A stretch of 53,607 bases of DNA from Zwartia hollandica (GTDB taxonomy: Bacteria; Pseudomonadota; Gammaproteobacteria; Burkholderiales; Burkholderiaceae_B). Location: NCBI RefSeq assembly GCF_019923725.1, contig NZ_JAHXRI010000007.1, positions 498,634-552,240 of the forward strand, read 5' to 3'. A program made the translations under genes and the position numbers. Under the pieces are notes generated by a model. It saw nothing but the letters and a program-made list of their open reading frames with translations, was not told where the DNA came from and made no database searches. Positions 1 to 53,607 of this stretch are shown here, in pieces; position 1 is the first letter of the stretch; every line of letters begins with the position of its first letter.

Positions 1-67
1 TACTACTTTATAGAACCATACTATACATTAGTCGGTATTCATTCAGCCATTCGCCAGGACACGCCTT

Positions 68-3000
68 TTGAGCCGAGCAGTCGCAATTCTTAGTCAGGCG
101 TTTCGCTTTCCGCAAACAGATACGCGCACCTTCGCGCAAGACCTGCTGGCGGGTAAAGACTTAGTCACACAGGTGGCCGCAGACCGCTGGGTGCATGCGC
201 GCTATTTCCATACAGACAAAACACAACCGGGAACCTCTTATACGTTTCAAGCGGGTTCCTTGGGTGACATCAGCAGATTTGATGCGAGCTTTTTTGAGAT
301 ATCGCCCAGAGAAGCGGCGCAAATGGATCCCCAACAGCGGCTCTTACTAGAACTAAGCTGGGAAGCCTTTGAAAATGCCGGCATCACCCCCTCGCAGATG
401 CGTGGCAAAGCCTGTGGTGTCTATATAGGCATTTCAAGCGCAGATTATTCTTATCGTCTCGCCGAAGACTTAAGTGCAGTAGACAGCACGGTCGCGACCG
501 GCAATACCGCAAGCATTGCAGCGAACCGTTTGTCTTACTTTTTTGACTTACATGGCCCCAGCATGGCCTTGGACACGGCCTGCTCTTCCGCAATGGTGGC
601 GTTTCATCAAGCTTGCCAAGCAATACGCGCCGGAGAAATCACACACGCCTTGACAGGCGGGGTCAGCCTACACGCGCACCCCTATGGCTTTATTAGTTTT
701 TCTAAAGCGTCGATGCTCTCTCGAGCAGGTCGATGCAATGTGTTTGACGCGCAGGGCGACGGTTACGTGCGCTCGGAAGGTGGCGGAATCTTTTTACTAA
801 AAGACTACGAGCTGGCATTGCAGGATGGCGACGACATCCTAGCCGTCGTTGCTCATAGCGCTGTGAACACTGACGGTAAAAAGTCAGGCCTGACCGTACC
901 AAGTGCGGACGCACAGGCGCAGCTGCTCGCCCAAGCCTACCGCGATGCCAAGATACATCCGGACCAAATTAGCTATATCGAGGCCCACGGCACCGGCACA
1001 GCGGTCGGAGACCCGATTGAGACGCGCGCCTTAGGCCAGGCTGTCGGCCAAGCGCGCACTGCGCAACAACCTTTACCAATTGGTTCGGTAAAGAGCAATA
1101 TCGGGCACTTGGAAGCGGCCTCCGGCGTTGCGGGTCTTGCAAAGGCCTTGCAAGTGGTCACGACGCGCATCATCCCACCCACGATCGGGATCACGACACT
1201 TAATCCAAATATCGATTTCAACGGCTTGAACCTCGATGTGGTTCAAGAACCGCGCACCCTGCCCGACAACGCGCCGATTATCGTCGGGATTAACTCGTTT
1301 GGGTTTGGGGGTGCAAACGCGCACGTGATCTTGCGTGAACCCGATAAACAACCCGAGACATCCGCTGCGCCAGTAGCACCCAATGCACTGCGCTTACCTT
1401 TCTTACTGTCGGCTGCCACGCCCGACGCTTTGCGTGAAACAGCTGCGTCTCTACTCGCGCGCAACAACAACGCAGCGCAGCGATACAGCCTGGCGCACCA
1501 TCTTTATCACGCACGCGAACACTTAGAGTATCGCGCCGTGTTTTATTGCGATGCCGGTTCGGCAGACGACGGTAGCCAAGCGAATGGTCTGCGTGAGCAG
1601 CTCAGCATTCTTGCCGCGGGTGGGGAACACCCGGCAGCCTGTGTATCTAGTGTTGTTCCAAGAGCGAAGGGGCCTGTCTTTGTTTTCTCGGGCAATGGCT
1701 CGCAGTGGTTGGGTATGGGCTGCGCGTTACTCGAGCATCCGGTTTTTGCCAGTGCTCTGCAAGAGATTGACGCATTATTTGAACCGCTAGCAGGGCTGCG
1801 CATACAAGATGAGCTTAAGGCGGCGCGCACAGACGACTCCAGCGCTGAGCACCGCTATGCTCATACCAATGTTGCTCAACCTGCCCTATTTGCGGTGCAA
1901 GTCGGTGTCGTGAAAGTGTTGGCAAGCCTTGGCGTCTATCCACAGGCTGTGATGGGCCATAGCGTTGGTGAAGTTGCAGCGGCCTGGGCTGGCGGGCACC
2001 TTGATCTTGCGACAGCGGTACACGTGATCTTTCACCGCAGCCGACTACAAGAAACTACAAAAGGTCAGGGGCAGATGACTGCGGTCGCTCTAGATTGCGA
2101 CGCCACGCAGGCTCTCTTGCTCGAACACGGCCTGCAAGATCACGTGCACATCGCGGGCGACAACAGCCGCAAGGGCGTCACACTCGCCGGACACGCCACC
2201 GCGTTAGAGCAAGTGGAAGCCGTCTTAACATCCCGCAGAATCGGTTTCCGAAGACTTGAGCTTGATTATGCGTTTCACAGCCCTGCGATGGATCCCATCC
2301 AAGAGCAACTCTTTGAGGCGCTGCGCGACATCACGGACCGGTCGAATACCCAATCGACCCTGCCTTTTTATTCCGGCGTCTCTGGCCGCCATATCGATGG
2401 GCGAGACTCGAGCCTCAAGCTTGAGGCTGACTACTGGTGGAACAACATTCGCCAGCCGGTGCTGTTTCGCTCAGCTGCCGAAGCAGCGCTCAAAGACGGC
2501 TTTAATATTTTTCTTGAAATCGGACCGCATCCGATTTTGCAAAACTACCTAAAAGATGCACTAGGAACGCAACCAGGGTTGATCAGCGCCACCCTCTCAC
2601 GCCAACGCGCGGATGCGGATAGCGTCTTGCGCGCAGCGTCCCAATGCATCGTCGCGGGTGGGCACGTCGACTGGAGTGCGCACTTTGCACACAAACCTGC
2701 GTACTCCGTGCGCGCCCTCGATCTACCCAACTACCCTTGGCAAAAAGAACGCCATTGGTACACCACAAGCGCAGAGACAGCCAATACGCTTATGCAGCCA
2801 CGCGTGCATCCTCTGCTTGGGTATCGCATCGACAACCATGATTGGATCTGGGAGCAAAAGCTCGACCCAACTGTCTGTACATACTTAAAGGATCATGCCA
2901 TCGGTGGCGGGGTGGTCTTGCCTGGCGCAGCTTTTGCGGAGATCGCGTTAGCAGCGGCCAAGCAGTGGCAAAAGGATGCCACAAACTTGCGTCTGAATGA

Positions 3001-6000
3001 CCTCGATATTTTGGCGCCGATTCTATTTGGCTCGGACCGAGTGGGTGAGCGCTTTCAAACGCGCGTACTACGCACACAACTCGATGCGAGTGACGGTACG
3101 GTGCGGATTTCTTCGCGCGCACTGCTAAGCACTGAGCCTTGGACACTGAACGCCATGTGTCGTGTTGTGACACAAGCGCGCATGTCGGTCGCCTCAGACA
3201 GCACTGCTGCCGTGTCATTACCGTCTTTACTTCCTGACTTTAACGCCGACACGCAGGCGGCGCTTACTAAACGCGTAGGCTTGAACTACGGACCGAACTT
3301 CGCGCTAATCGCGCAAGGCTGGTCGATCGGCGATGATCGCACCCCGCAAGTGCTTGCGCGCTTTGCGCTGGATGACAAGCCGACGCTCGATCTTGCCAAC
3401 CACCTTGTACATCCTGCGGTGTTAGATTGCAGCTTTCAGCTGATCATTCAGCTACTTCGTGAGCACACCGATTTCAGCGAAGGGATTGCCTTTGTACCCA
3501 CACAAATTGGTACGCTGCACTTCGATACCCAAGCGGGTCAGCCTCACAGCGCGCGCGCAACACTCATCCGCCATCTGCCACATTCGCTCGTGGTGGATTT
3601 CAGTCTATTTGATGCTGCCGGTCGTTTGGTGTGTGAAGTATCGAACGCACGCTTCAAACGTATCCGCCTACAACAAGATTCAAAGCGCCCGATTGAGCGC
3701 CTGTTAGAAACGCTTACCCCCGCGCCGAAGTACCCAGCGTTCACGCCCTCGCGCGTTGACTTTACCTTGCTCGCGAAGGCTGCCACGCAATTTGAACTGC
3801 GCTTGAAGCAAGATCCCGCCCAACGGGTGTTTGCACAAGAACTGGATCCCTTATTGGATACCCTCTGCGCACGTTTGGCGTTTGAGTTTCTGCATGACCC
3901 GACTAGGGCGAGCGAGCGGCAGGCTTGTTCGGACGAGTATCTTGATATGTTGACCGGACTGGCAGAAGAGAATATTGAACACGCCGGGGCGAGCGCGAAC
4001 GACATCTGGAATACGCTCGTGCGCGATTACCCAGATTTCTCGCAAACAATCCGCTACGTTGGACAGCTTGGCCAAGCGCTGGCCACAGTCAAGGCACTCC
4101 CCCAGGCGCACTTCGCAAGCGAATGGCTAGGTAACACGGGTCTCAGTCAATTTGTGAGGCTTGTGTCACAACAAGTGACTACCGCACAGGCACAATTACG
4201 GGCGCAAGATCGGCTCAGCCTTTTAGTCTGCGCCGCAGAAGATGCACGACTGGCATCACACCTGAGCATTAACGTAGACACCACAGCACTCGATATCGTA
4301 ATTGGGTCGACGGTGTTTTCAAACGCGTCTTTAAGCGCAGAGCCTGCGGGTGGCATCTCTGCTGATCTGGTCATTTTTTGGGCAGACTATTCCACGCAGG
4401 GCGAACAAGACGAAGCGCTGCAGCAGGCGCTGCGCAGCATGAAACCTGGCGCGACCCTGTTGCTCCTGGGACAGCACCCCAGCCAGTGGATGCGCTTTGC
4501 CTTTGGCCAGTTTGATCTGCAACCGCGCAGCCGAAGCCGCTGGATGGCGACCTTGGCGAGCCTGGGCTTAGAGGAAATCACCCCCTCTGCGCACTCTGAT
4601 GATTTATTAGCGGGTCCCTTCGTACTAGTCGGCAGAAAACCGGCTCTCGCGAATACGGAACGCAATCGTCCCCCGCGCATGACAGCGCAGGCTGACACTC
4701 CCCAAAGCTGGCTCATCCTTGCGCATGAGGAACCCGCGCAGACGAAGCTGGCGGACAAATGGACGCGCTTACTGCAAGAGCAAGGCGATATCGGGTCAGT
4801 GCTGGTCTTACCGCCCTCTGCCGAGAGCGGTTTTGATCCTGCTACCGTTACTTCAATCGAAAACGCACTCACTCACTCGCAAACGCAATTTGGCACCTTA
4901 GACAAAATCGTTTACTTGGGTGGTGTTTGCCTTGCAGCGGACGTATCCACCATTACCGAAAGGTGTCTGACCCTCGTCGCGGCTTTAAAGGCCTGTGAGT
5001 CGCAAGCGATCGAGACACCCGTTTGGTGTCTAACGACAAGCGCGAATGATCGAACCAAGGCGGTCAGCGGCGCTGCTGCGCTACAAGGCTTTGCGCGCAG
5101 TGTGCTGAACGAAGCCGCCGCGGGACGTCTGCGCCTGCTTGACGCAGTGCTGTCTGAGCCCGCAAATTTGTTCCTCCAAGAGACGCTTGTGCAGGCGTTA
5201 GTTCAAGAATGTACGGATCCGTCACTGGACGAAGAAGTCGTCCTGACCGAGACCGGTGGGCGTTATGTTTCGCGCACTCAGGTCGAGACAGACACGCGTA
5301 AGCAAAACACCCTGAACCACCCAGAGCTTTACTGCGCACTGGAATTCGCACAGCCTGGGCAACTGCGAAACCTACGTTGGGTTGCAGCCGAGCGACCAGC
5401 CTTGCAGTCAGACGCGATTGAGGTCGCCGTCGACGCCACGGGTTTGAACTTTAGAGATGTGATGTACACCCTCGGGCTGTTGTCAGACGAAGCCATTGAG
5501 CAAGGCTTTGCTGGCCCAACCCTTGGGCTGGAGTTTGCAGGGCGCGTGGCGCGCGTGGGTGAAGCTGTGACCCACCTCAGTGTCGGCGATCGGGTGGTCG
5601 GCTTTGGGCCGAGTTGCTTTGCCAACTATGTTGTCACCGCAGCCGCCGCAGCGACACGGATCCCACGTGCTTTATCCAATAAGTCGGCAGCAACGATCCC
5701 GAGCACGTTCCTGACAAGCTATTACGCGCTGCATCATCTGGCAAAGCTCTCAAAGGGCGAGCGCGTGCTGATTCATGGTGCAGCAGGTGGCGTGGGCTTG
5801 GCCGCGATACAGATTGCGCGCTGGTGCGGCGCCGAAGTGTTTGCCACCGCAGGCTCAGAAGAAAAGCGTAACTATCTACGTATGCTTGGCGTGCCGCACG
5901 TACTGGATTCCAGGACACTGGACTATGCCGACGACATCATGCGCCTGACGGATGGGGCAGGCGTAGACGTGGTGCTGAACTCCTTGTCTGGCGAGGCCAT

Positions 6001-7624
6001 CACACGCAACTTAAGCGTCCTTAAGCCGTTTGGTCGCTTTTTAGAATTAGGCAAACGGGATTTTTACGAGAACACCCGTATCGGCTTGCGCCCTTTCCGT
6101 CAGAATATCTCCTACTTCGGCATTGACGCAGACCAACTGCTCAAACATCGCCCCGCCTTGACGCAGCAGCTCTTTAGCGAAGTGATGGATCTCTTTGAAG
6201 ACGGCACGCTCTCGGCCTTGCCTTACACGCGCTTCGAAGCGCATGAGATCGTCGACGCCTTCCGCTTCATGCAGCAATCCAAGCAAATCGGCAAAGTCGT
6301 CGTGACCTACGGCATGGGCATTGAATGTCAGAACACCCCGCCCAAGCCTAAGTCTCTGACGCTATCCGCCGACGGCACGTACGTCGTCACAGGTGGCATG
6401 CGCGGCTTCGGTCTGCGCACAGCGCGCTGGTTAGTAGAAAAAGGTGCGCGACAGCTGTTGCTGCTTGGGCGAAGCGGTGTCGCCCCCGATGATGTCGAAG
6501 CACGCGATACGATACAAGCCATGCGCGATGCCGGTGCTTGCGTCGAACTCGTACAGTGTGATGTCACGAATCGAACACAACTCGAGACAGCCCTCGGTGA
6601 TCGCGACCTGAGAGGTGTCATCCACGCAGCGGCGGTTATCGAGGATAGTCTCGCCTTTAACCTGACAGCCGAGACACTGCATAAAGTGCTCGCCCCTAAG
6701 ATCCTCGGCGCGCAGCACCTGCACGACTTGTCGTCTAAGTGGAAGCTAGACTTCTTTGTGCTGTATTCCTCGGCAACGACATTTTTTGGAAACCCCGGGC
6801 AGGCAGCGTATGTTGCAGCCAACCGTTGGCTCGAGGCCCTCGCAGAGACGCGTGCCCAAGCGGGCCAGCCAGTCACGTGCATGCGTTGGGGTGCGATTGA
6901 GGATGCTGGTTTCTTGGCGCGCAACTCGCAAATTAAGCAAGCCTTATCACAGCGCATGGGCGGTGCGGCCTTACCCGCTGAGCTTGCACTGCAGTATCTT
7001 GAGCAGGCCATTGTCGCCGGCATACCCAACCTAGGTGTACTCGAACTTGAGTGGGGTGCGCTGCGCAAGTTTTTACCAAACGCCACCTCGCCGCGCTTCG
7101 CAGCGCTTGCGGAACGCGCGGGCGAAGCTGCGCATCAAGGCGATCAAGCAACAGATATCGCTGCCTTGGTGCGCGACTTAGACGACGAAGCCTTGACGAC
7201 AAAATTTGCCGCCATGATTCAGGCCGAGTTGGGTCAGATACTCAGGCTCGATCCAGAAAAAATTCCTGTCACTAAATCGGTCTACGAATTAGGTCTCGAT
7301 TCCTTGATGGGGGTAGAGCTCATCACAGCGCTCGAGGCACGCTTTGGGGTGCGCCTACCTGTCATGGCGATTAGTGAGGATGCAACGATTGAGCGTTTGG
7401 CGGTTCGGCTCATCGGTCTGCTGCGCAAAGATCAACAGACCGATGCAACCGTACAGGCAATCGAAGACATCGCGGCCCAACACGTCGCAGACGTAAGCCC
7501 CGAAGAGATTGAAGCATTTGCTCAGTCCTTGGACAGAACAAATGGCCGCTCGTCGGAGCAAGCGCAGACGCAGGCTGATACAGCAGCTGACAAGCAAGAC
7601 GGTCAGCGGAGTCTGTTGTCATGA
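68..7624 (+). CDS. wcbR: Type I reducing polyketide/fatty acid synthase of capsule locus (WcbR/RkpA type)
   Basis: This is a 2518-residue iterative-type synthase. Domains in order: ketosynthase (about 1-425; Cys172 in DTACSSA, His307 in EAHGTGT, His347), acyltransferase (about 534-850; Ser632 in GHSVGE, followed by AFHS, which favours malonyl), dehydratase (about 913-1200; His943, Asp1120), a C-methyltransferase-like stretch without a SAM motif, a structural ketoreductase half (about 1560-1740), enoylreductase (about 1756-2080; GAAGGVGLAA), ketoreductase (about 2100-2290; Tyr2248) and ACP (Ser2412 in GLDSLMG). There is no thioesterase. The full reducing set predicts a saturated acyl chain left on the ACP. 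Length and order match RkpA of Sinorhizobium and WcbR of Burkholderia pseudomallei capsule loci. The start is TTG, with AGGA eight bases upstream and an in-frame stop at 29-31. It overlaps the next gene by ATGA. Confidence 0.9.
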   Translation: MSRAVAILSQAFRFPQTDTRTFAQDLLAGKDLVTQVAADRWVHARYFHTDKTQPGTSYTFQAGSLGDISRFDASFFEISPREAAQMDPQQRLLLELSWEAFENAGITPSQMRGKACGVYIGISSADYSYRLAEDLSAVDSTVATGNTASIAANRLSYFFDLHGPSMALDTACSSAMVAFHQACQAIRAGEITHALTGGVSLHAHPYGFISFSKASMLSRAGRCNVFDAQGDGYVRSEGGGIFLLKDYELALQDGDDILAVVAHSAVNTDGKKSGLTVPSADAQAQLLAQAYRDAKIHPDQISYIEAHGTGTAVGDPIETRALGQAVGQARTAQQPLPIGSVKSNIGHLEAASGVAGLAKALQVVTTRIIPPTIGITTLNPNIDFNGLNLDVVQEPRTLPDNAPIIVGINSFGFGGANAHVILREPDKQPETSAAPVAPNALRLPFLLSAATPDALRETAASLLARNNNAAQRYSLAHHLYHAREHLEYRAVFYCDAGSADDGSQANGLREQLSILAAGGEHPAACVSSVVPRAKGPVFVFSGNGSQWLGMGCALLEHPVFASALQEIDALFEPLAGLRIQDELKAARTDDSSAEHRYAHTNVAQPALFAVQVGVVKVLASLGVYPQAVMGHSVGEVAAAWAGGHLDLATAVHVIFHRSRLQETTKGQGQMTAVALDCDATQALLLEHGLQDHVHIAGDNSRKGVTLAGHATALEQVEAVLTSRRIGFRRLELDYAFHSPAMDPIQEQLFEALRDITDRSNTQSTLPFYSGVSGRHIDGRDSSLKLEADYWWNNIRQPVLFRSAAEAALKDGFNIFLEIGPHPILQNYLKDALGTQPGLISATLSRQRADADSVLRAASQCIVAGGHVDWSAHFAHKPAYSVRALDLPNYPWQKERHWYTTSAETANTLMQPRVHPLLGYRIDNHDWIWEQKLDPTVCTYLKDHAIGGGVVLPGAAFAEIALAAAKQWQKDATNLRLNDLDILAPILFGSDRVGERFQTRVLRTQLDASDGTVRISSRALLSTEPWTLNAMCRVVTQARMSVASDSTAAVSLPSLLPDFNADTQAALTKRVGLNYGPNFALIAQGWSIGDDRTPQVLARFALDDKPTLDLANHLVHPAVLDCSFQLIIQLLREHTDFSEGIAFVPTQIGTLHFDTQAGQPHSARATLIRHLPHSLVVDFSLFDAAGRLVCEVSNARFKRIRLQQDSKRPIERLLETLTPAPKYPAFTPSRVDFTLLAKAATQFELRLKQDPAQRVFAQELDPLLDTLCARLAFEFLHDPTRASERQACSDEYLDMLTGLAEENIEHAGASANDIWNTLVRDYPDFSQTIRYVGQLGQALATVKALPQAHFASEWLGNTGLSQFVRLVSQQVTTAQAQLRAQDRLSLLVCAAEDARLASHLSINVDTTALDIVIGSTVFSNASLSAEPAGGISADLVIFWADYSTQGEQDEALQQALRSMKPGATLLLLGQHPSQWMRFAFGQFDLQPRSRSRWMATLASLGLEEITPSAHSDDLLAGPFVLVGRKPALANTERNRPPRMTAQADTPQSWLILAHEEPAQTKLADKWTRLLQEQGDIGSVLVLPPSAESGFDPATVTSIENALTHSQTQFGTLDKIVYLGGVCLAADVSTITERCLTLVAALKACESQAIETPVWCLTTSANDRTKAVSGAAALQGFARSVLNEAAAGRLRLLDAVLSEPANLFLQETLVQALVQECTDPSLDEEVVLTETGGRYVSRTQVETDTRKQNTLNHPELYCALEFAQPGQLRNLRWVAAERPALQSDAIEVAVDATGLNFRDVMYTLGLLSDEAIEQGFAGPTLGLEFAGRVARVGEAVTHLSVGDRVVGFGPSCFANYVVTAAAAATRIPRALSNKSAATIPSTFLTSYYALHHLAKLSKGERVLIHGAAGGVGLAAIQIARWCGAEVFATAGSEEKRNYLRMLGVPHVLDSRTLDYADDIMRLTDGAGVDVVLNSLSGEAITRNLSVLKPFGRFLELGKRDFYENTRIGLRPFRQNISYFGIDADQLLKHRPALTQQLFSEVMDLFEDGTLSALPYTRFEAHEIVDAFRFMQQSKQIGKVVVTYGMGIECQNTPPKPKSLTLSADGTYVVTGGMRGFGLRTARWLVEKGARQLLLLGRSGVAPDDVEARDTIQAMRDAGACVELVQCDVTNRTQLETALGDRDLRGVIHAAAVIEDSLAFNLTAETLHKVLAPKILGAQHLHDLSSKWKLDFFVLYSSATTFFGNPGQAAYVAANRWLEALAETRAQAGQPVTCMRWGAIEDAGFLARNSQIKQALSQRMGGAALPAELALQYLEQAIVAGIPNLGVLELEWGALRKFLPNATSPRFAALAERAGEAAHQGDQATDIAALVRDLDDEALTTKFAAMIQAELGQILRLDPEKIPVTKSVYELGLDSLMGVELITALEARFGVRLPVMAISEDATIERLAVRLIGLLRKDQQTDATVQAIEDIAAQHVADVSPEEIEAFAQSLDRTNGRSSEQAQTQADTAADKQDGQRSLLS

Positions 7625-9027
7625 CTTTTAAGCTTCCTTCGTTGCCCTCCTTGCCGGGCTTAACTGGGCAAATTAAAGACAAGTTGATTCAACAAACCTT
7701 GGAGCGGCGTCTCGCCAAGGCGGGAGAACCGTTAGAGAGACCCGCCCAAAGTGGTGACGACGCGGATGCCAATCGGTCAGGCAGTCAGGCTCAAACAAAT
7801 CCCGACACACCAGAAACAGACCCGTCGTGCCGCTTTGACTTGTTCCCTGGCTATAAACAAATCCAGATTCTGCATGGCGGCGCCCAACGACTTGGGCTGG
7901 CCAACCCGTTTTTTAAACTGCACGAAGGCCTTGCGGGCGCGCGCTGCACAATCGACGGGCGTGAGCGCATCAATTTCGCGAGCTATAACTACCTGGATTT
8001 CTCGGGCGATCCGCGCGTCAAACAAGCCGCAGTCGAAGCGATCGACCACTACGGAGTATCCGTGTCGGCGAGTCGCGTCGTGTCTGGCGATCGCCCTGTG
8101 CACCATGCACTAGAAGAGGCCATTGCAAACCTGTACGGCACACCTGCGGCCGTCGTGTTTGTCAGCGGCCACGCGACCAATGTGTCGACCATTGGTCACT
8201 TGTTTGGCCCGCGCGATCTCATTGTGCATGATGAGTACATTCACAATAGTGCCTTACAAGGCATACAACTATCCGGCGCCAAGCGACTATCGTTTCCGCA
8301 CAACGACTGGAACGCTTTAGATGCCTTGCTAGCCAAGCAGCGCGCGCAGTATGAGCGCACACTCATCGTCGTTGAAGGCCTCTACAGCATGGACGGTGAT
8401 TTCCCAGACCTGCCACGCTTTATTGAAGTCAAAAGACGGCATCGTGCGCTACTGATGGTCGATGAAGCACACTCGCTAGGCGTCCTGGGCCAAACCGGGC
8501 GCGGCATACGGGAGCACTTTGCCCTAGACGCCAAAGAGGTCGATATCTGGATGGGCACCTTAAGCAAATCGCTCGCAGGTTGCGGGGGCTATATCACCGG
8601 CGAGCGTGCGCTGGTAGAACAACTCAAGTACCTGGCACCCGGCTTTCTGTATAGCGTGGGTATGTCACCGCCGCTTGCAGCGGCCTCGTTGGCGGCCTTG
8701 CAATGCATGTTAGAAGAACCTGAACGCGTGCAGGCACTGCAACACGCTGGTCAGTTGTTTCTGCAGCGCGCGCAGGCAGCGGGAATCCCGACCGGTACGA
8801 GTGTGGGCCTCGCGATTGTCCCGGCAATCGTAGGGAGTTCAATTCAAGCGACACGGCTGTCCGCCAAACTGTTTGAGCAAGGCATTAACGTGCAACCGAT
8901 CCTGTACCCAGCCGTGCCAGAGAAAGCGGCGCGACTACGCTTCTTTATATCGTGCAAGCACACTCCCCAAGACATTGAATACACTGTCAGTATCCTAGCA
9001 AAAGAATTTCAACAAGCCGTTCGTTAG
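7621..9027 (+). CDS. wcbT: PLP-dependent alpha-oxoamine synthase, capsule locus (WcbT/RkpG type)
   Basis: This 468-residue protein belongs to the family of 8-amino-7-oxononanoate synthase, serine palmitoyltransferase and CqsA. These enzymes join an acyl thioester to an amino acid with loss of CO2. Visible signatures are NYLDFSGDP, the VDEAHSLG block (Asp281, His284) that contacts the PLP ring, and GTLSKSLAG with the Schiff-base Lys316. The N-terminus carries about 75 extra residues, with a basic amphipathic segment (IKDKLIQQTLERRLAK) and a low-complexity linker, that could dock to the synthase or membrane. It starts inside the stop codon of the polyketide synthase gene (ATGA), so the two are translationally coupled. 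Because the synthase lacks a thioesterase, I infer that this enzyme releases the chain as an amino ketone. RkpG/WcbT homologues sit in the same position in other capsule loci. The amino acid substrate cannot be read from sequence. Confidence 0.88.
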   Translation: MTFKLPSLPSLPGLTGQIKDKLIQQTLERRLAKAGEPLERPAQSGDDADANRSGSQAQTNPDTPETDPSCRFDLFPGYKQIQILHGGAQRLGLANPFFKLHEGLAGARCTIDGRERINFASYNYLDFSGDPRVKQAAVEAIDHYGVSVSASRVVSGDRPVHHALEEAIANLYGTPAAVVFVSGHATNVSTIGHLFGPRDLIVHDEYIHNSALQGIQLSGAKRLSFPHNDWNALDALLAKQRAQYERTLIVVEGLYSMDGDFPDLPRFIEVKRRHRALLMVDEAHSLGVLGQTGRGIREHFALDAKEVDIWMGTLSKSLAGCGGYITGERALVEQLKYLAPGFLYSVGMSPPLAAASLAALQCMLEEPERVQALQHAGQLFLQRAQAAGIPTGTSVGLAIVPAIVGSSIQATRLSAKLFEQGINVQPILYPAVPEKAARLRFFISCKHTPQDIEYTVSILAKEFQQAVR

Positions 9028-9033
9028 TTTTGT

Positions 9034-9534
9034 ATGTCAAACTGGTACGTCATCCACACCAAACCCCGTCAAGAAGCCCGCGCACTGGAAAATCTTCAGG
9101 CGCAGGGGTATCACTGCTATCTGCCCCTGATCGCTGTCGAGAAAATTCGTCAGCATCGCCTTTCGATTGAACAAGAACCACTCTTTGCACGCTATCTGTT
9201 CATCGAACTTGATTCTGATGCCAGCGGTAAAAGCTGGTCGCCTATTCGCTCAACGCTAGGCGTATCAAAACTTGTCTCGTTTGGAACTGAACCCTTAAAG
9301 GCTTCGCGTGAACTGATCGAAGCATTACGCCAACGGACAGAGACGGTTGCACAGACGCCGATCGCCCTACACCAGCCTGGCGATGCCGTCCGAATCACGG
9401 ATGGTCCTTTTACAGGACTTGAAGGGGTGTTTCAGATGACGAACGGTGAAGCCCGCGCCATGGTGCTGCTTGAACTGTTGAGCAAACCTACGCAAGTCAC
9501 CCTGCCGATCGCAAGCCTGACTAAAGCGCGTTAG
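9034..9534 (+). CDS. NusG/RfaH-family transcription elongation factor paralogue
   Basis: This 166-residue protein has an N-terminal NGN domain (NWYVIHTKPRQEARALENL at the start, YLFIELD about residue 50) and a C-terminal KOW segment around residue 110 (GDAVRITDGPFTGLEG). This is the layout of NusG and its specialised paralogue RfaH. RfaH-type factors travel with RNA polymerase and suppress premature termination in long polysaccharide operons. Its place six bases behind the oxoamine synthase gene supports a locus-specific antiterminator for the 9.5-kb operon. No ops-type sequence (GGCGGTAG) is visible in the 67 bases before the polyketide synthase, but most of that promoter lies outside the window. 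Its 3' end overlaps the convergent membrane phosphotransferase gene by 14 bp. It could also be a general NusG paralogue; the housekeeping nusG normally sits beside secE and ribosomal protein genes, which are absent here. Confidence 0.85.
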   Translation: MSNWYVIHTKPRQEARALENLQAQGYHCYLPLIAVEKIRQHRLSIEQEPLFARYLFIELDSDASGKSWSPIRSTLGVSKLVSFGTEPLKASRELIEALRQRTETVAQTPIALHQPGDAVRITDGPFTGLEGVFQMTNGEARAMVLLELLSKPTQVTLPIASLTKAR

Positions 9535-11077
9535 TAGCCTGCAACAACGACTGCCCCAGCATGTCGATAGAGGCCTCAGCGGGCGGGCAAGCCGCAGTGG
9601 CTAAACGGTCACTTCGCCAAACAAAGTAATCCGTGCATCCCGCGGGTGCGCCAAGCTTAGCGTAGGCCCCATCCATAATCGGTACATGGTCACCGTACCA
9701 GCACAACACACCTGGCCGTGTCTGATTCCTTGCTAAGGCTTCTGTCAGTCGCCCCACCATGGCATCCGCATTGGCCAAGTGCCTGAGGTAAACAGGAATA
9801 TCCGAGCAACCTGCGGGTAGCTCCGAGACTAACCATCGTTGGGCTTGCTCTGCAGACAAGTTCTCGAGATGCAGCGGCCCATGGTTTTCCATGGTGATCA
9901 CAAAGATAAAGAGCGGTCGGGTGTCACCTTCTCTCTCATGCTCTTGCAGTAAGTGCTCAATCTTTTGCGCAACCGCGAGATCCCCTACATAGGGATAGCC
10001 TGCCTCCGGCGGCTCAAACTCGCTGATGTCGATCAAGCGATCAAAGCCTAATAACGGAAACAACCGATCGCGATGATAAAACTTACCTGAATAGGGATGA
10101 ATCGCCACCGTCCGATAGCCGCGCTGTTGATACTGGCGCGCAAGACTCGGTGTTTGCGCAGACACCAAGCGACGGTAAGGGTTGAACCGATCGATGCCTA
10201 AGCGCTCCAGCGCGATACCCGTCAAAAACGAGAACTCCGTGCGAACGGTATTCGCCCCCCAAGCTGGCACAGCCATCACCCCGCACGCGACCGACTCTGC
10301 ACACGCACGATCAAAATGCGTCAAAACACTGGCATCGATTCCCGAACACCAACGTCGAATATCAAAAAACGATTCACTTTGTACAACGATGAGGTGTGGT
10401 GAAGTTAAATGCGGTGAAGTTAACTGCAGTTCCTCAGTCTCCCCCACCAACGATGAGATCCCTTCAAGCTTAGGTACCGCTTGCCGCTCCGCACGACAAT
10501 AAAGCCATAGCGCGGGCAGCAGGCCATAACGACGGATATCCTCTTCGGGTCGAAAGCTCAACGTGAAGACACTGCGCGAGCCTATCAACACCAACACCGC
10601 ACCAAGCACTGCGAAGGCTACACACAGTACAACCGCAGTCCAAACGCCCGACTGTTCGGTAACGGGCGCCTCAAGCCGCAACACGACGAGTAAACCAAAG
10701 ATCAACAACCCAATACAGACTAGCGTGCGCCCCCACCCAAAAAACGGAACGTAAAGCCGAGGAAAGCGGCAGGCATCCACCAAGTACTGCACATCTTGAT
10801 AGATGAAGGGCTCACGCAACGCTGCATATTTAGCGTGATTGATGATCACCAGCACACACTGGATAGTCGCTGTCAAAAAAGCACTGACCCACAGACGCTG
10901 AAACTGCATGAACTCGATCGCGAAGACGATCAACCATAGGCCGCAATGAATCAAGAGCGCGCCCATGGGGCGCCTCCAGCATTTCTCGGCTTGGGGCGTG
11001 ACAAAGTCATCAATCACAAAGGACGATAGCAGCCCAACACCAAGCACAAGCCCAATCGTCAGCGCACTATCAAGCAC
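9521..11077 (-). CDS. wcbQ: LtaS/OpgB-like membrane phosphotransferase of capsule locus (WcbQ/RkpI position)
   Basis: This 518-residue protein begins with four or five hydrophobic membrane segments (residues about 1-190) followed by a large soluble alkaline-phosphatase-superfamily domain. Metal and nucleophile motifs of the LtaS/OpgB sulfatase fold are visible: VVQSESFFD (Glu), GANTVRTEF (Thr277 as likely nucleophile) and CWYGDHVP (Asp, His). Family members transfer phosphoglycerol or phosphoethanolamine from phospholipids to sugars or polymers outside the inner membrane, so a transfer to the capsule or its lipid is plausible but inferred. It starts with GTG inside the stop of the reductase gene (8-nt overlap) and is the last gene of the leftward operon. 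In gene order it corresponds to WcbQ/RkpI, proteins known only as capsule-required membrane proteins. Residues HLTSPHLTSP come from a 15-bp tandem duplication. Confidence 0.8.
   Translation of the reverse strand: MLDSALTIGLVLGVGLLSSFVIDDFVTPQAEKCWRRPMGALLIHCGLWLIVFAIEFMQFQRLWVSAFLTATIQCVLVIINHAKYAALREPFIYQDVQYLVDACRFPRLYVPFFGWGRTLVCIGLLIFGLLVVLRLEAPVTEQSGVWTAVVLCVAFAVLGAVLVLIGSRSVFTLSFRPEEDIRRYGLLPALWLYCRAERQAVPKLEGISSLVGETEELQLTSPHLTSPHLIVVQSESFFDIRRWCSGIDASVLTHFDRACAESVACGVMAVPAWGANTVRTEFSFLTGIALERLGIDRFNPYRRLVSAQTPSLARQYQQRGYRTVAIHPYSGKFYHRDRLFPLLGFDRLIDISEFEPPEAGYPYVGDLAVAQKIEHLLQEHEREGDTRPLFIFVITMENHGPLHLENLSAEQAQRWLVSELPAGCSDIPVYLRHLANADAMVGRLTEALARNQTRPGVLCWYGDHVPIMDGAYAKLGAPAGCTDYFVWRSDRLATAACPPAEASIDMLGQSLLQATNAL
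10398..10427 (-). repeat. 15-bp tandem duplication inside the phosphotransferase gene
   Basis: Two adjacent 15-bp units differ by one base (GGTGAAGTTAAATGC, then the same with ACTGC at the end). They encode the pentapeptide HLTSP twice, in frame. The repeat lies just before the first metal-ligand motif of the soluble domain and probably lengthens a surface linker by five residues. It looks like replication slippage and leaves the reading frame intact. Confidence 0.85.
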
Positions 11078-11828
11078 GGTAGCCCATCCAGCGCAGCAGC
11101 CGAATCGACCAATCCATGGGCAAAACGCTCAGCAACCAGGTCCCGACGTTCAGTGGGAACGGAAAACGAATCGTCGCCTGATTGCGTGCTACGCCCTTTT
11201 GAATCACCGCCGCTGCCCGCTCGGCAGACCAAAGCCAAGGTTTGGGTCCTGGCATTGCCGCAGACATCTCCGATTCCACATAACCAGGCAACACGACCGA
11301 CACACCGACCCCTTCAGGCGCGAGCCAGCCACGCAAAGACTCGCCATAACTTTTAAGCGCGGCTTTACTCGCACAATACGCAGGAGTCGCGGGCAAACCG
11401 AAATAGGCTGCGAGCGAACTGATCAAGACGATTTGTCCTGCACGACGCGTACGCATGCCAGGTAATACGGCTTGTACCAGAGCGATGGCAGCGCGCAGAT
11501 TCACATTGAACAGGTGGTCCGTGTCTTCCCACGACTCACCCTTCCCGTCTGCCCCAATATTGATATTGATGCCTTGGTTGACGATCACGATGTCGAAGGC
11601 CAGCGTTTGCTCAAGCATGGACACCCATTGCTGGAGGGTTTCAATCTGCGTAATATCGAAAGCACCGACGACAACCTGCGCACCACGCGCCTCACACTGT
11701 TGGCGCAAGGACTCTAGGGCCGGAACCCGACGTCCCTGCAACACTAGTGTCACGTCCGGCGCCGCATACTGAAGCGCGAGTGCCTGCCCAATACTGCCCG
11801 ACGCTCCGGTAATTAAGATGTTACGCAT
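11070..11828 (-). CDS. wcbP: Short-chain dehydrogenase/reductase of capsule locus (WcbP/RkpH type)
   Basis: This 252-residue classical SDR has the cofactor motif TGASGSIGQ at residue 7 and the catalytic pair in YCASK, preceded by LISSLAAYFG. A hydrophobic C-terminal tail (FPFPLNVGTWLLSVLPM) may hold it at the membrane, as in 3-ketosphinganine reductases and other lipid-acting SDRs. RkpH and WcbP are the matching proteins in other capsule loci. Its obvious substrate in this context is the amino ketone from the oxoamine synthase, which it would reduce to an amino alcohol; this is inference. Both ends overlap neighbours by exactly 8 nt (ATGCGTAA with kpsS, GTGCTTGA with the phosphotransferase), so expression is tightly coupled. 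Confidence 0.85.
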   Translation of the reverse strand: MRNILITGASGSIGQALALQYAAPDVTLVLQGRRVPALESLRQQCEARGAQVVVGAFDITQIETLQQWVSMLEQTLAFDIVIVNQGININIGADGKGESWEDTDHLFNVNLRAAIALVQAVLPGMRTRRAGQIVLISSLAAYFGLPATPAYCASKAALKSYGESLRGWLAPEGVGVSVVLPGYVESEMSAAMPGPKPWLWSAERAAAVIQKGVARNQATIRFPFPLNVGTWLLSVLPMDWSIRLLRWMGYRA

Positions 11829-13113
11829 AGGATTTACTTATCCACACTTCAAGGGGTGAACGCTCTGCTTGCAGCACCTGCGCACTGCCCTGTACAGCCA
11901 AGGCTATGCCTTGCGCACAATAGAACCCACCGTTGACTTGCGTCGTGCTCAACACCACTGCTTTGAAAGAAGCAAACAACAAGGGATCAGGCGCCGGCAA
12001 ACTTGTCCAAAAGGCATCGAGCCCGCACTGCGCTGTTAGCCCTGGCAGCTGATATGTTGCATCGGCCAGGCATAGGGTCGGGCAGCCATGTTCAAGCGCC
12101 ACGCTACCCACGGTGCTATTGAGGGTGACGGTACCGCTCGCACAAGCCAGAATCTGATACAAATCGCCCGCTTCGCAATACTGCACACGGCCTGCGAGAT
12201 CATATTGTTGGATCAGGCGTGCCAGTAACGTTGGATAGCGGACCCGTCCATCATCCAGGGGATGATTCTTAACAAGCAAACAAGACGATGCCGGTGCGTG
12301 ACAGGCAAAAGAGGAGATTACGTGCTCAAGCACAGCGCTCATGCTGTTCAGTACGAGTTGATCGCGAACCTGGAAGTCACTATCAAGTTGCAAGGGCAAA
12401 AAATACAGTGCTCCACCCTTGCGAATACTCTCTAACCAGTGCGAGAAATCACGCTGTTGCGACGGCGTGTAGAGCCGCGTCTCGATCTGACGGCGAACAT
12501 AACCAACATATTCATCGGGCGCCCAGCTCAATGCATGCGTGCGGTAAGCGGGAAAGAGCAACGGGTTCAACGCGCTCGCAGTGTGATACAACACATCATG
12601 TCCCGCGCGACGCCAAAACGCAGACTTGAACGGCTGGGCCACGGGCAACGTGTCCTTGGCGTGAAGCAATTGCTCGCCAACACGACGATACCAGTCAGGG
12701 TCTTTAGGCAACTGCGAGCGTGCATTGACCCCTTCGCGCTCCAACGTAATCCAATAAGGCCGGAAATAGCCTTCCTCAAAGACATGATTACGCAAGGCAT
12801 TCTGGTGGGCCGCCTCAACGGCCCGTTGATGGACGGGCCTGCGATCCCCAAACAGCACTTGATCTGTAATGCCAAACTTGCGATAGATTTCAGCTAAGAA
12901 CGACGGCAACTCAGACAGCGCACCTCGGAACCAGCGGGACGTACGTGGCGCCCAATAGGCGAGGTCGCCACCGTTGAAACTTACCTTGTGCACCTGGTGG
13001 CCGTCTTGCTCAAGCTTGTATGCCAGATGCTTAAAAAATGGTGAGCTGACCCCCTGCAAGAATAGAAAGGATTTTTTCTCAGGCGCGCTTCTAGGGGCCG
13101 TGACCTTAACCAT
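11821..13113 (-). CDS. kpsS: KpsS-like capsule Kdo transferase/export protein (WcbO/RkpJ type)
   Basis: This 430-residue protein begins with FLFLQGVSSPFFKHLA and carries KVSFNGGD, both typical of the KpsS/LipB family. Later hallmarks are VKNHPLDDGR and the segment GTVTLNSTVGSVALEHG, which forms the nucleotide-sugar site. In E. coli, KpsS adds the first beta-Kdo to a phosphatidylglycerol acceptor to start the capsule linker; here the acceptor may be the locus-specific lipid. The frame is open for 39 more codons upstream, to 13230, but I place the start at the ATG at 13113. It overlaps the upstream stop codon by 8 nt (ATGGTTAA) exactly as at the next two junctions, whereas the longer version would overlap by 125 bp and begin with an unconserved Cys/Arg-rich tail. 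It is the second gene of the leftward operon. Confidence 0.85.
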   Translation of the reverse strand: MVKVTAPRSAPEKKSFLFLQGVSSPFFKHLAYKLEQDGHQVHKVSFNGGDLAYWAPRTSRWFRGALSELPSFLAEIYRKFGITDQVLFGDRRPVHQRAVEAAHQNALRNHVFEEGYFRPYWITLEREGVNARSQLPKDPDWYRRVGEQLLHAKDTLPVAQPFKSAFWRRAGHDVLYHTASALNPLLFPAYRTHALSWAPDEYVGYVRRQIETRLYTPSQQRDFSHWLESIRKGGALYFLPLQLDSDFQVRDQLVLNSMSAVLEHVISSFACHAPASSCLLVKNHPLDDGRVRYPTLLARLIQQYDLAGRVQYCEAGDLYQILACASGTVTLNSTVGSVALEHGCPTLCLADATYQLPGLTAQCGLDAFWTSLPAPDPLLFASFKAVVLSTTQVNGGFYCAQGIALAVQGSAQVLQAERSPLEVWISKSYA

Positions 13114-14302
13114 AGGACATAGGTCCGACAACGGGATGCGCGCCATCGCTTGCAGCGCGATAGGGGCGGTTTTCCTCTCGACCGTGGAGCGTGTAATGCA
13201 CGTCCGCCTCAGGCACTCCGCATTGCACATCGGGATTCAACGCAAGATATTGCACCGGATCAAAATCGCTCGGCACATCCACTTTATAAAGACGTTTCTC
13301 TGCACGACCATGCCATACATAATGGGCCTCGAGGTCAGCACGAGAACCTTTTACATCCGGATTCAGACGCAGATATTCCTCAGCCTTGAAATCGAGCGGC
13401 AAGCGCTGCGGTTCGACACTCGCGAGATACGGTTTAAATAAGGCCTTTTTTTTCCAGAAGTACAAGCCATCGCCACCGCGCTCTACCGCTCCGTAGGTGA
13501 TTTGCTCAATACCTTGGACCAAAGGGTCTGACCGTTCTAGCAGCCACTCAATTATGTGCAGATGCAGTTGCTTCATCACACCGTGAGGGACGTGTTCAGC
13601 ATGGCCAATGAAATCGCGGCAAGTCACCGTGTTGCCGATTCGGTAGAGTCGTGCGTAGCCAACCAGTTGCTGCTCAGTCTGTAACGCTCCCTGGCGATAT
13701 CCTGCTTTGGGCAAAAACACCCCAATTATTTTTTCCCAATGCTGGGTGCATTCTGGTGCGTCAATCCTTGCATAGTGTTGTGGCGGCCCACCCAGGTGTT
13801 CTAATCGCATCAAAAAAGCATCTAAGTACACACCAAAACTGCGTAACTTCGCCGAACGATGAATCGCCAGAATATCTGGGGAGTAGTTTGCCAGCTGAAC
13901 GTCCTGCACGCGATAACCTGCACGCTTAGAAAGCGCGGCATTCCGCAGGAAACTTCCAGACTTGCGGCGCATCTCCGTTTGATAGTCTGCGTAACGCGCA
14001 TAATGGATCAAGGGTATGGCGTGCAGTGTGGCAGAACTGCGAAACTTCAGTTTTGCGGCTTCAGGGCGTGTGCGATGGGTACTGCGCAATTTGCCATAGG
14101 CCAAGTCATAACGGCGTATGAGTGGCACACAGGCTGCGCATCCGCAGGCTCCGGTCTGGCCCAGACGAATCGACACAGAGGGTAAACGTTCAGATTCCTG
14201 TGCGACATCACTCCCCTCCCGACGTCGCCAACGCGGGGCGTAGTGCCAGGGTTCCCAATATCGAGTGAAGTTGGCGTATAAGAACGTCTTGAAGCGATCC
14301 AT
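13106..14302 (-). CDS. GNAT-like acyltransferase with two C-terminal NPDV/HG repeats
   Basis: This 398-residue protein is first in the leftward capsule operon. Residues about 90-290 resemble an acetyltransferase-like fold of the GNAT/FemAB kind (for example SFLRNAALSKRAGYRV and QLVGYARLYRIGN). The C-terminal 110 residues hold two copies of a repeat of about 40 residues: FKAEEYLRLNPDV then HYVWHGRAEKR, and FDPVQYLALNPDV then HYTLHGREENR. The same YL..NPDV..HY..HG pattern is known from tandem tails of bacterial glycosyltransferases and surface-glycan proteins, so it may tether the enzyme to the glycan machinery. An N-terminal cluster CGCAAC could bind a metal. Fold assignment is moderate; function is unknown, possibly acylation of a capsule sugar or lipid amine. 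The reading frame covers an ATG start at 14302, with a 56-bp gap before the chromate transporter gene. Confidence 0.6.
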   Translation of the reverse strand: MDRFKTFLYANFTRYWEPWHYAPRWRRREGSDVAQESERLPSVSIRLGQTGACGCAACVPLIRRYDLAYGKLRSTHRTRPEAAKLKFRSSATLHAIPLIHYARYADYQTEMRRKSGSFLRNAALSKRAGYRVQDVQLANYSPDILAIHRSAKLRSFGVYLDAFLMRLEHLGGPPQHYARIDAPECTQHWEKIIGVFLPKAGYRQGALQTEQQLVGYARLYRIGNTVTCRDFIGHAEHVPHGVMKQLHLHIIEWLLERSDPLVQGIEQITYGAVERGGDGLYFWKKKALFKPYLASVEPQRLPLDFKAEEYLRLNPDVKGSRADLEAHYVWHGRAEKRLYKVDVPSDFDPVQYLALNPDVQCGVPEADVHYTLHGREENRPYRAASDGAHPVVGPMSYG

Positions 14303-14358
14303 TAAACACGCAAAGAAAACTGCATTGAGGGCTTCAAGTATACAACTGGAATCCTAAA

Positions 14359-14949
14359 TTAAACCGCCAATATTCCACTAGCACCCAACAAAGCCCCAAT
14401 CCCGAGCAACCAAAACATATTGATTTTGGTGCGCCACACAATCAAGGCCACCACCGCCGTCAACACCCACAGCGGCCAGTCGTGCACACCATCGGTATTC
14501 GCTGTCGCAAGCAACCAACCAGACGCCACCATCAACGACGTCACGATCGGCCCCATGCCCTGCTTAAAGGCGCGCACAGCGCGCAAATCTTTATTACGGT
14601 GCACCCAGCTCGCAGTAATGAAGATCAAGGTAGAACTCGGCACCAGAATCCCGATCATGCTGAGCGTCGCTGCAAAGAGCGCCGGGCCGAAACCGCCTGC
14701 ATTCAAACCGATATTCCAGCCAATCAAGGCTACGAACAATACATTGGGACCTGGTGCGCCTTGCGCGATCACGACTGACGCACTGAACTGTGCATCGGTT
14801 AACCATTGCTCCTGCGTGACAAGGTGATGGTGGATTTCAGGCAGCATCACCAGCGGGCCGCCGACGGACGTCAACGAGAATTGCAGGAAATATCTTAAGA
14901 GATCAAACCAGTCCGACCACTGCATCAAAATGCTGATTGGCGGATTCAT
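14359..14949 (-). CDS. Chromate transporter half (ChrA family, second subunit)
   Basis: This 196-residue membrane protein is one half of a split CHR-family transporter. The family N-terminal signature appears as FSLTSVGGPLVMLPEI, followed by QWLTDAQF and QGAPGPNV, then several hydrophobic helices. Short-chain CHR proteins work as pairs of homologous six-helix subunits in opposite orientation, equivalent to the two halves of full-length ChrA (about 400 residues). Here the start overlaps the stop of the partner gene by 4 nt. Known members export chromate or resemble sulfate transporters; substrate here is not proved. The pair is not accompanied by a visible chrB regulator. Confidence 0.85.
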   Translation of the reverse strand: MNPPISILMQWSDWFDLLRYFLQFSLTSVGGPLVMLPEIHHHLVTQEQWLTDAQFSASVVIAQGAPGPNVLFVALIGWNIGLNAGGFGPALFAATLSMIGILVPSSTLIFITASWVHRNKDLRAVRAFKQGMGPIVTSLMVASGWLLATANTDGVHDWPLWVLTAVVALIVWRTKINMFWLLGIGALLGASGILAV

Positions 14950-15533
14950 AGCTTTGCCTTCTTCGCAGCATCTTTAAGCTTGATGTACGCGATCACACAG
15001 CCAATGCCACCGAGTCCAAGCAAAACATACGTCATCCGCCATTGCAACAAGGCTGTACCGACAAAGCTTGCCACACCCAATATCGCACACAGCACGGGAC
15101 CCAAGATATTATTTTTTAACCCCGACAACAACTTGATACCGGTTGCAGTGATCAGACCTGCAGCGACTGCACCCATGCCACGCAAGGCTGAAATCACTTC
15201 CGGGTGGTGTCCAAAAAACGTGTATGCGACCGCCAACAGCAACACAATCACCGACGGCATGGCGAACATGCCCACCACCGCAGCCACTGCACCGCGCCAA
15301 CCAAAGTAGCGTGAACCGACAATGACAGCGATATTCAACGCAGGCGGCCCCGGCATGGTACGCGCGACCGCCCACTCTTCAATAAACTCTGCGCGTGTCA
15401 GCCATTTTTTCTTTTCAACCATCTCGCGCTCAATAAACGCGAGTACGCCGCCAAAGCCCTGAATGGCTAAGAGGCTAAAGGTAATAAACACCTCGCGTAT
15501 CGACTGCGGACGAGGTCTTTCCAACGAAGTCAT
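14946..15533 (-). CDS. Chromate transporter half (ChrA family, first subunit)
   Basis: This is the 195-residue partner of the preceding subunit and is transcribed first. Its N-terminus has FSLLAIQGFGGVLAFIE, KWLTRAEFIEEWAVA and TMPGPPALNIAV, the conserved CHR-domain blocks, followed by five or six hydrophobic segments. The pair gives a heterodimeric transporter of about the same total length as a classic ChrA. The transglycosylase gene ends upstream on the same strand with 19 bp between, so read-through from that gene is possible. Confidence 0.85.
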   Translation of the reverse strand: MTSLERPRPQSIREVFITFSLLAIQGFGGVLAFIEREMVEKKKWLTRAEFIEEWAVARTMPGPPALNIAVIVGSRYFGWRGAVAAVVGMFAMPSVIVLLLAVAYTFFGHHPEVISALRGMGAVAAGLITATGIKLLSGLKNNILGPVLCAILGVASFVGTALLQWRMTYVLLGLGGIGCVIAYIKLKDAAKKAKL

Positions 15534-15552
15534 GCTGCTTTGCTTCCAACGA

Positions 15553-16782
15553 TTAATTACGTAAGGCCTTCAACACCCGTTGTCCGGCGCGGCCATCTAC
15601 GGGCATGCCCACTTTAGCCTGAAAATCACTGATCGCCTTGCGCGATACCGCACCGATCAAGCCATCGACTTCGCCGACGTCATACCCGCGTTTGATCAAC
15701 AGCTGCTGAATCTCGCGACGCTCCGCACGACTTGTGCCCGCATCCTCCGTAGGCCAAGGAGTCTTGAATACGCCCCCGCCCCCAATACGGTCTGCTAAGT
15801 GCGCAATCGACAAGCCATAGGATTCCGCCGCGTTATAGCTATAGATTGCGTCGAAATTACGGAACACTAAAAACGCTGGTCCTTTCGGGCCTGACGGTAA
15901 CAATAAAGCGGCTTGCGTTGTATCCGTTACACCGGCAGCCTTAGCGCGAGATGCATCAATAGGCTTGATGCCTGCAGCGGTCCATTGCGACAAAGGCTGC
16001 TTGGTGCGTCGACCCGACGGGCCGGCGTAGTCCGCCGGGATCTTGACCTCGTAACCCCAGGCCTGGCCCTTTACCCAACCCGCCTTTTGCAGGAAGTTAG
16101 CTGTTGAGCCCAAGGCATCCGGAACAGAGTTCACGATGTCACGCTTACCATCACCATCAAAATCAACGGCTAACCGTTGATAGGTCGTAGGCATGAACTG
16201 AGTCTGACCAAACGCCCCAGCCCAAGAGCCCACCAACACCTCAGGCGCAATATCGCCGCTCTGCAAGATACGCAACGTAGCGAGGAGCTCGCCCTTAAAA
16301 AAGGCCTGACGCTTATTTGCACATACTAGCGTAACGAGCGAACGCACAAGCTCACGCTTGCCTTGTATACGACCATAATTGGATTCAACACCCCACACCG
16401 CCACGATGATGCGTGCATCGACACCATACTGTTGCTCGGCCCGCTGCAACACTTCGGACCATTTTTTTTGCATGGCACGACCATCGTCGACCCGCTCCTG
16501 ATCAACCAGGCCAGCGACATAATCCCAAATCGCGGTACGGAACTCCGGCTGAAAATCAAACGCCTTCAGCACATCTGGATCGGACTCAACACCCTTAGTT
16601 GCGCTATCAAAGGTTTTAGCGGTGATCCCTTGTGCAAGGACCTCTTTACGCAAGCCCGCCACACAGGCGTCTACATTCTGTCCGTGGCTCAGGCCAGACC
16701 ATAGACCCAGCACACTCAATAGCCCTGCGGCAACAGCTTTAGTAAGAAAGGTTTGCATGGGTGCTATCGCAGTCTGCCTCAT
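15553..16782 (-). CDS. Lytic murein transglycosylase, MltB/SLT_2 family with peptidoglycan-binding domain
   Basis: This 409-residue secreted enzyme cleaves peptidoglycan glycan strands to give 1,6-anhydroMurNAc ends. After a signal peptide (TKAVAAGLLSVLGLWSGLSHG) comes the SLT_2 catalytic domain, with the catalytic Glu in VAVWGVESNYGR. The motif GSWAGAFGQTQFMPTTY is typical of MltB-like enzymes. A C-terminal PG_binding_1 domain follows (IQQLLIKRGYDVGEVDG and SRKAISDFQAKVGMPVDG). No lipobox Cys is seen, so it is likely soluble periplasmic rather than a lipoprotein. The frame extends to a GTG at 16806, but the ATG at 16782 has AGAGG eight bases upstream and is preferred; an ATG at 16758 is also possible. 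Confidence 0.9.
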   Translation of the reverse strand: MRQTAIAPMQTFLTKAVAAGLLSVLGLWSGLSHGQNVDACVAGLRKEVLAQGITAKTFDSATKGVESDPDVLKAFDFQPEFRTAIWDYVAGLVDQERVDDGRAMQKKWSEVLQRAEQQYGVDARIIVAVWGVESNYGRIQGKRELVRSLVTLVCANKRQAFFKGELLATLRILQSGDIAPEVLVGSWAGAFGQTQFMPTTYQRLAVDFDGDGKRDIVNSVPDALGSTANFLQKAGWVKGQAWGYEVKIPADYAGPSGRRTKQPLSQWTAAGIKPIDASRAKAAGVTDTTQAALLLPSGPKGPAFLVFRNFDAIYSYNAAESYGLSIAHLADRIGGGGVFKTPWPTEDAGTSRAERREIQQLLIKRGYDVGEVDGLIGAVSRKAISDFQAKVGMPVDGRAGQRVLKALRN

Positions 16783-16813
16783 CAAATTTCGCCTCTTCAA
16801 TTTCACCTCTGCA

Positions 16814-18193
16814 TTACCCGCGACGCATTTTTGCCATCAACGCCGTCACATCCGACGCAGAATGCTTTTCAAGTGAAAGCAATACTTGCAGCAGTTGCTC
16901 AACGACAGTGGGGTCTTGTCCCTCAGCATTGTGACGATACTTCGCGATGATGTCCTCGTCCGAAGCTGGGTTCTCTGGCTCACCTTTGGCAAGCGGCACG
17001 TCAACGTTATACGTGGCACCTTTTGTTGTCTTCAAGACAATCGAGGCGCCGCGACTAGCTGGATAGGCCTTCGCCCATTTATCGTCAAGCGTCGCATTGA
17101 TACGGTTTGCCAAGCCCTGAATCTCTTTGTTGGCCACCACCGATTGCACGTAGCGATCTTCACCCACATCGCCATAATAGGCAGCCATTGCGACCGAGTA
17201 CGCCAGACTAAATTTCGCACCTTCGGCTGAGTCAGGGATTTCCTTTGCACCACAGAAACTAATCGCAACAGGATAGGTTGCGATATCAACCGATTCAATG
17301 TCTGCAAACGTAAGTTGCTGCTTACGCATGATTTCTTGCACGCCATCCACGGTGGGATGTACGTGACGACAGGCCGCATGCAGTTTGATGTACTGATCAT
17401 GCAAATAGAAATGAGACCCGAGGCCTTCAAATAGCGCATCAAGTTTGACTTCATCGGCCATGGCCTTGAACAAACCCTTTTGGCCCTCAAGCGCCGTCAC
17501 GGGTCCGTTCGCGCCACGCTTAGCCAAGTCTACCGACAGCACGCCCGCCATCGCCGCTTTACCCGGATGCAAGGGCTTGACCATCGCGCCTTCGGTCAAG
17601 ATCTGCAACAAACCAGCACCTTGCAGCGCTGCGATCGACATCGCGCTCGCCATCTGCTCTTTGTTCAAACCGCCAAGCACACCACAGGCGGCCGCAGCAC
17701 CCAACACACCTAGAGTTCCCGTCGTATGAAAGCCGCGACTCAAGTGCGAAGGATTCATCGCCTTGGAAATACGGTTGACAATCTCATAGCCCATAATGAC
17801 CGATAGCAAGAGTGACTGGCCACTCGCCTTGTTGGCTTCGGCGTACGCTAAGGCAGCGGGGATGACAGCTACACCCGCGTGCACTCCACCGAAACGATAG
17901 CCATCGTCCATGTCGAGCGCATGTCCACTCACGCCGTTACCTAGGGCAGCATGCAGTGCAGGAACTTTAGCTGTCGAGCCAAAGAGTGTGGCTTCAGGTT
18001 TGCCCTGGAGATCCGCCAGATACTCAATCATCATCTTCGGAAAGTCCATTTTTAGACCGGCGATCGCGACGCCGACTAAATCAATCATCAGGAGTTTGGA
18101 CTTATGTACGACCTCAGGAGGAATCTGCTCAAATTTCCCTGCGCAGAAATAGTCTGCGAATGTTTGCAAAATAGTTTGTTCTTTGGTCGTCAT
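16814..18193 (-). CDS. MmgE/PrpD family protein (2-methylcitrate dehydratase-like)
   Basis: This 459-residue protein belongs to the MmgE/PrpD family, whose characterised members include 2-methylcitrate dehydratase and cis-aconitate decarboxylase. Family segments are visible: GNGVSGHALDMDDGYRFGGVHAG, where the DMDD block lies at the active site, SRGFHTTGTLGVLGAA and KPLHPGKAAMAG. No other methylcitrate-cycle gene (prpB, prpC, acnD) is nearby, so the substrate is probably another hydroxy- or unsaturated polycarboxylate. It lies 57 bp behind a Bug receptor gene on the same strand, which suggests uptake and conversion of the same acid. The ATG at 18193 has GGAAG seven bases upstream; one extra upstream GTG codon is possible. 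Confidence 0.85.
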   Translation of the reverse strand: MTTKEQTILQTFADYFCAGKFEQIPPEVVHKSKLLMIDLVGVAIAGLKMDFPKMMIEYLADLQGKPEATLFGSTAKVPALHAALGNGVSGHALDMDDGYRFGGVHAGVAVIPAALAYAEANKASGQSLLLSVIMGYEIVNRISKAMNPSHLSRGFHTTGTLGVLGAAAACGVLGGLNKEQMASAMSIAALQGAGLLQILTEGAMVKPLHPGKAAMAGVLSVDLAKRGANGPVTALEGQKGLFKAMADEVKLDALFEGLGSHFYLHDQYIKLHAACRHVHPTVDGVQEIMRKQQLTFADIESVDIATYPVAISFCGAKEIPDSAEGAKFSLAYSVAMAAYYGDVGEDRYVQSVVANKEIQGLANRINATLDDKWAKAYPASRGASIVLKTTKGATYNVDVPLAKGEPENPASDEDIIAKYRHNAEGQDPTVVEQLLQVLLSLEKHSASDVTALMAKMRRG

Positions 18194-18250
18194 CACAAGG
18201 CTTCCGAGATTCAGTTAGGCAAGAGAGTAAAGAGAGTTAACAATACAAAA

Positions 18251-19240
18251 TTAGTTATTTGCTTGAATATTGGCGTCACGTGCCACTTTGCGCCATTTTT
18301 CAACTTCAGTTTTTACATAGGCCGCTGTCTGCTCTGGGCTATAGGGCATGGGCTCGGCGCCCTCCTTGGCAAACAACTCCTGCATATCTGCGTCTTGGCT
18401 CACGTCGCGAATCGCTTGATTCAAACGATTGACGATCACCGTAGGTGTTTTGGCGGGCGCGAACACGACCCACCAGACATCGACTTCATACCCTGGCATT
18501 AACTGCGCAGCAGGAGGTACATCGGGTAAGAATTTTGATTTCTCTAACGACGTGACAGCAATGGCCCTGACCTGTCCGGATTTGATCTGGCCCCCTACAG
18601 AGGCTAGGGTCGTGATCATGTAATCAATATTGCCGCCGATCATATTGACGAGCGATGCAGCGATGCCTTGATAGGGAACATGTAAGGCTTGTGTTCCGGA
18701 GATCGCCTTTAAGTATTCGACACTAAGTTGGCCAATGGAGCCAATGCCAGCAGAGCTGTAGTTCACCTTATTATTTTTATCTTTGGTCGCATCGAGTAAT
18801 TGCTGCAAGGTCATATAGGGTGTTTTGTTACCCACGATCAAGACCATCGCACCTTTTGCAACCAGTGCGACGGGCTTGAACGATGTAACGGGATCAAACG
18901 GCAAGTTAGGCCTAACGGCCGCGTTTGTTGCGATCGAGGTCGATATCAATAACAGTGTTGAACCGTCTGGCTCCGACTTGGCAACCATATCTGAGCCAAT
19001 ACTGCCGCCTGCACCTGGCTTATTCTCGACCACCATCGTCACGCCAAGTTTGGTCGACAGCTTTTGCGCCAAGGCACGGGCATAGACGTCGTTACTACCA
19101 CCCGGTGCGAAAGGCACGATCAGTTTGATCACTTTAGGTAGCGTAGGCTCTTGCGCAAAAGCCGGTTGCGCAAGCAGCCCGACGCAACCCATCACACCCG
19201 AAATCAACCAAACACAAAGGGTTTGTATCGATCGTCGCAT
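18251..19240 (-). CDS. Bug/TctC-family periplasmic receptor, paired with PrpD
   Basis: This 329-residue protein has a signal peptide ending AQPAFAQ, then the Bug-family opening VIKLIVPFAPGGSNDV. It also has ENKPGAGGSIGSDMVAKSEP, which shapes the carboxylate-binding cleft. Bug proteins bind dicarboxylates, amino acids or aromatic acids and usually deliver them to TctAB-type membrane proteins; none is encoded nearby. The start at 19240 is chosen for the GGGGAG ribosome site six to seven bases upstream; the frame runs nine codons further. It heads a two-gene unit with the MmgE/PrpD gene downstream. The ligand is unknown, but the neighbour suggests a small polycarboxylate. Confidence 0.9.
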   Translation of the reverse strand: MRRSIQTLCVWLISGVMGCVGLLAQPAFAQEPTLPKVIKLIVPFAPGGSNDVYARALAQKLSTKLGVTMVVENKPGAGGSIGSDMVAKSEPDGSTLLLISTSIATNAAVRPNLPFDPVTSFKPVALVAKGAMVLIVGNKTPYMTLQQLLDATKDKNNKVNYSSAGIGSIGQLSVEYLKAISGTQALHVPYQGIAASLVNMIGGNIDYMITTLASVGGQIKSGQVRAIAVTSLEKSKFLPDVPPAAQLMPGYEVDVWWVVFAPAKTPTVIVNRLNQAIRDVSQDADMQELFAKEGAEPMPYSPEQTAAYVKTEVEKWRKVARDANIQANN

Positions 19241-19393
19241 TGCTGTCTCCCCAAAAGCACCGCACAAATTTATGTTTTCTTGGAAGCCGCCAATCTGGCA
19301 ACAATTTCACTTTCGCTTGAGTTTATTCCTTTTCCGGACTCACCATAAAGAGATATGCTTTAGGTCTACCATCCCACCAACTAACCCATCCCG

Positions 19394-20179
19394 ATGAAAC
19401 ACGTCCTCCTTCAAATATCCCTTCTTCTAGGCCTTGGCATCGCGAGCGCCCCTAGCCAAGCAGCCCAAGATTGCGTGGTAATTCTGATGCATGGCAAATG
19501 GGGCGGACCCAAGTCCCCCTACCTTAAGGTGCTCGCTGACAAAATCGAACCAACGTGCAAAGTTGAGCTTAGAGATATGCCATGGTCGCGTTTCCGCAAT
19601 TACGACCAAACCTATGAAAACGCCTTGCGCGACATAGAGCAGGCGGTCAAACGGTATAGGGACGGCGGTTATAAAAAGGTACTCATTGCAGGGCAAAGCT
19701 TTGGCGCAAACGCTGCCATGGCCTACCAAGCCTATATTGGTGATGCAGACGGCATCATCGCCCTATCGCCAGGGCATGCACCGCAATATATGTATACCTC
19801 TGGCATTACCCAGCAGGCCATAAGCGATGCAAGACAGGCTGTGGCCTCTGGCAGTACCGACAAAACAATCAACATGACTGACTTTAACCAAGGCCAACGC
19901 AAGGATTTTCAAATAAGGGCGGATGTATTGCTGAGCTATTTCGAACCGGACGGCTTAGGCAATATGGCTCGCACCGCAGCAGAGTTCAAACGCCCTACTC
20001 CGTTCTTATGGGTGATCGGAACACACGATATTCTTTACCGCGAAGGCAAAGGGTATGCCTTCGACAAAGTCCCCAAGCTGCCTGGCAACAAGTATCTGGT
20101 GGTCAACGCCACCCACGCCACCGCCCCTGAGGTGGCTTCAGACCAGGTGGTGGAGTGGATAAAAGAAGTTTTGCGCTGA
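19394..20179 (+). CDS. Secreted alpha/beta hydrolase
   Basis: This 261-residue protein has a short signal peptide (LLLGLGIASAPSQA) and the alpha/beta hydrolase layout. The oxyanion region is ILMHGKWGG, the nucleophile elbow is AGQSFGANA, a late acid could lie in IGTHDILY, and the terminal His is in NATHATAP. Two cysteines at the start of the mature protein (Cys27 and one near residue 54) could form a disulfide. It likely acts as a periplasmic esterase or related hydrolase; substrate is unknown. It is divergent from the Bug receptor gene (about 150 bp between) and convergent with the antitoxin gene five bases downstream. Confidence 0.75.
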   Translation: MKHVLLQISLLLGLGIASAPSQAAQDCVVILMHGKWGGPKSPYLKVLADKIEPTCKVELRDMPWSRFRNYDQTYENALRDIEQAVKRYRDGGYKKVLIAGQSFGANAAMAYQAYIGDADGIIALSPGHAPQYMYTSGITQQAISDARQAVASGSTDKTINMTDFNQGQRKDFQIRADVLLSYFEPDGLGNMARTAAEFKRPTPFLWVIGTHDILYREGKGYAFDKVPKLPGNKYLVVNATHATAPEVASDQVVEWIKEVLR

Positions 20180-20184
20180 GTGCG

Positions 20185-20598
20185 TTATGCAGCACGTCTT
20201 AAGCGGCTTGGTGAATACGGCGCAGCGCGTTTATGGACGACCGTGATTGGAGATTTTTTCTTGGCTGGAGCACGCGCTATTGAGCGCGACGACACCTTGG
20301 CTTTTCTAACTACGGTTTTGAGGGGGACATCAACAATTTTTAAATCTAAAGAGCCACCTGTTGCTCGAGCTAACTTCACCATCGTTTCAATCGTCATATT
20401 CGTGTCACCCCGAAAAATTTTAGTAATGTAGGCTGGGCTTGAGCCAATCAGGCGAGCGAGGTCTGCATAACTAAGCCCAACCTCTCTTCTACGCGACTCA
20501 AGAGCCAGGGAGAATTCAATTTTGAGCTTCTCTGCAACATAACTATCCGAACTTTGTGCTTTACGGATAAAGCTCTCGACAGTATTACCGCGTTCCAT
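20185..20598 (-). CDS. HTH-type antitoxin (HigA-like) of a type II toxin-antitoxin pair
   Basis: This 137-residue protein has a Xre/HigA helix-turn-helix at about 40-90 (LSYADLARLIGSSPAYITKIFRG, where helix 3 follows GSS). After it comes a basic low-complexity tail (VVRKAKVSSRSIARAPAKKK), unusually long for an antitoxin, that may bind DNA or be degraded on release. It overlaps the end of the upstream toxin frame by 14 nt, giving the toxin-first order of higBA modules. By analogy it should repress its own promoter and neutralise the toxin. The toxin frame is interrupted, so this gene may now be a solitary regulator. Confidence 0.75.
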   Translation of the reverse strand: MERGNTVESFIRKAQSSDSYVAEKLKIEFSLALESRRREVGLSYADLARLIGSSPAYITKIFRGDTNMTIETMVKLARATGGSLDLKIVDVPLKTVVRKAKVSSRSIARAPAKKKSPITVVHKRAAPYSPSRLRRAA

Positions 20599-21000
20599 TT
20601 GTATCCACCTCTAAAGTATTGCGCCTAACTGCCTGCTCGTATCTATTGCGAATATTGATGGCTTTTTGAATTGATAATCGATCTACTTTTTGTGTCTTCT
20701 TTCTTATACCGGTCGTGCAGACAACAAGCTGTTTTCCCTGCCCTCTAAAAAAGAAAAGCCTAAGGTCTCCTTTGACAAACTCAAAAATTTTATTTCGCTT
20801 ATCCACTTCATGAAACCAGGCAGCGGGCAATTTACTTAGCCCTAGTTCAGCAGCCATTTGTAAAAAAACGACCAGTCCTTCACGGCTTGCAAGCGTACTT
20901 TTTCACCAAAAAACAGAAAATCCTCAGTAGGTGAGCGCTCATTTTCAACAAACGTCACGACCTGATGCTGGGCAGTGGCAGCAAAAATCCGCACTTTCAA
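20585..21000 (-). pseudogene. HigB/Gp49-like RelE-superfamily toxin interrupted by a single-base frameshift
   Basis: From an ATG at 20857 a 90-residue frame carries the core of a phage-Gp49/HigB-like toxin (KNKIFEFVKGDLRLFFFRGQ, then TTGIRKKTQKVD). The missing N-terminus is present upstream in another frame: a TTG at 21000 starts KVRIFAATAQHQVVTFVENE and runs to FLFFGEK. The two frames join at the five-T run on the plus strand at 20899-20903. One extra base there would give a continuous protein of about 138 residues reading FLFFGEKSTLASREGLVVFLQ, and the total length would be a multiple of three. So this is an inactivated toxin, a phase-variable or programmed frameshift, or a sequencing error. 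HigB/RelE toxins cut mRNA on the ribosome. The antitoxin gene follows with a 14-nt overlap. Confidence 0.7.
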
Positions 21001-21204
21001 AATATTAACCTATAAGTTAAATAAATTAACTAAAGATTGAAAGGATAGGATAAGAAAAGTTACGTGAATAGGTAGCTGACTTTGTCCAGGCGCTAAAACC
21101 GCCCCACCCGCCGCCACTAGACTGTCTGCACCTGCGACGCCGAGTGTCATCAAACTAGTCCGGTGGGTGATGGCGGGGCAGCGCGTTACGCGTACTCAAC
21201 GAAT
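21001..21204. other. Intergenic stretch upstream of the toxin, no gene seen
   Basis: About 200 bp separate the toxin start from the first coiled-coil gene. The AT-rich first part (21001-21060) is the likely promoter zone of the toxin-antitoxin pair. The GC-rich second part holds a weak inverted arrangement: GCCCC and ACTAG on the left (from about 21098) are answered by CTAGT and GGGGC on the right (ending about 21180), with mismatches between. No coding frame or RNA gene is recognised. Confidence 0.4.
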
Positions 21205-21843
21205 ATTTACTTTAATGTATGTAAATAAATCGGGATACAAAGCGCAATCACGCTCAGGCACATGGTTGCTACGCCGCCGCTGATCCAAACAATATACTTA
21301 TGGGACGTACGTAAGACGGACACATCCGCTCGAAAGCTCAAGAACTCCTCTTTGCATTCGTTAACCGTCTTGGCCAAACCAGAGATTTCAGCAGACAACT
21401 TCACCTCGACCTCTGTGATCTTGGCTTCGATACGGTCAGTCTTGATTTCTAATTGATCGGTCTTCGCCTCAATCTGATTCATTTTGGCCTCAATACGATC
21501 CGTCTTGATTTCCAATTGATCGGTCTTTGCCGCGATACGATCGGTCTTTGCTTCAAGATGAAGAATCTGCTGCTTGACCTCTTGACGCAATTCTAAAAAG
21601 TCTGCCTTGGTCGCGTACTGTTTATGTTCCTCCTCGTATACGCTTTGCAACACAAACGCGTGCGCCTCTGCCTGATCACGCGGCACGCCCGCGTCAACCA
21701 GTCTAGTCGCATAGGAAAGAGAATTGAATGTACTCACTGACTGCTCCTAAAAACTGCAGGCAACATCACCTACAGCGAGCAGTCTGAAGCATTTCAATAA
21801 AGAAATAAATAGCTTCCGAGCAACTGTTGCACTCTTTTACAAT
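21205..21843. repeat. Direct repeat copy 1 (coiled-coil gene plus its leader)
   Basis: This 639-bp segment is repeated in the same orientation at 22763-23485. It includes the whole coiled-coil gene, a few bases past its stop, and 106 bp upstream ending in CTCTTTTACAAT. The copies differ by scattered substitutions and by 84 bp within the gene. Similarity stops abruptly on both sides, so the duplication was of a gene with its own promoter region. No transposase or terminal inverted repeats are seen. Confidence 0.9.
21207..21737 (-). CDS. Coiled-coil protein with C-terminal membrane anchor, copy 1 (DUF1640/CCDC90-like)
   Basis: This 176-residue protein has three parts: an N-terminal segment (LVDAGVPRDQAEAHA and QYATKADFLELRQEV), a run of seven heptads of the type KTDRIEA or KTDQLEI that must form a parallel coiled coil, and one C-terminal transmembrane helix (YIVWISGGVATMCLSVIALC) with a very short tail. 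The general plan resembles DUF1640/CCDC90-type proteins, which are membrane-anchored trimeric coiled coils of uncertain role. The start is GTG at 21737, with AGGAG just upstream. The near-identical second copy at 22765-23379 has eleven heptads. Function is unknown. Confidence 0.75.
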   Translation of the reverse strand: MSTFNSLSYATRLVDAGVPRDQAEAHAFVLQSVYEEEHKQYATKADFLELRQEVKQQILHLEAKTDRIAAKTDQLEIKTDRIEAKMNQIEAKTDQLEIKTDRIEAKITEVEVKLSAEISGLAKTVNECKEEFLSFRADVSVLRTSHKYIVWISGGVATMCLSVIALCIPIYLHTLK

Positions 21844-21888
21844 ATAGTCATACGTACGCAATATCCTTCAAAAAGCGATACATATTTC

Positions 21889-22755
21889 ATGCAAACACAC
21901 GGCATTGTTGAATCCGAAGCGCCCGGGCCAATCTCCAAGCCGGCTAACCTGGCTCCCGCTGGAACTACCGATACGCACTTTCATATCTTTGGGCCGACCG
22001 ACCGCTACCCATTGAGCCCAAAGCGGCTCTACAACCCATGCTTATCTGATGTGCCAGCCTATCTAAAAATGGCCAGCACAGTCGGCATTGAGCGCATGGT
22101 GATTGTGCAGGCTAGCATTTACGGAACGGATAACAGCTGTTTGCTTGATTCAATTGCCGAGTTCGGACAACACCGCGCCCGGGGAATCGCGGTTGTGGAT
22201 GCAAGCATCACGCCTGAACAATTAGCTGACATGCATACGCGTGGCGTGCGAGGCATTCGCTTCAACGCAATCACAGGCGTGACCCCACTAGAGTGGCTAC
22301 CGAATATTGCAGAGATGATTGCGCCGCTAGGGTGGCATATTCAGCTTTGGATCAAAGCGGATAGGCTGCTTCAGATTGCAGACATGGTTCGCGCACTTCC
22401 CGTTGATGTCGTGCTGGATCACATGGCGCAGGTACCGATTGAGCGAGGACTCAACGATCCACAAGTCGCTTGCGCACTCAAACTTATGGAAAGTGAGAAC
22501 TGTTGGATGAAACTAGTCGGCTATCGCATTTCTAAAGTGCCCTACCCTCACGGGGATGTTGACGCCTTTGCACAAAAAATCATCAACGTTGCGCCAGACC
22601 GTTGCCTGTGGGGCACCGACTGGCCGCACATTTATCTTGAGGGGAAGCCCATGCCCGATGCTGGGCAATTGCTTGATAGTCTTTATCGATGGTGCCCACC
22701 AGACGCGGCGAAGAAAATTCTGGTGGACAATGCAACCAAGCGTTACGGGTTTTAA
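21889..22755 (+). CDS. Amidohydrolase, 2-pyrone-4,6-dicarboxylate lactonase-like
   Basis: This 288-residue TIM-barrel hydrolase has the metal motif TDTHFHIFGP near residue 27, DHMAQVP mid-protein and a C-terminal GTDWPH, the pattern of the LigI/PDC hydrolase branch of the amidohydrolase superfamily. LigI opens 2-pyrone-4,6-dicarboxylate in protocatechuate catabolism, but many relatives act on other lactones. No other lignin or protocatechuate gene is nearby, so the substrate is open. The gene sits alone between the two direct repeats and converges with the second coiled-coil gene nine bases away. Recombination between the repeats would remove it. Confidence 0.8.
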   Translation: MQTHGIVESEAPGPISKPANLAPAGTTDTHFHIFGPTDRYPLSPKRLYNPCLSDVPAYLKMASTVGIERMVIVQASIYGTDNSCLLDSIAEFGQHRARGIAVVDASITPEQLADMHTRGVRGIRFNAITGVTPLEWLPNIAEMIAPLGWHIQLWIKADRLLQIADMVRALPVDVVLDHMAQVPIERGLNDPQVACALKLMESENCWMKLVGYRISKVPYPHGDVDAFAQKIINVAPDRCLWGTDWPHIYLEGKPMPDAGQLLDSLYRWCPPDAAKKILVDNATKRYGF

Positions 22756-22764
22756 AACAGAAAT

Positions 22765-23379
22765 TTACTTTAATGTGTGCAAATAAATCGGGATGCAAAG
22801 CGCAATCACGCTCAAGCACATGGTTGCCACGCCCCCGCTGATCCAAACAATATACTTGTGCGATGTGCGTAAGACGGACACATCAGAGCGAAATCTCAAG
22901 AACTCATCTTTGCACTCATTAACCGTTTTAGTTAAGCCAGAGATTTCAGCAGACAACTTCACCTCTACCTCATTGATCTTAGCTTCGATTTGATTCGTCT
23001 TAGCTTCGATTTGATTCGTCTTAGCTTCGATCAGATTCGTCTTAGCTTCGATCAGATTCATTTTTGCTTCGATTCGATCAGTCTTAAGTTCGAGCTGATC
23101 GGTCTTGGCCTCAATCTGATTCATTTTGGCCTCGATGCGATCTGTCTTGATTTCTAATTGATCGGTCTTGGCCTCGATGCGGTCGGTCTTTACTTCAAGA
23201 TGAAGAATCTGCTGTTTCACCTCTTGACGCAGTTCTAAAAAATCTGCCTTGGTCGCATACTGTTTATGTTCTTCATCATGGACGCTTTGCAGAACAAGCG
23301 CGTGGACTTCCGCCTGGTCACGCGGCACACCCGCGTCGACCAGTCTTGTCGCATATAAGAGAGAGTTGAATGTACTCAC
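22765..23379 (-). CDS. Coiled-coil protein with C-terminal membrane anchor, copy 2
   Basis: This 204-residue paralogue of the 21207-21737 product has the same N-terminus (MSTFNSLLYATRLVDAGVPR) and the same membrane helix and last residues (CIPIYLHTLK). Its heptad run has eleven units instead of seven; the extra four (KMNLIEA, KTNLIEA, KTNQIEA, KTNQIEA) lengthen the rod by 28 residues, roughly 4 nm of coiled coil. It starts with GTG, with AGGGG six bases upstream. The near identity of the ends and the change only in rod length suggest selection on, or slippage of, spacer length. Role unknown; an inner-membrane protein with a long soluble rod is all that can be stated. Confidence 0.75.
   Translation of the reverse strand: MSTFNSLLYATRLVDAGVPRDQAEVHALVLQSVHDEEHKQYATKADFLELRQEVKQQILHLEVKTDRIEAKTDQLEIKTDRIEAKMNQIEAKTDQLELKTDRIEAKMNLIEAKTNLIEAKTNQIEAKTNQIEAKINEVEVKLSAEISGLTKTVNECKDEFLRFRSDVSVLRTSHKYIVWISGGVATMCLSVIALCIPIYLHTLK
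22978..23061 (-). repeat. Four tandem 21-bp units encoding coiled-coil heptads
   Basis: Four adjacent units of 21 bp (plus-strand form CTTAGCTTCGAT then TTGATTCGT or CAGATTCGT) encode one heptad each. Units 1 and 2 are identical and units 3 and 4 differ at the last bases, a sign of recent slippage. They account exactly for the 84-bp difference between the two gene copies. Copy-number change keeps the frame, so rod length can vary between strains. Confidence 0.9.
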
Positions 23380-23394
23380 TGACTACCCCTGAAA

Positions 23395-23418
23395 GCTGTA
23401 GGCAACATCACCTACAGC
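23395..23418 (-). promoter_or_regulatory. Hairpin in the leader of coiled-coil gene copy 2
   Basis: A perfect 8-bp stem (GCTGTAGG and CCTACAGC) with an 8-base loop lies 16 to 39 bases upstream of the GTG start, immediately before the ribosome site. In copy 1 the same place (21753-21776) keeps the right arm, but two bases of the left arm do not pair. It could shield the ribosome site or stabilise the mRNA; this is inference. Confidence 0.45.
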
Positions 23419-23502
23419 GAGCAGTCTGAATCATTTCAATAAAGAAATAAATAGCTTCCGCGCAACTGTTGCACTCTTTTACAATTTCGCTCGTCTAGCG
23501 AT

Positions 23503-23514
23503 GCCTTATAAGGC
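23503..23514. other. 12-bp perfect palindrome between the TAXI and coiled-coil genes
   Basis: GCCTTATAAGGC reads the same on both strands. It lies beyond the end of the direct repeat, between a leftward TAXI receptor gene and the leftward coiled-coil gene. It could be an operator of the latter or a short terminator stem; no T-run follows in either direction. Confidence 0.3.
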
Positions 23515-23552
23515 TGGGCACTGCAAATTGGCGCGCTCGTCACCAACCTAAG

Positions 23553-24947
23553 TCATTGAGGCAGAGCAGCCAATTTTGCTCGACCGTTGGCGCGTACATG
23601 TCGCATTGCAGTCATGCGCAATGTGTAGAACGCACGCAAATCCCCCTCCTCGTACCAATTCTTTAGGATTGCTGCCTCGAGGTCATCCAGCTCATTTAGG
23701 TAATGTTCGATTTCTTCACGCGTACGCGCCACCAACAGATCCCCTTCAATATCCCGCAGATCTTGAAAGTAGTCTCCTAGCAGCTTGTCTGAAGGGAAAT
23801 TGCGCCAGTTCAGCACAGCCTTAAGCAACGGATATATCAACGCAAACAACGCTAAGGCAATAACCCAAACACGGTTGAACAGAGTAGCAATCCAAAGAGG
23901 GAAATAGTTAAAGACCGTGGGAATCCCACTTTCATAATACTGACTCGCGATCGGACTCAAAGGGATACTGCGATCGAGATAGGCGGGGAAGAAACCAGGC
24001 TTCGCAAAGAATGCTTGTTGCTCATTGCTGATTGCCTTCGCTGCCATCAAAAATAGCCATTGATGTACAGGGTGCATCTGTTTTTCAACCAGTAAGGTAA
24101 TGCTCGTTGCGAGCAACTCTGTATCGGCAGGAGGGAAAACATCTTTAATACTGACTGCACCGCGAGGGAGCTGTACCTTTTCAAGAAAGGGTAGCTTCTT
24201 TATATAGGCATCGATCAAACTAAAGTTAAAAATCTTCACATCCGGAAGCGTTAATATCGACTGGACTGTTGGAGAGTTGATGTCATCTACTACGAACACG
24301 GCCTCTAGCTTCTTCTCTGCAAAATCACTCGCTGCTTGCTGGTGCGGAATTTCAATGAAATTCGGCTGATTTGTATCTTGAATACCATGTAGCCCTAGCA
24401 TTGCGCGCCAGATCTTATTTGTGTTGGTATCTCGCATACCCACTGCGATTCGCATTTTCCTCAGTCGCTCAATTGCATCTGGGCCTGAGAGCTCAGATCC
24501 TCGATAAATCAACCATACAGGCGAATACTGCAAACTACCCAACGAGACTAAATCCGGATAGTCGACTTCCTTTGCACTACCCGCAGTCAAGAACGATGCA
24601 TTAACCGGGGATTTTTCATCAGTCAGTTTTAAAAAGCCCTGATCCAGCCCAGGCGTGGGTACCATCACAAGTTCAAAGCCATTTTTTGCAAAGAAATCGG
24701 CGAACTTTTGCGACAGTACATGGTACGAGGATCCTGGTTGTCCGGTGGCAATGTATGCCTTCTTAGGCGGCATCGGATCAACATAAAAAAACAGCACGAC
24801 TAAAGCAATTAATACGAGTGGCGTGAGCATTCCGTAGTAGCGGATCACATACCGCCAACCAAGCAGCTCACGCCAAAAGTCTCTTCGGAAGTAATCAAAA
24901 AAATCTGGCCATACGGTATCCGTTTCTGGTCGCTTTTTAATCGCCAT
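23553..24947 (-). CDS. Membrane-anchored TAXI-family solute-binding protein, copy A
   Basis: This 464-residue protein starts with a cytoplasmic stretch, then a membrane helix (MLTPLVLIALVVLFFYVDP). A periplasmic TAXI/NMT1-like binding domain follows, opening with YIATGQPGSSYHVLSQKFAD and continuing with SLQYSPVWLIYRG. A second membrane helix (about residues 350-390, FNRVWVIALALFALIYPL) and a cytoplasmic coiled helical tail come last. Typical TAXI receptors are free periplasmic proteins of about 320 residues serving DctQM-like fused permeases. This membrane-tethered type has no permease next to it and may act as a sensor or work with a distant partner. It shares architecture with the protein at 28459-29883. 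Confidence 0.8.
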   Translation of the reverse strand: MAIKKRPETDTVWPDFFDYFRRDFWRELLGWRYVIRYYGMLTPLVLIALVVLFFYVDPMPPKKAYIATGQPGSSYHVLSQKFADFFAKNGFELVMVPTPGLDQGFLKLTDEKSPVNASFLTAGSAKEVDYPDLVSLGSLQYSPVWLIYRGSELSGPDAIERLRKMRIAVGMRDTNTNKIWRAMLGLHGIQDTNQPNFIEIPHQQAASDFAEKKLEAVFVVDDINSPTVQSILTLPDVKIFNFSLIDAYIKKLPFLEKVQLPRGAVSIKDVFPPADTELLATSITLLVEKQMHPVHQWLFLMAAKAISNEQQAFFAKPGFFPAYLDRSIPLSPIASQYYESGIPTVFNYFPLWIATLFNRVWVIALALFALIYPLLKAVLNWRNFPSDKLLGDYFQDLRDIEGDLLVARTREEIEHYLNELDDLEAAILKNWYEEGDLRAFYTLRMTAMRHVRANGRAKLAALPQ

Positions 24948-25022
24948 GGCTCATCTTCTTTTATGCTGAAACTTCAATTGAAAAACTCAGGATTGTTGTG
25001 CAAACGTTGCTGCAAGAACGCT

Positions 25023-25922
25023 TTAATCGCGATCGATTGAATAGATAAGCGCCGCGGACCTCAACTTTCCTTTGAACGAATACAAACGCTCATTATCATC
25101 ACGCGTGATCGCCTTCGGCATCTGAGTGGAACTCAAGACAGCTTGATCGCCAAACACACCCTCCAAAGTCACCCAACAGCCAGAATACAGCTCAACAAAT
25201 GATGCACCGTCGTCCGTTTCAAGATCAAACAAATCCCTGTCCTTCGCTTTTGTCTTACGCAGATGCATCCTGAGACTATGATGAATCTCGACCCGACTGC
25301 TGCTTATATTCATCCCGTCCTCGACAGGCAGCGTAATCTGAAGACGTTTTAAACTGATGTGGGAGTTCGTTACATCGAATGCGTCATCAGCAGAATGAAA
25401 AGACCTGACCTCAGAGATATTCCACTCAGCTTTCCCTACCCCCAACACTGAGAACCCATCAACGTCATCAGTTCGCTGAGCCCGCTTAGTGCGTTTCGAA
25501 GGAGTTGGATCATCTGGTCGACCTAAGTAGTAGGTCGCAATCAGTTTCGCAGTGAAACTAGACAACGGGTTTCTTCGGTTCGTTTTGACTGAAACACCGT
25601 CTTTGCTTGCATGACTGTAGTTACCCAGAAACCACACGCCACCGTTGTTAGCCAACTTCACTGGTTTATAGGTTTGTGTGCAAGCTCGTACATAAAGGCG
25701 ATCTGCAACGAGGATCGAGCCTTGATCAAAAATCAACGTCGAGCGACGCACACAACTTTTCGGAAACTCACCATTAACGAGCAATATGGTCGTATTGTCT
25801 TGAACGGTTAGCCTAACGCCTTTCTCAACACGAACCTCGCCCTCAATCACGTAAATTTTATTGCTATGCAAAGTACGTGTCTGCTTGATATTACGGCTAA
25901 TCACCTCAACAACAGACTTCAT
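25023..25922 (-). CDS. Unknown protein with beta-helix-like repeats
   Basis: This 299-residue protein has no signal peptide or membrane helix. Alternating short hydrophobic strands with Asn/Gly/Ser turns (GVRLTVQDNTTILLVNGEF, SILVADRLYVRA, GGVWFLGNYSHA, EVRSFHSADDAFDVTNSHI, GMNISSSRVEIHHS) suggest a right-handed parallel beta-helix of the pectate-lyase-like kind. The central SADDAFDVTNS and EDGMNISSS rungs are the most regular. No catalytic motif is recognised. It stands between a TAXI receptor and the aquaporin gene, all leftward, and its start at 25922 is an ATG. Function unknown; fold assignment is tentative. Confidence 0.6.
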   Translation of the reverse strand: MKSVVEVISRNIKQTRTLHSNKIYVIEGEVRVEKGVRLTVQDNTTILLVNGEFPKSCVRRSTLIFDQGSILVADRLYVRACTQTYKPVKLANNGGVWFLGNYSHASKDGVSVKTNRRNPLSSFTAKLIATYYLGRPDDPTPSKRTKRAQRTDDVDGFSVLGVGKAEWNISEVRSFHSADDAFDVTNSHISLKRLQITLPVEDGMNISSSRVEIHHSLRMHLRKTKAKDRDLFDLETDDGASFVELYSGCWVTLEGVFGDQAVLSSTQMPKAITRDDNERLYSFKGKLRSAALIYSIDRD

Positions 25923-26011
25923 GTGAGCGCTTCTCTAAAAAACCTTGTTATACAGCATACGAAAGAAACGACATCGCAAAAGCTGTCTTAGCAAGGCTTT
26001 CTCTAAGCATA

Positions 26012-26815
26012 TTACCGCTGTAGTGGATTACCCATCGCGGCGTTTGCCTCAGAAGCTTTGGCAGGGCCGCGTAAAAAGCGCGCGACGGCTACTGCAACCA
26101 AGACACCAATCAGAGACCCGCAGGGGTAGACCCAATACGTTGAAAGATCGCCGCGAGCGAAGTCGGGACCAAACGCACGGGCAGGATTGAACGCAGCCCC
26201 ATCGAAGGGACCGCCCATGGTTCCCCAGGCCATCACATACGCACCGACTGCTAACGGCACCGAGCTTCCGTCCAGTTTCGGGCCGTTTGTCATCCCAAGT
26301 ACTAACAACACCATGCCAAACGTTAGGATTGCTTCAAAAATGACAGCCTGAAGCAACATACCAGGCTGCGGCGAAGTTGCTGCCAAGTTTCCACCTGTAC
26401 CGAACAGGTACGCAGCCATGCAGGACCCAGCAGCAGCAGCAACCATTTGTACCGCAATGTAAGCCACTGCCATCGGGACACTGATATCGCCACGCAAACA
26501 AAAACCAAGCGTCATAGCGGGATTGAAGTGCGACGAGATATCGCCCAGAAAAAATACGGCAGCCACCAACCATAGCGCAGCCACCGTCGACAAAATGAAT
26601 GCAAATTGGTAAGGTGCGAGCGATCCACCACCATACCCAGCAAGAATCGCTGCGCCACCTGACAGCACAAACGTCAAACCAGAGGTGCCGATAAATTCCG
26701 AGACCAATCGTCTGGCACGGTGGTCATTGCTCTCCCAGTCTGCAGAGAACCGTTCACCAACCTGCTGCCGCAGTGCTTGCTGACCCGTAAGATTTTCTTG
26801 CTTATTTGCATTCAT
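26012..26815 (-). CDS. MIP/aquaporin family channel protein
   Basis: This 267-residue membrane protein has two NPA boxes, HFNPAMT in the first half and AAFNPARAFGPD in the second. These form the pore of major intrinsic proteins. Six hydrophobic helices plus the two half-helices can be traced between residues 40 and 250. The residue after the second NPA is Arg, the selectivity-filter position. It likely conducts water or a small neutral solute. A hydrophilic N-terminal tail of about 40 residues is longer than in E. coli AqpZ. It lies 13 bp after fumC on the same strand, so the two may be co-transcribed. Confidence 0.85.
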   Translation of the reverse strand: MNANKQENLTGQQALRQQVGERFSADWESNDHRARRLVSEFIGTSGLTFVLSGGAAILAGYGGGSLAPYQFAFILSTVAALWLVAAVFFLGDISSHFNPAMTLGFCLRGDISVPMAVAYIAVQMVAAAAGSCMAAYLFGTGGNLAATSPQPGMLLQAVIFEAILTFGMVLLVLGMTNGPKLDGSSVPLAVGAYVMAWGTMGGPFDGAAFNPARAFGPDFARGDLSTYWVYPCGSLIGVLVAVAVARFLRGPAKASEANAAMGNPLQR

Positions 26816-26828
26816 CTTTCCACTCCAA

Positions 26829-28292
26829 TTATGACTTTGCAGGCACGTCTGCCGAACCAGGTTTAGTCATATTAATTGGAACGACAACACGGTCGAACAA
26901 GGCCTCATCAACACCATTGGCAAGCGCAGCTTGTTTTAGCGTCAAGTTGTGGTCAATCGCGTAGTGTGAAATAACCGATGCTTTGTCGTAACCAATCACA
27001 GGCGACAGCGCCGTCACCATCATGACCGAACGGTCAATATTTGATTTGAGCTGCGCTTCATTCACGACCGCACCTTCGACCATAAACTCACGGAAGTGAT
27101 CACACATATCAGCCATGATCAACGCTGAGTGCAAGTAGTTATTGATGATGATTGGACGGAAAGCGTTCAGTTCGAAGTTACCTTCGGAACCACCCATTTG
27201 TACGGCAACATCCGAGCCCATGATTTCAATACAGACCATCAACATCGCCTCGGCCTGTGTGGGATTGACCTTGCCTGGCATGATCGAAGAACCAGGCTCA
27301 TTAGATGGGAATGTCATTTCCATCAAACCTGTGCGTGGACCCGAGCCGAGCCAACGCATGTCATTGGCAATTTTGTACAACGATACGGCCGCACCCTTAA
27401 GCCCAGCGTGCGCACGCACCATACGATCAAGCGTGCCTTGCGCAGTGAATTTGTTCGTGGCAGTCTTAATGGCAAAACCTGTCAGCTGAGACAACTCCGC
27501 AGCGACCGCGTCACCGAAACCAACGGGTGAGTTCAAACCTGTACCCACCGCAGTGCCGCCCATCGCGACCTGCAGTAACCCCTCAGTGACGTACTCAACG
27601 TTTGCAATCGAATCATCCAACGCACCCACATAACCAGACCATTCCTGTCCGACTGTCAGCGGAGTTGCATCTTCCAAATGCGTACGACCGATCTTGACGA
27701 TGTTCGCCCACTGTTTCGACTTGGCATCCAAGGCATCACGCAAACGCTTAAGGGCAGGAATCGTTTTTTCTGTTGCCATTTTGTAGGCAGCGATGTGCAT
27801 CGCAGTCGGGAACGTGTCGTTACTCGACTGACCCATGTTCACATGGTCATTCGGGTGAATGGGCTCTTGCGCACCCAGCGTGCCGCCGACTAACTGAATA
27901 CAACGATTGGAAATCACCTCGTTTACGTTCATGTTTGATTGCGTACCCGAACCCGTCTGCCAAACGTAGAGGGGGAACTCGCTGTCCAACTTACCGCTAA
28001 TCGCTTCATCTGCCACTTGCTGAATCAACTGACCTTTCCAAGGCGGCAGACGGCCCGCTTTCGTATTCACGATGGCCGCTGCTTTTTTAACGAAGCCGTA
28101 GGCGTGATAGACCTCTTTGGGCATCTTGTCATGACCGATATTGAAGTGGATCAGGCTGCGCTGCGTTTGCGCTCCCCAATAGTGGTTGGCTGGCACATCA
28201 ACTTTGCCGATGCTGTCGAATTCTTGACGCATTCCCGTCGCTGACAGGCCGATCGGTAGATTGAGAATTTTTGGGGTGGATTGCGTCGCCAT
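26829..28292 (-). CDS. fumC: Class II fumarate hydratase (fumarase C)
   Basis: This 487-residue enzyme interconverts fumarate and malate in the TCA cycle without an iron-sulfur cluster. The family signature GSSIMPGKVNPTQAEAM is present, as are MGQSSNDTFPTAMH and IGRTHLEDATPLTVGQEWSG with the catalytic His. The first 25 residues form an N-terminal extension before the conserved start (EFDSIGKVDVPANHYWGAQT); an internal ATG at residue 21 is an alternative start. GAGG lies a few bases before the chosen ATG. It is divergent from the TAXI gene at 28459 with a 166-bp AT-rich promoter zone between. Confidence 0.95.
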   Translation of the reverse strand: MATQSTPKILNLPIGLSATGMRQEFDSIGKVDVPANHYWGAQTQRSLIHFNIGHDKMPKEVYHAYGFVKKAAAIVNTKAGRLPPWKGQLIQQVADEAISGKLDSEFPLYVWQTGSGTQSNMNVNEVISNRCIQLVGGTLGAQEPIHPNDHVNMGQSSNDTFPTAMHIAAYKMATEKTIPALKRLRDALDAKSKQWANIVKIGRTHLEDATPLTVGQEWSGYVGALDDSIANVEYVTEGLLQVAMGGTAVGTGLNSPVGFGDAVAAELSQLTGFAIKTATNKFTAQGTLDRMVRAHAGLKGAAVSLYKIANDMRWLGSGPRTGLMEMTFPSNEPGSSIMPGKVNPTQAEAMLMVCIEIMGSDVAVQMGGSEGNFELNAFRPIIINNYLHSALIMADMCDHFREFMVEGAVVNEAQLKSNIDRSVMMVTALSPVIGYDKASVISHYAIDHNLTLKQAALANGVDEALFDRVVVPINMTKPGSADVPAKS

Positions 28293-28458
28293 GAGGCCTC
28301 AAGAGTTACTTCGCTGAAGGGGAAATTCTTTACTCATTAGGATGCTACCTTGAAAGCTAAATAAAAAATAGCTTGAAAAGTTGTGCTTACTTTTGGTGCA
28401 AAATAAATCTTAGCTATTAGAATGGAAAATCGCAAATAAACAGCAAATCCGCCACCCC

Positions 28459-29883
28459 ATGCCGTTAAAAAAGAAAAAGCCCGCTGCCGACTCCCTAGCA
28501 AAGCTAAAGCCGATCACACAGCGCACCGTTAAGGTTGTGCGAGACGAAAGTTATGCCTGGTCGCATTTTTTTCGCCAAGAATGGCTGCCGATCATAAGCC
28601 TGCTCATGGGAGTGTGTCTGCTCGTTTTTTTCTGGGAGCCCATTCCACCTAAAGTTGTCGGAATCGCAGTCGGGCGCGAAGGCACTTCCGATGGAATTTA
28701 TGGCGAGAAATTGGTCGCGTTTTTTGCCAAACACGGGGTCAAACTTAACATTACCTACACCGAGGGCGGCAAGCAACCTATCGCCGCAATGCATCGCGAA
28801 CGTTCAATTAAAAGTGCACTCATACTAGGTGGGCTCTATAAAAAAAATGAAATCGATGACAACGCGATTTCCCTTGGCAGTTCACAATACGAACCTTTGT
28901 GGTTGTTTTATCGAGGAGATGCTGTCACCGTTGAACAACCTATCGTTCACTTTGCAACAACCTCGGGCATTGCGATTGGCGAACCTGGCTCAGGTTCTAA
29001 CGCGATCATTCAGAAAATCCTGGCGTCTGGCAGGCCCAACGCAACCTCCCCTTACAAGCTATTAGAGTGGCCCTACCTTAAATCGTTTGAGGCGCTACTG
29101 GCTGGCGAGATTAATGCCCTGAGCGTCGTAGATGGCATTGACTCACCCATCATCAAGAGGCTGCTGGCCGATCCAAACATACATCTTGCAAACTTTCCCC
29201 TTGCCCCAGCGTATGTCAAACACATCCCCCAGCTCGACGTTGTTTCGGTGCCGCGCGGCTCTTTCACGAGCAATCCGATTTTTCCTGCCACTGACATCAG
29301 TATGGTCTCAACAAGTTTGACACTTATTGTTGAAAAGGACTTGCACCCCGCACTGCAGCTTTTGTTCTTGATGGCGATGGATGATTTAAGTGACTCGCGA
29401 GATCAGTTTTTTGCCAAACAAGATGAGTTCCCCTCTTACAAAGACAGCAATATCCCGCTAGCGCCAATTGCAAAACAGTATTTCACCAATGGCGCACCGG
29501 CCGTCTTGCATTACGTCGGCTTTAGGGTCGCTAGCCTAGCCGATCGGATCTGGTTTTTTATCTTAAGTGCCTTAGCGATTTTGTATCCCCTCTACCGACT
29601 CATTCCGAACTTTCGTTCCACGCTTGGTCAAATAAAAGCCGACGATGCAGAAGACATGCTGTACGACATACAAGCGCGGTTTATGCATGCAGAAAACAAC
29701 GTAGAGTTTGATGCCGTCACACATGACTTCATCCGACTACAACATGAGGTCGACACATGGATACCGCGCCTCAGCGTGTCGCACTACTACAAAGTCGTTC
29801 GGTCGATCGAGTACGTAAAAAGGGTCGCACTAGAACGCAAGGCACTCCTTAACTCTCGCCAGGCTTCTGGTCAGACGCAATGA
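28459..29883 (+). CDS. Membrane-anchored TAXI-family solute-binding protein, copy B
   Basis: This 474-residue protein shares the layout of the protein at 23553-24947: a basic cytoplasmic N-terminus, a membrane helix (LPIISLLMGVCLLVFFWEP) and a binding domain opening IAVGREGTSDGIYGEKLVAFF with SLGSSQYEPLWLFYRG. A second membrane helix (SLADRIWFFILSALAILYPL) and a cytoplasmic helical tail follow. The conserved SLGSxQY.P.WL.YRG block ties the two together, although overall similarity is moderate, so the duplication is old. No TRAP permease is adjacent. Role is unknown; a membrane-tethered ligand sensor is as likely as transport. Confidence 0.8.
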   Translation: MPLKKKKPAADSLAKLKPITQRTVKVVRDESYAWSHFFRQEWLPIISLLMGVCLLVFFWEPIPPKVVGIAVGREGTSDGIYGEKLVAFFAKHGVKLNITYTEGGKQPIAAMHRERSIKSALILGGLYKKNEIDDNAISLGSSQYEPLWLFYRGDAVTVEQPIVHFATTSGIAIGEPGSGSNAIIQKILASGRPNATSPYKLLEWPYLKSFEALLAGEINALSVVDGIDSPIIKRLLADPNIHLANFPLAPAYVKHIPQLDVVSVPRGSFTSNPIFPATDISMVSTSLTLIVEKDLHPALQLLFLMAMDDLSDSRDQFFAKQDEFPSYKDSNIPLAPIAKQYFTNGAPAVLHYVGFRVASLADRIWFFILSALAILYPLYRLIPNFRSTLGQIKADDAEDMLYDIQARFMHAENNVEFDAVTHDFIRLQHEVDTWIPRLSVSHYYKVVRSIEYVKRVALERKALLNSRQASGQTQ

Positions 29884-29900
29884 TTGTTATGCATATCCTG

Positions 29901-30599
29901 CTATCGCACGGTCTTAGCATCCTGACCAAACAATATCGCCTTTGCTTTCTCATCCACCGTCGGTGAAACATTAATCGACTTAGCAATTTCATAGGCCGTT
30001 TTCGTGGCCGCTCGGCTTTTAACGCGGACAAACCAAGCCTCCACCGCTGGGAAAATCTTGAGATCTTGACGTTGCCGCTCGTGTGGAACGATCCACGGGT
30101 AAGCCGCCATGTCTGCAATCGAATATTCGCCACAAATGTAGTCGCGGCCGTCGGACAATCGCTTGTTCAGCACACCATACAAACGAGAGGTTTCCTTGAC
30201 GTAGCGCTCGATCGCGTAGGGCAACTGCTCCGGTGCGTACTGTACAAAATGGTGATTTTGACCCGCCATCGGACCCAAGCCACCCATCTGCCAGAATAGC
30301 CATTGCAGACAATCATTTCTGCCGTGCAAATCCTGGGGAATGAATCGTTTAGTCTTATCCGCCAAATACAGAAGAATCGCACCAGACTCAAAAATACTCA
30401 AGGGCGCACCGCCGCCCGCTGGAGCATGATCGACGATTGCCGGTATGCGATTGTTTGGCGCAACCTTTAAGAAATCAGCAGCAAACTGCTCGCCCTTGCT
30501 GATATTGATCGGCTTGATTGTGTAGGCGAGCCCGCACTCCTCCAAGAACATCGTAATTTTATGCCCGTTGGGGGTCGTCCAATAATAAAGGTCAATCAT
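29901..30599 (-). CDS. Glutathione S-transferase family protein (YfcG/YghU-like)
   Basis: This 232-residue protein has a thioredoxin-like N-terminal domain (MIDLYYWTTPNGHKITMFLEE) with the loop NRIPAIVDH and the glutathione-binding ESGAILLYLADKT. An all-helical C-terminal domain follows, with GQNHHFVQYAPEQLPYAIERY and a capping motif YSIADMAAYPW. The TTPNG at residues 8-12 and the long PEQLPYAIERY segment match the YfcG/YghU branch, which has disulfide reductase activity with glutathione. It converges with the TAXI gene and diverges from a Bug gene; a perfect palindrome lies in the shared promoter region. Confidence 0.9.
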   Translation of the reverse strand: MIDLYYWTTPNGHKITMFLEECGLAYTIKPINISKGEQFAADFLKVAPNNRIPAIVDHAPAGGGAPLSIFESGAILLYLADKTKRFIPQDLHGRNDCLQWLFWQMGGLGPMAGQNHHFVQYAPEQLPYAIERYVKETSRLYGVLNKRLSDGRDYICGEYSIADMAAYPWIVPHERQRQDLKIFPAVEAWFVRVKSRAATKTAYEIAKSINVSPTVDEKAKAILFGQDAKTVR

Positions 30600-30669
30600 T
30601 TTTGTTTTCCGTTATTGTGCGTTCGAAAGGAGTTTTGCATAAAACCGGTCATCAAAACCACATGCAGCA

Positions 30670-30691
30670 GTCTTAAACCATGGTTTAAGAC
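30670..30691. promoter_or_regulatory. 22-bp perfect palindrome, candidate operator between GST and Bug genes
   Basis: The core TTAAACCATGGTTTAA is extended by GTC and GAC on the two sides to give 22 bases of perfect dyad symmetry. It lies 70 bp upstream of the GST start and 49 bp upstream of the Bug start. It would overlap the -35 region of a possible promoter with TATAAC at 30704-30709. Such symmetry without a spacer fits a dimeric repressor. No regulator gene is adjacent. Confidence 0.6.
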
Positions 30692-30739
30692 CAAATCCTG
30701 TTGTATAACCACGCCATACTCACTAATCCGGAGAAACAC

Positions 30740-31723
30740 ATGCGCTTTATTTCTTCCACCACTCGTGCACTCATTGCAGGTGCCGCTTTGGCCGCTACAT
30801 TTGTTGGCACAGCCTCTGCACAGTCAGACTACCCAAATCGCTCCGTGTCTGTCGTGGTTCCTCAGGCAACAGGTGGCGCGAACGACACCATTGCACGCAT
30901 TGTGGCCGCCAAGTTAAGCGAAGTGCTTGGCCAACAATTTGTTGTAGAAAACCGTCCGGGTGCAGGCGGCAATATTGGCACCGCGGCCACGGCTAAAGCT
31001 AAGCCTGATGGCTACACCCTTTTGTTGACGACCAACAGCACGCAAGTGATCAATCCCTGGCTGTACAAGACGACAGGCTTTGATCCACTCAAGGACTTCA
31101 CTCCCGTGGGTCTAGTTGCAAGTGCTGGCTATGTATTGGTGGTCAACTCCGCTTTTCCTGCGAACAACGTGTCTGAGCTGATCGCACAAGCCAAAGCAAA
31201 TCCAGGCAAGATCAACTACGCCTCAGCAGGCAATGGCACACTCAACCATTTGATCGTTGAGATGTTTAAGCAGAAAGTCGGCATTGATATGCAACATGTA
31301 CCGTACAAAGGTGCTGCGGCGGCCGCTACAGACGTAGCCGGTGGTCAAGTGCCCGTCTCCGTCCAGAGCGCGCCCTCTTCGTTGTCTTTACTCGCCTCAG
31401 GAAAAATCAAAGCCTTAGCAGTCACCAACGAAAAGCGCATTGCTGCGCTACCCAATACACCCTCCATTAGCGAAAGCATTCCCGGTTTCGGCTCAACGCC
31501 TTGGTATGGCATCTTGGCTCCAGCTGGCACACCAGCGGCGATCGTTGACAAACTCAATGCCGCGATCAAAACCGCCTTGGCAGATAAGGACGTTCAAGAC
31601 AAGCTAATCAAGCAAGGCTGCGAAGCGATGCAAAACACCCCTCAACAGTTCGCCGCCCTGCTCAAAGATGATCTCGCGACCTGGGAAAAGATCGTTAAAG
31701 ACTCTGGCGCACGGGTAGACTAA
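30740..31723 (+). CDS. Bug/TctC-family periplasmic receptor
   Basis: This 327-residue protein starts at 30740, after GGAGA; the frame is open 13 codons further upstream. A Sec signal peptide (ALIAGAALAATFVGTASAQ) precedes the mature start YPNRSVSVVVPQATGGANDT. The ENRPGAGGNIGTAATAKAKP block follows. The glycine-rich VPQATGG replaces the more usual VPFPPGG, so the ligand pocket differs slightly from the other copies here. It is the only gene of its transcript before a hairpin at 31738, so it is an orphan receptor with no TctAB genes. Confidence 0.9.
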   Translation: MRFISSTTRALIAGAALAATFVGTASAQSDYPNRSVSVVVPQATGGANDTIARIVAAKLSEVLGQQFVVENRPGAGGNIGTAATAKAKPDGYTLLLTTNSTQVINPWLYKTTGFDPLKDFTPVGLVASAGYVLVVNSAFPANNVSELIAQAKANPGKINYASAGNGTLNHLIVEMFKQKVGIDMQHVPYKGAAAAATDVAGGQVPVSVQSAPSSLSLLASGKIKALAVTNEKRIAALPNTPSISESIPGFGSTPWYGILAPAGTPAAIVDKLNAAIKTALADKDVQDKLIKQGCEAMQNTPQQFAALLKDDLATWEKIVKDSGARVD

Positions 31724-31737
31724 GCGCCATCTTCACC

Positions 31738-31767
31738 TCAGAGGTTTCCCAGCAAGGGAGCCTCTGA
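31738..31767. terminator. Hairpin between convergent Bug genes, probable two-way terminator
   Basis: TCAGAGG pairs with CCTCTGA over a 16-base middle in which TTCCC and GGGA can also pair, giving a strong stem. It lies 14 bp after the stop of the rightward Bug gene and 45 bp after the stop of the leftward one. No clear T-run follows on either side, so intrinsic efficiency is uncertain. Confidence 0.5.
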
Positions 31768-31812
31768 ACCGGCCTGTCCTGTCGTGTCAGATCCACGCCA
31801 TGACAACAATCA

Positions 31813-32781
31813 TCACAGCTCGTCAAGCGTGATCTTCGCATCCGCAATAACTTTTGACCACGCTGCTGTGTCATCTGCCATTCGTTTTACAAACTCAGCG
31901 GGCGTTCCGCCGACGGCATCAATTCCCATTCCTGCGAGCTGCTCGCGGATCTTCGGATTATTGAGCGCCGCATTAAATGCAGCGTTTACTTTGTCAACGA
32001 TCGGTGCGGGCAATCCTGCTGGTCCGAGTACACCAAACCAAGTCAACGAAACAAACCCAGGTAACTGCTCTGAAATGGCAGGCAAATTGGGCACAAGTGG
32101 TGAGCGCTCAGCCGATGACACGCCTAGCGCACGAGCCTTGCCATCCCGCACATGAGGGTAGCCAGACGAGAAGCTATCAAATATTACGTCGAGGCGACCG
32201 GCTAGCAAATCCGGCACTGCTAGCGCTGTACCTTTGTAAGGGACATGCGTCATCTTGGTTCCAGACAAAGCCTGAAAACGTTCACCAGACAAGTGAGGAA
32301 TCCCGCCAATCCCAGCGGAGCCGTAGTTCAGTTTTCCGGGATTAGCTTTGGCAAGTGCGATGAACTCAGAAACCGTTGTGGCTTTGGAGCTCAAGGGTAC
32401 GATCATGATCGAGGGCGAATGCACCAGATAAATGATCGGCGTAAAGCTTTTCACCGGCGAATAAGGTGTCTTTGGATTGAGCAGTGGACCAATCACATGC
32501 GTGCTGTTGGTAGTCATCAGCAATGTGTAACCATCAGGCTCTGCCTTCGAAGCGAGATCGGCACCAATCACCCCTGCGGCACCAGCACGATTTTCAATCA
32601 CGACTGTCTGTCCAAGTCGTTGCGAAACTTCCTGAACAAACAAACGCGCCACGTTATCAGTGCCACCAGCAGGCGGGAAAGGGACAATCAACTTGATTGG
32701 CCGATTGGGGTAGTCTTGAGCAAAGGCTGCTGAAGAAAAAGTCGAGAGAGTCGCTAGCAGTAAAGTAAAAATCAGTTTCAT
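31813..32781 (-). CDS. Bug/TctC-family periplasmic receptor
   Basis: This 322-residue protein has a signal peptide MKLIFTLLLATLSTFSSAAFAQ and a mature start DYPNRPIKLIVPFPPAGGTD. The ENRAGAAGVIGADLASKAEP segment and, later, the TWFGVLGPAGLPAPIVDKVN hinge block are both standard for the family. It faces the Bug gene at 30740 tail to tail, and its divergent neighbour is the branched-chain aminotransferase, with 117 bp between starts. No permease genes accompany it. Sequence differences from the 30740 product are spread throughout, so this is not a recent duplication. Confidence 0.9.
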   Translation of the reverse strand: MKLIFTLLLATLSTFSSAAFAQDYPNRPIKLIVPFPPAGGTDNVARLFVQEVSQRLGQTVVIENRAGAAGVIGADLASKAEPDGYTLLMTTNSTHVIGPLLNPKTPYSPVKSFTPIIYLVHSPSIMIVPLSSKATTVSEFIALAKANPGKLNYGSAGIGGIPHLSGERFQALSGTKMTHVPYKGTALAVPDLLAGRLDVIFDSFSSGYPHVRDGKARALGVSSAERSPLVPNLPAISEQLPGFVSLTWFGVLGPAGLPAPIVDKVNAAFNAALNNPKIREQLAGMGIDAVGGTPAEFVKRMADDTAAWSKVIADAKITLDEL

Positions 32782-32898
32782 TTGCCTATCAATCCGCTTT
32801 AAGATTCAAAAGATCCGCCTAAATAGATCATCACCACGCTCGGCACTTTACCTGCGTGAGTCCAATCGCCAACTAATTTATCATTCTAGAAAATCACC

Positions 32899-33996
32899 AT
32901 GCAGACTTCTGTGAACGCGCAGTTTCATCAAGCACGCTCAGCCACACCAACGCCTATTTTCACACGCCAGACCATACTGAACAACCCTGGGTTTGGGAAA
33001 CACTACTCTGACCATATGGTCGCAATCGACTGGGACGTAAGCCAAGGGTGGCATGACCACAGAGCTATTCCCTACGCACCGCTCACCCTAGATCCAGCCT
33101 CGCTTGTATTACATTACGCACAAGCTGTCTTCGAGGGGCTCAAAGCCTATCAACATCCAGACGGCTCGATTTGGACCTTTAGGCCTGAGCTAAACGCACA
33201 ACGTTTCATCAATAGTGCTGAGCGACTTGGACTACCCGAGCTACCACAAGACTTATTTGTTCAGTCGTTAAAAGAGCTGGTACAGCTCGATAAGGAGTGG
33301 GTGCCCAACACCCCAGAAAGCAGCCTCTACTTTCGCCCGTTTATGATCGCAAACGAGACTTTCTTGGGCGTGCGCGGTGCGGATAAGGTTGCCTACTACG
33401 TCATTGGTAGCCCTGCGGGGCCCTACTTTGCCAGCGGTGTTTCACCAGTACCGATTTGGGTATCAACCCAGCGTACCCGGGCAGCCAAAGGCGGCACCGG
33501 CTATGCCAAATGCGCAGGCAACTATGCGGGTTCACTCGCCCCCTTAAATGAAGCGCGCCGGAACGGTTGTCCACAGGTGCTCTTCCTCGATGCTGAGCAC
33601 GGCCAATATCTCGAAGAGCTTGGCGGCATGAACATTTTTGTTGTCCTTAAAAACGGAACACTTGTCACGCCCGCGTTGTCAGACAGTATTTTGCCCGGCG
33701 TAACAAGAGCAAGCGTCATTGCGCTTGCTCGGGCCTCTGGACATGACGTCCAAGAGCGTTTGGTTAGCCTAAACGAAGTACGCGATGGTCTGGCGAGCGG
33801 GCAAGTTACAGAAATTTTTGCCTGTGGAACAGCAGCATTAATTTTCCCGATCAACGCACTAAAAAGCGATCAGTTCAACTATCGCCTCGACGCTCAAGCT
33901 GCCGGCCCCATCACGCTAAGTCTACGCAAGCAACTCATCGATATCCAATATGGCTTGGTACCAGATACGAACAAATGGATGGTGAGGCTAGCGTGA
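32899..33996 (+). CDS. ilvE: Branched-chain amino acid aminotransferase (class IV, PLP)
   Basis: This 365-residue enzyme has the longer BCAT form (mitochondrial/BCAT2-like, cf. about 300 residues in E. coli IlvE). Conserved blocks are ALTLDPASLVLHYAQAVFEGLKAY (split here as PLTLDPASLVLHY and AVFEGLKAY), SLYFRPFMIANE, GTGYAKCAGNYAGSL with PLP Lys204, and FLDAEHGQYLEELGGMN. It transfers the amino group between Leu, Ile or Val and glutamate. The gene is monocistronic between a divergent Bug gene and the VOC-TRAP operon 80 bp downstream. Confidence 0.92.
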   Translation: MQTSVNAQFHQARSATPTPIFTRQTILNNPGFGKHYSDHMVAIDWDVSQGWHDHRAIPYAPLTLDPASLVLHYAQAVFEGLKAYQHPDGSIWTFRPELNAQRFINSAERLGLPELPQDLFVQSLKELVQLDKEWVPNTPESSLYFRPFMIANETFLGVRGADKVAYYVIGSPAGPYFASGVSPVPIWVSTQRTRAAKGGTGYAKCAGNYAGSLAPLNEARRNGCPQVLFLDAEHGQYLEELGGMNIFVVLKNGTLVTPALSDSILPGVTRASVIALARASGHDVQERLVSLNEVRDGLASGQVTEIFACGTAALIFPINALKSDQFNYRLDAQAAGPITLSLRKQLIDIQYGLVPDTNKWMVRLA

Positions 33997-34076
33997 CCCA
34001 TTGACGGTAGCGTTTGTCCCGTGTTAGTTTGGATTGCGTAAAAAAATTCAACAATCGCGGTGTAAGGAGGCGTTAG

Positions 34077-34640
34077 ATGAAGACAGAAACGAGTTTCGGT
34101 CAACCGCTAGGCGGCATAGCGCAAGTGGCTTACGTGGTGGAAGATCTTCATCAGGGCATGAAAGACTTCGGAGAGAAATACAACATTGGCCCATGGTTTT
34201 ATTCAGACGAATACGCACTGAAAACGGCAAAATATAAGGGCCAACCCACCGAAATGAAGATGGGTCTGGCGCTAGGGTTTTCCGGACATATGTGCTTTGA
34301 GCTGATCCAACCGTTGGATGACAAGCCTTCAGTCTACCGTGACGTCATCAACAAACGCGGCTATGGATATCATCATTTAGGACTTGCAACGCGAACGTTT
34401 GAAAAAGAAGTAGCCCGTTTTCAGAAAATGGGCTACGAACTTGCCTTCGAAGGCTCAACGCCTCGCGGCATTCGTTTTGCTTATTTCGACACAACCACAG
34501 ACATGCCTGGCATGCTAGAGGTGATCGAGGTTAATGATATGCAAGATCAGTTTTTATTACTCATGCAGCAAGCATCTCTCAATTGGGATGGGACGAATCC
34601 TGCAAGAAAGCTTGAGACAATTGTTTCGCAGTTGAAGTAA
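34077..34640 (+). CDS. VOC superfamily (glyoxalase-like) protein
   Basis: This 187-residue protein has the paired beta-alpha-beta-beta-beta units of the vicinal-oxygen-chelate fold: GIAQVAYVVEDLHQGMKDF in the first unit and GYGYHHLGLATRTFEKEV in the second. Likely metal ligands are His (YHHLG) and Glu (FELIQP, MLEVIEV). It resembles methylmalonyl-CoA epimerase-like and Glyoxalase_4 proteins more than glyoxalase I. It has a strong AGGAGG site and stands first in the unit VOC, DctP, SDR, DctQ, DctM, which implies a catabolic step on the imported acid. The exact reaction is not known. Confidence 0.75.
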   Translation: MKTETSFGQPLGGIAQVAYVVEDLHQGMKDFGEKYNIGPWFYSDEYALKTAKYKGQPTEMKMGLALGFSGHMCFELIQPLDDKPSVYRDVINKRGYGYHHLGLATRTFEKEVARFQKMGYELAFEGSTPRGIRFAYFDTTTDMPGMLEVIEVNDMQDQFLLLMQQASLNWDGTNPARKLETIVSQLK

Positions 34641-34707
34641 ACACTAAAAGCAAAAATCTAATGAATCACAAATAGATTCATAGACATCTAACAAAATGGA
34701 GACAAAT

Positions 34708-35763
34708 ATGACTAGCGCAAAATCATATAAAAAAGTAGCACAATGGTTAACTAGCTCTGTTGCTGCGTTGACAATTTTTTCATGCAACGCTCAGGCTCAG
34801 ACCCTTCAGTTTGCGACAGCATTCCCCGAGACCGATTTCTCTTCTCAGCTTGTCAAACGCTGGACCGATGGTGTCACGGAGAAAACTAATGGACGCATTA
34901 AATTTCGGATTCATTGGGCTGGCAGCTTAGTGGGTAACAAGATGGTCGACGGCATGAAAGATGGAGTGGTCGATGCTGCGCTTTCGTTTACGCCTTACGT
35001 TTCTGGCGAAATTATTGACTTAGCGCCTTTAGATGTTCCTTTCAGCTTCCCGCTCGACGTGCAAGGCTTGTCCGCGTTTAACAAAGAAGCTATGCCTATC
35101 TTAGATGCCATTTATGAAAAGCGTGGCTCTCGCGTAGTTTCTGCTCCACCCGTGCTCTTGCCCGATCCGGTGACCTGCAGCAAGGACTTCGTGAGTAGCG
35201 CTGAAAAATGGAAGGGCGTCAAAATCAGGACTGCCGGACGTTGGCAAGCAGAGACAATTAAACGCTGGGGTGGCAGTCCCGTGGTGCTTCCACCTTCCGA
35301 TTTATACACTGCTTTGAATTTAGGTACGGTTGACTGCACCCTGATGATTTATAACGGGGTACTCTCATTAAAACTGTACGAGCCTGCTAAGTTCATTACA
35401 CGTATTGACCACTCTATCGCCTTCGGAACGATCAACGTATCGAATGCTGCTTGGAAGCGCTTATCTGAAGCTGACCGCAAAGTTATGTATGCCGTAGGCG
35501 AGGAAACGATGGCTTGGGGTATCGCTGAATATTCCAAGGTCTATCTTTCAACAATGGATAAACTGAGTGCTGCCGGCGCAAGAATGTGTGTTCCAAAACA
35601 AGCTGAATTCGATCGCCTGATTGCTGCTGCAAACGATGTATTTAAGGTTGAAATCGAGCCCAAGGCTTCATCTGACGGCAAGCGCCTAATCGCGTTGATT
35701 AACAAGTATCGCGGACAAGTATCAGCTCGCCCAACAGCGGGACCAATGCAAGAGTGCCCATAA
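34708..35763 (+). CDS. dctP: TRAP transporter substrate-binding protein, DctP family
   Basis: This 351-residue periplasmic receptor has a signal peptide ending SCNAQAQ. The mature protein opens LQFATAFPETDFSSQLVKRW, and WKGVKIRTAGRWQAETIKRWGG holds the conserved carboxylate-binding Arg of DctP proteins. SDLYTALNLGTVDC is also typical. The start at 34708 is preferred to one four codons earlier because GGAG lies six bases upstream. Its stop overlaps the start of the SDR gene (TAATG). With the DctQ and DctM genes it forms a complete TRAP importer for an organic acid, driven by a sodium or proton gradient. Confidence 0.9.
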   Translation: MTSAKSYKKVAQWLTSSVAALTIFSCNAQAQTLQFATAFPETDFSSQLVKRWTDGVTEKTNGRIKFRIHWAGSLVGNKMVDGMKDGVVDAALSFTPYVSGEIIDLAPLDVPFSFPLDVQGLSAFNKEAMPILDAIYEKRGSRVVSAPPVLLPDPVTCSKDFVSSAEKWKGVKIRTAGRWQAETIKRWGGSPVVLPPSDLYTALNLGTVDCTLMIYNGVLSLKLYEPAKFITRIDHSIAFGTINVSNAAWKRLSEADRKVMYAVGEETMAWGIAEYSKVYLSTMDKLSAAGARMCVPKQAEFDRLIAAANDVFKVEIEPKASSDGKRLIALINKYRGQVSARPTAGPMQECP

Positions 35764-36530
35764 TGAGCACAGACAAGCCAAGAAAAGATGTGATCATTGT
35801 CACGGGAGGCGGGCGAGGGATTGGCGCAGAAGTAGTAGAGCAACTCGCCAAACGTGATGTCCCAGTCTGCTTTAGCTACGTCTCTCGCGACTCCGAGGCA
35901 AATGCCTTGGTCGCCCGATTGCAAGCCGAGGGCTATCAATGCGCTGCCATCAAGGCTGATGTCGGCCACCCCGCCGACATCGAAAAGATGTTCAAGTTTG
36001 CTCAAGACAAATTTGGTGTCCTTGGCGGTCTAGTCAATAACGCAGGATATGTCGGACAGGTTGGACGCAAGATTTCTAATGTTGACCTAGAAACCTTGCA
36101 TAAGACCTTCGATGTCAACGTAATTGGCCCGATACTCTGCGCACAGCACGCCTTGAAGCAGCTATCCACCGCCCATGGCGGCAAGGGCGGAAAGATTATC
36201 AATGTATCGTCAATTGCCGCGCGGACAGGAAGCCCTAACGATTGGGTTGACTATGCGGCTTCTAAGGCTGCACTGAACACTTTCACCCTTGGCCTCGCAC
36301 GCGAAGTCGCTAAAGAAGGGGTCCAAGTCATCGGTGTCGCCCCTGGCGGTGTTGCCACCGAACTGCATGCGCAGGCGGGAGGGCCTGGTCGTATTGAAAA
36401 GTTCTCGACGGTTACGCCGATTGGCAGGGCTGCGCATCCATCAGAGATAGCCGACGTAGTGGTGTGGGCGCTGTTAGATGCGCCTTGTTATATAACCGGC
36501 ACCACAATAGATGTGGCGGGAGGCCTATGA
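35763..36530 (+). CDS. Short-chain dehydrogenase within the TRAP operon
   Basis: This 255-residue classical SDR has TGGGRGIGAEV for cofactor binding, VNNAGYVGQV, catalytic Ser in NVSSIAARTG and YAASKAALN, and the C-terminal TGTTIDVAGGL of the FabG/glucose-dehydrogenase type. It starts within the stop codon of dctP (TAATG) and its own stop overlaps dctQ (ATGA), so it is translationally locked between transporter subunits. I infer oxidation or reduction of the imported hydroxy or keto acid. The cofactor preference is not certain: an Arg follows the first Gly cluster (GGRG). Confidence 0.88.
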   Translation: MSTDKPRKDVIIVTGGGRGIGAEVVEQLAKRDVPVCFSYVSRDSEANALVARLQAEGYQCAAIKADVGHPADIEKMFKFAQDKFGVLGGLVNNAGYVGQVGRKISNVDLETLHKTFDVNVIGPILCAQHALKQLSTAHGGKGGKIINVSSIAARTGSPNDWVDYAASKAALNTFTLGLAREVAKEGVQVIGVAPGGVATELHAQAGGPGRIEKFSTVTPIGRAAHPSEIADVVVWALLDAPCYITGTTIDVAGGL

Positions 36531-37048
36531 TTGCTCAGTCAAGGTCTCTGACAACCGCGATTACCTGGATCACCCGCTTCAATAATTTAATGGCTTATGT
36601 TTCTGGCTGGATAATATTACTGATCACTCTAATTAGCTGTTACGGGGTCTTTACACGCTACGTGTTGAACGCCCCTGATACATGGTCTTTTACCGTTTCT
36701 TCCTACTTGATGTGCTTTGTTGTTTTCTTAGCAATCAGTAACGCACTCCAAGAAGGCGTGCATGTCAGAGTCGACATCATTCAAGAATGGTTTCCCGGCA
36801 AAACCGCACACGTTACTCGCGTGCTTGCTGACATCGCCTGTTTGATTTTTTTATGGTTTTTTTTCGAACAGGTTTGGACCGTTTTTCACGACTCCTTATC
36901 ACGTGGTCGCATTGATGAAACAACGCTAGCTTGGCCTGTGGCCGCTATCCAGTGGGCGATGCCATTTGGTGTAGCACTCACGCTCCTTGCGCAAGCCATA
37001 TTGCTGATTGGAAATATCGCGACAAATAGTGCAAACAAGTCTGCCTGA
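36527..37048 (+). CDS. dctQ: TRAP transporter small membrane subunit, DctQ family
   Basis: This 173-residue protein has four membrane helices: VSGWIILLITLISCYGVFTR, SYLMCFVVFLAISNAL, IACLIFLWFFFEQVW and AMPFGVALTLLAQAILLIG. The EGVHVRVDII loop between helices 2 and 3 is the best-conserved DctQ feature. The start overlaps the SDR stop (ATGA), with GGGAGG a few bases upstream. It pairs with the 12-helix DctM encoded next. Confidence 0.9.
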   Translation: MIAQSRSLTTAITWITRFNNLMAYVSGWIILLITLISCYGVFTRYVLNAPDTWSFTVSSYLMCFVVFLAISNALQEGVHVRVDIIQEWFPGKTAHVTRVLADIACLIFLWFFFEQVWTVFHDSLSRGRIDETTLAWPVAAIQWAMPFGVALTLLAQAILLIGNIATNSANKSA

Positions 37049-37068
37049 CTTAATCTAGCGAGAAAAAT

Positions 37069-38373
37069 ATGGAATGGCTCGGCTTAACAATCACGCTTTT
37101 TAGCATTCTTATTTGCCTTTTGCTTCTTGGTATTCCGGTGGCATTTGCGATGGGCATCACCGCATCGATCATGGTGGCCGTCTTCCTAAGCCCGAATATG
37201 CTGATTCAGATGGCTAGAATCAGCTTTTCCATATCGACTAGTCATTTATTTTTGGTCGCACCACTTTTTGTATTGATGGCGGCGCTTGTCTCTCACTCAG
37301 ATATCGCAGAAAAAGCATTTCTGTCAGCAACGAAGTGGTTCAGTTGGATGCCAGGGGCGTTACCGGTCAGCACTGTCGTTGCGTGCACCGCCTTTTCAGC
37401 CATTTCTGGCTCTAGTCCTGCCACGGCGGCGGCGATCGGCTATGCCGCAGTTCCCGAGATTCGCAAAGCTGGCCACTCAAAACGTCTCGCTGTCGGTGTG
37501 GTCGCTGCAGGCGGTACGCTCGGGATATTGATACCTCCCAGTGTTGTCATGGTTATTTATGGGATTCTCACAGAGACATCGATTGGTTCGCTTTTTATTG
37601 CCGGCATTCTTCCTGGATTTTTCTTAGCGACACTGATGATCATCTACTCGGTTGTCTATAGCATGCGAGAAGGGACTGCTAGGCCCTTAGCCATCCGCCC
37701 TTCATGGGGAGACAGGTTCGGTTCCCTACGAGGTATTTTCCCGATCTTGCTGCTATTCATAGTGGTGATGGGTTCGATCTATACAGGAGCTGCTACCACC
37801 ACAGAGGCTGCTGCACTTGGCGCAGCGGGGGCATTGTTGCTTACTATTCACCGCGTCGACATGCGACTTAAAGGATTGAACAAGGTCCTCATGCGCACTG
37901 CCCAAACCACAACGATGCTAATGATGTTAATTATATTTGGGAGTTTTTTTGGGTTTGTAGTGTCACGACTTGGTATCGCACATGGGATGGTTGAGGCAGT
38001 TTTGGCAGCTAACTTCGAACCATGGATGGTATTGGCTTTTTACATCGGAGGCCTTCTTTTATTGGGCTGCGTCATGGACCCAGCTTCCATGATGGTGATC
38101 ACTTTACCGCTGGCATTTCCAGTATTGCAGCAGCTAGGTTTTGATCCAATCTGGCTTGGAGTCCTAGTAACGATCGCAGTTGAAATCGGAATGATTACCC
38201 CGCCCGTTGGACTCAATCTATTCGTGCTAAAAGGAATCGTAGCCGATGACATCACGATGACCGATATCATGCTGGGTGCAGCCCCCTTTGTCGGCATCAT
38301 GCTAATCGGCTTGTTAACCATTATCTTGTTTCCATCGATTGCGACTTTTTTACCAAGCCTGATGACGAAATAA
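37069..38373 (+). CDS. dctM: TRAP transporter large permease, DctM family
   Basis: This 434-residue permease of the elevator type has about 12 hydrophobic segments. The family blocks are LLLGIPVAFAMGITA near the start, AISGSSPATAAAIGYAAVPE, GTLGILIPPSVVMVIYG, GCVMDPASMMVITLP and GMITPPVGLNLFVLKG. It completes the transporter and ends the operon. No strong terminator is visible in the 300 bp that follow. Confidence 0.93.
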   Translation: MEWLGLTITLFSILICLLLLGIPVAFAMGITASIMVAVFLSPNMLIQMARISFSISTSHLFLVAPLFVLMAALVSHSDIAEKAFLSATKWFSWMPGALPVSTVVACTAFSAISGSSPATAAAIGYAAVPEIRKAGHSKRLAVGVVAAGGTLGILIPPSVVMVIYGILTETSIGSLFIAGILPGFFLATLMIIYSVVYSMREGTARPLAIRPSWGDRFGSLRGIFPILLLFIVVMGSIYTGAATTTEAAALGAAGALLLTIHRVDMRLKGLNKVLMRTAQTTTMLMMLIIFGSFFGFVVSRLGIAHGMVEAVLAANFEPWMVLAFYIGGLLLLGCVMDPASMMVITLPLAFPVLQQLGFDPIWLGVLVTIAVEIGMITPPVGLNLFVLKGIVADDITMTDIMLGAAPFVGIMLIGLLTIILFPSIATFLPSLMTK

Positions 38374-38677
38374 CAGCGTCGGCAATGGATCCTGGCGCCG
38401 TATCGAAGGCATCAAGAAGCCCGCGACGCCGAATAAACATTGCAGACTGACGACCCTGAAACGGACCGCCGCTGCCGAAACAGCTCACAGACAAATGAGT
38501 CAGTCCCAGGCATCGATCAAATAACTGCTGTCTGCACGAGGCTGCGAAATACTGCCGCCTGTTCCGGCATTTCAAAAGATAGCCGTGCGGAATCATTGGG
38601 GCTTTCCCGTCAAATTAAATTCCGCACCCTCCGAAGGTACGTAACAGCTCCTTCGCTATTTTTTTGTCACGATACAT
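38374..38677. other. Intergenic stretch between dctM and a convergent Bug gene, no gene recognised
   Basis: These 304 bp separate two convergent units. Open frames exist on both strands (about 80 to 90 codons), but neither shows a conserved motif, a credible ribosome site or an organised hydrophobic pattern. The base composition looks like former coding sequence, so a decayed gene is possible. A T-rich run (TATTTTTTTG at about 38659) near the Bug end could help termination of the rightward operon. Confidence 0.4.
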
Positions 38678-39667
38678 CTAGTCCGCTTTAGGAATACGTT
38701 CGGCCACCTTAGCCCACTTTTTTGAATCTGCCGAAATAAGTGCACCTAACTCTGCCGGACTGGAAGGTGTGACATCCATGCCAGCCGCTGCCATACGCGT
38801 CTTAAAGGCATCTGTTGCGAGCACCTTGGCCACTTCGGTATTAAGCTTGCTGACCACCGCTACAGGCGTTCCCGCTGGCGCTAATAAGGCAAACCAAGAC
38901 GCGACGTTGAACTGCCCAAGCCCCGCTTGCGCAAAGGTAGGCACAGCAGGGAGCGCTGCGTTGGGCTGCGCGGAGGGCACGCCCACTCCGGTAACTTTGC
39001 CATCACGCACGAACGGCGCTGCAACTGCAATTGAAATCACCGCAGCGGGGGTGCTACCACCAATCACGTCGATGATGAATTTTCCGCTACCAGAACCACC
39101 GTAAGGAACATGCACCCAGTCTAAACCGCCCTCTAGTCGTAATTGTTCTCCCAGCATGTGCGCGGTGCTACCCACACCAGGCGAAGCATAAGAAAGCTTG
39201 CCGGGATTCGCTTTTGAGTACGCGACAAGCTCCTTCATATTCTTAGCAGGAATAGAAGGATTTACGACGACAACAAAAGCGACATCAGTGAGCTTGGAAA
39301 TCGGCGCAAAGTCTTTGCTCGGATTAAAAGCGACATTCTTTTGGATGAATGGCGCGATGGTGAGCGTTCCATCGAAACCTAACAACAAAGTGTGTCCATC
39401 CGGCTTAGCACGCGCGACCTCCGTCGTACCGATAACTCCGGTAGCACCAGGCTTATTCTCTACTTGAACCTGTTGTCCAAGCCCTTTGGACAAGCCTTCG
39501 GCTAAAACACGGGCCAGCATATCGGCAGATCCACCCGGTGCGAACGGTACGATCAGCTTTACAGGTCGCGAGGGATACGCTTCAGTTTGCGCAAACACCG
39601 CGCCAGCGGCTAAGCTCAAAGTAAGCATTTGAAAGGTAATGAGAGCATGTCGAAATAGACAAATCAT
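38678..39667 (-). CDS. Bug/TctC-family periplasmic receptor
   Basis: This 329-residue protein starts at 39667, where a typical signal peptide begins (ITFQMLTLSLAAGAVFAQ); the open frame runs 66 codons further upstream across the neighbouring promoter region, without a signal-like start. The mature opening is YPSRPVKLIVPFAPGGSADM, then ENKPGATGVIGTTEVARAKP. It is divergent from the Bug gene at 39880, sharing a 212-bp promoter region. Residues from GLDWVHVPYGGSGSG carry a Gly-rich ligand loop not seen in the other copies here. No permease gene is near. Confidence 0.9.
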   Translation of the reverse strand: MICLFRHALITFQMLTLSLAAGAVFAQTEAYPSRPVKLIVPFAPGGSADMLARVLAEGLSKGLGQQVQVENKPGATGVIGTTEVARAKPDGHTLLLGFDGTLTIAPFIQKNVAFNPSKDFAPISKLTDVAFVVVVNPSIPAKNMKELVAYSKANPGKLSYASPGVGSTAHMLGEQLRLEGGLDWVHVPYGGSGSGKFIIDVIGGSTPAAVISIAVAAPFVRDGKVTGVGVPSAQPNAALPAVPTFAQAGLGQFNVASWFALLAPAGTPVAVVSKLNTEVAKVLATDAFKTRMAAAGMDVTPSSPAELGALISADSKKWAKVAERIPKAD

Positions 39668-39879
39668 GTTTGTTCTCGTGTTGGGTTGTAGTCTCAAAGT
39701 ATTGCCTCTATCCTCACCAGTAAGTGCTAGGGGTATCCCTATGGCGATCAATCTTAATAAGCGTGTCTCCCTAAGCGAAGCGGAACAAATACAATCGATG
39801 GAAATAACGTAATAAATGCTTGGTCGCTCACCCATACTTCGCGTCCGAAATTTCACGTGACGCACTACAAGGAGACCTT

Positions 39880-40866
39880 ATGACTATCCGCTCCACCTTA
39901 CGCACTCTTCTATTTGGCTGCATCGCGACTGCTGCTGCGTCAATCGCCAGCGCTCAGTCGTTAGACACCTACCCAACCCGTCCAGTCACTATCGTCGTCC
40001 CGTTTCCACCTGGAGGTGGCACTGACGTCGGTGCGCGACTGGTTGCCCAAAAGCTGTCACTGAAATGGGGACAACCGGTGATTGTTGAAAACCGCGGCGG
40101 TGCGGCGGGTCGCCTTGGCGCTGACGTTGTCGCCAAAGCAAAGCCAGACGGCTATACCCTGCTCGTCGGCAACGTGGGTACACAATCCGTGAACCCCGCG
40201 CTCTACAAAAAAATGCCGTACGACGCTGACAAAGCATTCGCTCCGATCGGCATGATCGCCGAGTTGCCTTTGGTCATGCTGGTCACCCCTGCCCTGCCAT
40301 GGCAAAACATTAAGGATGTTGTCGAAGCCGCCAAACAAGAGCCTGGAAAAATTACCTTTGCCAGTTCAGGCGCTGGCGGAGCTCCCCACCTTGCGGGAGA
40401 GATTTTTCAGCAAGCCTCTGGAACAAAAATGCTACACATTGCCTACAAAGGCGGCGGTCCCGCAGCGCTGGACCTGATGGCTGGCCACGTCAATATTTAC
40501 TTTGGAACCGTACTCGAGTCCGTCGGACATGTGAAAGCAGGCAAGCTCAAGGGCCTAGGCGTGACAAGTGCAAACCGTTCGCCCGCACTGCCAGAGCTGC
40601 CAACGATTGCTGAAAGCGGCTACGCTGGTTTTGATACTGGCTCATGGATTGGACTGCTAGCGCCGGCAGGAACGCCTGTCGCAATTGTCAACAAGGTTTC
40701 TGCGGACCTACGCGAAGTCTTAGCACTCCCTGATACGAAGAACACGCTCATCACCCAAGGCGCGACGCCCTGGCCGATGACACCAGAGCAATTCGCGGCT
40801 CGTATCAATAGTGATCGACAGCGTTACGGGAAAATCATCGAGGAAAATAACCTTAGTGCAGACTGA
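39880..40866 (+). CDS. Bug/TctC-family periplasmic receptor
   Basis: This 328-residue protein starts at 39880, after GGAGA. Its signal peptide is LLFGCIATAAASIASAQ and the mature start is YPTRPVTIVVPFPPGGGTDV. The ENRGGAAGRLGADVVAKAKP block follows. The stop is one base before the AlkB start, so alkB may be read on the same transcript, an odd pairing of a solute receptor with a DNA repair gene that is more likely chance proximity. The shared region upstream with the divergent Bug gene includes a small dyad TAGGG-GTAT-CCCTA at about 39730. Confidence 0.9.
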   Translation: MTIRSTLRTLLFGCIATAAASIASAQSLDTYPTRPVTIVVPFPPGGGTDVGARLVAQKLSLKWGQPVIVENRGGAAGRLGADVVAKAKPDGYTLLVGNVGTQSVNPALYKKMPYDADKAFAPIGMIAELPLVMLVTPALPWQNIKDVVEAAKQEPGKITFASSGAGGAPHLAGEIFQQASGTKMLHIAYKGGGPAALDLMAGHVNIYFGTVLESVGHVKAGKLKGLGVTSANRSPALPELPTIAESGYAGFDTGSWIGLLAPAGTPVAIVNKVSADLREVLALPDTKNTLITQGATPWPMTPEQFAARINSDRQRYGKIIEENNLSAD

Positions 40867-40867
40867 G

Positions 40868-41452
40868 ATGAACCTTCTTCCTAAAGACGGCAGCGGGCTC
40901 TATATTCCTGGAGTCTTTGACGAAACCAGCTGTGCCGCCTTATTTGCTTCGTTACTGGATACGGTTAACTGGAAAGAAGATCAGTTAATGATGTTCGGAA
41001 AGTTAATCACCACAAAAAGAAAGGTAGCGTGGGTTGGCGATGCAGGCTGTTCTTACACGTACTCGGGCGTCAAAAAATTTCCACAAACCTGGACACCCGC
41101 CTTGTTAGAGATCAAACAACGAATCGAAGCGCTCGCCCATCACGAATTCAATTCTTGTCTACTCAATTTGTATCACGATGGTAGCGAGGGCATGGGCTGG
41201 CACAGCGATGACGAGAAAGAATTGGACCAAGCAGCGCCCATTGCGTCTGTAAGCTTTGGCGGCGAACGTAAGTTCGCGTTTAAACATAAGTCCGATAGAA
41301 CCAGTGTATCCCTTACGTTAGCAAACGGCAGCGTATTGCTGATGCACACACCCACACAGCAGTTTTGGCAGCACAGCCTAACCAAGACGAAGCGTGCTGT
41401 TGCGCCTCGTATCAATCTTACCTTCAGAGCTATCAGGCATGACCATCACTAA
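40868..41452 (+). CDS. alkB: AlkB-like 2-oxoglutarate/Fe(II) dioxygenase
   Basis: This 194-residue protein resembles the ALKBH2/3-like short AlkB group, which repairs 1-methyladenine and 3-methylcytosine by oxidative demethylation. Iron ligands are His112 and Asp114 (WHSDDEKE) and His169 (FWQHSL). The 2-oxoglutarate contacts are in RINLTFRAI near the C-terminus. The substrate-side motif YSGVKK and the NSCLLNLYHDG strand are also conserved. The reading frame extends upstream into the Bug gene, but the ATG at 40868 gives the normal family length. Its end overlaps the next gene by 14 nt. Confidence 0.88.
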   Translation: MNLLPKDGSGLYIPGVFDETSCAALFASLLDTVNWKEDQLMMFGKLITTKRKVAWVGDAGCSYTYSGVKKFPQTWTPALLEIKQRIEALAHHEFNSCLLNLYHDGSEGMGWHSDDEKELDQAAPIASVSFGGERKFAFKHKSDRTSVSLTLANGSVLLMHTPTQQFWQHSLTKTKRAVAPRINLTFRAIRHDHH

Positions 41453-42436
41453 ACCATCAAGTAAAGCAATTGCCATCGTTGGCGCTGGCATAGCCGGCCT
41501 GAGCTGTGCAGTTCGTCTCAAATCACTCGGACATCGTGTCGAGCTTTTTGAAAAAGGCCGTGGCCCCGCCGGTCGTATGAGTACAAAGCGTGGCGATGAC
41601 TGGACCGCTGATCACGGCGCGCAATATTTCACCGCCAGGGACCCGCTTTTCATGAAACAGGTAGAGCAGTGGTTGGCGAGCGGGGTGGCAGCCCCTTGGA
41701 GCCCAAGCTCATGGTCTTCGAGGCGGACCAATGGGAGACATCGCAATCAAAAGACATACGCTATGTAGGTATCCCTGGGATGAACGCGCCGGCTAAACAA
41801 TTAGCCCAAGATTTGACCATTCACTCCAGTCAAACCATCGATGCGCTCAATCATAAAGAGGGCAAATGGCATCTACACAGCGCAGAATCGGGCGACATCG
41901 GTCAAGCGTTTGATGAACTGATCCTAGCAACTCCCGGGCCGCAAGCCTTTGCCCTGGCTCAGCATATTCACCCAGATATCAAAACGCTTACTGAAGCCTC
42001 CAACATGAAAGGTTGCTGGACAATCATGGCGCGCTTCAAAGAAAAACAGAATGTCGCCTTCGACGCCGCCTTCGTTAACCAAGAGCTCATTAGCTGGGTT
42101 ACAAGAAATCTATCAAAACCCAATCGTAAAGGTGCCGAATCCTGGACAATCCATGCAAATGCAAATTGGAGCCAAGAGTTTATTGAGTTAGACAAAAGCG
42201 AAGTCACAGCACAAATACTAGCCTGCGCAAAAAAGCTGGGACTAGATTGTTCGACTGCTGATATTTCAATTCATCGCTGGCGCTACGCGAGCGGCTCTTC
42301 TACGCCCGCACCAGGTTATTATGCGAATCGTCAAGTACAACTAGGCATGTGCGGTGACTGGTTACATGGAGGCCGCGTGGAAGGCGCTTGGTTAAGCGGT
42401 TATCTCTTAGCCAACCACTTATCCCGTCCACTTTAG
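41439..42436 (+). pseudogene. FAD-dependent amine oxidase/renalase-like protein, frameshifted
   Basis: An ATG at 41439 opens a Rossmann FAD site (IAIVGAGIAGLSCAVRL, then LFEKGRGPAGRMSTKR) and DHGAQYFTARD, typical of renalase-like flavoproteins. That frame goes off at about residue 87 (GVAAPW) and stops at 41768. The rest (EPKLMVFEADQWE to the C-terminal LGMCGDWLHGGRVEGAWLSG, an FAD-binding end) continues in another frame to 42436. One extra base in the two-G run at 41698-41699 would give a continuous protein of about 332 residues, the normal family length. So the gene is either freshly broken or misread. It overlaps alkB by 14 nt and precedes the lanthipeptide synthetase on the same strand. 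Substrate unknown. Confidence 0.8.
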
Positions 42437-42496
42437 CCGGACACTCCCCGTGATAAAGTCAAACTAAGATTGCCTAATATCTGATTGCGAGACGAA

Positions 42497-45400
42497 ATGA
42501 GTTTTGACCCAAAATCAATCCTAATTACTGCGGCATCAATTGACGAATTGATGCGCTCAAACTACCAAGCAGCAATAGGTCAAAAAGATAGCTCTGACCG
42601 CGCAGGCTTGCGACTAGCTGCGTGGTGTCGCTCAGCCTCTAGCGGGGACTGGGGATTATTTTTTACTCGGCTCAAGCGCGATGGCTTATCGCTCGAAACG
42701 GTTATTCAGAAATTTTCCGAAGTCGCGGCTCACGCCAACTCCCAGCAACCAGCTTGGTATATCGATGCACAATGGATTTATACGGCGCTAACGGGCCCCT
42801 ATAGTTGCAGCGATGGATTTTTAACCGATAAAAATGCTCAGCCGTTCGAGCAATTGTTTTACGCGCTCGTTCAGACCGCTGAATCAAAAGTTAAAGCCAT
42901 TACCTCTGACAATGCACGTGTACTTTTCAATGATCACGCAGCCAAGGACTTACGCGTCGGGCTATTAAAACTCCTGACGGAACTATATGGGCCACTGCTG
43001 TACAGTAAATTTGTTGCTCTCTTAAAGAAACACTCTATAGATGGAAAGCTTCCAGCCTCTGCAGAAAGCAAGGGACATACTCACTACGATGCATTGATCG
43101 AGCAACTCAGAGCATCCGAATTGGCAACAATCTTTGCCGACAAGCCCGTGCTGCTCCGATTGACGGCGACGATCACACGACAATGGATTGACACGACAGC
43201 TGAATTGATCAACCGCCTCGCCACCGACATTGACACGATCAAAGCCTCTCTCACCAAATCGGCGGCCGAGGTCAGGGTACAGGCTGTTGGCGGCGACCTA
43301 TCCGATCCGCATAATTTTGGGCATTCGGTTCAGATTATTACCTTTGAAGATAATAGTAAAGTCGTCTACAAACCAAAAGATTTAGGGCTAGATATTGCGT
43401 GGTACGAATTAATTCAACAATTTAACGCGAGCAAACCACCGGTAGAGTTAAAGCCAGTCAAGACTATTTCATGCTCTGACTATGGTTGGACCGAATTCAT
43501 ACCGCACACAGCTTGCGACTCTGAGCAAGATGTCGCTCTGTTTTATCGACGTTCTGGTGCATGGCTCGCTATTTTCCATTTGTTAGCAAGTAGCGATATG
43601 CACTTTGAAAACATTTTGGCGCATGGCGCACACCCTGTCCCAATTGATCTCGAAATGATTTTGCAAGCGTCAACGCCAGAAGCAGAGCAATCTACGGCAA
43701 AGACTGAAGCGCATATGGTGACAAACCAGCGTGTAGCGAACTCCGTACTCATGGTCGGTATGCTGCCCTCTTATACCAAAAGTCCGAACAACAAGGTATT
43801 TGATGCGGGCGGCCTAAATGCCGTAAAGAGCACAGCACCGATTGGTTCCTGGAGAAGCATCAACACCGATGGTATGCGCTGGATGCAAGCACCAAACGAC
43901 TCGACCGAGATCCCTAATGTGCCGCATATCGGTGGACAGTATGCGCAACTGGGAGACTACCTTACCGAGTTTATAGAAGGTTTTGAGCAGTACTCGTTAT
44001 TTTTGTTAAAGCAACGCGATGCCATTGGGACAACAAATATTCTGAATCCTTTTAGAAAAAAGCCTGTTCGCAAAGTCATTCGCAACACTCGCTTTTATTA
44101 CATGCTGTTGCAGCGACTAAAAGATCATCGTCAGATGGGCGACGGTATTACTTGGAGCGCACAAGCCGACTTTCTAGCGCGACTCGCCGACTGGGATAGC
44201 GCAGTAGATTTGATTTGGCCCCTGCAAGCGGCAGAGCGGCTGGCCTTAGTTAATTTGAATGTCCCTCACTTTGTTTCACCAAGCGATGAGGACAGGCTCA
44301 GTGCCATCACAGGACATTGCACCAAAACTAATGCGATACCTGGACTACAGCGTGCGACCTTACGCTTTGATGAATGGTGCGAAGCGGAGATCGCGCATCA
44401 AGTTGAGATCATTCGCGTCAGCACGTCGTTCGTTTCTACATCCGATACGTCCGATTCAAACCGTTACATATTTAGTCGAAAACTTAAACAAGCAGTAAAA
44501 CCGTTTGACGATGTAGCGCTATTGGAAGAACTTAGTTACATCGTCTCGGATATTCAGCGATATGGCACGGTGCGAAATGAAAGTGCTGCCTGGCTTGGCT
44601 TAGACTGGCTCGGCGATTCGGAAGTCGGTCAACTTGTCACCATTGGACCCGATTTGTACAACGGTGCCGGCGGCATCGCCCTATTTCTTTCGGCGTACAG
44701 CCGGCACACTAACGACCCTGCAAGCCGCGAACTCGCGATCAAAGCAATCGCTGCAACGAGGCAGCAAATTACCCAACCGTCGGCGTTGAGATGGGTACGG
44801 AGTCTGGGTATTGGTGGCGCAAGCGGCTTAGGCTCAGTCGTTTATCTACTCACGCAAATTGCGATCTTCTTAGATGACTCTGCCATATTGGCGGATGCCA
44901 CGACAGCCTCTAATTTATTCACAAACGAAGTCATCGCCTCAGACCGCTCGCTAGACATCATCGGCGGAAGCGCTGGTGCAATTCTCGGTTTGTTAGCGCT
45001 CTATCGTAAGACGCAAGCACCCAGTGTCCTAGCCAAAGCGATCGCCTGTGGCGATCATCTCTTACGTACACCACGCACAGGAGAGGTTGGGCAGCGTTGT
45101 TGGATCGGGATTGGTATGGGAGACCATTGTTTAACTGGCTTTTCTCACGGTGCTGCTGGCTTTGCTTTTGCACTTTCTGCTCTCGCAAGCGCGAGCGGTC
45201 GCAAGGATTTCGCCCAAGCTGCTGACGAGTGCAGCGCCTTTGAGACTAGCTGCTACAACGCACTCCAACTTAACTGGCCAGATTTACGTAGCGCTTCGCA
45301 AACCAGCAGCTGGCCAAGCCAGTGGTGTCATGGAGCTGTTGGTATCGGCCTAGCCCGCGTAGCACACACTAAAACGGATAGCTCTGGATTATCGAATGTT

Positions 45401-45721
45401 TTGAACGACATTAGTAACGCTGTTAAGAACACGACTGCCAACTGGCCGCAGCCGGCGGACACCCTTTGTTGTGGCACGCTTGGCTCAATTGAGTTACTAG
45501 GCGAGGCCGGCCGTCTGCTGAAGGATCCCGCACTGAGCGACTTGTCAGATCAGCGTCTGGCACAAATCATTATCAATAGACAGGAATCGGGAAGCTACAG
45601 CTGGGCTGGTGGCACGAGCTTGCCATTCAATTTGGGGCTATTCCGAGGACTATCCGGGGTTGGATACACCATTCTCAGAAAACTAGACAGGACGCTACCA
45701 AATGTCCTGCTTTGGGAATAA
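42497..45721 (+). CDS. Class II lanthipeptide synthetase (LanM), CCG-type zinc site
   Basis: This 1074-residue bifunctional enzyme has a DUF4135 dehydratase domain (about 150-680) and a LanC-like cyclase domain (about 720-1074). Kinase-like dehydratase residues are visible: Lys292 in VVYKPKD, Asp367/His369/Asn372 in SDMHFEN, and Asp384/Glu386 in PIDLEM. In the cyclase, His884 (FSHGAAG) and zinc ligands Cys944 (WCHG) and Cys991-Cys992 (LCCGTLG) can be placed. CC replaces the usual CH, a feature of the ProcM group, whose members process many different precursors. LanM enzymes phosphorylate and eliminate Ser/Thr, then form thioether rings. No precursor peptide, protease or ABC exporter is seen nearby, so the substrates must be elsewhere or the enzyme is orphaned. 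The ATG at 42497 is preferred over a TTG four codons upstream. Confidence 0.92.
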   Translation: MSFDPKSILITAASIDELMRSNYQAAIGQKDSSDRAGLRLAAWCRSASSGDWGLFFTRLKRDGLSLETVIQKFSEVAAHANSQQPAWYIDAQWIYTALTGPYSCSDGFLTDKNAQPFEQLFYALVQTAESKVKAITSDNARVLFNDHAAKDLRVGLLKLLTELYGPLLYSKFVALLKKHSIDGKLPASAESKGHTHYDALIEQLRASELATIFADKPVLLRLTATITRQWIDTTAELINRLATDIDTIKASLTKSAAEVRVQAVGGDLSDPHNFGHSVQIITFEDNSKVVYKPKDLGLDIAWYELIQQFNASKPPVELKPVKTISCSDYGWTEFIPHTACDSEQDVALFYRRSGAWLAIFHLLASSDMHFENILAHGAHPVPIDLEMILQASTPEAEQSTAKTEAHMVTNQRVANSVLMVGMLPSYTKSPNNKVFDAGGLNAVKSTAPIGSWRSINTDGMRWMQAPNDSTEIPNVPHIGGQYAQLGDYLTEFIEGFEQYSLFLLKQRDAIGTTNILNPFRKKPVRKVIRNTRFYYMLLQRLKDHRQMGDGITWSAQADFLARLADWDSAVDLIWPLQAAERLALVNLNVPHFVSPSDEDRLSAITGHCTKTNAIPGLQRATLRFDEWCEAEIAHQVEIIRVSTSFVSTSDTSDSNRYIFSRKLKQAVKPFDDVALLEELSYIVSDIQRYGTVRNESAAWLGLDWLGDSEVGQLVTIGPDLYNGAGGIALFLSAYSRHTNDPASRELAIKAIAATRQQITQPSALRWVRSLGIGGASGLGSVVYLLTQIAIFLDDSAILADATTASNLFTNEVIASDRSLDIIGGSAGAILGLLALYRKTQAPSVLAKAIACGDHLLRTPRTGEVGQRCWIGIGMGDHCLTGFSHGAAGFAFALSALASASGRKDFAQAADECSAFETSCYNALQLNWPDLRSASQTSSWPSQWCHGAVGIGLARVAHTKTDSSGLSNVLNDISNAVKNTTANWPQPADTLCCGTLGSIELLGEAGRLLKDPALSDLSDQRLAQIIINRQESGSYSWAGGTSLPFNLGLFRGLSGVGYTILRKLDRTLPNVLLWE

Positions 45722-45788
45722 GCAATCTATCCGCGTGCCGTCGCTTAACGACGAGGACCAAAGAGACACTAACTAGAAATGGTGTTTA

Positions 45789-47219
45789 TTAGGTATGGCC
45801 AAGCACTTGTAATAACGGCTCATAAATATTTACGACATTAGTTTGATCCTGCAAAACCCGAGTCGTTCTAAATAGATTGCTTGCGGCATGGCTTGCCGCC
45901 CGATCAGCACCCATGCAATCAAAGAATTTTTCTTTCAACAGTTCTTCCGTTAGCCAATTGCCGGGCTTGCCACTAGCAACATCAACCCTGACAGATTCGC
46001 GTCGGCCAGACATCAGCTCAACCGCAACGATTGCTGCAAATTCGTGATCGTCCGCAACGAGCGGGTCAATTTCCACTGAGATTTTAGGCATCAATTCTCT
46101 TGTGCTATCGCGCTTAATCTGTGGCTGCGCAAAGGTACCGATCTTTACATTGCCATCAAGCAATGCAGCGGCAACGCAGTAACGCATACTGAACTTCCCC
46201 TCCAAACCACTCTGAGGGATATCGTAGATCAAAGGTTGCATCGCAAAGCGCGAAGCGCCTACCCGCACCGACTTGATTTGTTCGGCGGAGGGGCTATTTA
46301 ATACATCGCGCAGAGCACGCGCGGCATCAATGGCCGGATGTGTTGCGGCACAACAGGGGTACGCCTTCAATCCAATTCCTGCTTCAGTCTCAATCTCCAA
46401 CGGTTGGCCCCACGGCTTTGCGTAACTGGCTGGTGCCGTGCCACCAAACACTTTCAGAAAACCAAACTTCCCTTCGATCGCGTCGGCAGCACAGGTGAAA
46501 TCCTGCTCAGCCAGACGTGTAGCCAAGATGGCTGAGCGAGCCGCTAAGCCCGCATGAAGAGGCTTGGTCATTGTTCCAAAGTTTTGACGGACGCCACTCG
46601 CCAAGGATGCACTCACACCCAAGGCCCCGCGCATTTGATCATCGGAAAAGTTTTCTAGAAAACTCAGCGCCGCCGTCGCACCGATTGCCCCAAACGTTCC
46701 AGTGGTGTGCCACCCACGCTCGTAGTGTGCTGTGTTTAAGCGTCGGCCCAATTGTCCGAGCGTTTCAATACCCAAAATATGTGCGCGAATAAGTTGGTCA
46801 CCACTGACCCCCAGCACTGCCCCCCGAACAAGCAACGCAGGCAACAATAATGCGCTAGCGTGGCAGTACGCGGGATGACTGATGTCATCAAAATCTGCTG
46901 CGTGCGCAAGAGTGCCTAAGTAAAGTGCCGCCGACCCAAGCGCATCGGCCGATCCCAAACGTAACTCTGCCGTGCTTAGCTGGCTTAATAGTTGCGAAAT
47001 CGTCCGTTGTGCATATAGGGCTCGACGCAATTTAGGCTCAAGTTCCTGGGCCGTCCCCAAAGCCATGCACGCCAATGTGTCTGTGATTGCATCTGTAGAG
47101 CGACGCACTGCCTCGGCTGAAAGCTGTCGCCCACGCAAACTACGGCAAAATTCAACCAGACCATCTGTGAAGCTCGTATCCAGGCTCGTCGCCCCTAAAC
47201 TTGTCTCATTTATCGCCAC
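45789..47219 (-). CDS. MmgE/PrpD family protein, second copy in window
   Basis: This 476-residue protein has LGTLAHAADFDDISHPAYCHASALLLPALL (the FDD block and His of the active site), ERGWHTTGTFGAIGATAAL, KPLHAGLAARSA and AYPCCAATHPAID. It is a clear homologue of the 16814-18193 product but differs widely, and the DMDD of that protein is DFDD here. The start is GTG, with AAGGAG eight bases before it. It is divergent from a Bug receptor gene with 120 bp between, repeating the PrpD plus Bug association. It converges with the lanthipeptide synthetase gene, 67 bp apart. The substrate is probably a hydroxylated carboxylic acid. Confidence 0.85.
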   Translation of the reverse strand: MAINETSLGATSLDTSFTDGLVEFCRSLRGRQLSAEAVRRSTDAITDTLACMALGTAQELEPKLRRALYAQRTISQLLSQLSTAELRLGSADALGSAALYLGTLAHAADFDDISHPAYCHASALLLPALLVRGAVLGVSGDQLIRAHILGIETLGQLGRRLNTAHYERGWHTTGTFGAIGATAALSFLENFSDDQMRGALGVSASLASGVRQNFGTMTKPLHAGLAARSAILATRLAEQDFTCAADAIEGKFGFLKVFGGTAPASYAKPWGQPLEIETEAGIGLKAYPCCAATHPAIDAARALRDVLNSPSAEQIKSVRVGASRFAMQPLIYDIPQSGLEGKFSMRYCVAAALLDGNVKIGTFAQPQIKRDSTRELMPKISVEIDPLVADDHEFAAIVAVELMSGRRESVRVDVASGKPGNWLTEELLKEKFFDCMGADRAASHAASNLFRTTRVLQDQTNVVNIYEPLLQVLGHT

Positions 47220-47339
47220 AGCGCTTGCTCCTTAGGAGTGGGTCTCAACTTATTGGTCGCACAAAACTAGAAATATTTTGGCATCGCGACTATTATCAAT
47301 CCAGAGCTTAGCCGTTGTATTTCAAAAAGTGGATGAATC

Positions 47340-48311
47340 ATGACGATACGCAACACCGGAAAGACAATACTTTGGATAATAGCTTCGCTCTTGTGCGCCG
47401 CGCATGTTTCGGCCCAGGATTTTCCAAATCGCCCAGTCAAAATCGTCGTGGGATACCCACCGGGGGGTGCGGTAGATGCAAATGCCCGCATTCTCGGTCA
47501 GTTACTTAGTGAACACTGGAAACAGCCTGTTGTCATTGAAAATCGCGGTGGCGCCGGTTCAACAATTGGCACCGGAACCGTAGCACGAGCGCCGGCGGAC
47601 GGCTACACACTGCTACTGGCATCCCCAGCACACGCAATAAACGCCACACTTTATAAAAACTTAACGTTTGACACCGCCACGGCATTTGCACCCGTAGCCA
47701 AGATTTCGTTAGCTCCTTTGGTATTGCTGCTACATCCATCCGTTCAAGCACAAAGTGTTACCCAACTCATTGCACTCGCAAAAGCACAACCTGGGAAGTT
47801 AAATTACGGGTCATCTGGTGTCGGTACGAGCGTCCACCTCGCGGGCGCCCTCTTTAATATGATGGCCGGCACTTCGATGCAACACATACCGTACCAGGGG
47901 GGTGGGCCAGCGATCACTGCACTGCTGGCAGGTGACACGCAGCTTATGTTTGCCGGTATCGAAGGATTAGCTCACGCTAAAACAGGCAAATTACGCGCAC
48001 TCGCGATTACAAGTGCGCAACGTGCCGAACTCTTTGGAGACATTCCCACGATTGCCGAATCCGGACTACCCGGCTTTGATGTCGAGAGTTGGTACGGCCT
48101 TTATGCTCCAGCCGCTACACCACAAAACGTTGTCGCGCAGATTAATCAAGCAACAAACCAAGTCTTGAAAACTGCGGCTGCCATTGAGCGTTTTCGCAAG
48201 CTTGGTTTTGAAGTATTTCAAAGTACACCGGAGCAATTTTCGGCCTTCAACCAAAGCGAATTAAAAAGGTGGGGGGAAGTGATTCAGTCAGCGAAGGCAA
48301 CACTGAACTAG
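47340..48311 (+). CDS. Bug/TctC-family periplasmic receptor, divergent from PrpD
   Basis: This 323-residue protein has a signal peptide (ILWIIASLLCAAHVSAQ), a mature start FPNRPVKIVVGYPPGGAVDA and the ENRGGAGSTIGTGTVARAPA block. VGYPPGG with Ala-Val-Asp differs from the VPFPPGG of the other copies and may shift ligand choice. With the divergent PrpD gene it shares a 120-bp promoter region, so joint control by one regulator and a common substrate are plausible. The periplasmic ClpP-like gene follows after 17 bp. Confidence 0.9.
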   Translation: MTIRNTGKTILWIIASLLCAAHVSAQDFPNRPVKIVVGYPPGGAVDANARILGQLLSEHWKQPVVIENRGGAGSTIGTGTVARAPADGYTLLLASPAHAINATLYKNLTFDTATAFAPVAKISLAPLVLLLHPSVQAQSVTQLIALAKAQPGKLNYGSSGVGTSVHLAGALFNMMAGTSMQHIPYQGGGPAITALLAGDTQLMFAGIEGLAHAKTGKLRALAITSAQRAELFGDIPTIAESGLPGFDVESWYGLYAPAATPQNVVAQINQATNQVLKTAAAIERFRKLGFEVFQSTPEQFSAFNQSELKRWGEVIQSAKATLN

Positions 48312-48328
48312 ACGCTTTGACCTCGTAG

Positions 48329-48916
48329 ATGACGAATATGCTTAAACCAATGATCGCCTTATTGATGGTGTTGTTTTGCCAATCTTCTGCCGCGATGGAT
48401 ATCTCTGTTGTGGGCACAACAGTCCGACTGTCAGGGCCAGTCGTAGGAGGCGAATGCGACAAGCTAAAGCAAATTATCAGTGAAACTAAAATCGAGCTAG
48501 TCGTACTCAGCAACTCAAATGGCGGCAATGCAAATACCGGTTACTGCATCGGAGAAACAATCCGAAAAAATAAGATCTCTACAAGTATCGAAGGATTTTG
48601 CTTGTCTTCCTGCTCACGGATGTGGCTTGGTGGTGTGACACGAAAACTCGAAGGTGATGACTCTACCGTAGGCTTACACGGCAACTACAAAGGCGTTCAT
48701 TTGATCGAAGAGAGTACTGCACGCTTGCGCGCGTGGATACCGCGCTTTGCGCCCGACGTCGACGTCGAGCTGATGAACCGGTGGACCGCCCTGTTTTACA
48801 ACAAAGAGATGATGTACTTCTATAACAAACGAGCAGCGTTATGCAGAAATGGTAGAAACGAATGCTCAAACATTAAAGACAAAAATGTTTTCAATGCGGG
48901 CTTAGCAACCAAGTGA
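48329..48916 (+). CDS. Secreted ClpP/crotonase-fold protein (COG3904-like)
   Basis: This 195-residue protein has a signal peptide (MIALLMVLFCQSSAAM) and a ClpP-like core: IELVVLSNSNGGNANTGYCI, then GFCLSSCSRMWLGG with the candidate serine nucleophile next to a Cys pair, and STVGLHGNY with a candidate His. These match the usual periplasmic family pattern of C.SAC..lf.aG followed by G.H. Later Cys residues (LCRNGRNECSN) suggest disulfides. It may be a serine protease or a non-catalytic relative. Function in this family is unknown. The gene may be read from the Bug promoter upstream. Confidence 0.7.
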   Translation: MTNMLKPMIALLMVLFCQSSAAMDISVVGTTVRLSGPVVGGECDKLKQIISETKIELVVLSNSNGGNANTGYCIGETIRKNKISTSIEGFCLSSCSRMWLGGVTRKLEGDDSTVGLHGNYKGVHLIEESTARLRAWIPRFAPDVDVELMNRWTALFYNKEMMYFYNKRAALCRNGRNECSNIKDKNVFNAGLATK

Positions 48917-48939
48917 AGCTGCAGATTAAATGACGGTGT

Positions 48940-50481
48940 TCAATACATTGGGCTGCGTATTTTGAAATACACCACGGCAATCCGCGTTGCTAAGCCACCC
49001 AAAATCACACCTACGACTGCAGCGGTCAAATGAATCAGCTCATATTTAGGTAAAAACGAGTACCAGTTTAGAAACAGTGACAGTACCAATCCCCAAATCA
49101 AGGCAACCTCAGCGTAGAAGGATCCTTTGAGTCCCGGGTTATCAGCGTCGGCGCGAATCACGTCTCTCAAAATCCCACCGCCAGCGCCTGTTAGAGCCGC
49201 CAATAGTGGGCCCCACATCCATAACGGCTGAATCTTCGCTTCAACCGCAACGATCACACCTACAACAGCGAATGTCGATAGCCCTAAGGCATCAAAAAAT
49301 GTAATCGCTGCATGGTTGGATATCCGGCCAATGAACATATGCTCATGGTCAGGCGCATTTTTTTTCTTACGACGATACCAATCATCTAATTGAAAAACAA
49401 AATAAAAAAACATCACCGTCGCAAAGATCGTCGCCAAATAAACTGGTGACGCTACTACCGATAACGTCTCACGGTTAATCAAAATATCGCGCAGCACTCC
49501 GCCACCAACTGAGGGGAGTGCTGCTATAACGAGTGCGCCGAACAAGCTGTATTTACCCTCGCGCGCCAGTAGCACGCCTGATATGGCAAAAGCGATTGTT
49601 CCAAGAAGTCCAATGATAAAGAACCATGTCTGCCCCGCCGTTTGGCCTAGCAAAACGGGTAACAGGTAATCTCGCATCACTTCGTTGTATTCGCCACTGT
49701 TCTGCATCTGCAGTAGTGCTTGATTAAAGCGCTCGACCAATTCAGGGGTCGTCGTTTTCTTGCTAAATAAAACGTGGATAGAATCCTCGAATACAGGATT
49801 TGGCATTTCTACGACCTGCTTTTGCCAGCCATGCCGCCAGCCCAAAGTTGCGCCGACGAGATGATCAATCGGGAAAGCGTCAATCTTATGTTCTAACAAA
49901 TTAGTGAAGTTTTCCTTATCGTCTTTTACCTTGACGATCTTACCGGCATTCTTGGGATCATTGATGTATTGCATCAACGGCGTGCCATAAAAATATCCAT
50001 CAATAACGCCAAGTTTGTACGATCCAGACTCCAGCTTCTTGACGAGCTCAGCTGCAGTATTGAATTTAAATTTCTGCTGCTCGTCCTTTCGTACATACAA
50101 CATGTCTTTTTCTGAACGATAGGGCATCGAATAGTAGGCATACATCTCGCGCTCTTTACTTTTAAACGCGCCACCTGCGATATCGCGCCTACCGTCTTTT
50201 AAGTCCTCCTGATGTTGTCTCCAACCGACCGGATCAATCTGTAGCTCGTAACCCATCTTGCCAAAGATGGCTTTGAGCAACTGGACATCCAGACCGGTCA
50301 AATGCTTAAGTTCGCTCTTAACAACCTCGTATTGATAAGGATCCCATTGATACCATCCGCTTCTCAAGATCTTTGACTCTTGCTGCGCTAAAGCAGGAAA
50401 AGCGACCAGCATAAAAAGCAGGCCACACAGAATATTCTGCAATTTCCGCACAGACAAACACCTTCCCGCTTCGTCACTCAT
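48940..50481 (-). CDS. Fusion of periplasmic solute-binding domain and TRIC/UPF0126 channel domain
   Basis: This 513-residue protein has a signal sequence (ILCGLLFMLVAFPALAQ), a type 3 solute-binding domain (about 35-280; LTGLDVQLLKAIFGKMGYEL, DIAGGAFKSKEREMYAYYS) and then a UPF0126/TRIC membrane domain (about 285-510). The latter shows both pseudo-repeats: SVGGGVLRDILIN and GAGGGILRDVIRA, each after a pair of helices. Bacterial TRIC proteins conduct cations, and YicG-type members are linked to amino acid uptake. The solute-binding part resembles amino-acid receptors. A receptor joined to its own channel would be a ligand-gated or substrate-fed channel. It is divergent from an MFS gene across an inverted repeat. 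Confidence 0.85.
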   Translation of the reverse strand: MSDEAGRCLSVRKLQNILCGLLFMLVAFPALAQQESKILRSGWYQWDPYQYEVVKSELKHLTGLDVQLLKAIFGKMGYELQIDPVGWRQHQEDLKDGRRDIAGGAFKSKEREMYAYYSMPYRSEKDMLYVRKDEQQKFKFNTAAELVKKLESGSYKLGVIDGYFYGTPLMQYINDPKNAGKIVKVKDDKENFTNLLEHKIDAFPIDHLVGATLGWRHGWQKQVVEMPNPVFEDSIHVLFSKKTTTPELVERFNQALLQMQNSGEYNEVMRDYLLPVLLGQTAGQTWFFIIGLLGTIAFAISGVLLAREGKYSLFGALVIAALPSVGGGVLRDILINRETLSVVASPVYLATIFATVMFFYFVFQLDDWYRRKKKNAPDHEHMFIGRISNHAAITFFDALGLSTFAVVGVIVAVEAKIQPLWMWGPLLAALTGAGGGILRDVIRADADNPGLKGSFYAEVALIWGLVLSLFLNWYSFLPKYELIHLTAAVVGVILGGLATRIAVVYFKIRSPMY

Positions 50482-50530
50482 CGCTTATCCAGATAATTCG
50501 GTAGTTTGGGTCCTGCATACGTTGAGTCTT

Positions 50531-50556
50531 AAGCATAGTCCATTAAAACTATGCTT
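50531..50556. promoter_or_regulatory. Inverted repeat in the divergent promoter of the fusion and MFS genes
   Basis: AAGCATAGT and ACTATGCTT are perfect 9-bp arms around an 8-base spacer (CCATTAAA). The centre lies 62 bp from the receptor-channel gene start and 68 bp from the MFS start. The size and spacing suit a dimeric regulator such as a GntR or LysR protein controlling both directions. No regulator gene is encoded beside it. Confidence 0.6.
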
Positions 50557-50610
50557 TGAACAAAAAATAGCGGTATGCTCCTGAGACTTCCGTCGCAAAG
50601 TGTTTGAATC

Positions 50611-51840
50611 TTGTACAACCCTAGTATTGCCGCGAATGTCCGTAGACTTTCCGTCTGTCTGATTGTCATATGTCAGATAGCAGCGATGGCCTTATGGTTC
50701 TCTGCTTCCGCTGCGGTGCCGAGCCTGTTAGACGCAGAGCAGATTTCGGTCAATGCCGCTGCGGCCCTGACCTCTGCTGTTCAACTTGGCTTTGTCGCGG
50801 GGACTCTAACCAGCGCCCTATTTGGCCTGGCCGACCGCTTTGACTCCCGCACAATTTTCTCTGCTGCCGCAGTACTCGGCGCAATGTTAAATGGAGCGTT
50901 GCTAGCCTATGGCCTGGATCATCCGACTGCCCCTGTTTTAAGGTTTGCCACGGGTGTCTGCATGGCGGGTATCTATCCGGTCGGCATGAAACTCGCTGCT
51001 GGTTGGGCCGCAGGAAACATGGGCCTACTGATGGGCTCTTTGGTTGGAGCGGTAACGCTAGGCTCTGCCATGCCTCACCTTTTTTATGCCTTTGCAAGTG
51101 TGAGCTGGCAAGTTCCAGTTTCTCTGGCTAGCGGTTGTGCGCTCATTGCTGCAATCTCTATTCACTTCGTGCAACTTGGACCTAAACATGCCAAGTCAAC
51201 CACATTTCACTGGTCGGATCTCAAGTCCCTCCTGCATAACAAGCCAATTCTCCTCGCACAAGGAGGTTACCTCGGTCACATGTGGGAGCTCTATGCCATG
51301 TGGGCGTGGCTAGGCAGCTTTCTTGTCTGGGCACTCCCTGCCTCTGGTATGCAAGTGGAACTCGGTCAATCTTCAATATCACTCATTACATTTCTGGTCA
51401 TGGCTGCTGGAGCCCTTGGCTGCCTACTTGCAGGTCTGCTTGCCGATCGTTTTGGCCGTACCCTAACAACTATTGGTGCGCTTTTGCTGAGCGGCGGCTG
51501 CGCACTCCTCATTGGATTTTCTGTAGAACTTGGTCCGACAGTGGTGCTCGTCATTGCGGCGATATGGGGGATGACCGTTGTCGCCGATTCGGCACAATTT
51601 TCAGCGGCGACGGCCGAGCTTGCTGACCCGCGCTTGATAGGAACTGTCTTGACCATACAAACGAGTTTGGGCTTTCTTCTTACTGCCGGGTCAATCTGGT
51701 TTATCGGACAAGCAGCCGAATTAGTTGGCTGGCGCTACGCCTTTATCGTGCTCGCGATCGGTCCCTTGTTAGGCGCACTCAGCATGCTGACGCTACGACG
51801 ACAACCCGAGGCCACCAAAATGGCGGGCGGGCGGCGTTAG
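50611..51840 (+). CDS. MFS transporter
   Basis: This 409-residue protein has about 12 hydrophobic helices. Loop motifs of the major facilitator superfamily are in the right places: GLADRFDSRTIF after helix 2 and GLLADRFGRTLTTIG after helix 8. The start MALWFSASAAVP resembles the nitrate/nitrite and cyanate-porter branch. The start codon is TTG at 50611, with only a weak ribosome site (AAAG), so a later start is possible. It precedes the M81 peptidase gene by 45 bp and probably shares its transcript, suggesting uptake of a peptide-like or amide substrate. Confidence 0.82.
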   Translation: MYNPSIAANVRRLSVCLIVICQIAAMALWFSASAAVPSLLDAEQISVNAAAALTSAVQLGFVAGTLTSALFGLADRFDSRTIFSAAAVLGAMLNGALLAYGLDHPTAPVLRFATGVCMAGIYPVGMKLAAGWAAGNMGLLMGSLVGAVTLGSAMPHLFYAFASVSWQVPVSLASGCALIAAISIHFVQLGPKHAKSTTFHWSDLKSLLHNKPILLAQGGYLGHMWELYAMWAWLGSFLVWALPASGMQVELGQSSISLITFLVMAAGALGCLLAGLLADRFGRTLTTIGALLLSGGCALLIGFSVELGPTVVLVIAAIWGMTVVADSAQFSAATAELADPRLIGTVLTIQTSLGFLLTAGSIWFIGQAAELVGWRYAFIVLAIGPLLGALSMLTLRRQPEATKMAGGRR

Positions 51841-51885
51841 AATTTAACATCACCATCACTTAAGCAGCCCAATGGGAGCGCAATA

Positions 51886-53373
51886 TTGAAGATCTACGTC
51901 GCCGGTTATCAGCATGAAACGAATACCTTCGCTCCAACCAAAGCGGACTGGGCCGCTTTTAATCGTGGAGAATCCTTCCCGGCCTTCATAAAAGGCCAAC
52001 CGATGCTAGATAGTTTGCGCGATGTGAATATTCCGATTGCTGGCTTTATGGAAGTGGCACGGCTCGAAAGATGGCAACTATTACCTGGCTCCTGGTGCGG
52101 CGCGATCCCCTCTGCACATGTCACACGAGATGCATTTGAGCGTATTAGCGATTCGATTTTGACCGATATCCGTGTAGGCGGGTTTGATGTTGTCTATCTT
52201 GATCTACACGGCGCGGCAGTCGCTGAGCACCTTGATGATACCGAGGGTGAACTCATTGCACGCATACGAGCGATTGTCGGACCAAATCTTCCCATTGTTG
52301 CAAGCTTAGATCTACACGCAAACGTGACACATCGTATGTTGGCGCAAGCCGATGCCCTCGCCTCTTATCGCACCTATCCGCATGTCGACATGGCGAAGAC
52401 AGGTGAACTCGCCGCAAAGCTTTTAAAGCGACGCCTACAGCGCGGTAAAAAAGAGTCGCTCGCTTACCGTCGGTTGCCCTATCTGATTCCCCTCAATGCG
52501 CAAAGCACTTGGCTTGAACCTGCAAAATCCCGCTACGCGGAGCTCGCTGATCTCGACCGTGAATTCGACACAGTTCTGAGTTTCTGCATGGCGTTTCCCG
52601 CTTCAGACATTGAAGAGTGCGCTCCGATGGTTTGGGGATATGGAGATAGAGCCGAAGCAGCAGTTCAGCGGCTATACAAAAACGTAAGCGAACCCACCCA
52701 ATGGGCTTTGGAAATGCTCTCCGCGCGCGATGCAGTCGAACGGGCTTGTTTACTCGGTGAGACAAATGAAAAACCCGTGGTGATCGCAGATACTCAAGAT
52801 AATCCCGGTGCAGGTGGCGACAGTAATACGACCGGTTTGTTACGCGCTTTACTTGAAAAAGGTGCCGGCAAAAGATTACCCGGTAAAGTGGCGCTCGGCC
52901 TACTTTTCGATAGCGCTACAGCAACCATGGCCCACGAAGCAGGCTTAGGCGCCACCATCACGACAGCAATTGGTACAGCGGTGCCAACCTTTACCGGACA
53001 ACCCAGCGACCCACCGGTGCAGGGTAGCTTTAAAGTCAAAGCGCTCTCGGACGGAAAAGTCACGCTCAAGGGTCCGATGATGACAGGCTCGACCATCGCG
53101 CTAGGGCCCTGCGCCTTGTTAGAAATTGAAGGCGTACTGGTAGCAGTCGCAAGCGGCAAAAAGCAACTGCTAGATCGTGAGCTCTTCAGAATGCTGGGCG
53201 TGCACCCCGAAACAATGAAGGTGCTAGTCGTGAAGAGCTCAAATCATTTTCGGGCAGATTTCACACCGATCGCATCGCATATTCTGGTGGCCAAGGCGGC
53301 TGGGCCCATGGCTGCAGACCCTGCTGATCTGCCCTGGACCAAGCTTGCCAAAACGACTCGAACTCGGCCATAA
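51886..53373 (+). CDS. M81 family metallopeptidase (MlrC-like)
   Basis: This 495-residue protein matches the MlrC/M81 family, named for an enzyme of microcystin breakdown in sphingomonads. N-terminal blocks are VAGYQHETNTFAPTKADW, YLDLHGAAVAEHLDDTEGE and ASLDLHANVTHRM, in which conserved His and Asp residues should bind a metal; GGDSNTTGLLRAL is in the C-terminal MlrC domain. Many betaproteobacteria have this gene without any link to microcystin, so an amidohydrolase role on small peptides or similar amides is more likely. The start is TTG at 51886, with GGGAG about nine bases before. It forms a pair with the MFS gene upstream. Confidence 0.85.
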   Translation: MKIYVAGYQHETNTFAPTKADWAAFNRGESFPAFIKGQPMLDSLRDVNIPIAGFMEVARLERWQLLPGSWCGAIPSAHVTRDAFERISDSILTDIRVGGFDVVYLDLHGAAVAEHLDDTEGELIARIRAIVGPNLPIVASLDLHANVTHRMLAQADALASYRTYPHVDMAKTGELAAKLLKRRLQRGKKESLAYRRLPYLIPLNAQSTWLEPAKSRYAELADLDREFDTVLSFCMAFPASDIEECAPMVWGYGDRAEAAVQRLYKNVSEPTQWALEMLSARDAVERACLLGETNEKPVVIADTQDNPGAGGDSNTTGLLRALLEKGAGKRLPGKVALGLLFDSATATMAHEAGLGATITTAIGTAVPTFTGQPSDPPVQGSFKVKALSDGKVTLKGPMMTGSTIALGPCALLEIEGVLVAVASGKKQLLDRELFRMLGVHPETMKVLVVKSSNHFRADFTPIASHILVAKAAGPMAADPADLPWTKLAKTTRTRP

Positions 53374-53401
53374 AGTACTCAGAGACCAAACGTCATCACT
53401 A

Positions 53402-53607
53402 TTAAAACGACCACTGCAACTGCGCCTGTAGCATTTGGCTAGTGGATTGACGTGCCAGAGTAGCGGAGTAGACGAGGTTGAAGCGGCTTGAGTCACCAAG
53501 GCTGGCACCGATACCGACTTCAACAATGGCTGCATCTCGAGCCATTGGTGCAGCACTTACGGTAAAGCCCGGGCCTGTGGCAAACGCCAAAGTTGTTGTC
53601 GGAGATA
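53402..53607 (-). CDS. C-terminus of an autotransporter beta-barrel protein (partial)
   Basis: The last 206 bp hold the end of a leftward gene that runs beyond the window. The visible residues (VSAAPMARDAAIVEVGIGAS, then FNLVYSATLARQSTSQM and the final LQAQLQWSF) match the last strands of an autotransporter barrel. The alternation and the terminal Trp-Ser-Phe fit the outer-membrane insertion signal recognised by the Bam complex. The passenger part is outside the window. It converges with the M81 gene, 28 bp apart. Confidence 0.75.
   Translation of the reverse strand, partial: SPTTTLAFATGPGFTVSAAPMARDAAIVEVGIGASLGDSSRFNLVYSATLARQSTSQMLQAQLQWSF

Follow-up and report, generated by a model that had tools for sequence, protein, structure and literature searches.

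A polyketide synthase and oxoamine synthase locus of Zwartia hollandica that may make a phosphoglycerol sphingolipid for capsule synthesis

What lipid is made by a capsule locus in which a polyketide synthase (PKS) is directly followed by an alpha-oxoamine synthase (AONS), and what does the capsule need it for? The question is raised by a stretch of 53,607 nucleotides of Zwartia hollandica (contig NZ_JAHXRI010000007.1, positions 498,634 to 552,240), called here the window. The answer towards which we lean, by a little, is that the locus makes a sphingolipid with phosphoglycerol on which capsule synthesis starts. Sphingolipids are better known from animals and fungi. A preliminary description of the window had placed the PKS, the AONS, a short-chain dehydrogenase/reductase (SDR) and a KpsS-like gene at the right coordinates, and had proposed that the first three form a route to an amino-alcohol lipid.

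The polyketide synthase and the oxoamine synthase

The PKS (68 to 7624, plus strand) has 2518 residues with the Pfam domains KS-AT-DH-ER-KR-ACP. As already described, the reducing set is full and there is no thioesterase domain by Pfam; about 110 residues follow the ACP motif. All 68 aligned rows, the window included, retain the eight catalytic residues examined, and the AT motif is, by pattern match, of the malonyl type in the window PKS and among its relatives in 64 of 68. By its domains and catalytic residues, the protein is an iterative, fully reducing type I PKS like RkpA, WcbR or SgaA, the predicted builder of the acyl chain. The start codon of the AONS (7621 to 9027, plus strand) lies inside the PKS stop (tcATGActt), and the ATGA coupling noted earlier can be read directly in the sequence. 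The flank of 79 of 80 AONS relatives contains a PKS match, and the PKS overlaps the AONS or sits at most 60 nt away in 70 of the 74 resolved loci. The pairing is beyond chance.

In the AONS, Lys316, His208, Asp281 and His284 are invariant (25 rows aligned), and the top two PDB matches are serine palmitoyltransferases (SPT). Canonical bacterial SPTs belong to the same superfamily and are the closest solved structures; what sets the window AONS apart from them is its N-terminal extension and its place after a PKS. None of the model cut-offs is reached, whether for SPT (NF047599, 266.1 bits vs. 500; NF047600, 283.0 vs. 640) or for BioF (TIGR00858, 344.2 vs. 426.45). In an unrooted tree, the rkpG-type AONS form a clade of their own (support 100/100), outside the SPT clade, and the split from BioF, KBL and ALAS (99/93) leaves them together with SPT. 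A BioF, a 5-aminolevulinate synthase and an amino-ketobutyrate ligase were set aside on the model scores, the PDB matches and the tree. The enzyme is RkpG/SgaB-like by alignment and is predicted to form 3-ketosphinganine. One member of the clade is a fused ligase-ACP-AONS, which suggests that the AONS uses acyl-ACP.

The choice of amino acid bears on the product, since with glycine or alanine the AONS would give 1-amino-alcohols or 1-deoxysphingoids and not sphinganine. The rkpG-type clade is about equally far from SPT, KBL, BioF and ALAS, and 25 columns, the catalytic ones among them, are common to all five sets of rows. The clade has 8 columns in common with ALAS alone and 5 with BioF alone, against 4 with SPT alone, as glycine or alanine use would have it. 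On the other hand, SgaB has an almost exclusive preference for serine (PMC12134224). Position 151 is Ser in the rkpG-type (25/25), SPT (12/12) and BioF (3/3) rows, whereas it is Val in KBL (9/9) and Thr in ALAS (2/2); because BioF also has Ser, this position does not separate serine from alanine and speaks only against glycine. Use of glycine or alanine appears very improbable, and serine is kept as the substrate in what follows.

The closest characterized system is the SgaABC cluster of Pseudomonas fluorescens. Peters et al. (2025) report that SgaA and SgaB produce C24–C28 sphinganines from serine, describe SgaC as a KDSR homologue, proposed as the 3-ketosphinganine reductase, and read lipids by mass as phosphoglycerol sphingolipids also in P. 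fluorescens MYb115; in the text consulted, no head-group enzyme is named for the latter (PMC12134224). The cluster has in common with the window an iterative PKS without thioesterase directly before the AONS, and a KDSR-like SDR. The comparison was made by proxy. A search of 25 genomes of one genus, guessed to be Pseudomonas, gave one genome (presumably Pseudomonas) with both sgaA primer sites, at two mismatches each, at the start and stop of a PKS. The sgaB-end primer has no good match in that genome (the best, with 7 of 21 positions mismatched, lies elsewhere), so that this near-sga locus is a relative of sga and not the same locus. In 15 named Pseudomonas loci, even the best sites for the sga primers have 5 to 9 mismatches and are not close, with the sgaA-end primer site at the PKS stop in most of these loci. 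The near-sga order is PKS, AONS, then transferase, SDR, KpsS and KpsC, and KpsF/KdsD-type and KdsB-KdsC genes, which supply Kdo, are also present. The window AONS is 61.6% identical over 463 residues to the near-sga AONS, which stands in for SgaB of MYb115 itself, and the window SDR is 54% identical to its positional counterpart; the kinship of the SDR with KDSR is taken from the SgaC report (PMC12134224).

By analogy with SgaABC, the PKS, AONS and SDR of the window very likely make a sphingoid base. The amino-alcohol route of the preliminary description thus has its chemistry demonstrated for SgaA and SgaB in P. fluorescens, and is carried over by likeness to Z. hollandica.

The facing operon

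The gene at 9521 to 11077 (minus strand), in the RkpI/WcbQ position, had been given no role in the lipid route. By hydropathy, its product has about five hydrophobic segments at the N-terminus; by Pfam, it has a sulfatase-fold domain. The best PDB match is GacH (4e-11), with LtaP and LtaS next. Thr277, Glu235, Asp463 and His464 are invariant in 22 of 22 rows, with Thr277 aligned to the Thr of GacH; we take Thr277 to be catalytic and the other three to be metal ligands. Identity is 37–43% within the family and only distant to the solved structures. A plain sulfatase was set aside in favor of the LtaS/GacH type on the PDB matches and the invariant residues. The protein resembles LtaS, LtaP and GacH in the aligned Thr, the invariant Glu, Asp and His and the N-terminal segments; it differs in the acceptor, a glycan or teichoic acid in those enzymes and a predicted sphingoid base here. 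On these sequence features, it is likely a transferase that puts phosphoglycerol on sphinganine.

The SDR (11070 to 11828, minus strand) is SgaC-like and, by Pfam and its identity to the near-sga SDR, the predicted 3-ketosphinganine reductase. It had been called a membrane-tailed SDR of the facing operon; the operon is as stated, and a Kyte–Doolittle scan (19 residues, 1.6) finds no transmembrane segment, which leaves at most a peripheral tail. The KpsS-like protein (11821 to 13230, minus strand) matches PF05159 at 218.7 bits, in agreement with the Kdo transferase described near the PKS. It corresponds to RkpJ/WcbO and is a predicted beta-Kdo transferase for the first Kdo on a lipid acceptor. 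Against the NF050054 equivalog, it scores 254.8 bits from residue 52, under the cut-off of 600, hence the name KpsS-like; the gene probably starts about 50 codons further in. The first gene of the operon (13106 to 14302, minus strand) encodes a 398-residue protein with no match in Pfam, NCBIfam or PADLOC, nor at E ≤ 1e-5 in the loci of the 80 AONS relatives. Next to the AONS, an RfaH-type antiterminator (9034 to 9534, plus strand; TIGR01955, 167.4 bits, cut-off 144.5) probably regulates the capsule operons.

Capsule setting and distribution of the genes

The lipid genes are surrounded by an ABC-type capsule locus with KpsC (about 56 kb from the window start), the KpsS-like protein, an ABC ATPase, a permease (slightly under the Pfam cut-off, 25.6 vs. 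26.9) and an export protein, which bears out the capsule assignment made earlier. A 301-residue protein of the locus without Pfam match is, by its place, presumably KpsE-like. Escherichia coli group 2 loci likewise hold KpsC- and KpsS-like proteins, an ABC exporter and an export protein together; unlike them, the window has dedicated lipid genes, and the predicted acceptor is a sphingoid phosphoglycerol lipid. The rkp-1 region of Sinorhizobium meliloti has the same five activities as the window, with counterparts of RkpA, G, H, I and J all present. The AONS is 52% identical and the sulfatase-fold protein 30% over its domain; RkpH corresponds to the window SDR by activity and not by subfamily, the best SDR model being different. 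In Burkholderia, we take wcbR/T/P/Q/O to be the same five activities. The PKS sphingolipid cluster of 2025 appears to be one gene set with the capsule module of rkp/wcb. SgaABC is described as a secondary-metabolite cluster, whereas we see in the window set a part of a Kps capsule system.

In most cases, the AONS/PKS gene set is found together with Kps Kdo transferases. Among 229 genomes, the transferase family reaches at least 535 bits in four, which are the four best AONS genomes, and all four also have the SDR and a KpsS-like protein; in one of them, transferase, SDR and KpsS lie on one contig and AONS and KpsC on another. In four other genomes of this set, KpsS and KpsC score strongly and none of AONS, transferase and SDR passes the limits applied. 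SDR and transferase are adjacent in 33 of the 34 loci holding both (28 overlapping, five at 1 nt), with 106 nt between them in the remaining locus, and a 4-nt overlap joins kpsS to the SDR gene in 19 of the 28 loci that have both.

There are exceptions. The AONS flank lacks the SDR in 45 of 80 cases and the transferase in 44. A genome-wide search of 20 genomes with neither in the flank found the SDR elsewhere in all 20 and the transferase in 15. Its absence from the other five, like every other absence in the whole-genome searches, is soft, since these scored only the best first-look candidates. A gene of about 360–390 residues beside the SDR in three of those five (L138, L139, L141) was considered as a replacement and dropped, because a gene similar by eye occurs also in G158, which has the transferase. 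Flanks of 20 kb or more were available for 53 loci, and the 15 of these without a Kps gene in the flank were checked for Kps genes: the AONS genomes L017 and L036 have no PF05159 at E ≤ 1e-15. AONS and SDR adjoin GT2 and GNAT in G004, and G092 and G197 have AONS-clade members, all three without PF05159. The module is therefore not only for capsule.

These distributions bear on an alternative in which KpsS puts Kdo directly on the 1-hydroxyl of sphinganine, while the transferase has another task, either adding glycerol phosphate to the polymer or releasing the polymer. GacH, which is the closest relative of known structure, is a decorating enzyme of a cell-wall polysaccharide, and the five genomes with AONS and SDR without transferase would fit. 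Nevertheless, the transferase tracks AONS and SDR and not the Kps genes alone, its gene overlaps that of the SDR in most loci, and the P. fluorescens lipids are read as carrying phosphoglycerol (PMC12134224). Direct glycosylation is, on balance, improbable.

From sphingoid base to capsule

With phosphoglycerol placed on the lipid, the pathway would run as follows. With its own ACP as carrier, the PKS would build up a long, saturated acyl chain, and the AONS, acting like SgaB, would release it by decarboxylative condensation with L-serine to 3-ketosphinganine, which the SDR would reduce to sphinganine, as proposed for SgaC. The LtaS/GacH-type protein may then move glycerol phosphate, presumably from phosphatidylglycerol (PG), to the 1-hydroxyl, a step newly put forward here that would account for the P. 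fluorescens lipids read as phosphoglycerol sphingolipids. The product would mimic lyso-PG, being a lipid with a single chain and a phosphoglycerol end. E. coli KpsS is reported to act on (lyso-)PG (PMC7694667). Following the E. coli pathway, KpsS would add the first Kdo to the glycerol, KpsC would extend the linker, and the polymer built on it would leave by the ABC exporter. The earlier wording, an amino-alcohol lipid and not PG, is probably too sharp: the transferase-like gene in the locus and the P. fluorescens lipids make a sphingoid lipid with phosphoglycerol the likelier anchor.

Several observations count against the pathway. LtaS-type domains are extracytoplasmic. The transferase domain should be periplasmic, with KpsS and KpsC at the cytoplasmic face, so that a return flip of the lipid would be needed. 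The missed SPT cut-offs, the five of 20 genomes without transferase and the AONS genomes without PF05159 also count, as do the title of Fraysse (2005), where the poly-Kdo of S. meliloti is "harboring a phospholipid anchor," and the phosphoglycerol form in MYb115, which did not rise on sphinganine induction (PMC12134224).

Some of these points suit another reading, in which the lipid genes only accompany the capsule locus: the phosphoglycerol sphingolipids are free lipids for the outer membrane or host interaction, and KpsS builds the capsule on lyso-PG, as it does in E. coli. In Peters et al., the lipids figure as host-acting secondary metabolites, and "capsul," "polysaccharide" and "kdo" are absent from the main text (PMC12134224); the Fraysse title and the AONS-clade members in genomes without PF05159 point the same way. 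Against it, the rkp-1 products have been assigned to the synthesis and modification of a specific lipid carrier used in polysaccharide secretion (PMC4881576), rkpA is among the genes affecting S. meliloti KPS (PMC5539429), and kpsS and SDR commonly overlap. We hold this reading to be rather unlikely, and the sphingolipid as capsule anchor to be plausible. The lipid-carrier idea for rkp-1 is already old, the fatty-acid-synthase-like rkp genes having been tied to capsule in the 1990s. In the open-licence literature, as far as its texts were available, we found no paper defining the lipid of the rkp genes or linking the PKS sphingolipid route with capsule.

Beyond Z. hollandica, it seems to us an even question whether capsules of a large Gram-negative class have as their anchor a very-long-chain sphingoid lipid that is made by a PKS and carries phosphoglycerol. 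The class would take in the rhizobial K antigens, the wcb-type capsules and relatives in Pseudomonas, Bordetella, Achromobacter, Halomonas, Accumulibacter and some Desulfobacterota. If so, these cells set aside a lyso-PG mimic for their capsule, and the reported PKS sphingolipids with effects on an animal host are precursors of capsule anchors. Two separate literatures, on PKS sphingolipids and on the rkp/wcb capsule, would be joined; the missing head-group enzyme has a named candidate, and the phosphoglycerol sphingolipids would gain a cellular job. Sphingolipids are then predicted for many capsulated Proteobacteria with an oxoamine synthase that is no canonical SPT.

Capsule setting of the lipid genes

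The window spans C23:498634-552240 in a 3.22-Mb genome. Its PKS (68-7624, + strand) has KS, AT, DH, ER, KR, and ACP domains in Pfam and no thioesterase domain, and the first codon of the oxoamine synthase (7621-9027, +) lies inside the PKS stop codon, followed 3′ by an RfaH-type gene (9034-9534). On the facing strand, the genes for a 398-aa protein (13106-14302, −), the KpsS-like protein (11821-13230, −), the SDR (11070-11828, −), and a sulfatase-fold protein (9521-11077, −) overlap consecutively throughout. The 398-aa protein, at the head of this operon, has no match in Pfam, NCBIfam, or PADLOC and no counterpart in the loci of 80 relatives of the oxoamine synthase. Immediately 5′ of the window occur an export protein, an ABC ATPase, an ABC-2 permease (score slightly below the Pfam cut-off), a KpsE-like protein (so named from its gene place), and a GT2 glycosyltransferase. 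About 56 kb upstream (C23:442325-444328) is the gene for a KpsC-like, 667-aa protein in which PF05159 matches four stretches, the pattern of KpsC, and the single KdsB copy of the genome is away from the locus. The locus is an ABC-transporter-type capsule locus carrying its own lipid genes. The fully reducing, thioesterase-free PKS, the directly coupled oxoamine synthase, and the capsule setting, all proposed in the preliminary description, are borne out by the domain search and gene order. The capsule export genes directly adjoin those for two long proteins, of 589 and 873 aa (L008, C23:487887-492274), which contain, as judged by eye, repetitive, coiled-coil-like stretches.

Predicted sphingoid base formation

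The eight PKS catalytic residues examined are retained across 68 aligned rows, window included, and the AT carries a malonyl-type motif both in the window and in 64/68 relatives. The oxoamine synthase retains the catalytic columns common to every oxoamine synthase group compared; it falls below every NCBIfam equivalog cut-off, and its nearest two solved structures are serine palmitoyltransferases (SPT). Its clade (29 of 58 tree rows, support 100/100) includes RkpG of S. meliloti, and the split grouping it with SPT, apart from BioF, KBL, and ALAS, has support 99/93 in an unrooted tree with several long branches. In the column comparison with other oxoamine synthases, serine is not indicated on the columns alone. 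In P. fluorescens MYb115, SgaA and SgaB are reported to produce C24-C28 sphinganines, with L-serine as the almost exclusive substrate of SgaB (PMC12134224; Peters et al. 2025). Production of a sphingoid base by the Zwartia locus is very likely.

One clade member is a natural fusion of an AMP-binding ligase, an ACP, and an rkpG-type oxoamine synthase (L092:6476-9817, +); it is preceded by an NAD-epimerase-type gene and may represent a sphingolipid route that needs no PKS. An acyl-ACP substrate for the window enzyme fits this fusion. Canonical SPTs of alpha-, beta-, and gamma-Proteobacteria are described as accompanied by an ACP and a ligase (PMC9386255). The rkpG-type enzymes share an N-terminal helix-like stretch (7621-7760, +, in the window; consensus KDKLIQQALERRL) that, with a variable linker, precedes the region alignable to solved relatives and is perhaps an ACP dock or a membrane contact. 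The PKS and oxoamine synthase genes of Caballeronia insecticola are separated by one for an LpxC-like deacetylase (PF03331; L102:24071-24997, +).

Distribution among relatives and genomes

For the best 80 of 106 oxoamine synthase relatives, the available flanks, many of them short, contain PKS (79/80), KpsS (39), the sulfatase-fold transferase (36), SDR (35), and KpsC (31). Among 74 resolved PKS–oxoamine synthase junctions, 26 overlap (the three largest resembling start-choice artefacts), 44 have gaps of 0-60 nt, and four are farther apart. SDR and transferase, in loci holding both, overlap in 28/34 cases and are 1 nt apart in 5/34. A Kps-type gene is present in 38/53 loci having at least 20 kb available, and PF05159 occurs elsewhere in 13 genomes of the remaining 15. 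In 20 genomes examined whose flanks contain neither SDR nor transferase, the SDR is found elsewhere in 20/20 (E ≤ 3e-80) and the transferase in 15/20; in the other 5/20 it was undetected genome-wide, a soft absence. An NPSTDYY-motif gene adjoins the SDR in three transferase-less genomes (L138:4507-5592, L139:4826-5908, and L141:4952-6115, all +).

In a survey of 229 genomes of the class, absences are soft because only the best preselected candidates were scored per search. The oxoamine synthase (E ≤ 1e-140) occurs in seven, the SDR (E ≤ 1e-70) in six, the transferase (E ≤ 1e-50) in five (four at least 535 bits, one partial at 210 bits), and PF05159 (E ≤ 1e-15) in 13. The four strong-transferase genomes are the four top oxoamine synthase genomes, all with SDR and KpsS; in one of them, G158, the parts are spread over two contigs. 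In four other genomes with strong KpsS and KpsC, oxoamine synthase, transferase, and SDR were all undetected (soft absences). The coincidence of oxoamine synthase and transferase among seven KpsS-strong genomes (the window's own excluded) has a chance of 1 in 35, and that of the three non-own transferase genomes all falling within the six oxoamine synthase genomes of 228 a chance of 1e-5. Transferase and SDR track the oxoamine synthase, not KpsS/KpsC alone.

The oxoamine synthase also occurs outside capsule settings. PF05159 was undetected (E ≤ 1e-15) in G004, which has the oxoamine synthase and SDR; it was likewise undetected in G092 and G197, where the enzyme has different surroundings (a ligase fusion; a PKS plus an MMPL transporter), and in the oxoamine synthase genomes of L017 and L036. 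In L093:1615-11415 (+), an ER-less PKS, an oxoamine synthase, and an MMPL-type transporter are consecutive; PF05159 was undetected (E ≤ 1e-15) in this genome. In L090:7662-11904 (−), a GT2 glycosyltransferase, an oxoamine synthase, a GNAT, and an SDR are consecutive and capsule Kdo transferases absent; this row looks like a glyco-sphingoid lipid route.

A predicted phosphoglycerol transferase and a proposed capsule acceptor

The preliminary description gave 9521-11077 (−) no lipid role; matches to proteins of solved structure and invariant residues now predict an LtaS/GacH-type phosphoglycerol transferase. The product has about five N-terminal hydrophobic segments (hydropathy) and a sulfatase-fold domain with GacH (4e-11), then LtaP and LtaS, as top solved relatives. 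Its Thr aligns with the GacH Thr and, with Glu, Asp, and His, is invariant in 22/22 relatives; the last three are expected to bind metal. For plasmid-borne relatives, the annotation reads "LTA synthase family protein."

MYb115 also makes lipids heavier by 154 Da, "most likely phosphoglycerol sphingolipids" from exact mass; this form did not increase when sphinganine was raised, and the SDR SgaC is the authors' proposed ketosphinganine reductase (PMC12134224). The strings "capsul," "polysaccharide," and "kdo" are absent from the main text of that paper. In a genome taken for Pseudomonas, the sgaA start and end primer sites fall at the PKS start and stop (two mismatches each); the sgaB-end primer has no match there, so the locus is a close relative and not sga itself. 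The oxoamine synthase after its PKS is 61.6% identical to that of the window, and the facing genes are 41% (transferase), 54% (SDR), 45% (KpsS), and 50% (KpsC) identical. A KpsF/KdsD-type isomerase and a KdsB-KdsC fusion are also encoded, and in this relative the sga-type genes belong to a Kdo capsule locus. We infer that MYb115 shares these capsule-type neighbors, which its locus tags RS19805, RS19800, and RS19775 fit (PMC12134224).

The rkp-1 region of S. meliloti, taken from strain Ak57 (record labelled pSymB), has, like the window, PKS, oxoamine synthase (52% identical), SDR, sulfatase-fold (30% across the domain), and KpsS-like genes. The sulfatase-fold gene (RkpI; L101:17180-18855, +) is unannotated, with N- and C-terminal parts in different frames in the record, and retains the Thr (GGYTLRTEF). 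RkpH (L101:16355-17158, +) and the window SDR have their top matches to different SDR models; RkpH contains a PPDTETP stretch that resembles the PPDTDTPG of eukaryotic ketosphinganine reductases. The poly-Kdo of strain 1021 is said, in a title by Fraysse from 2005, to bear a "phospholipid anchor." This may speak against a sphingoid anchor, and a sphingoid phosphoglycerol, which contains phosphate, could carry that label. Transferase and KpsS should lie on opposite membrane faces, which counts against the model. Also unfavorable to it are the 5/20 genomes in which the transferase was undetected, the oxoamine synthase genomes in which PF05159 was undetected, the phosphoglycerol form that did not rise with sphinganine in MYb115, and a column comparison that does not single out serine. 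In the literature, rkp-1 is assigned the synthesis of a specific lipid carrier (PMC4881576).

Formation of sphinganine by PKS and oxoamine synthase and the existence of lipids of phosphoglycerol-sphingolipid mass were established elsewhere (PMC12134224); the gene set, its conservation, and the catalytic residues are observed here. The route to sphinganine became known in 2025, and the idea of a lipid carrier dates from the 1990s; with respect to the open-licence literature, bringing the two together, assigning the transferase, and modelling the anchor are new. The transferase 9521-11077 would convert the sphinganine-type lipid to its phosphoglycerol form, a step that we consider probable. That lipid would be the acceptor for KpsS in capsule synthesis, a reading that we favor with some reserve; the lipid would resemble the lyso-PG on which E. 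coli KpsS acts (PMC7694667), with a single chain and a terminal glycerol phosphate.
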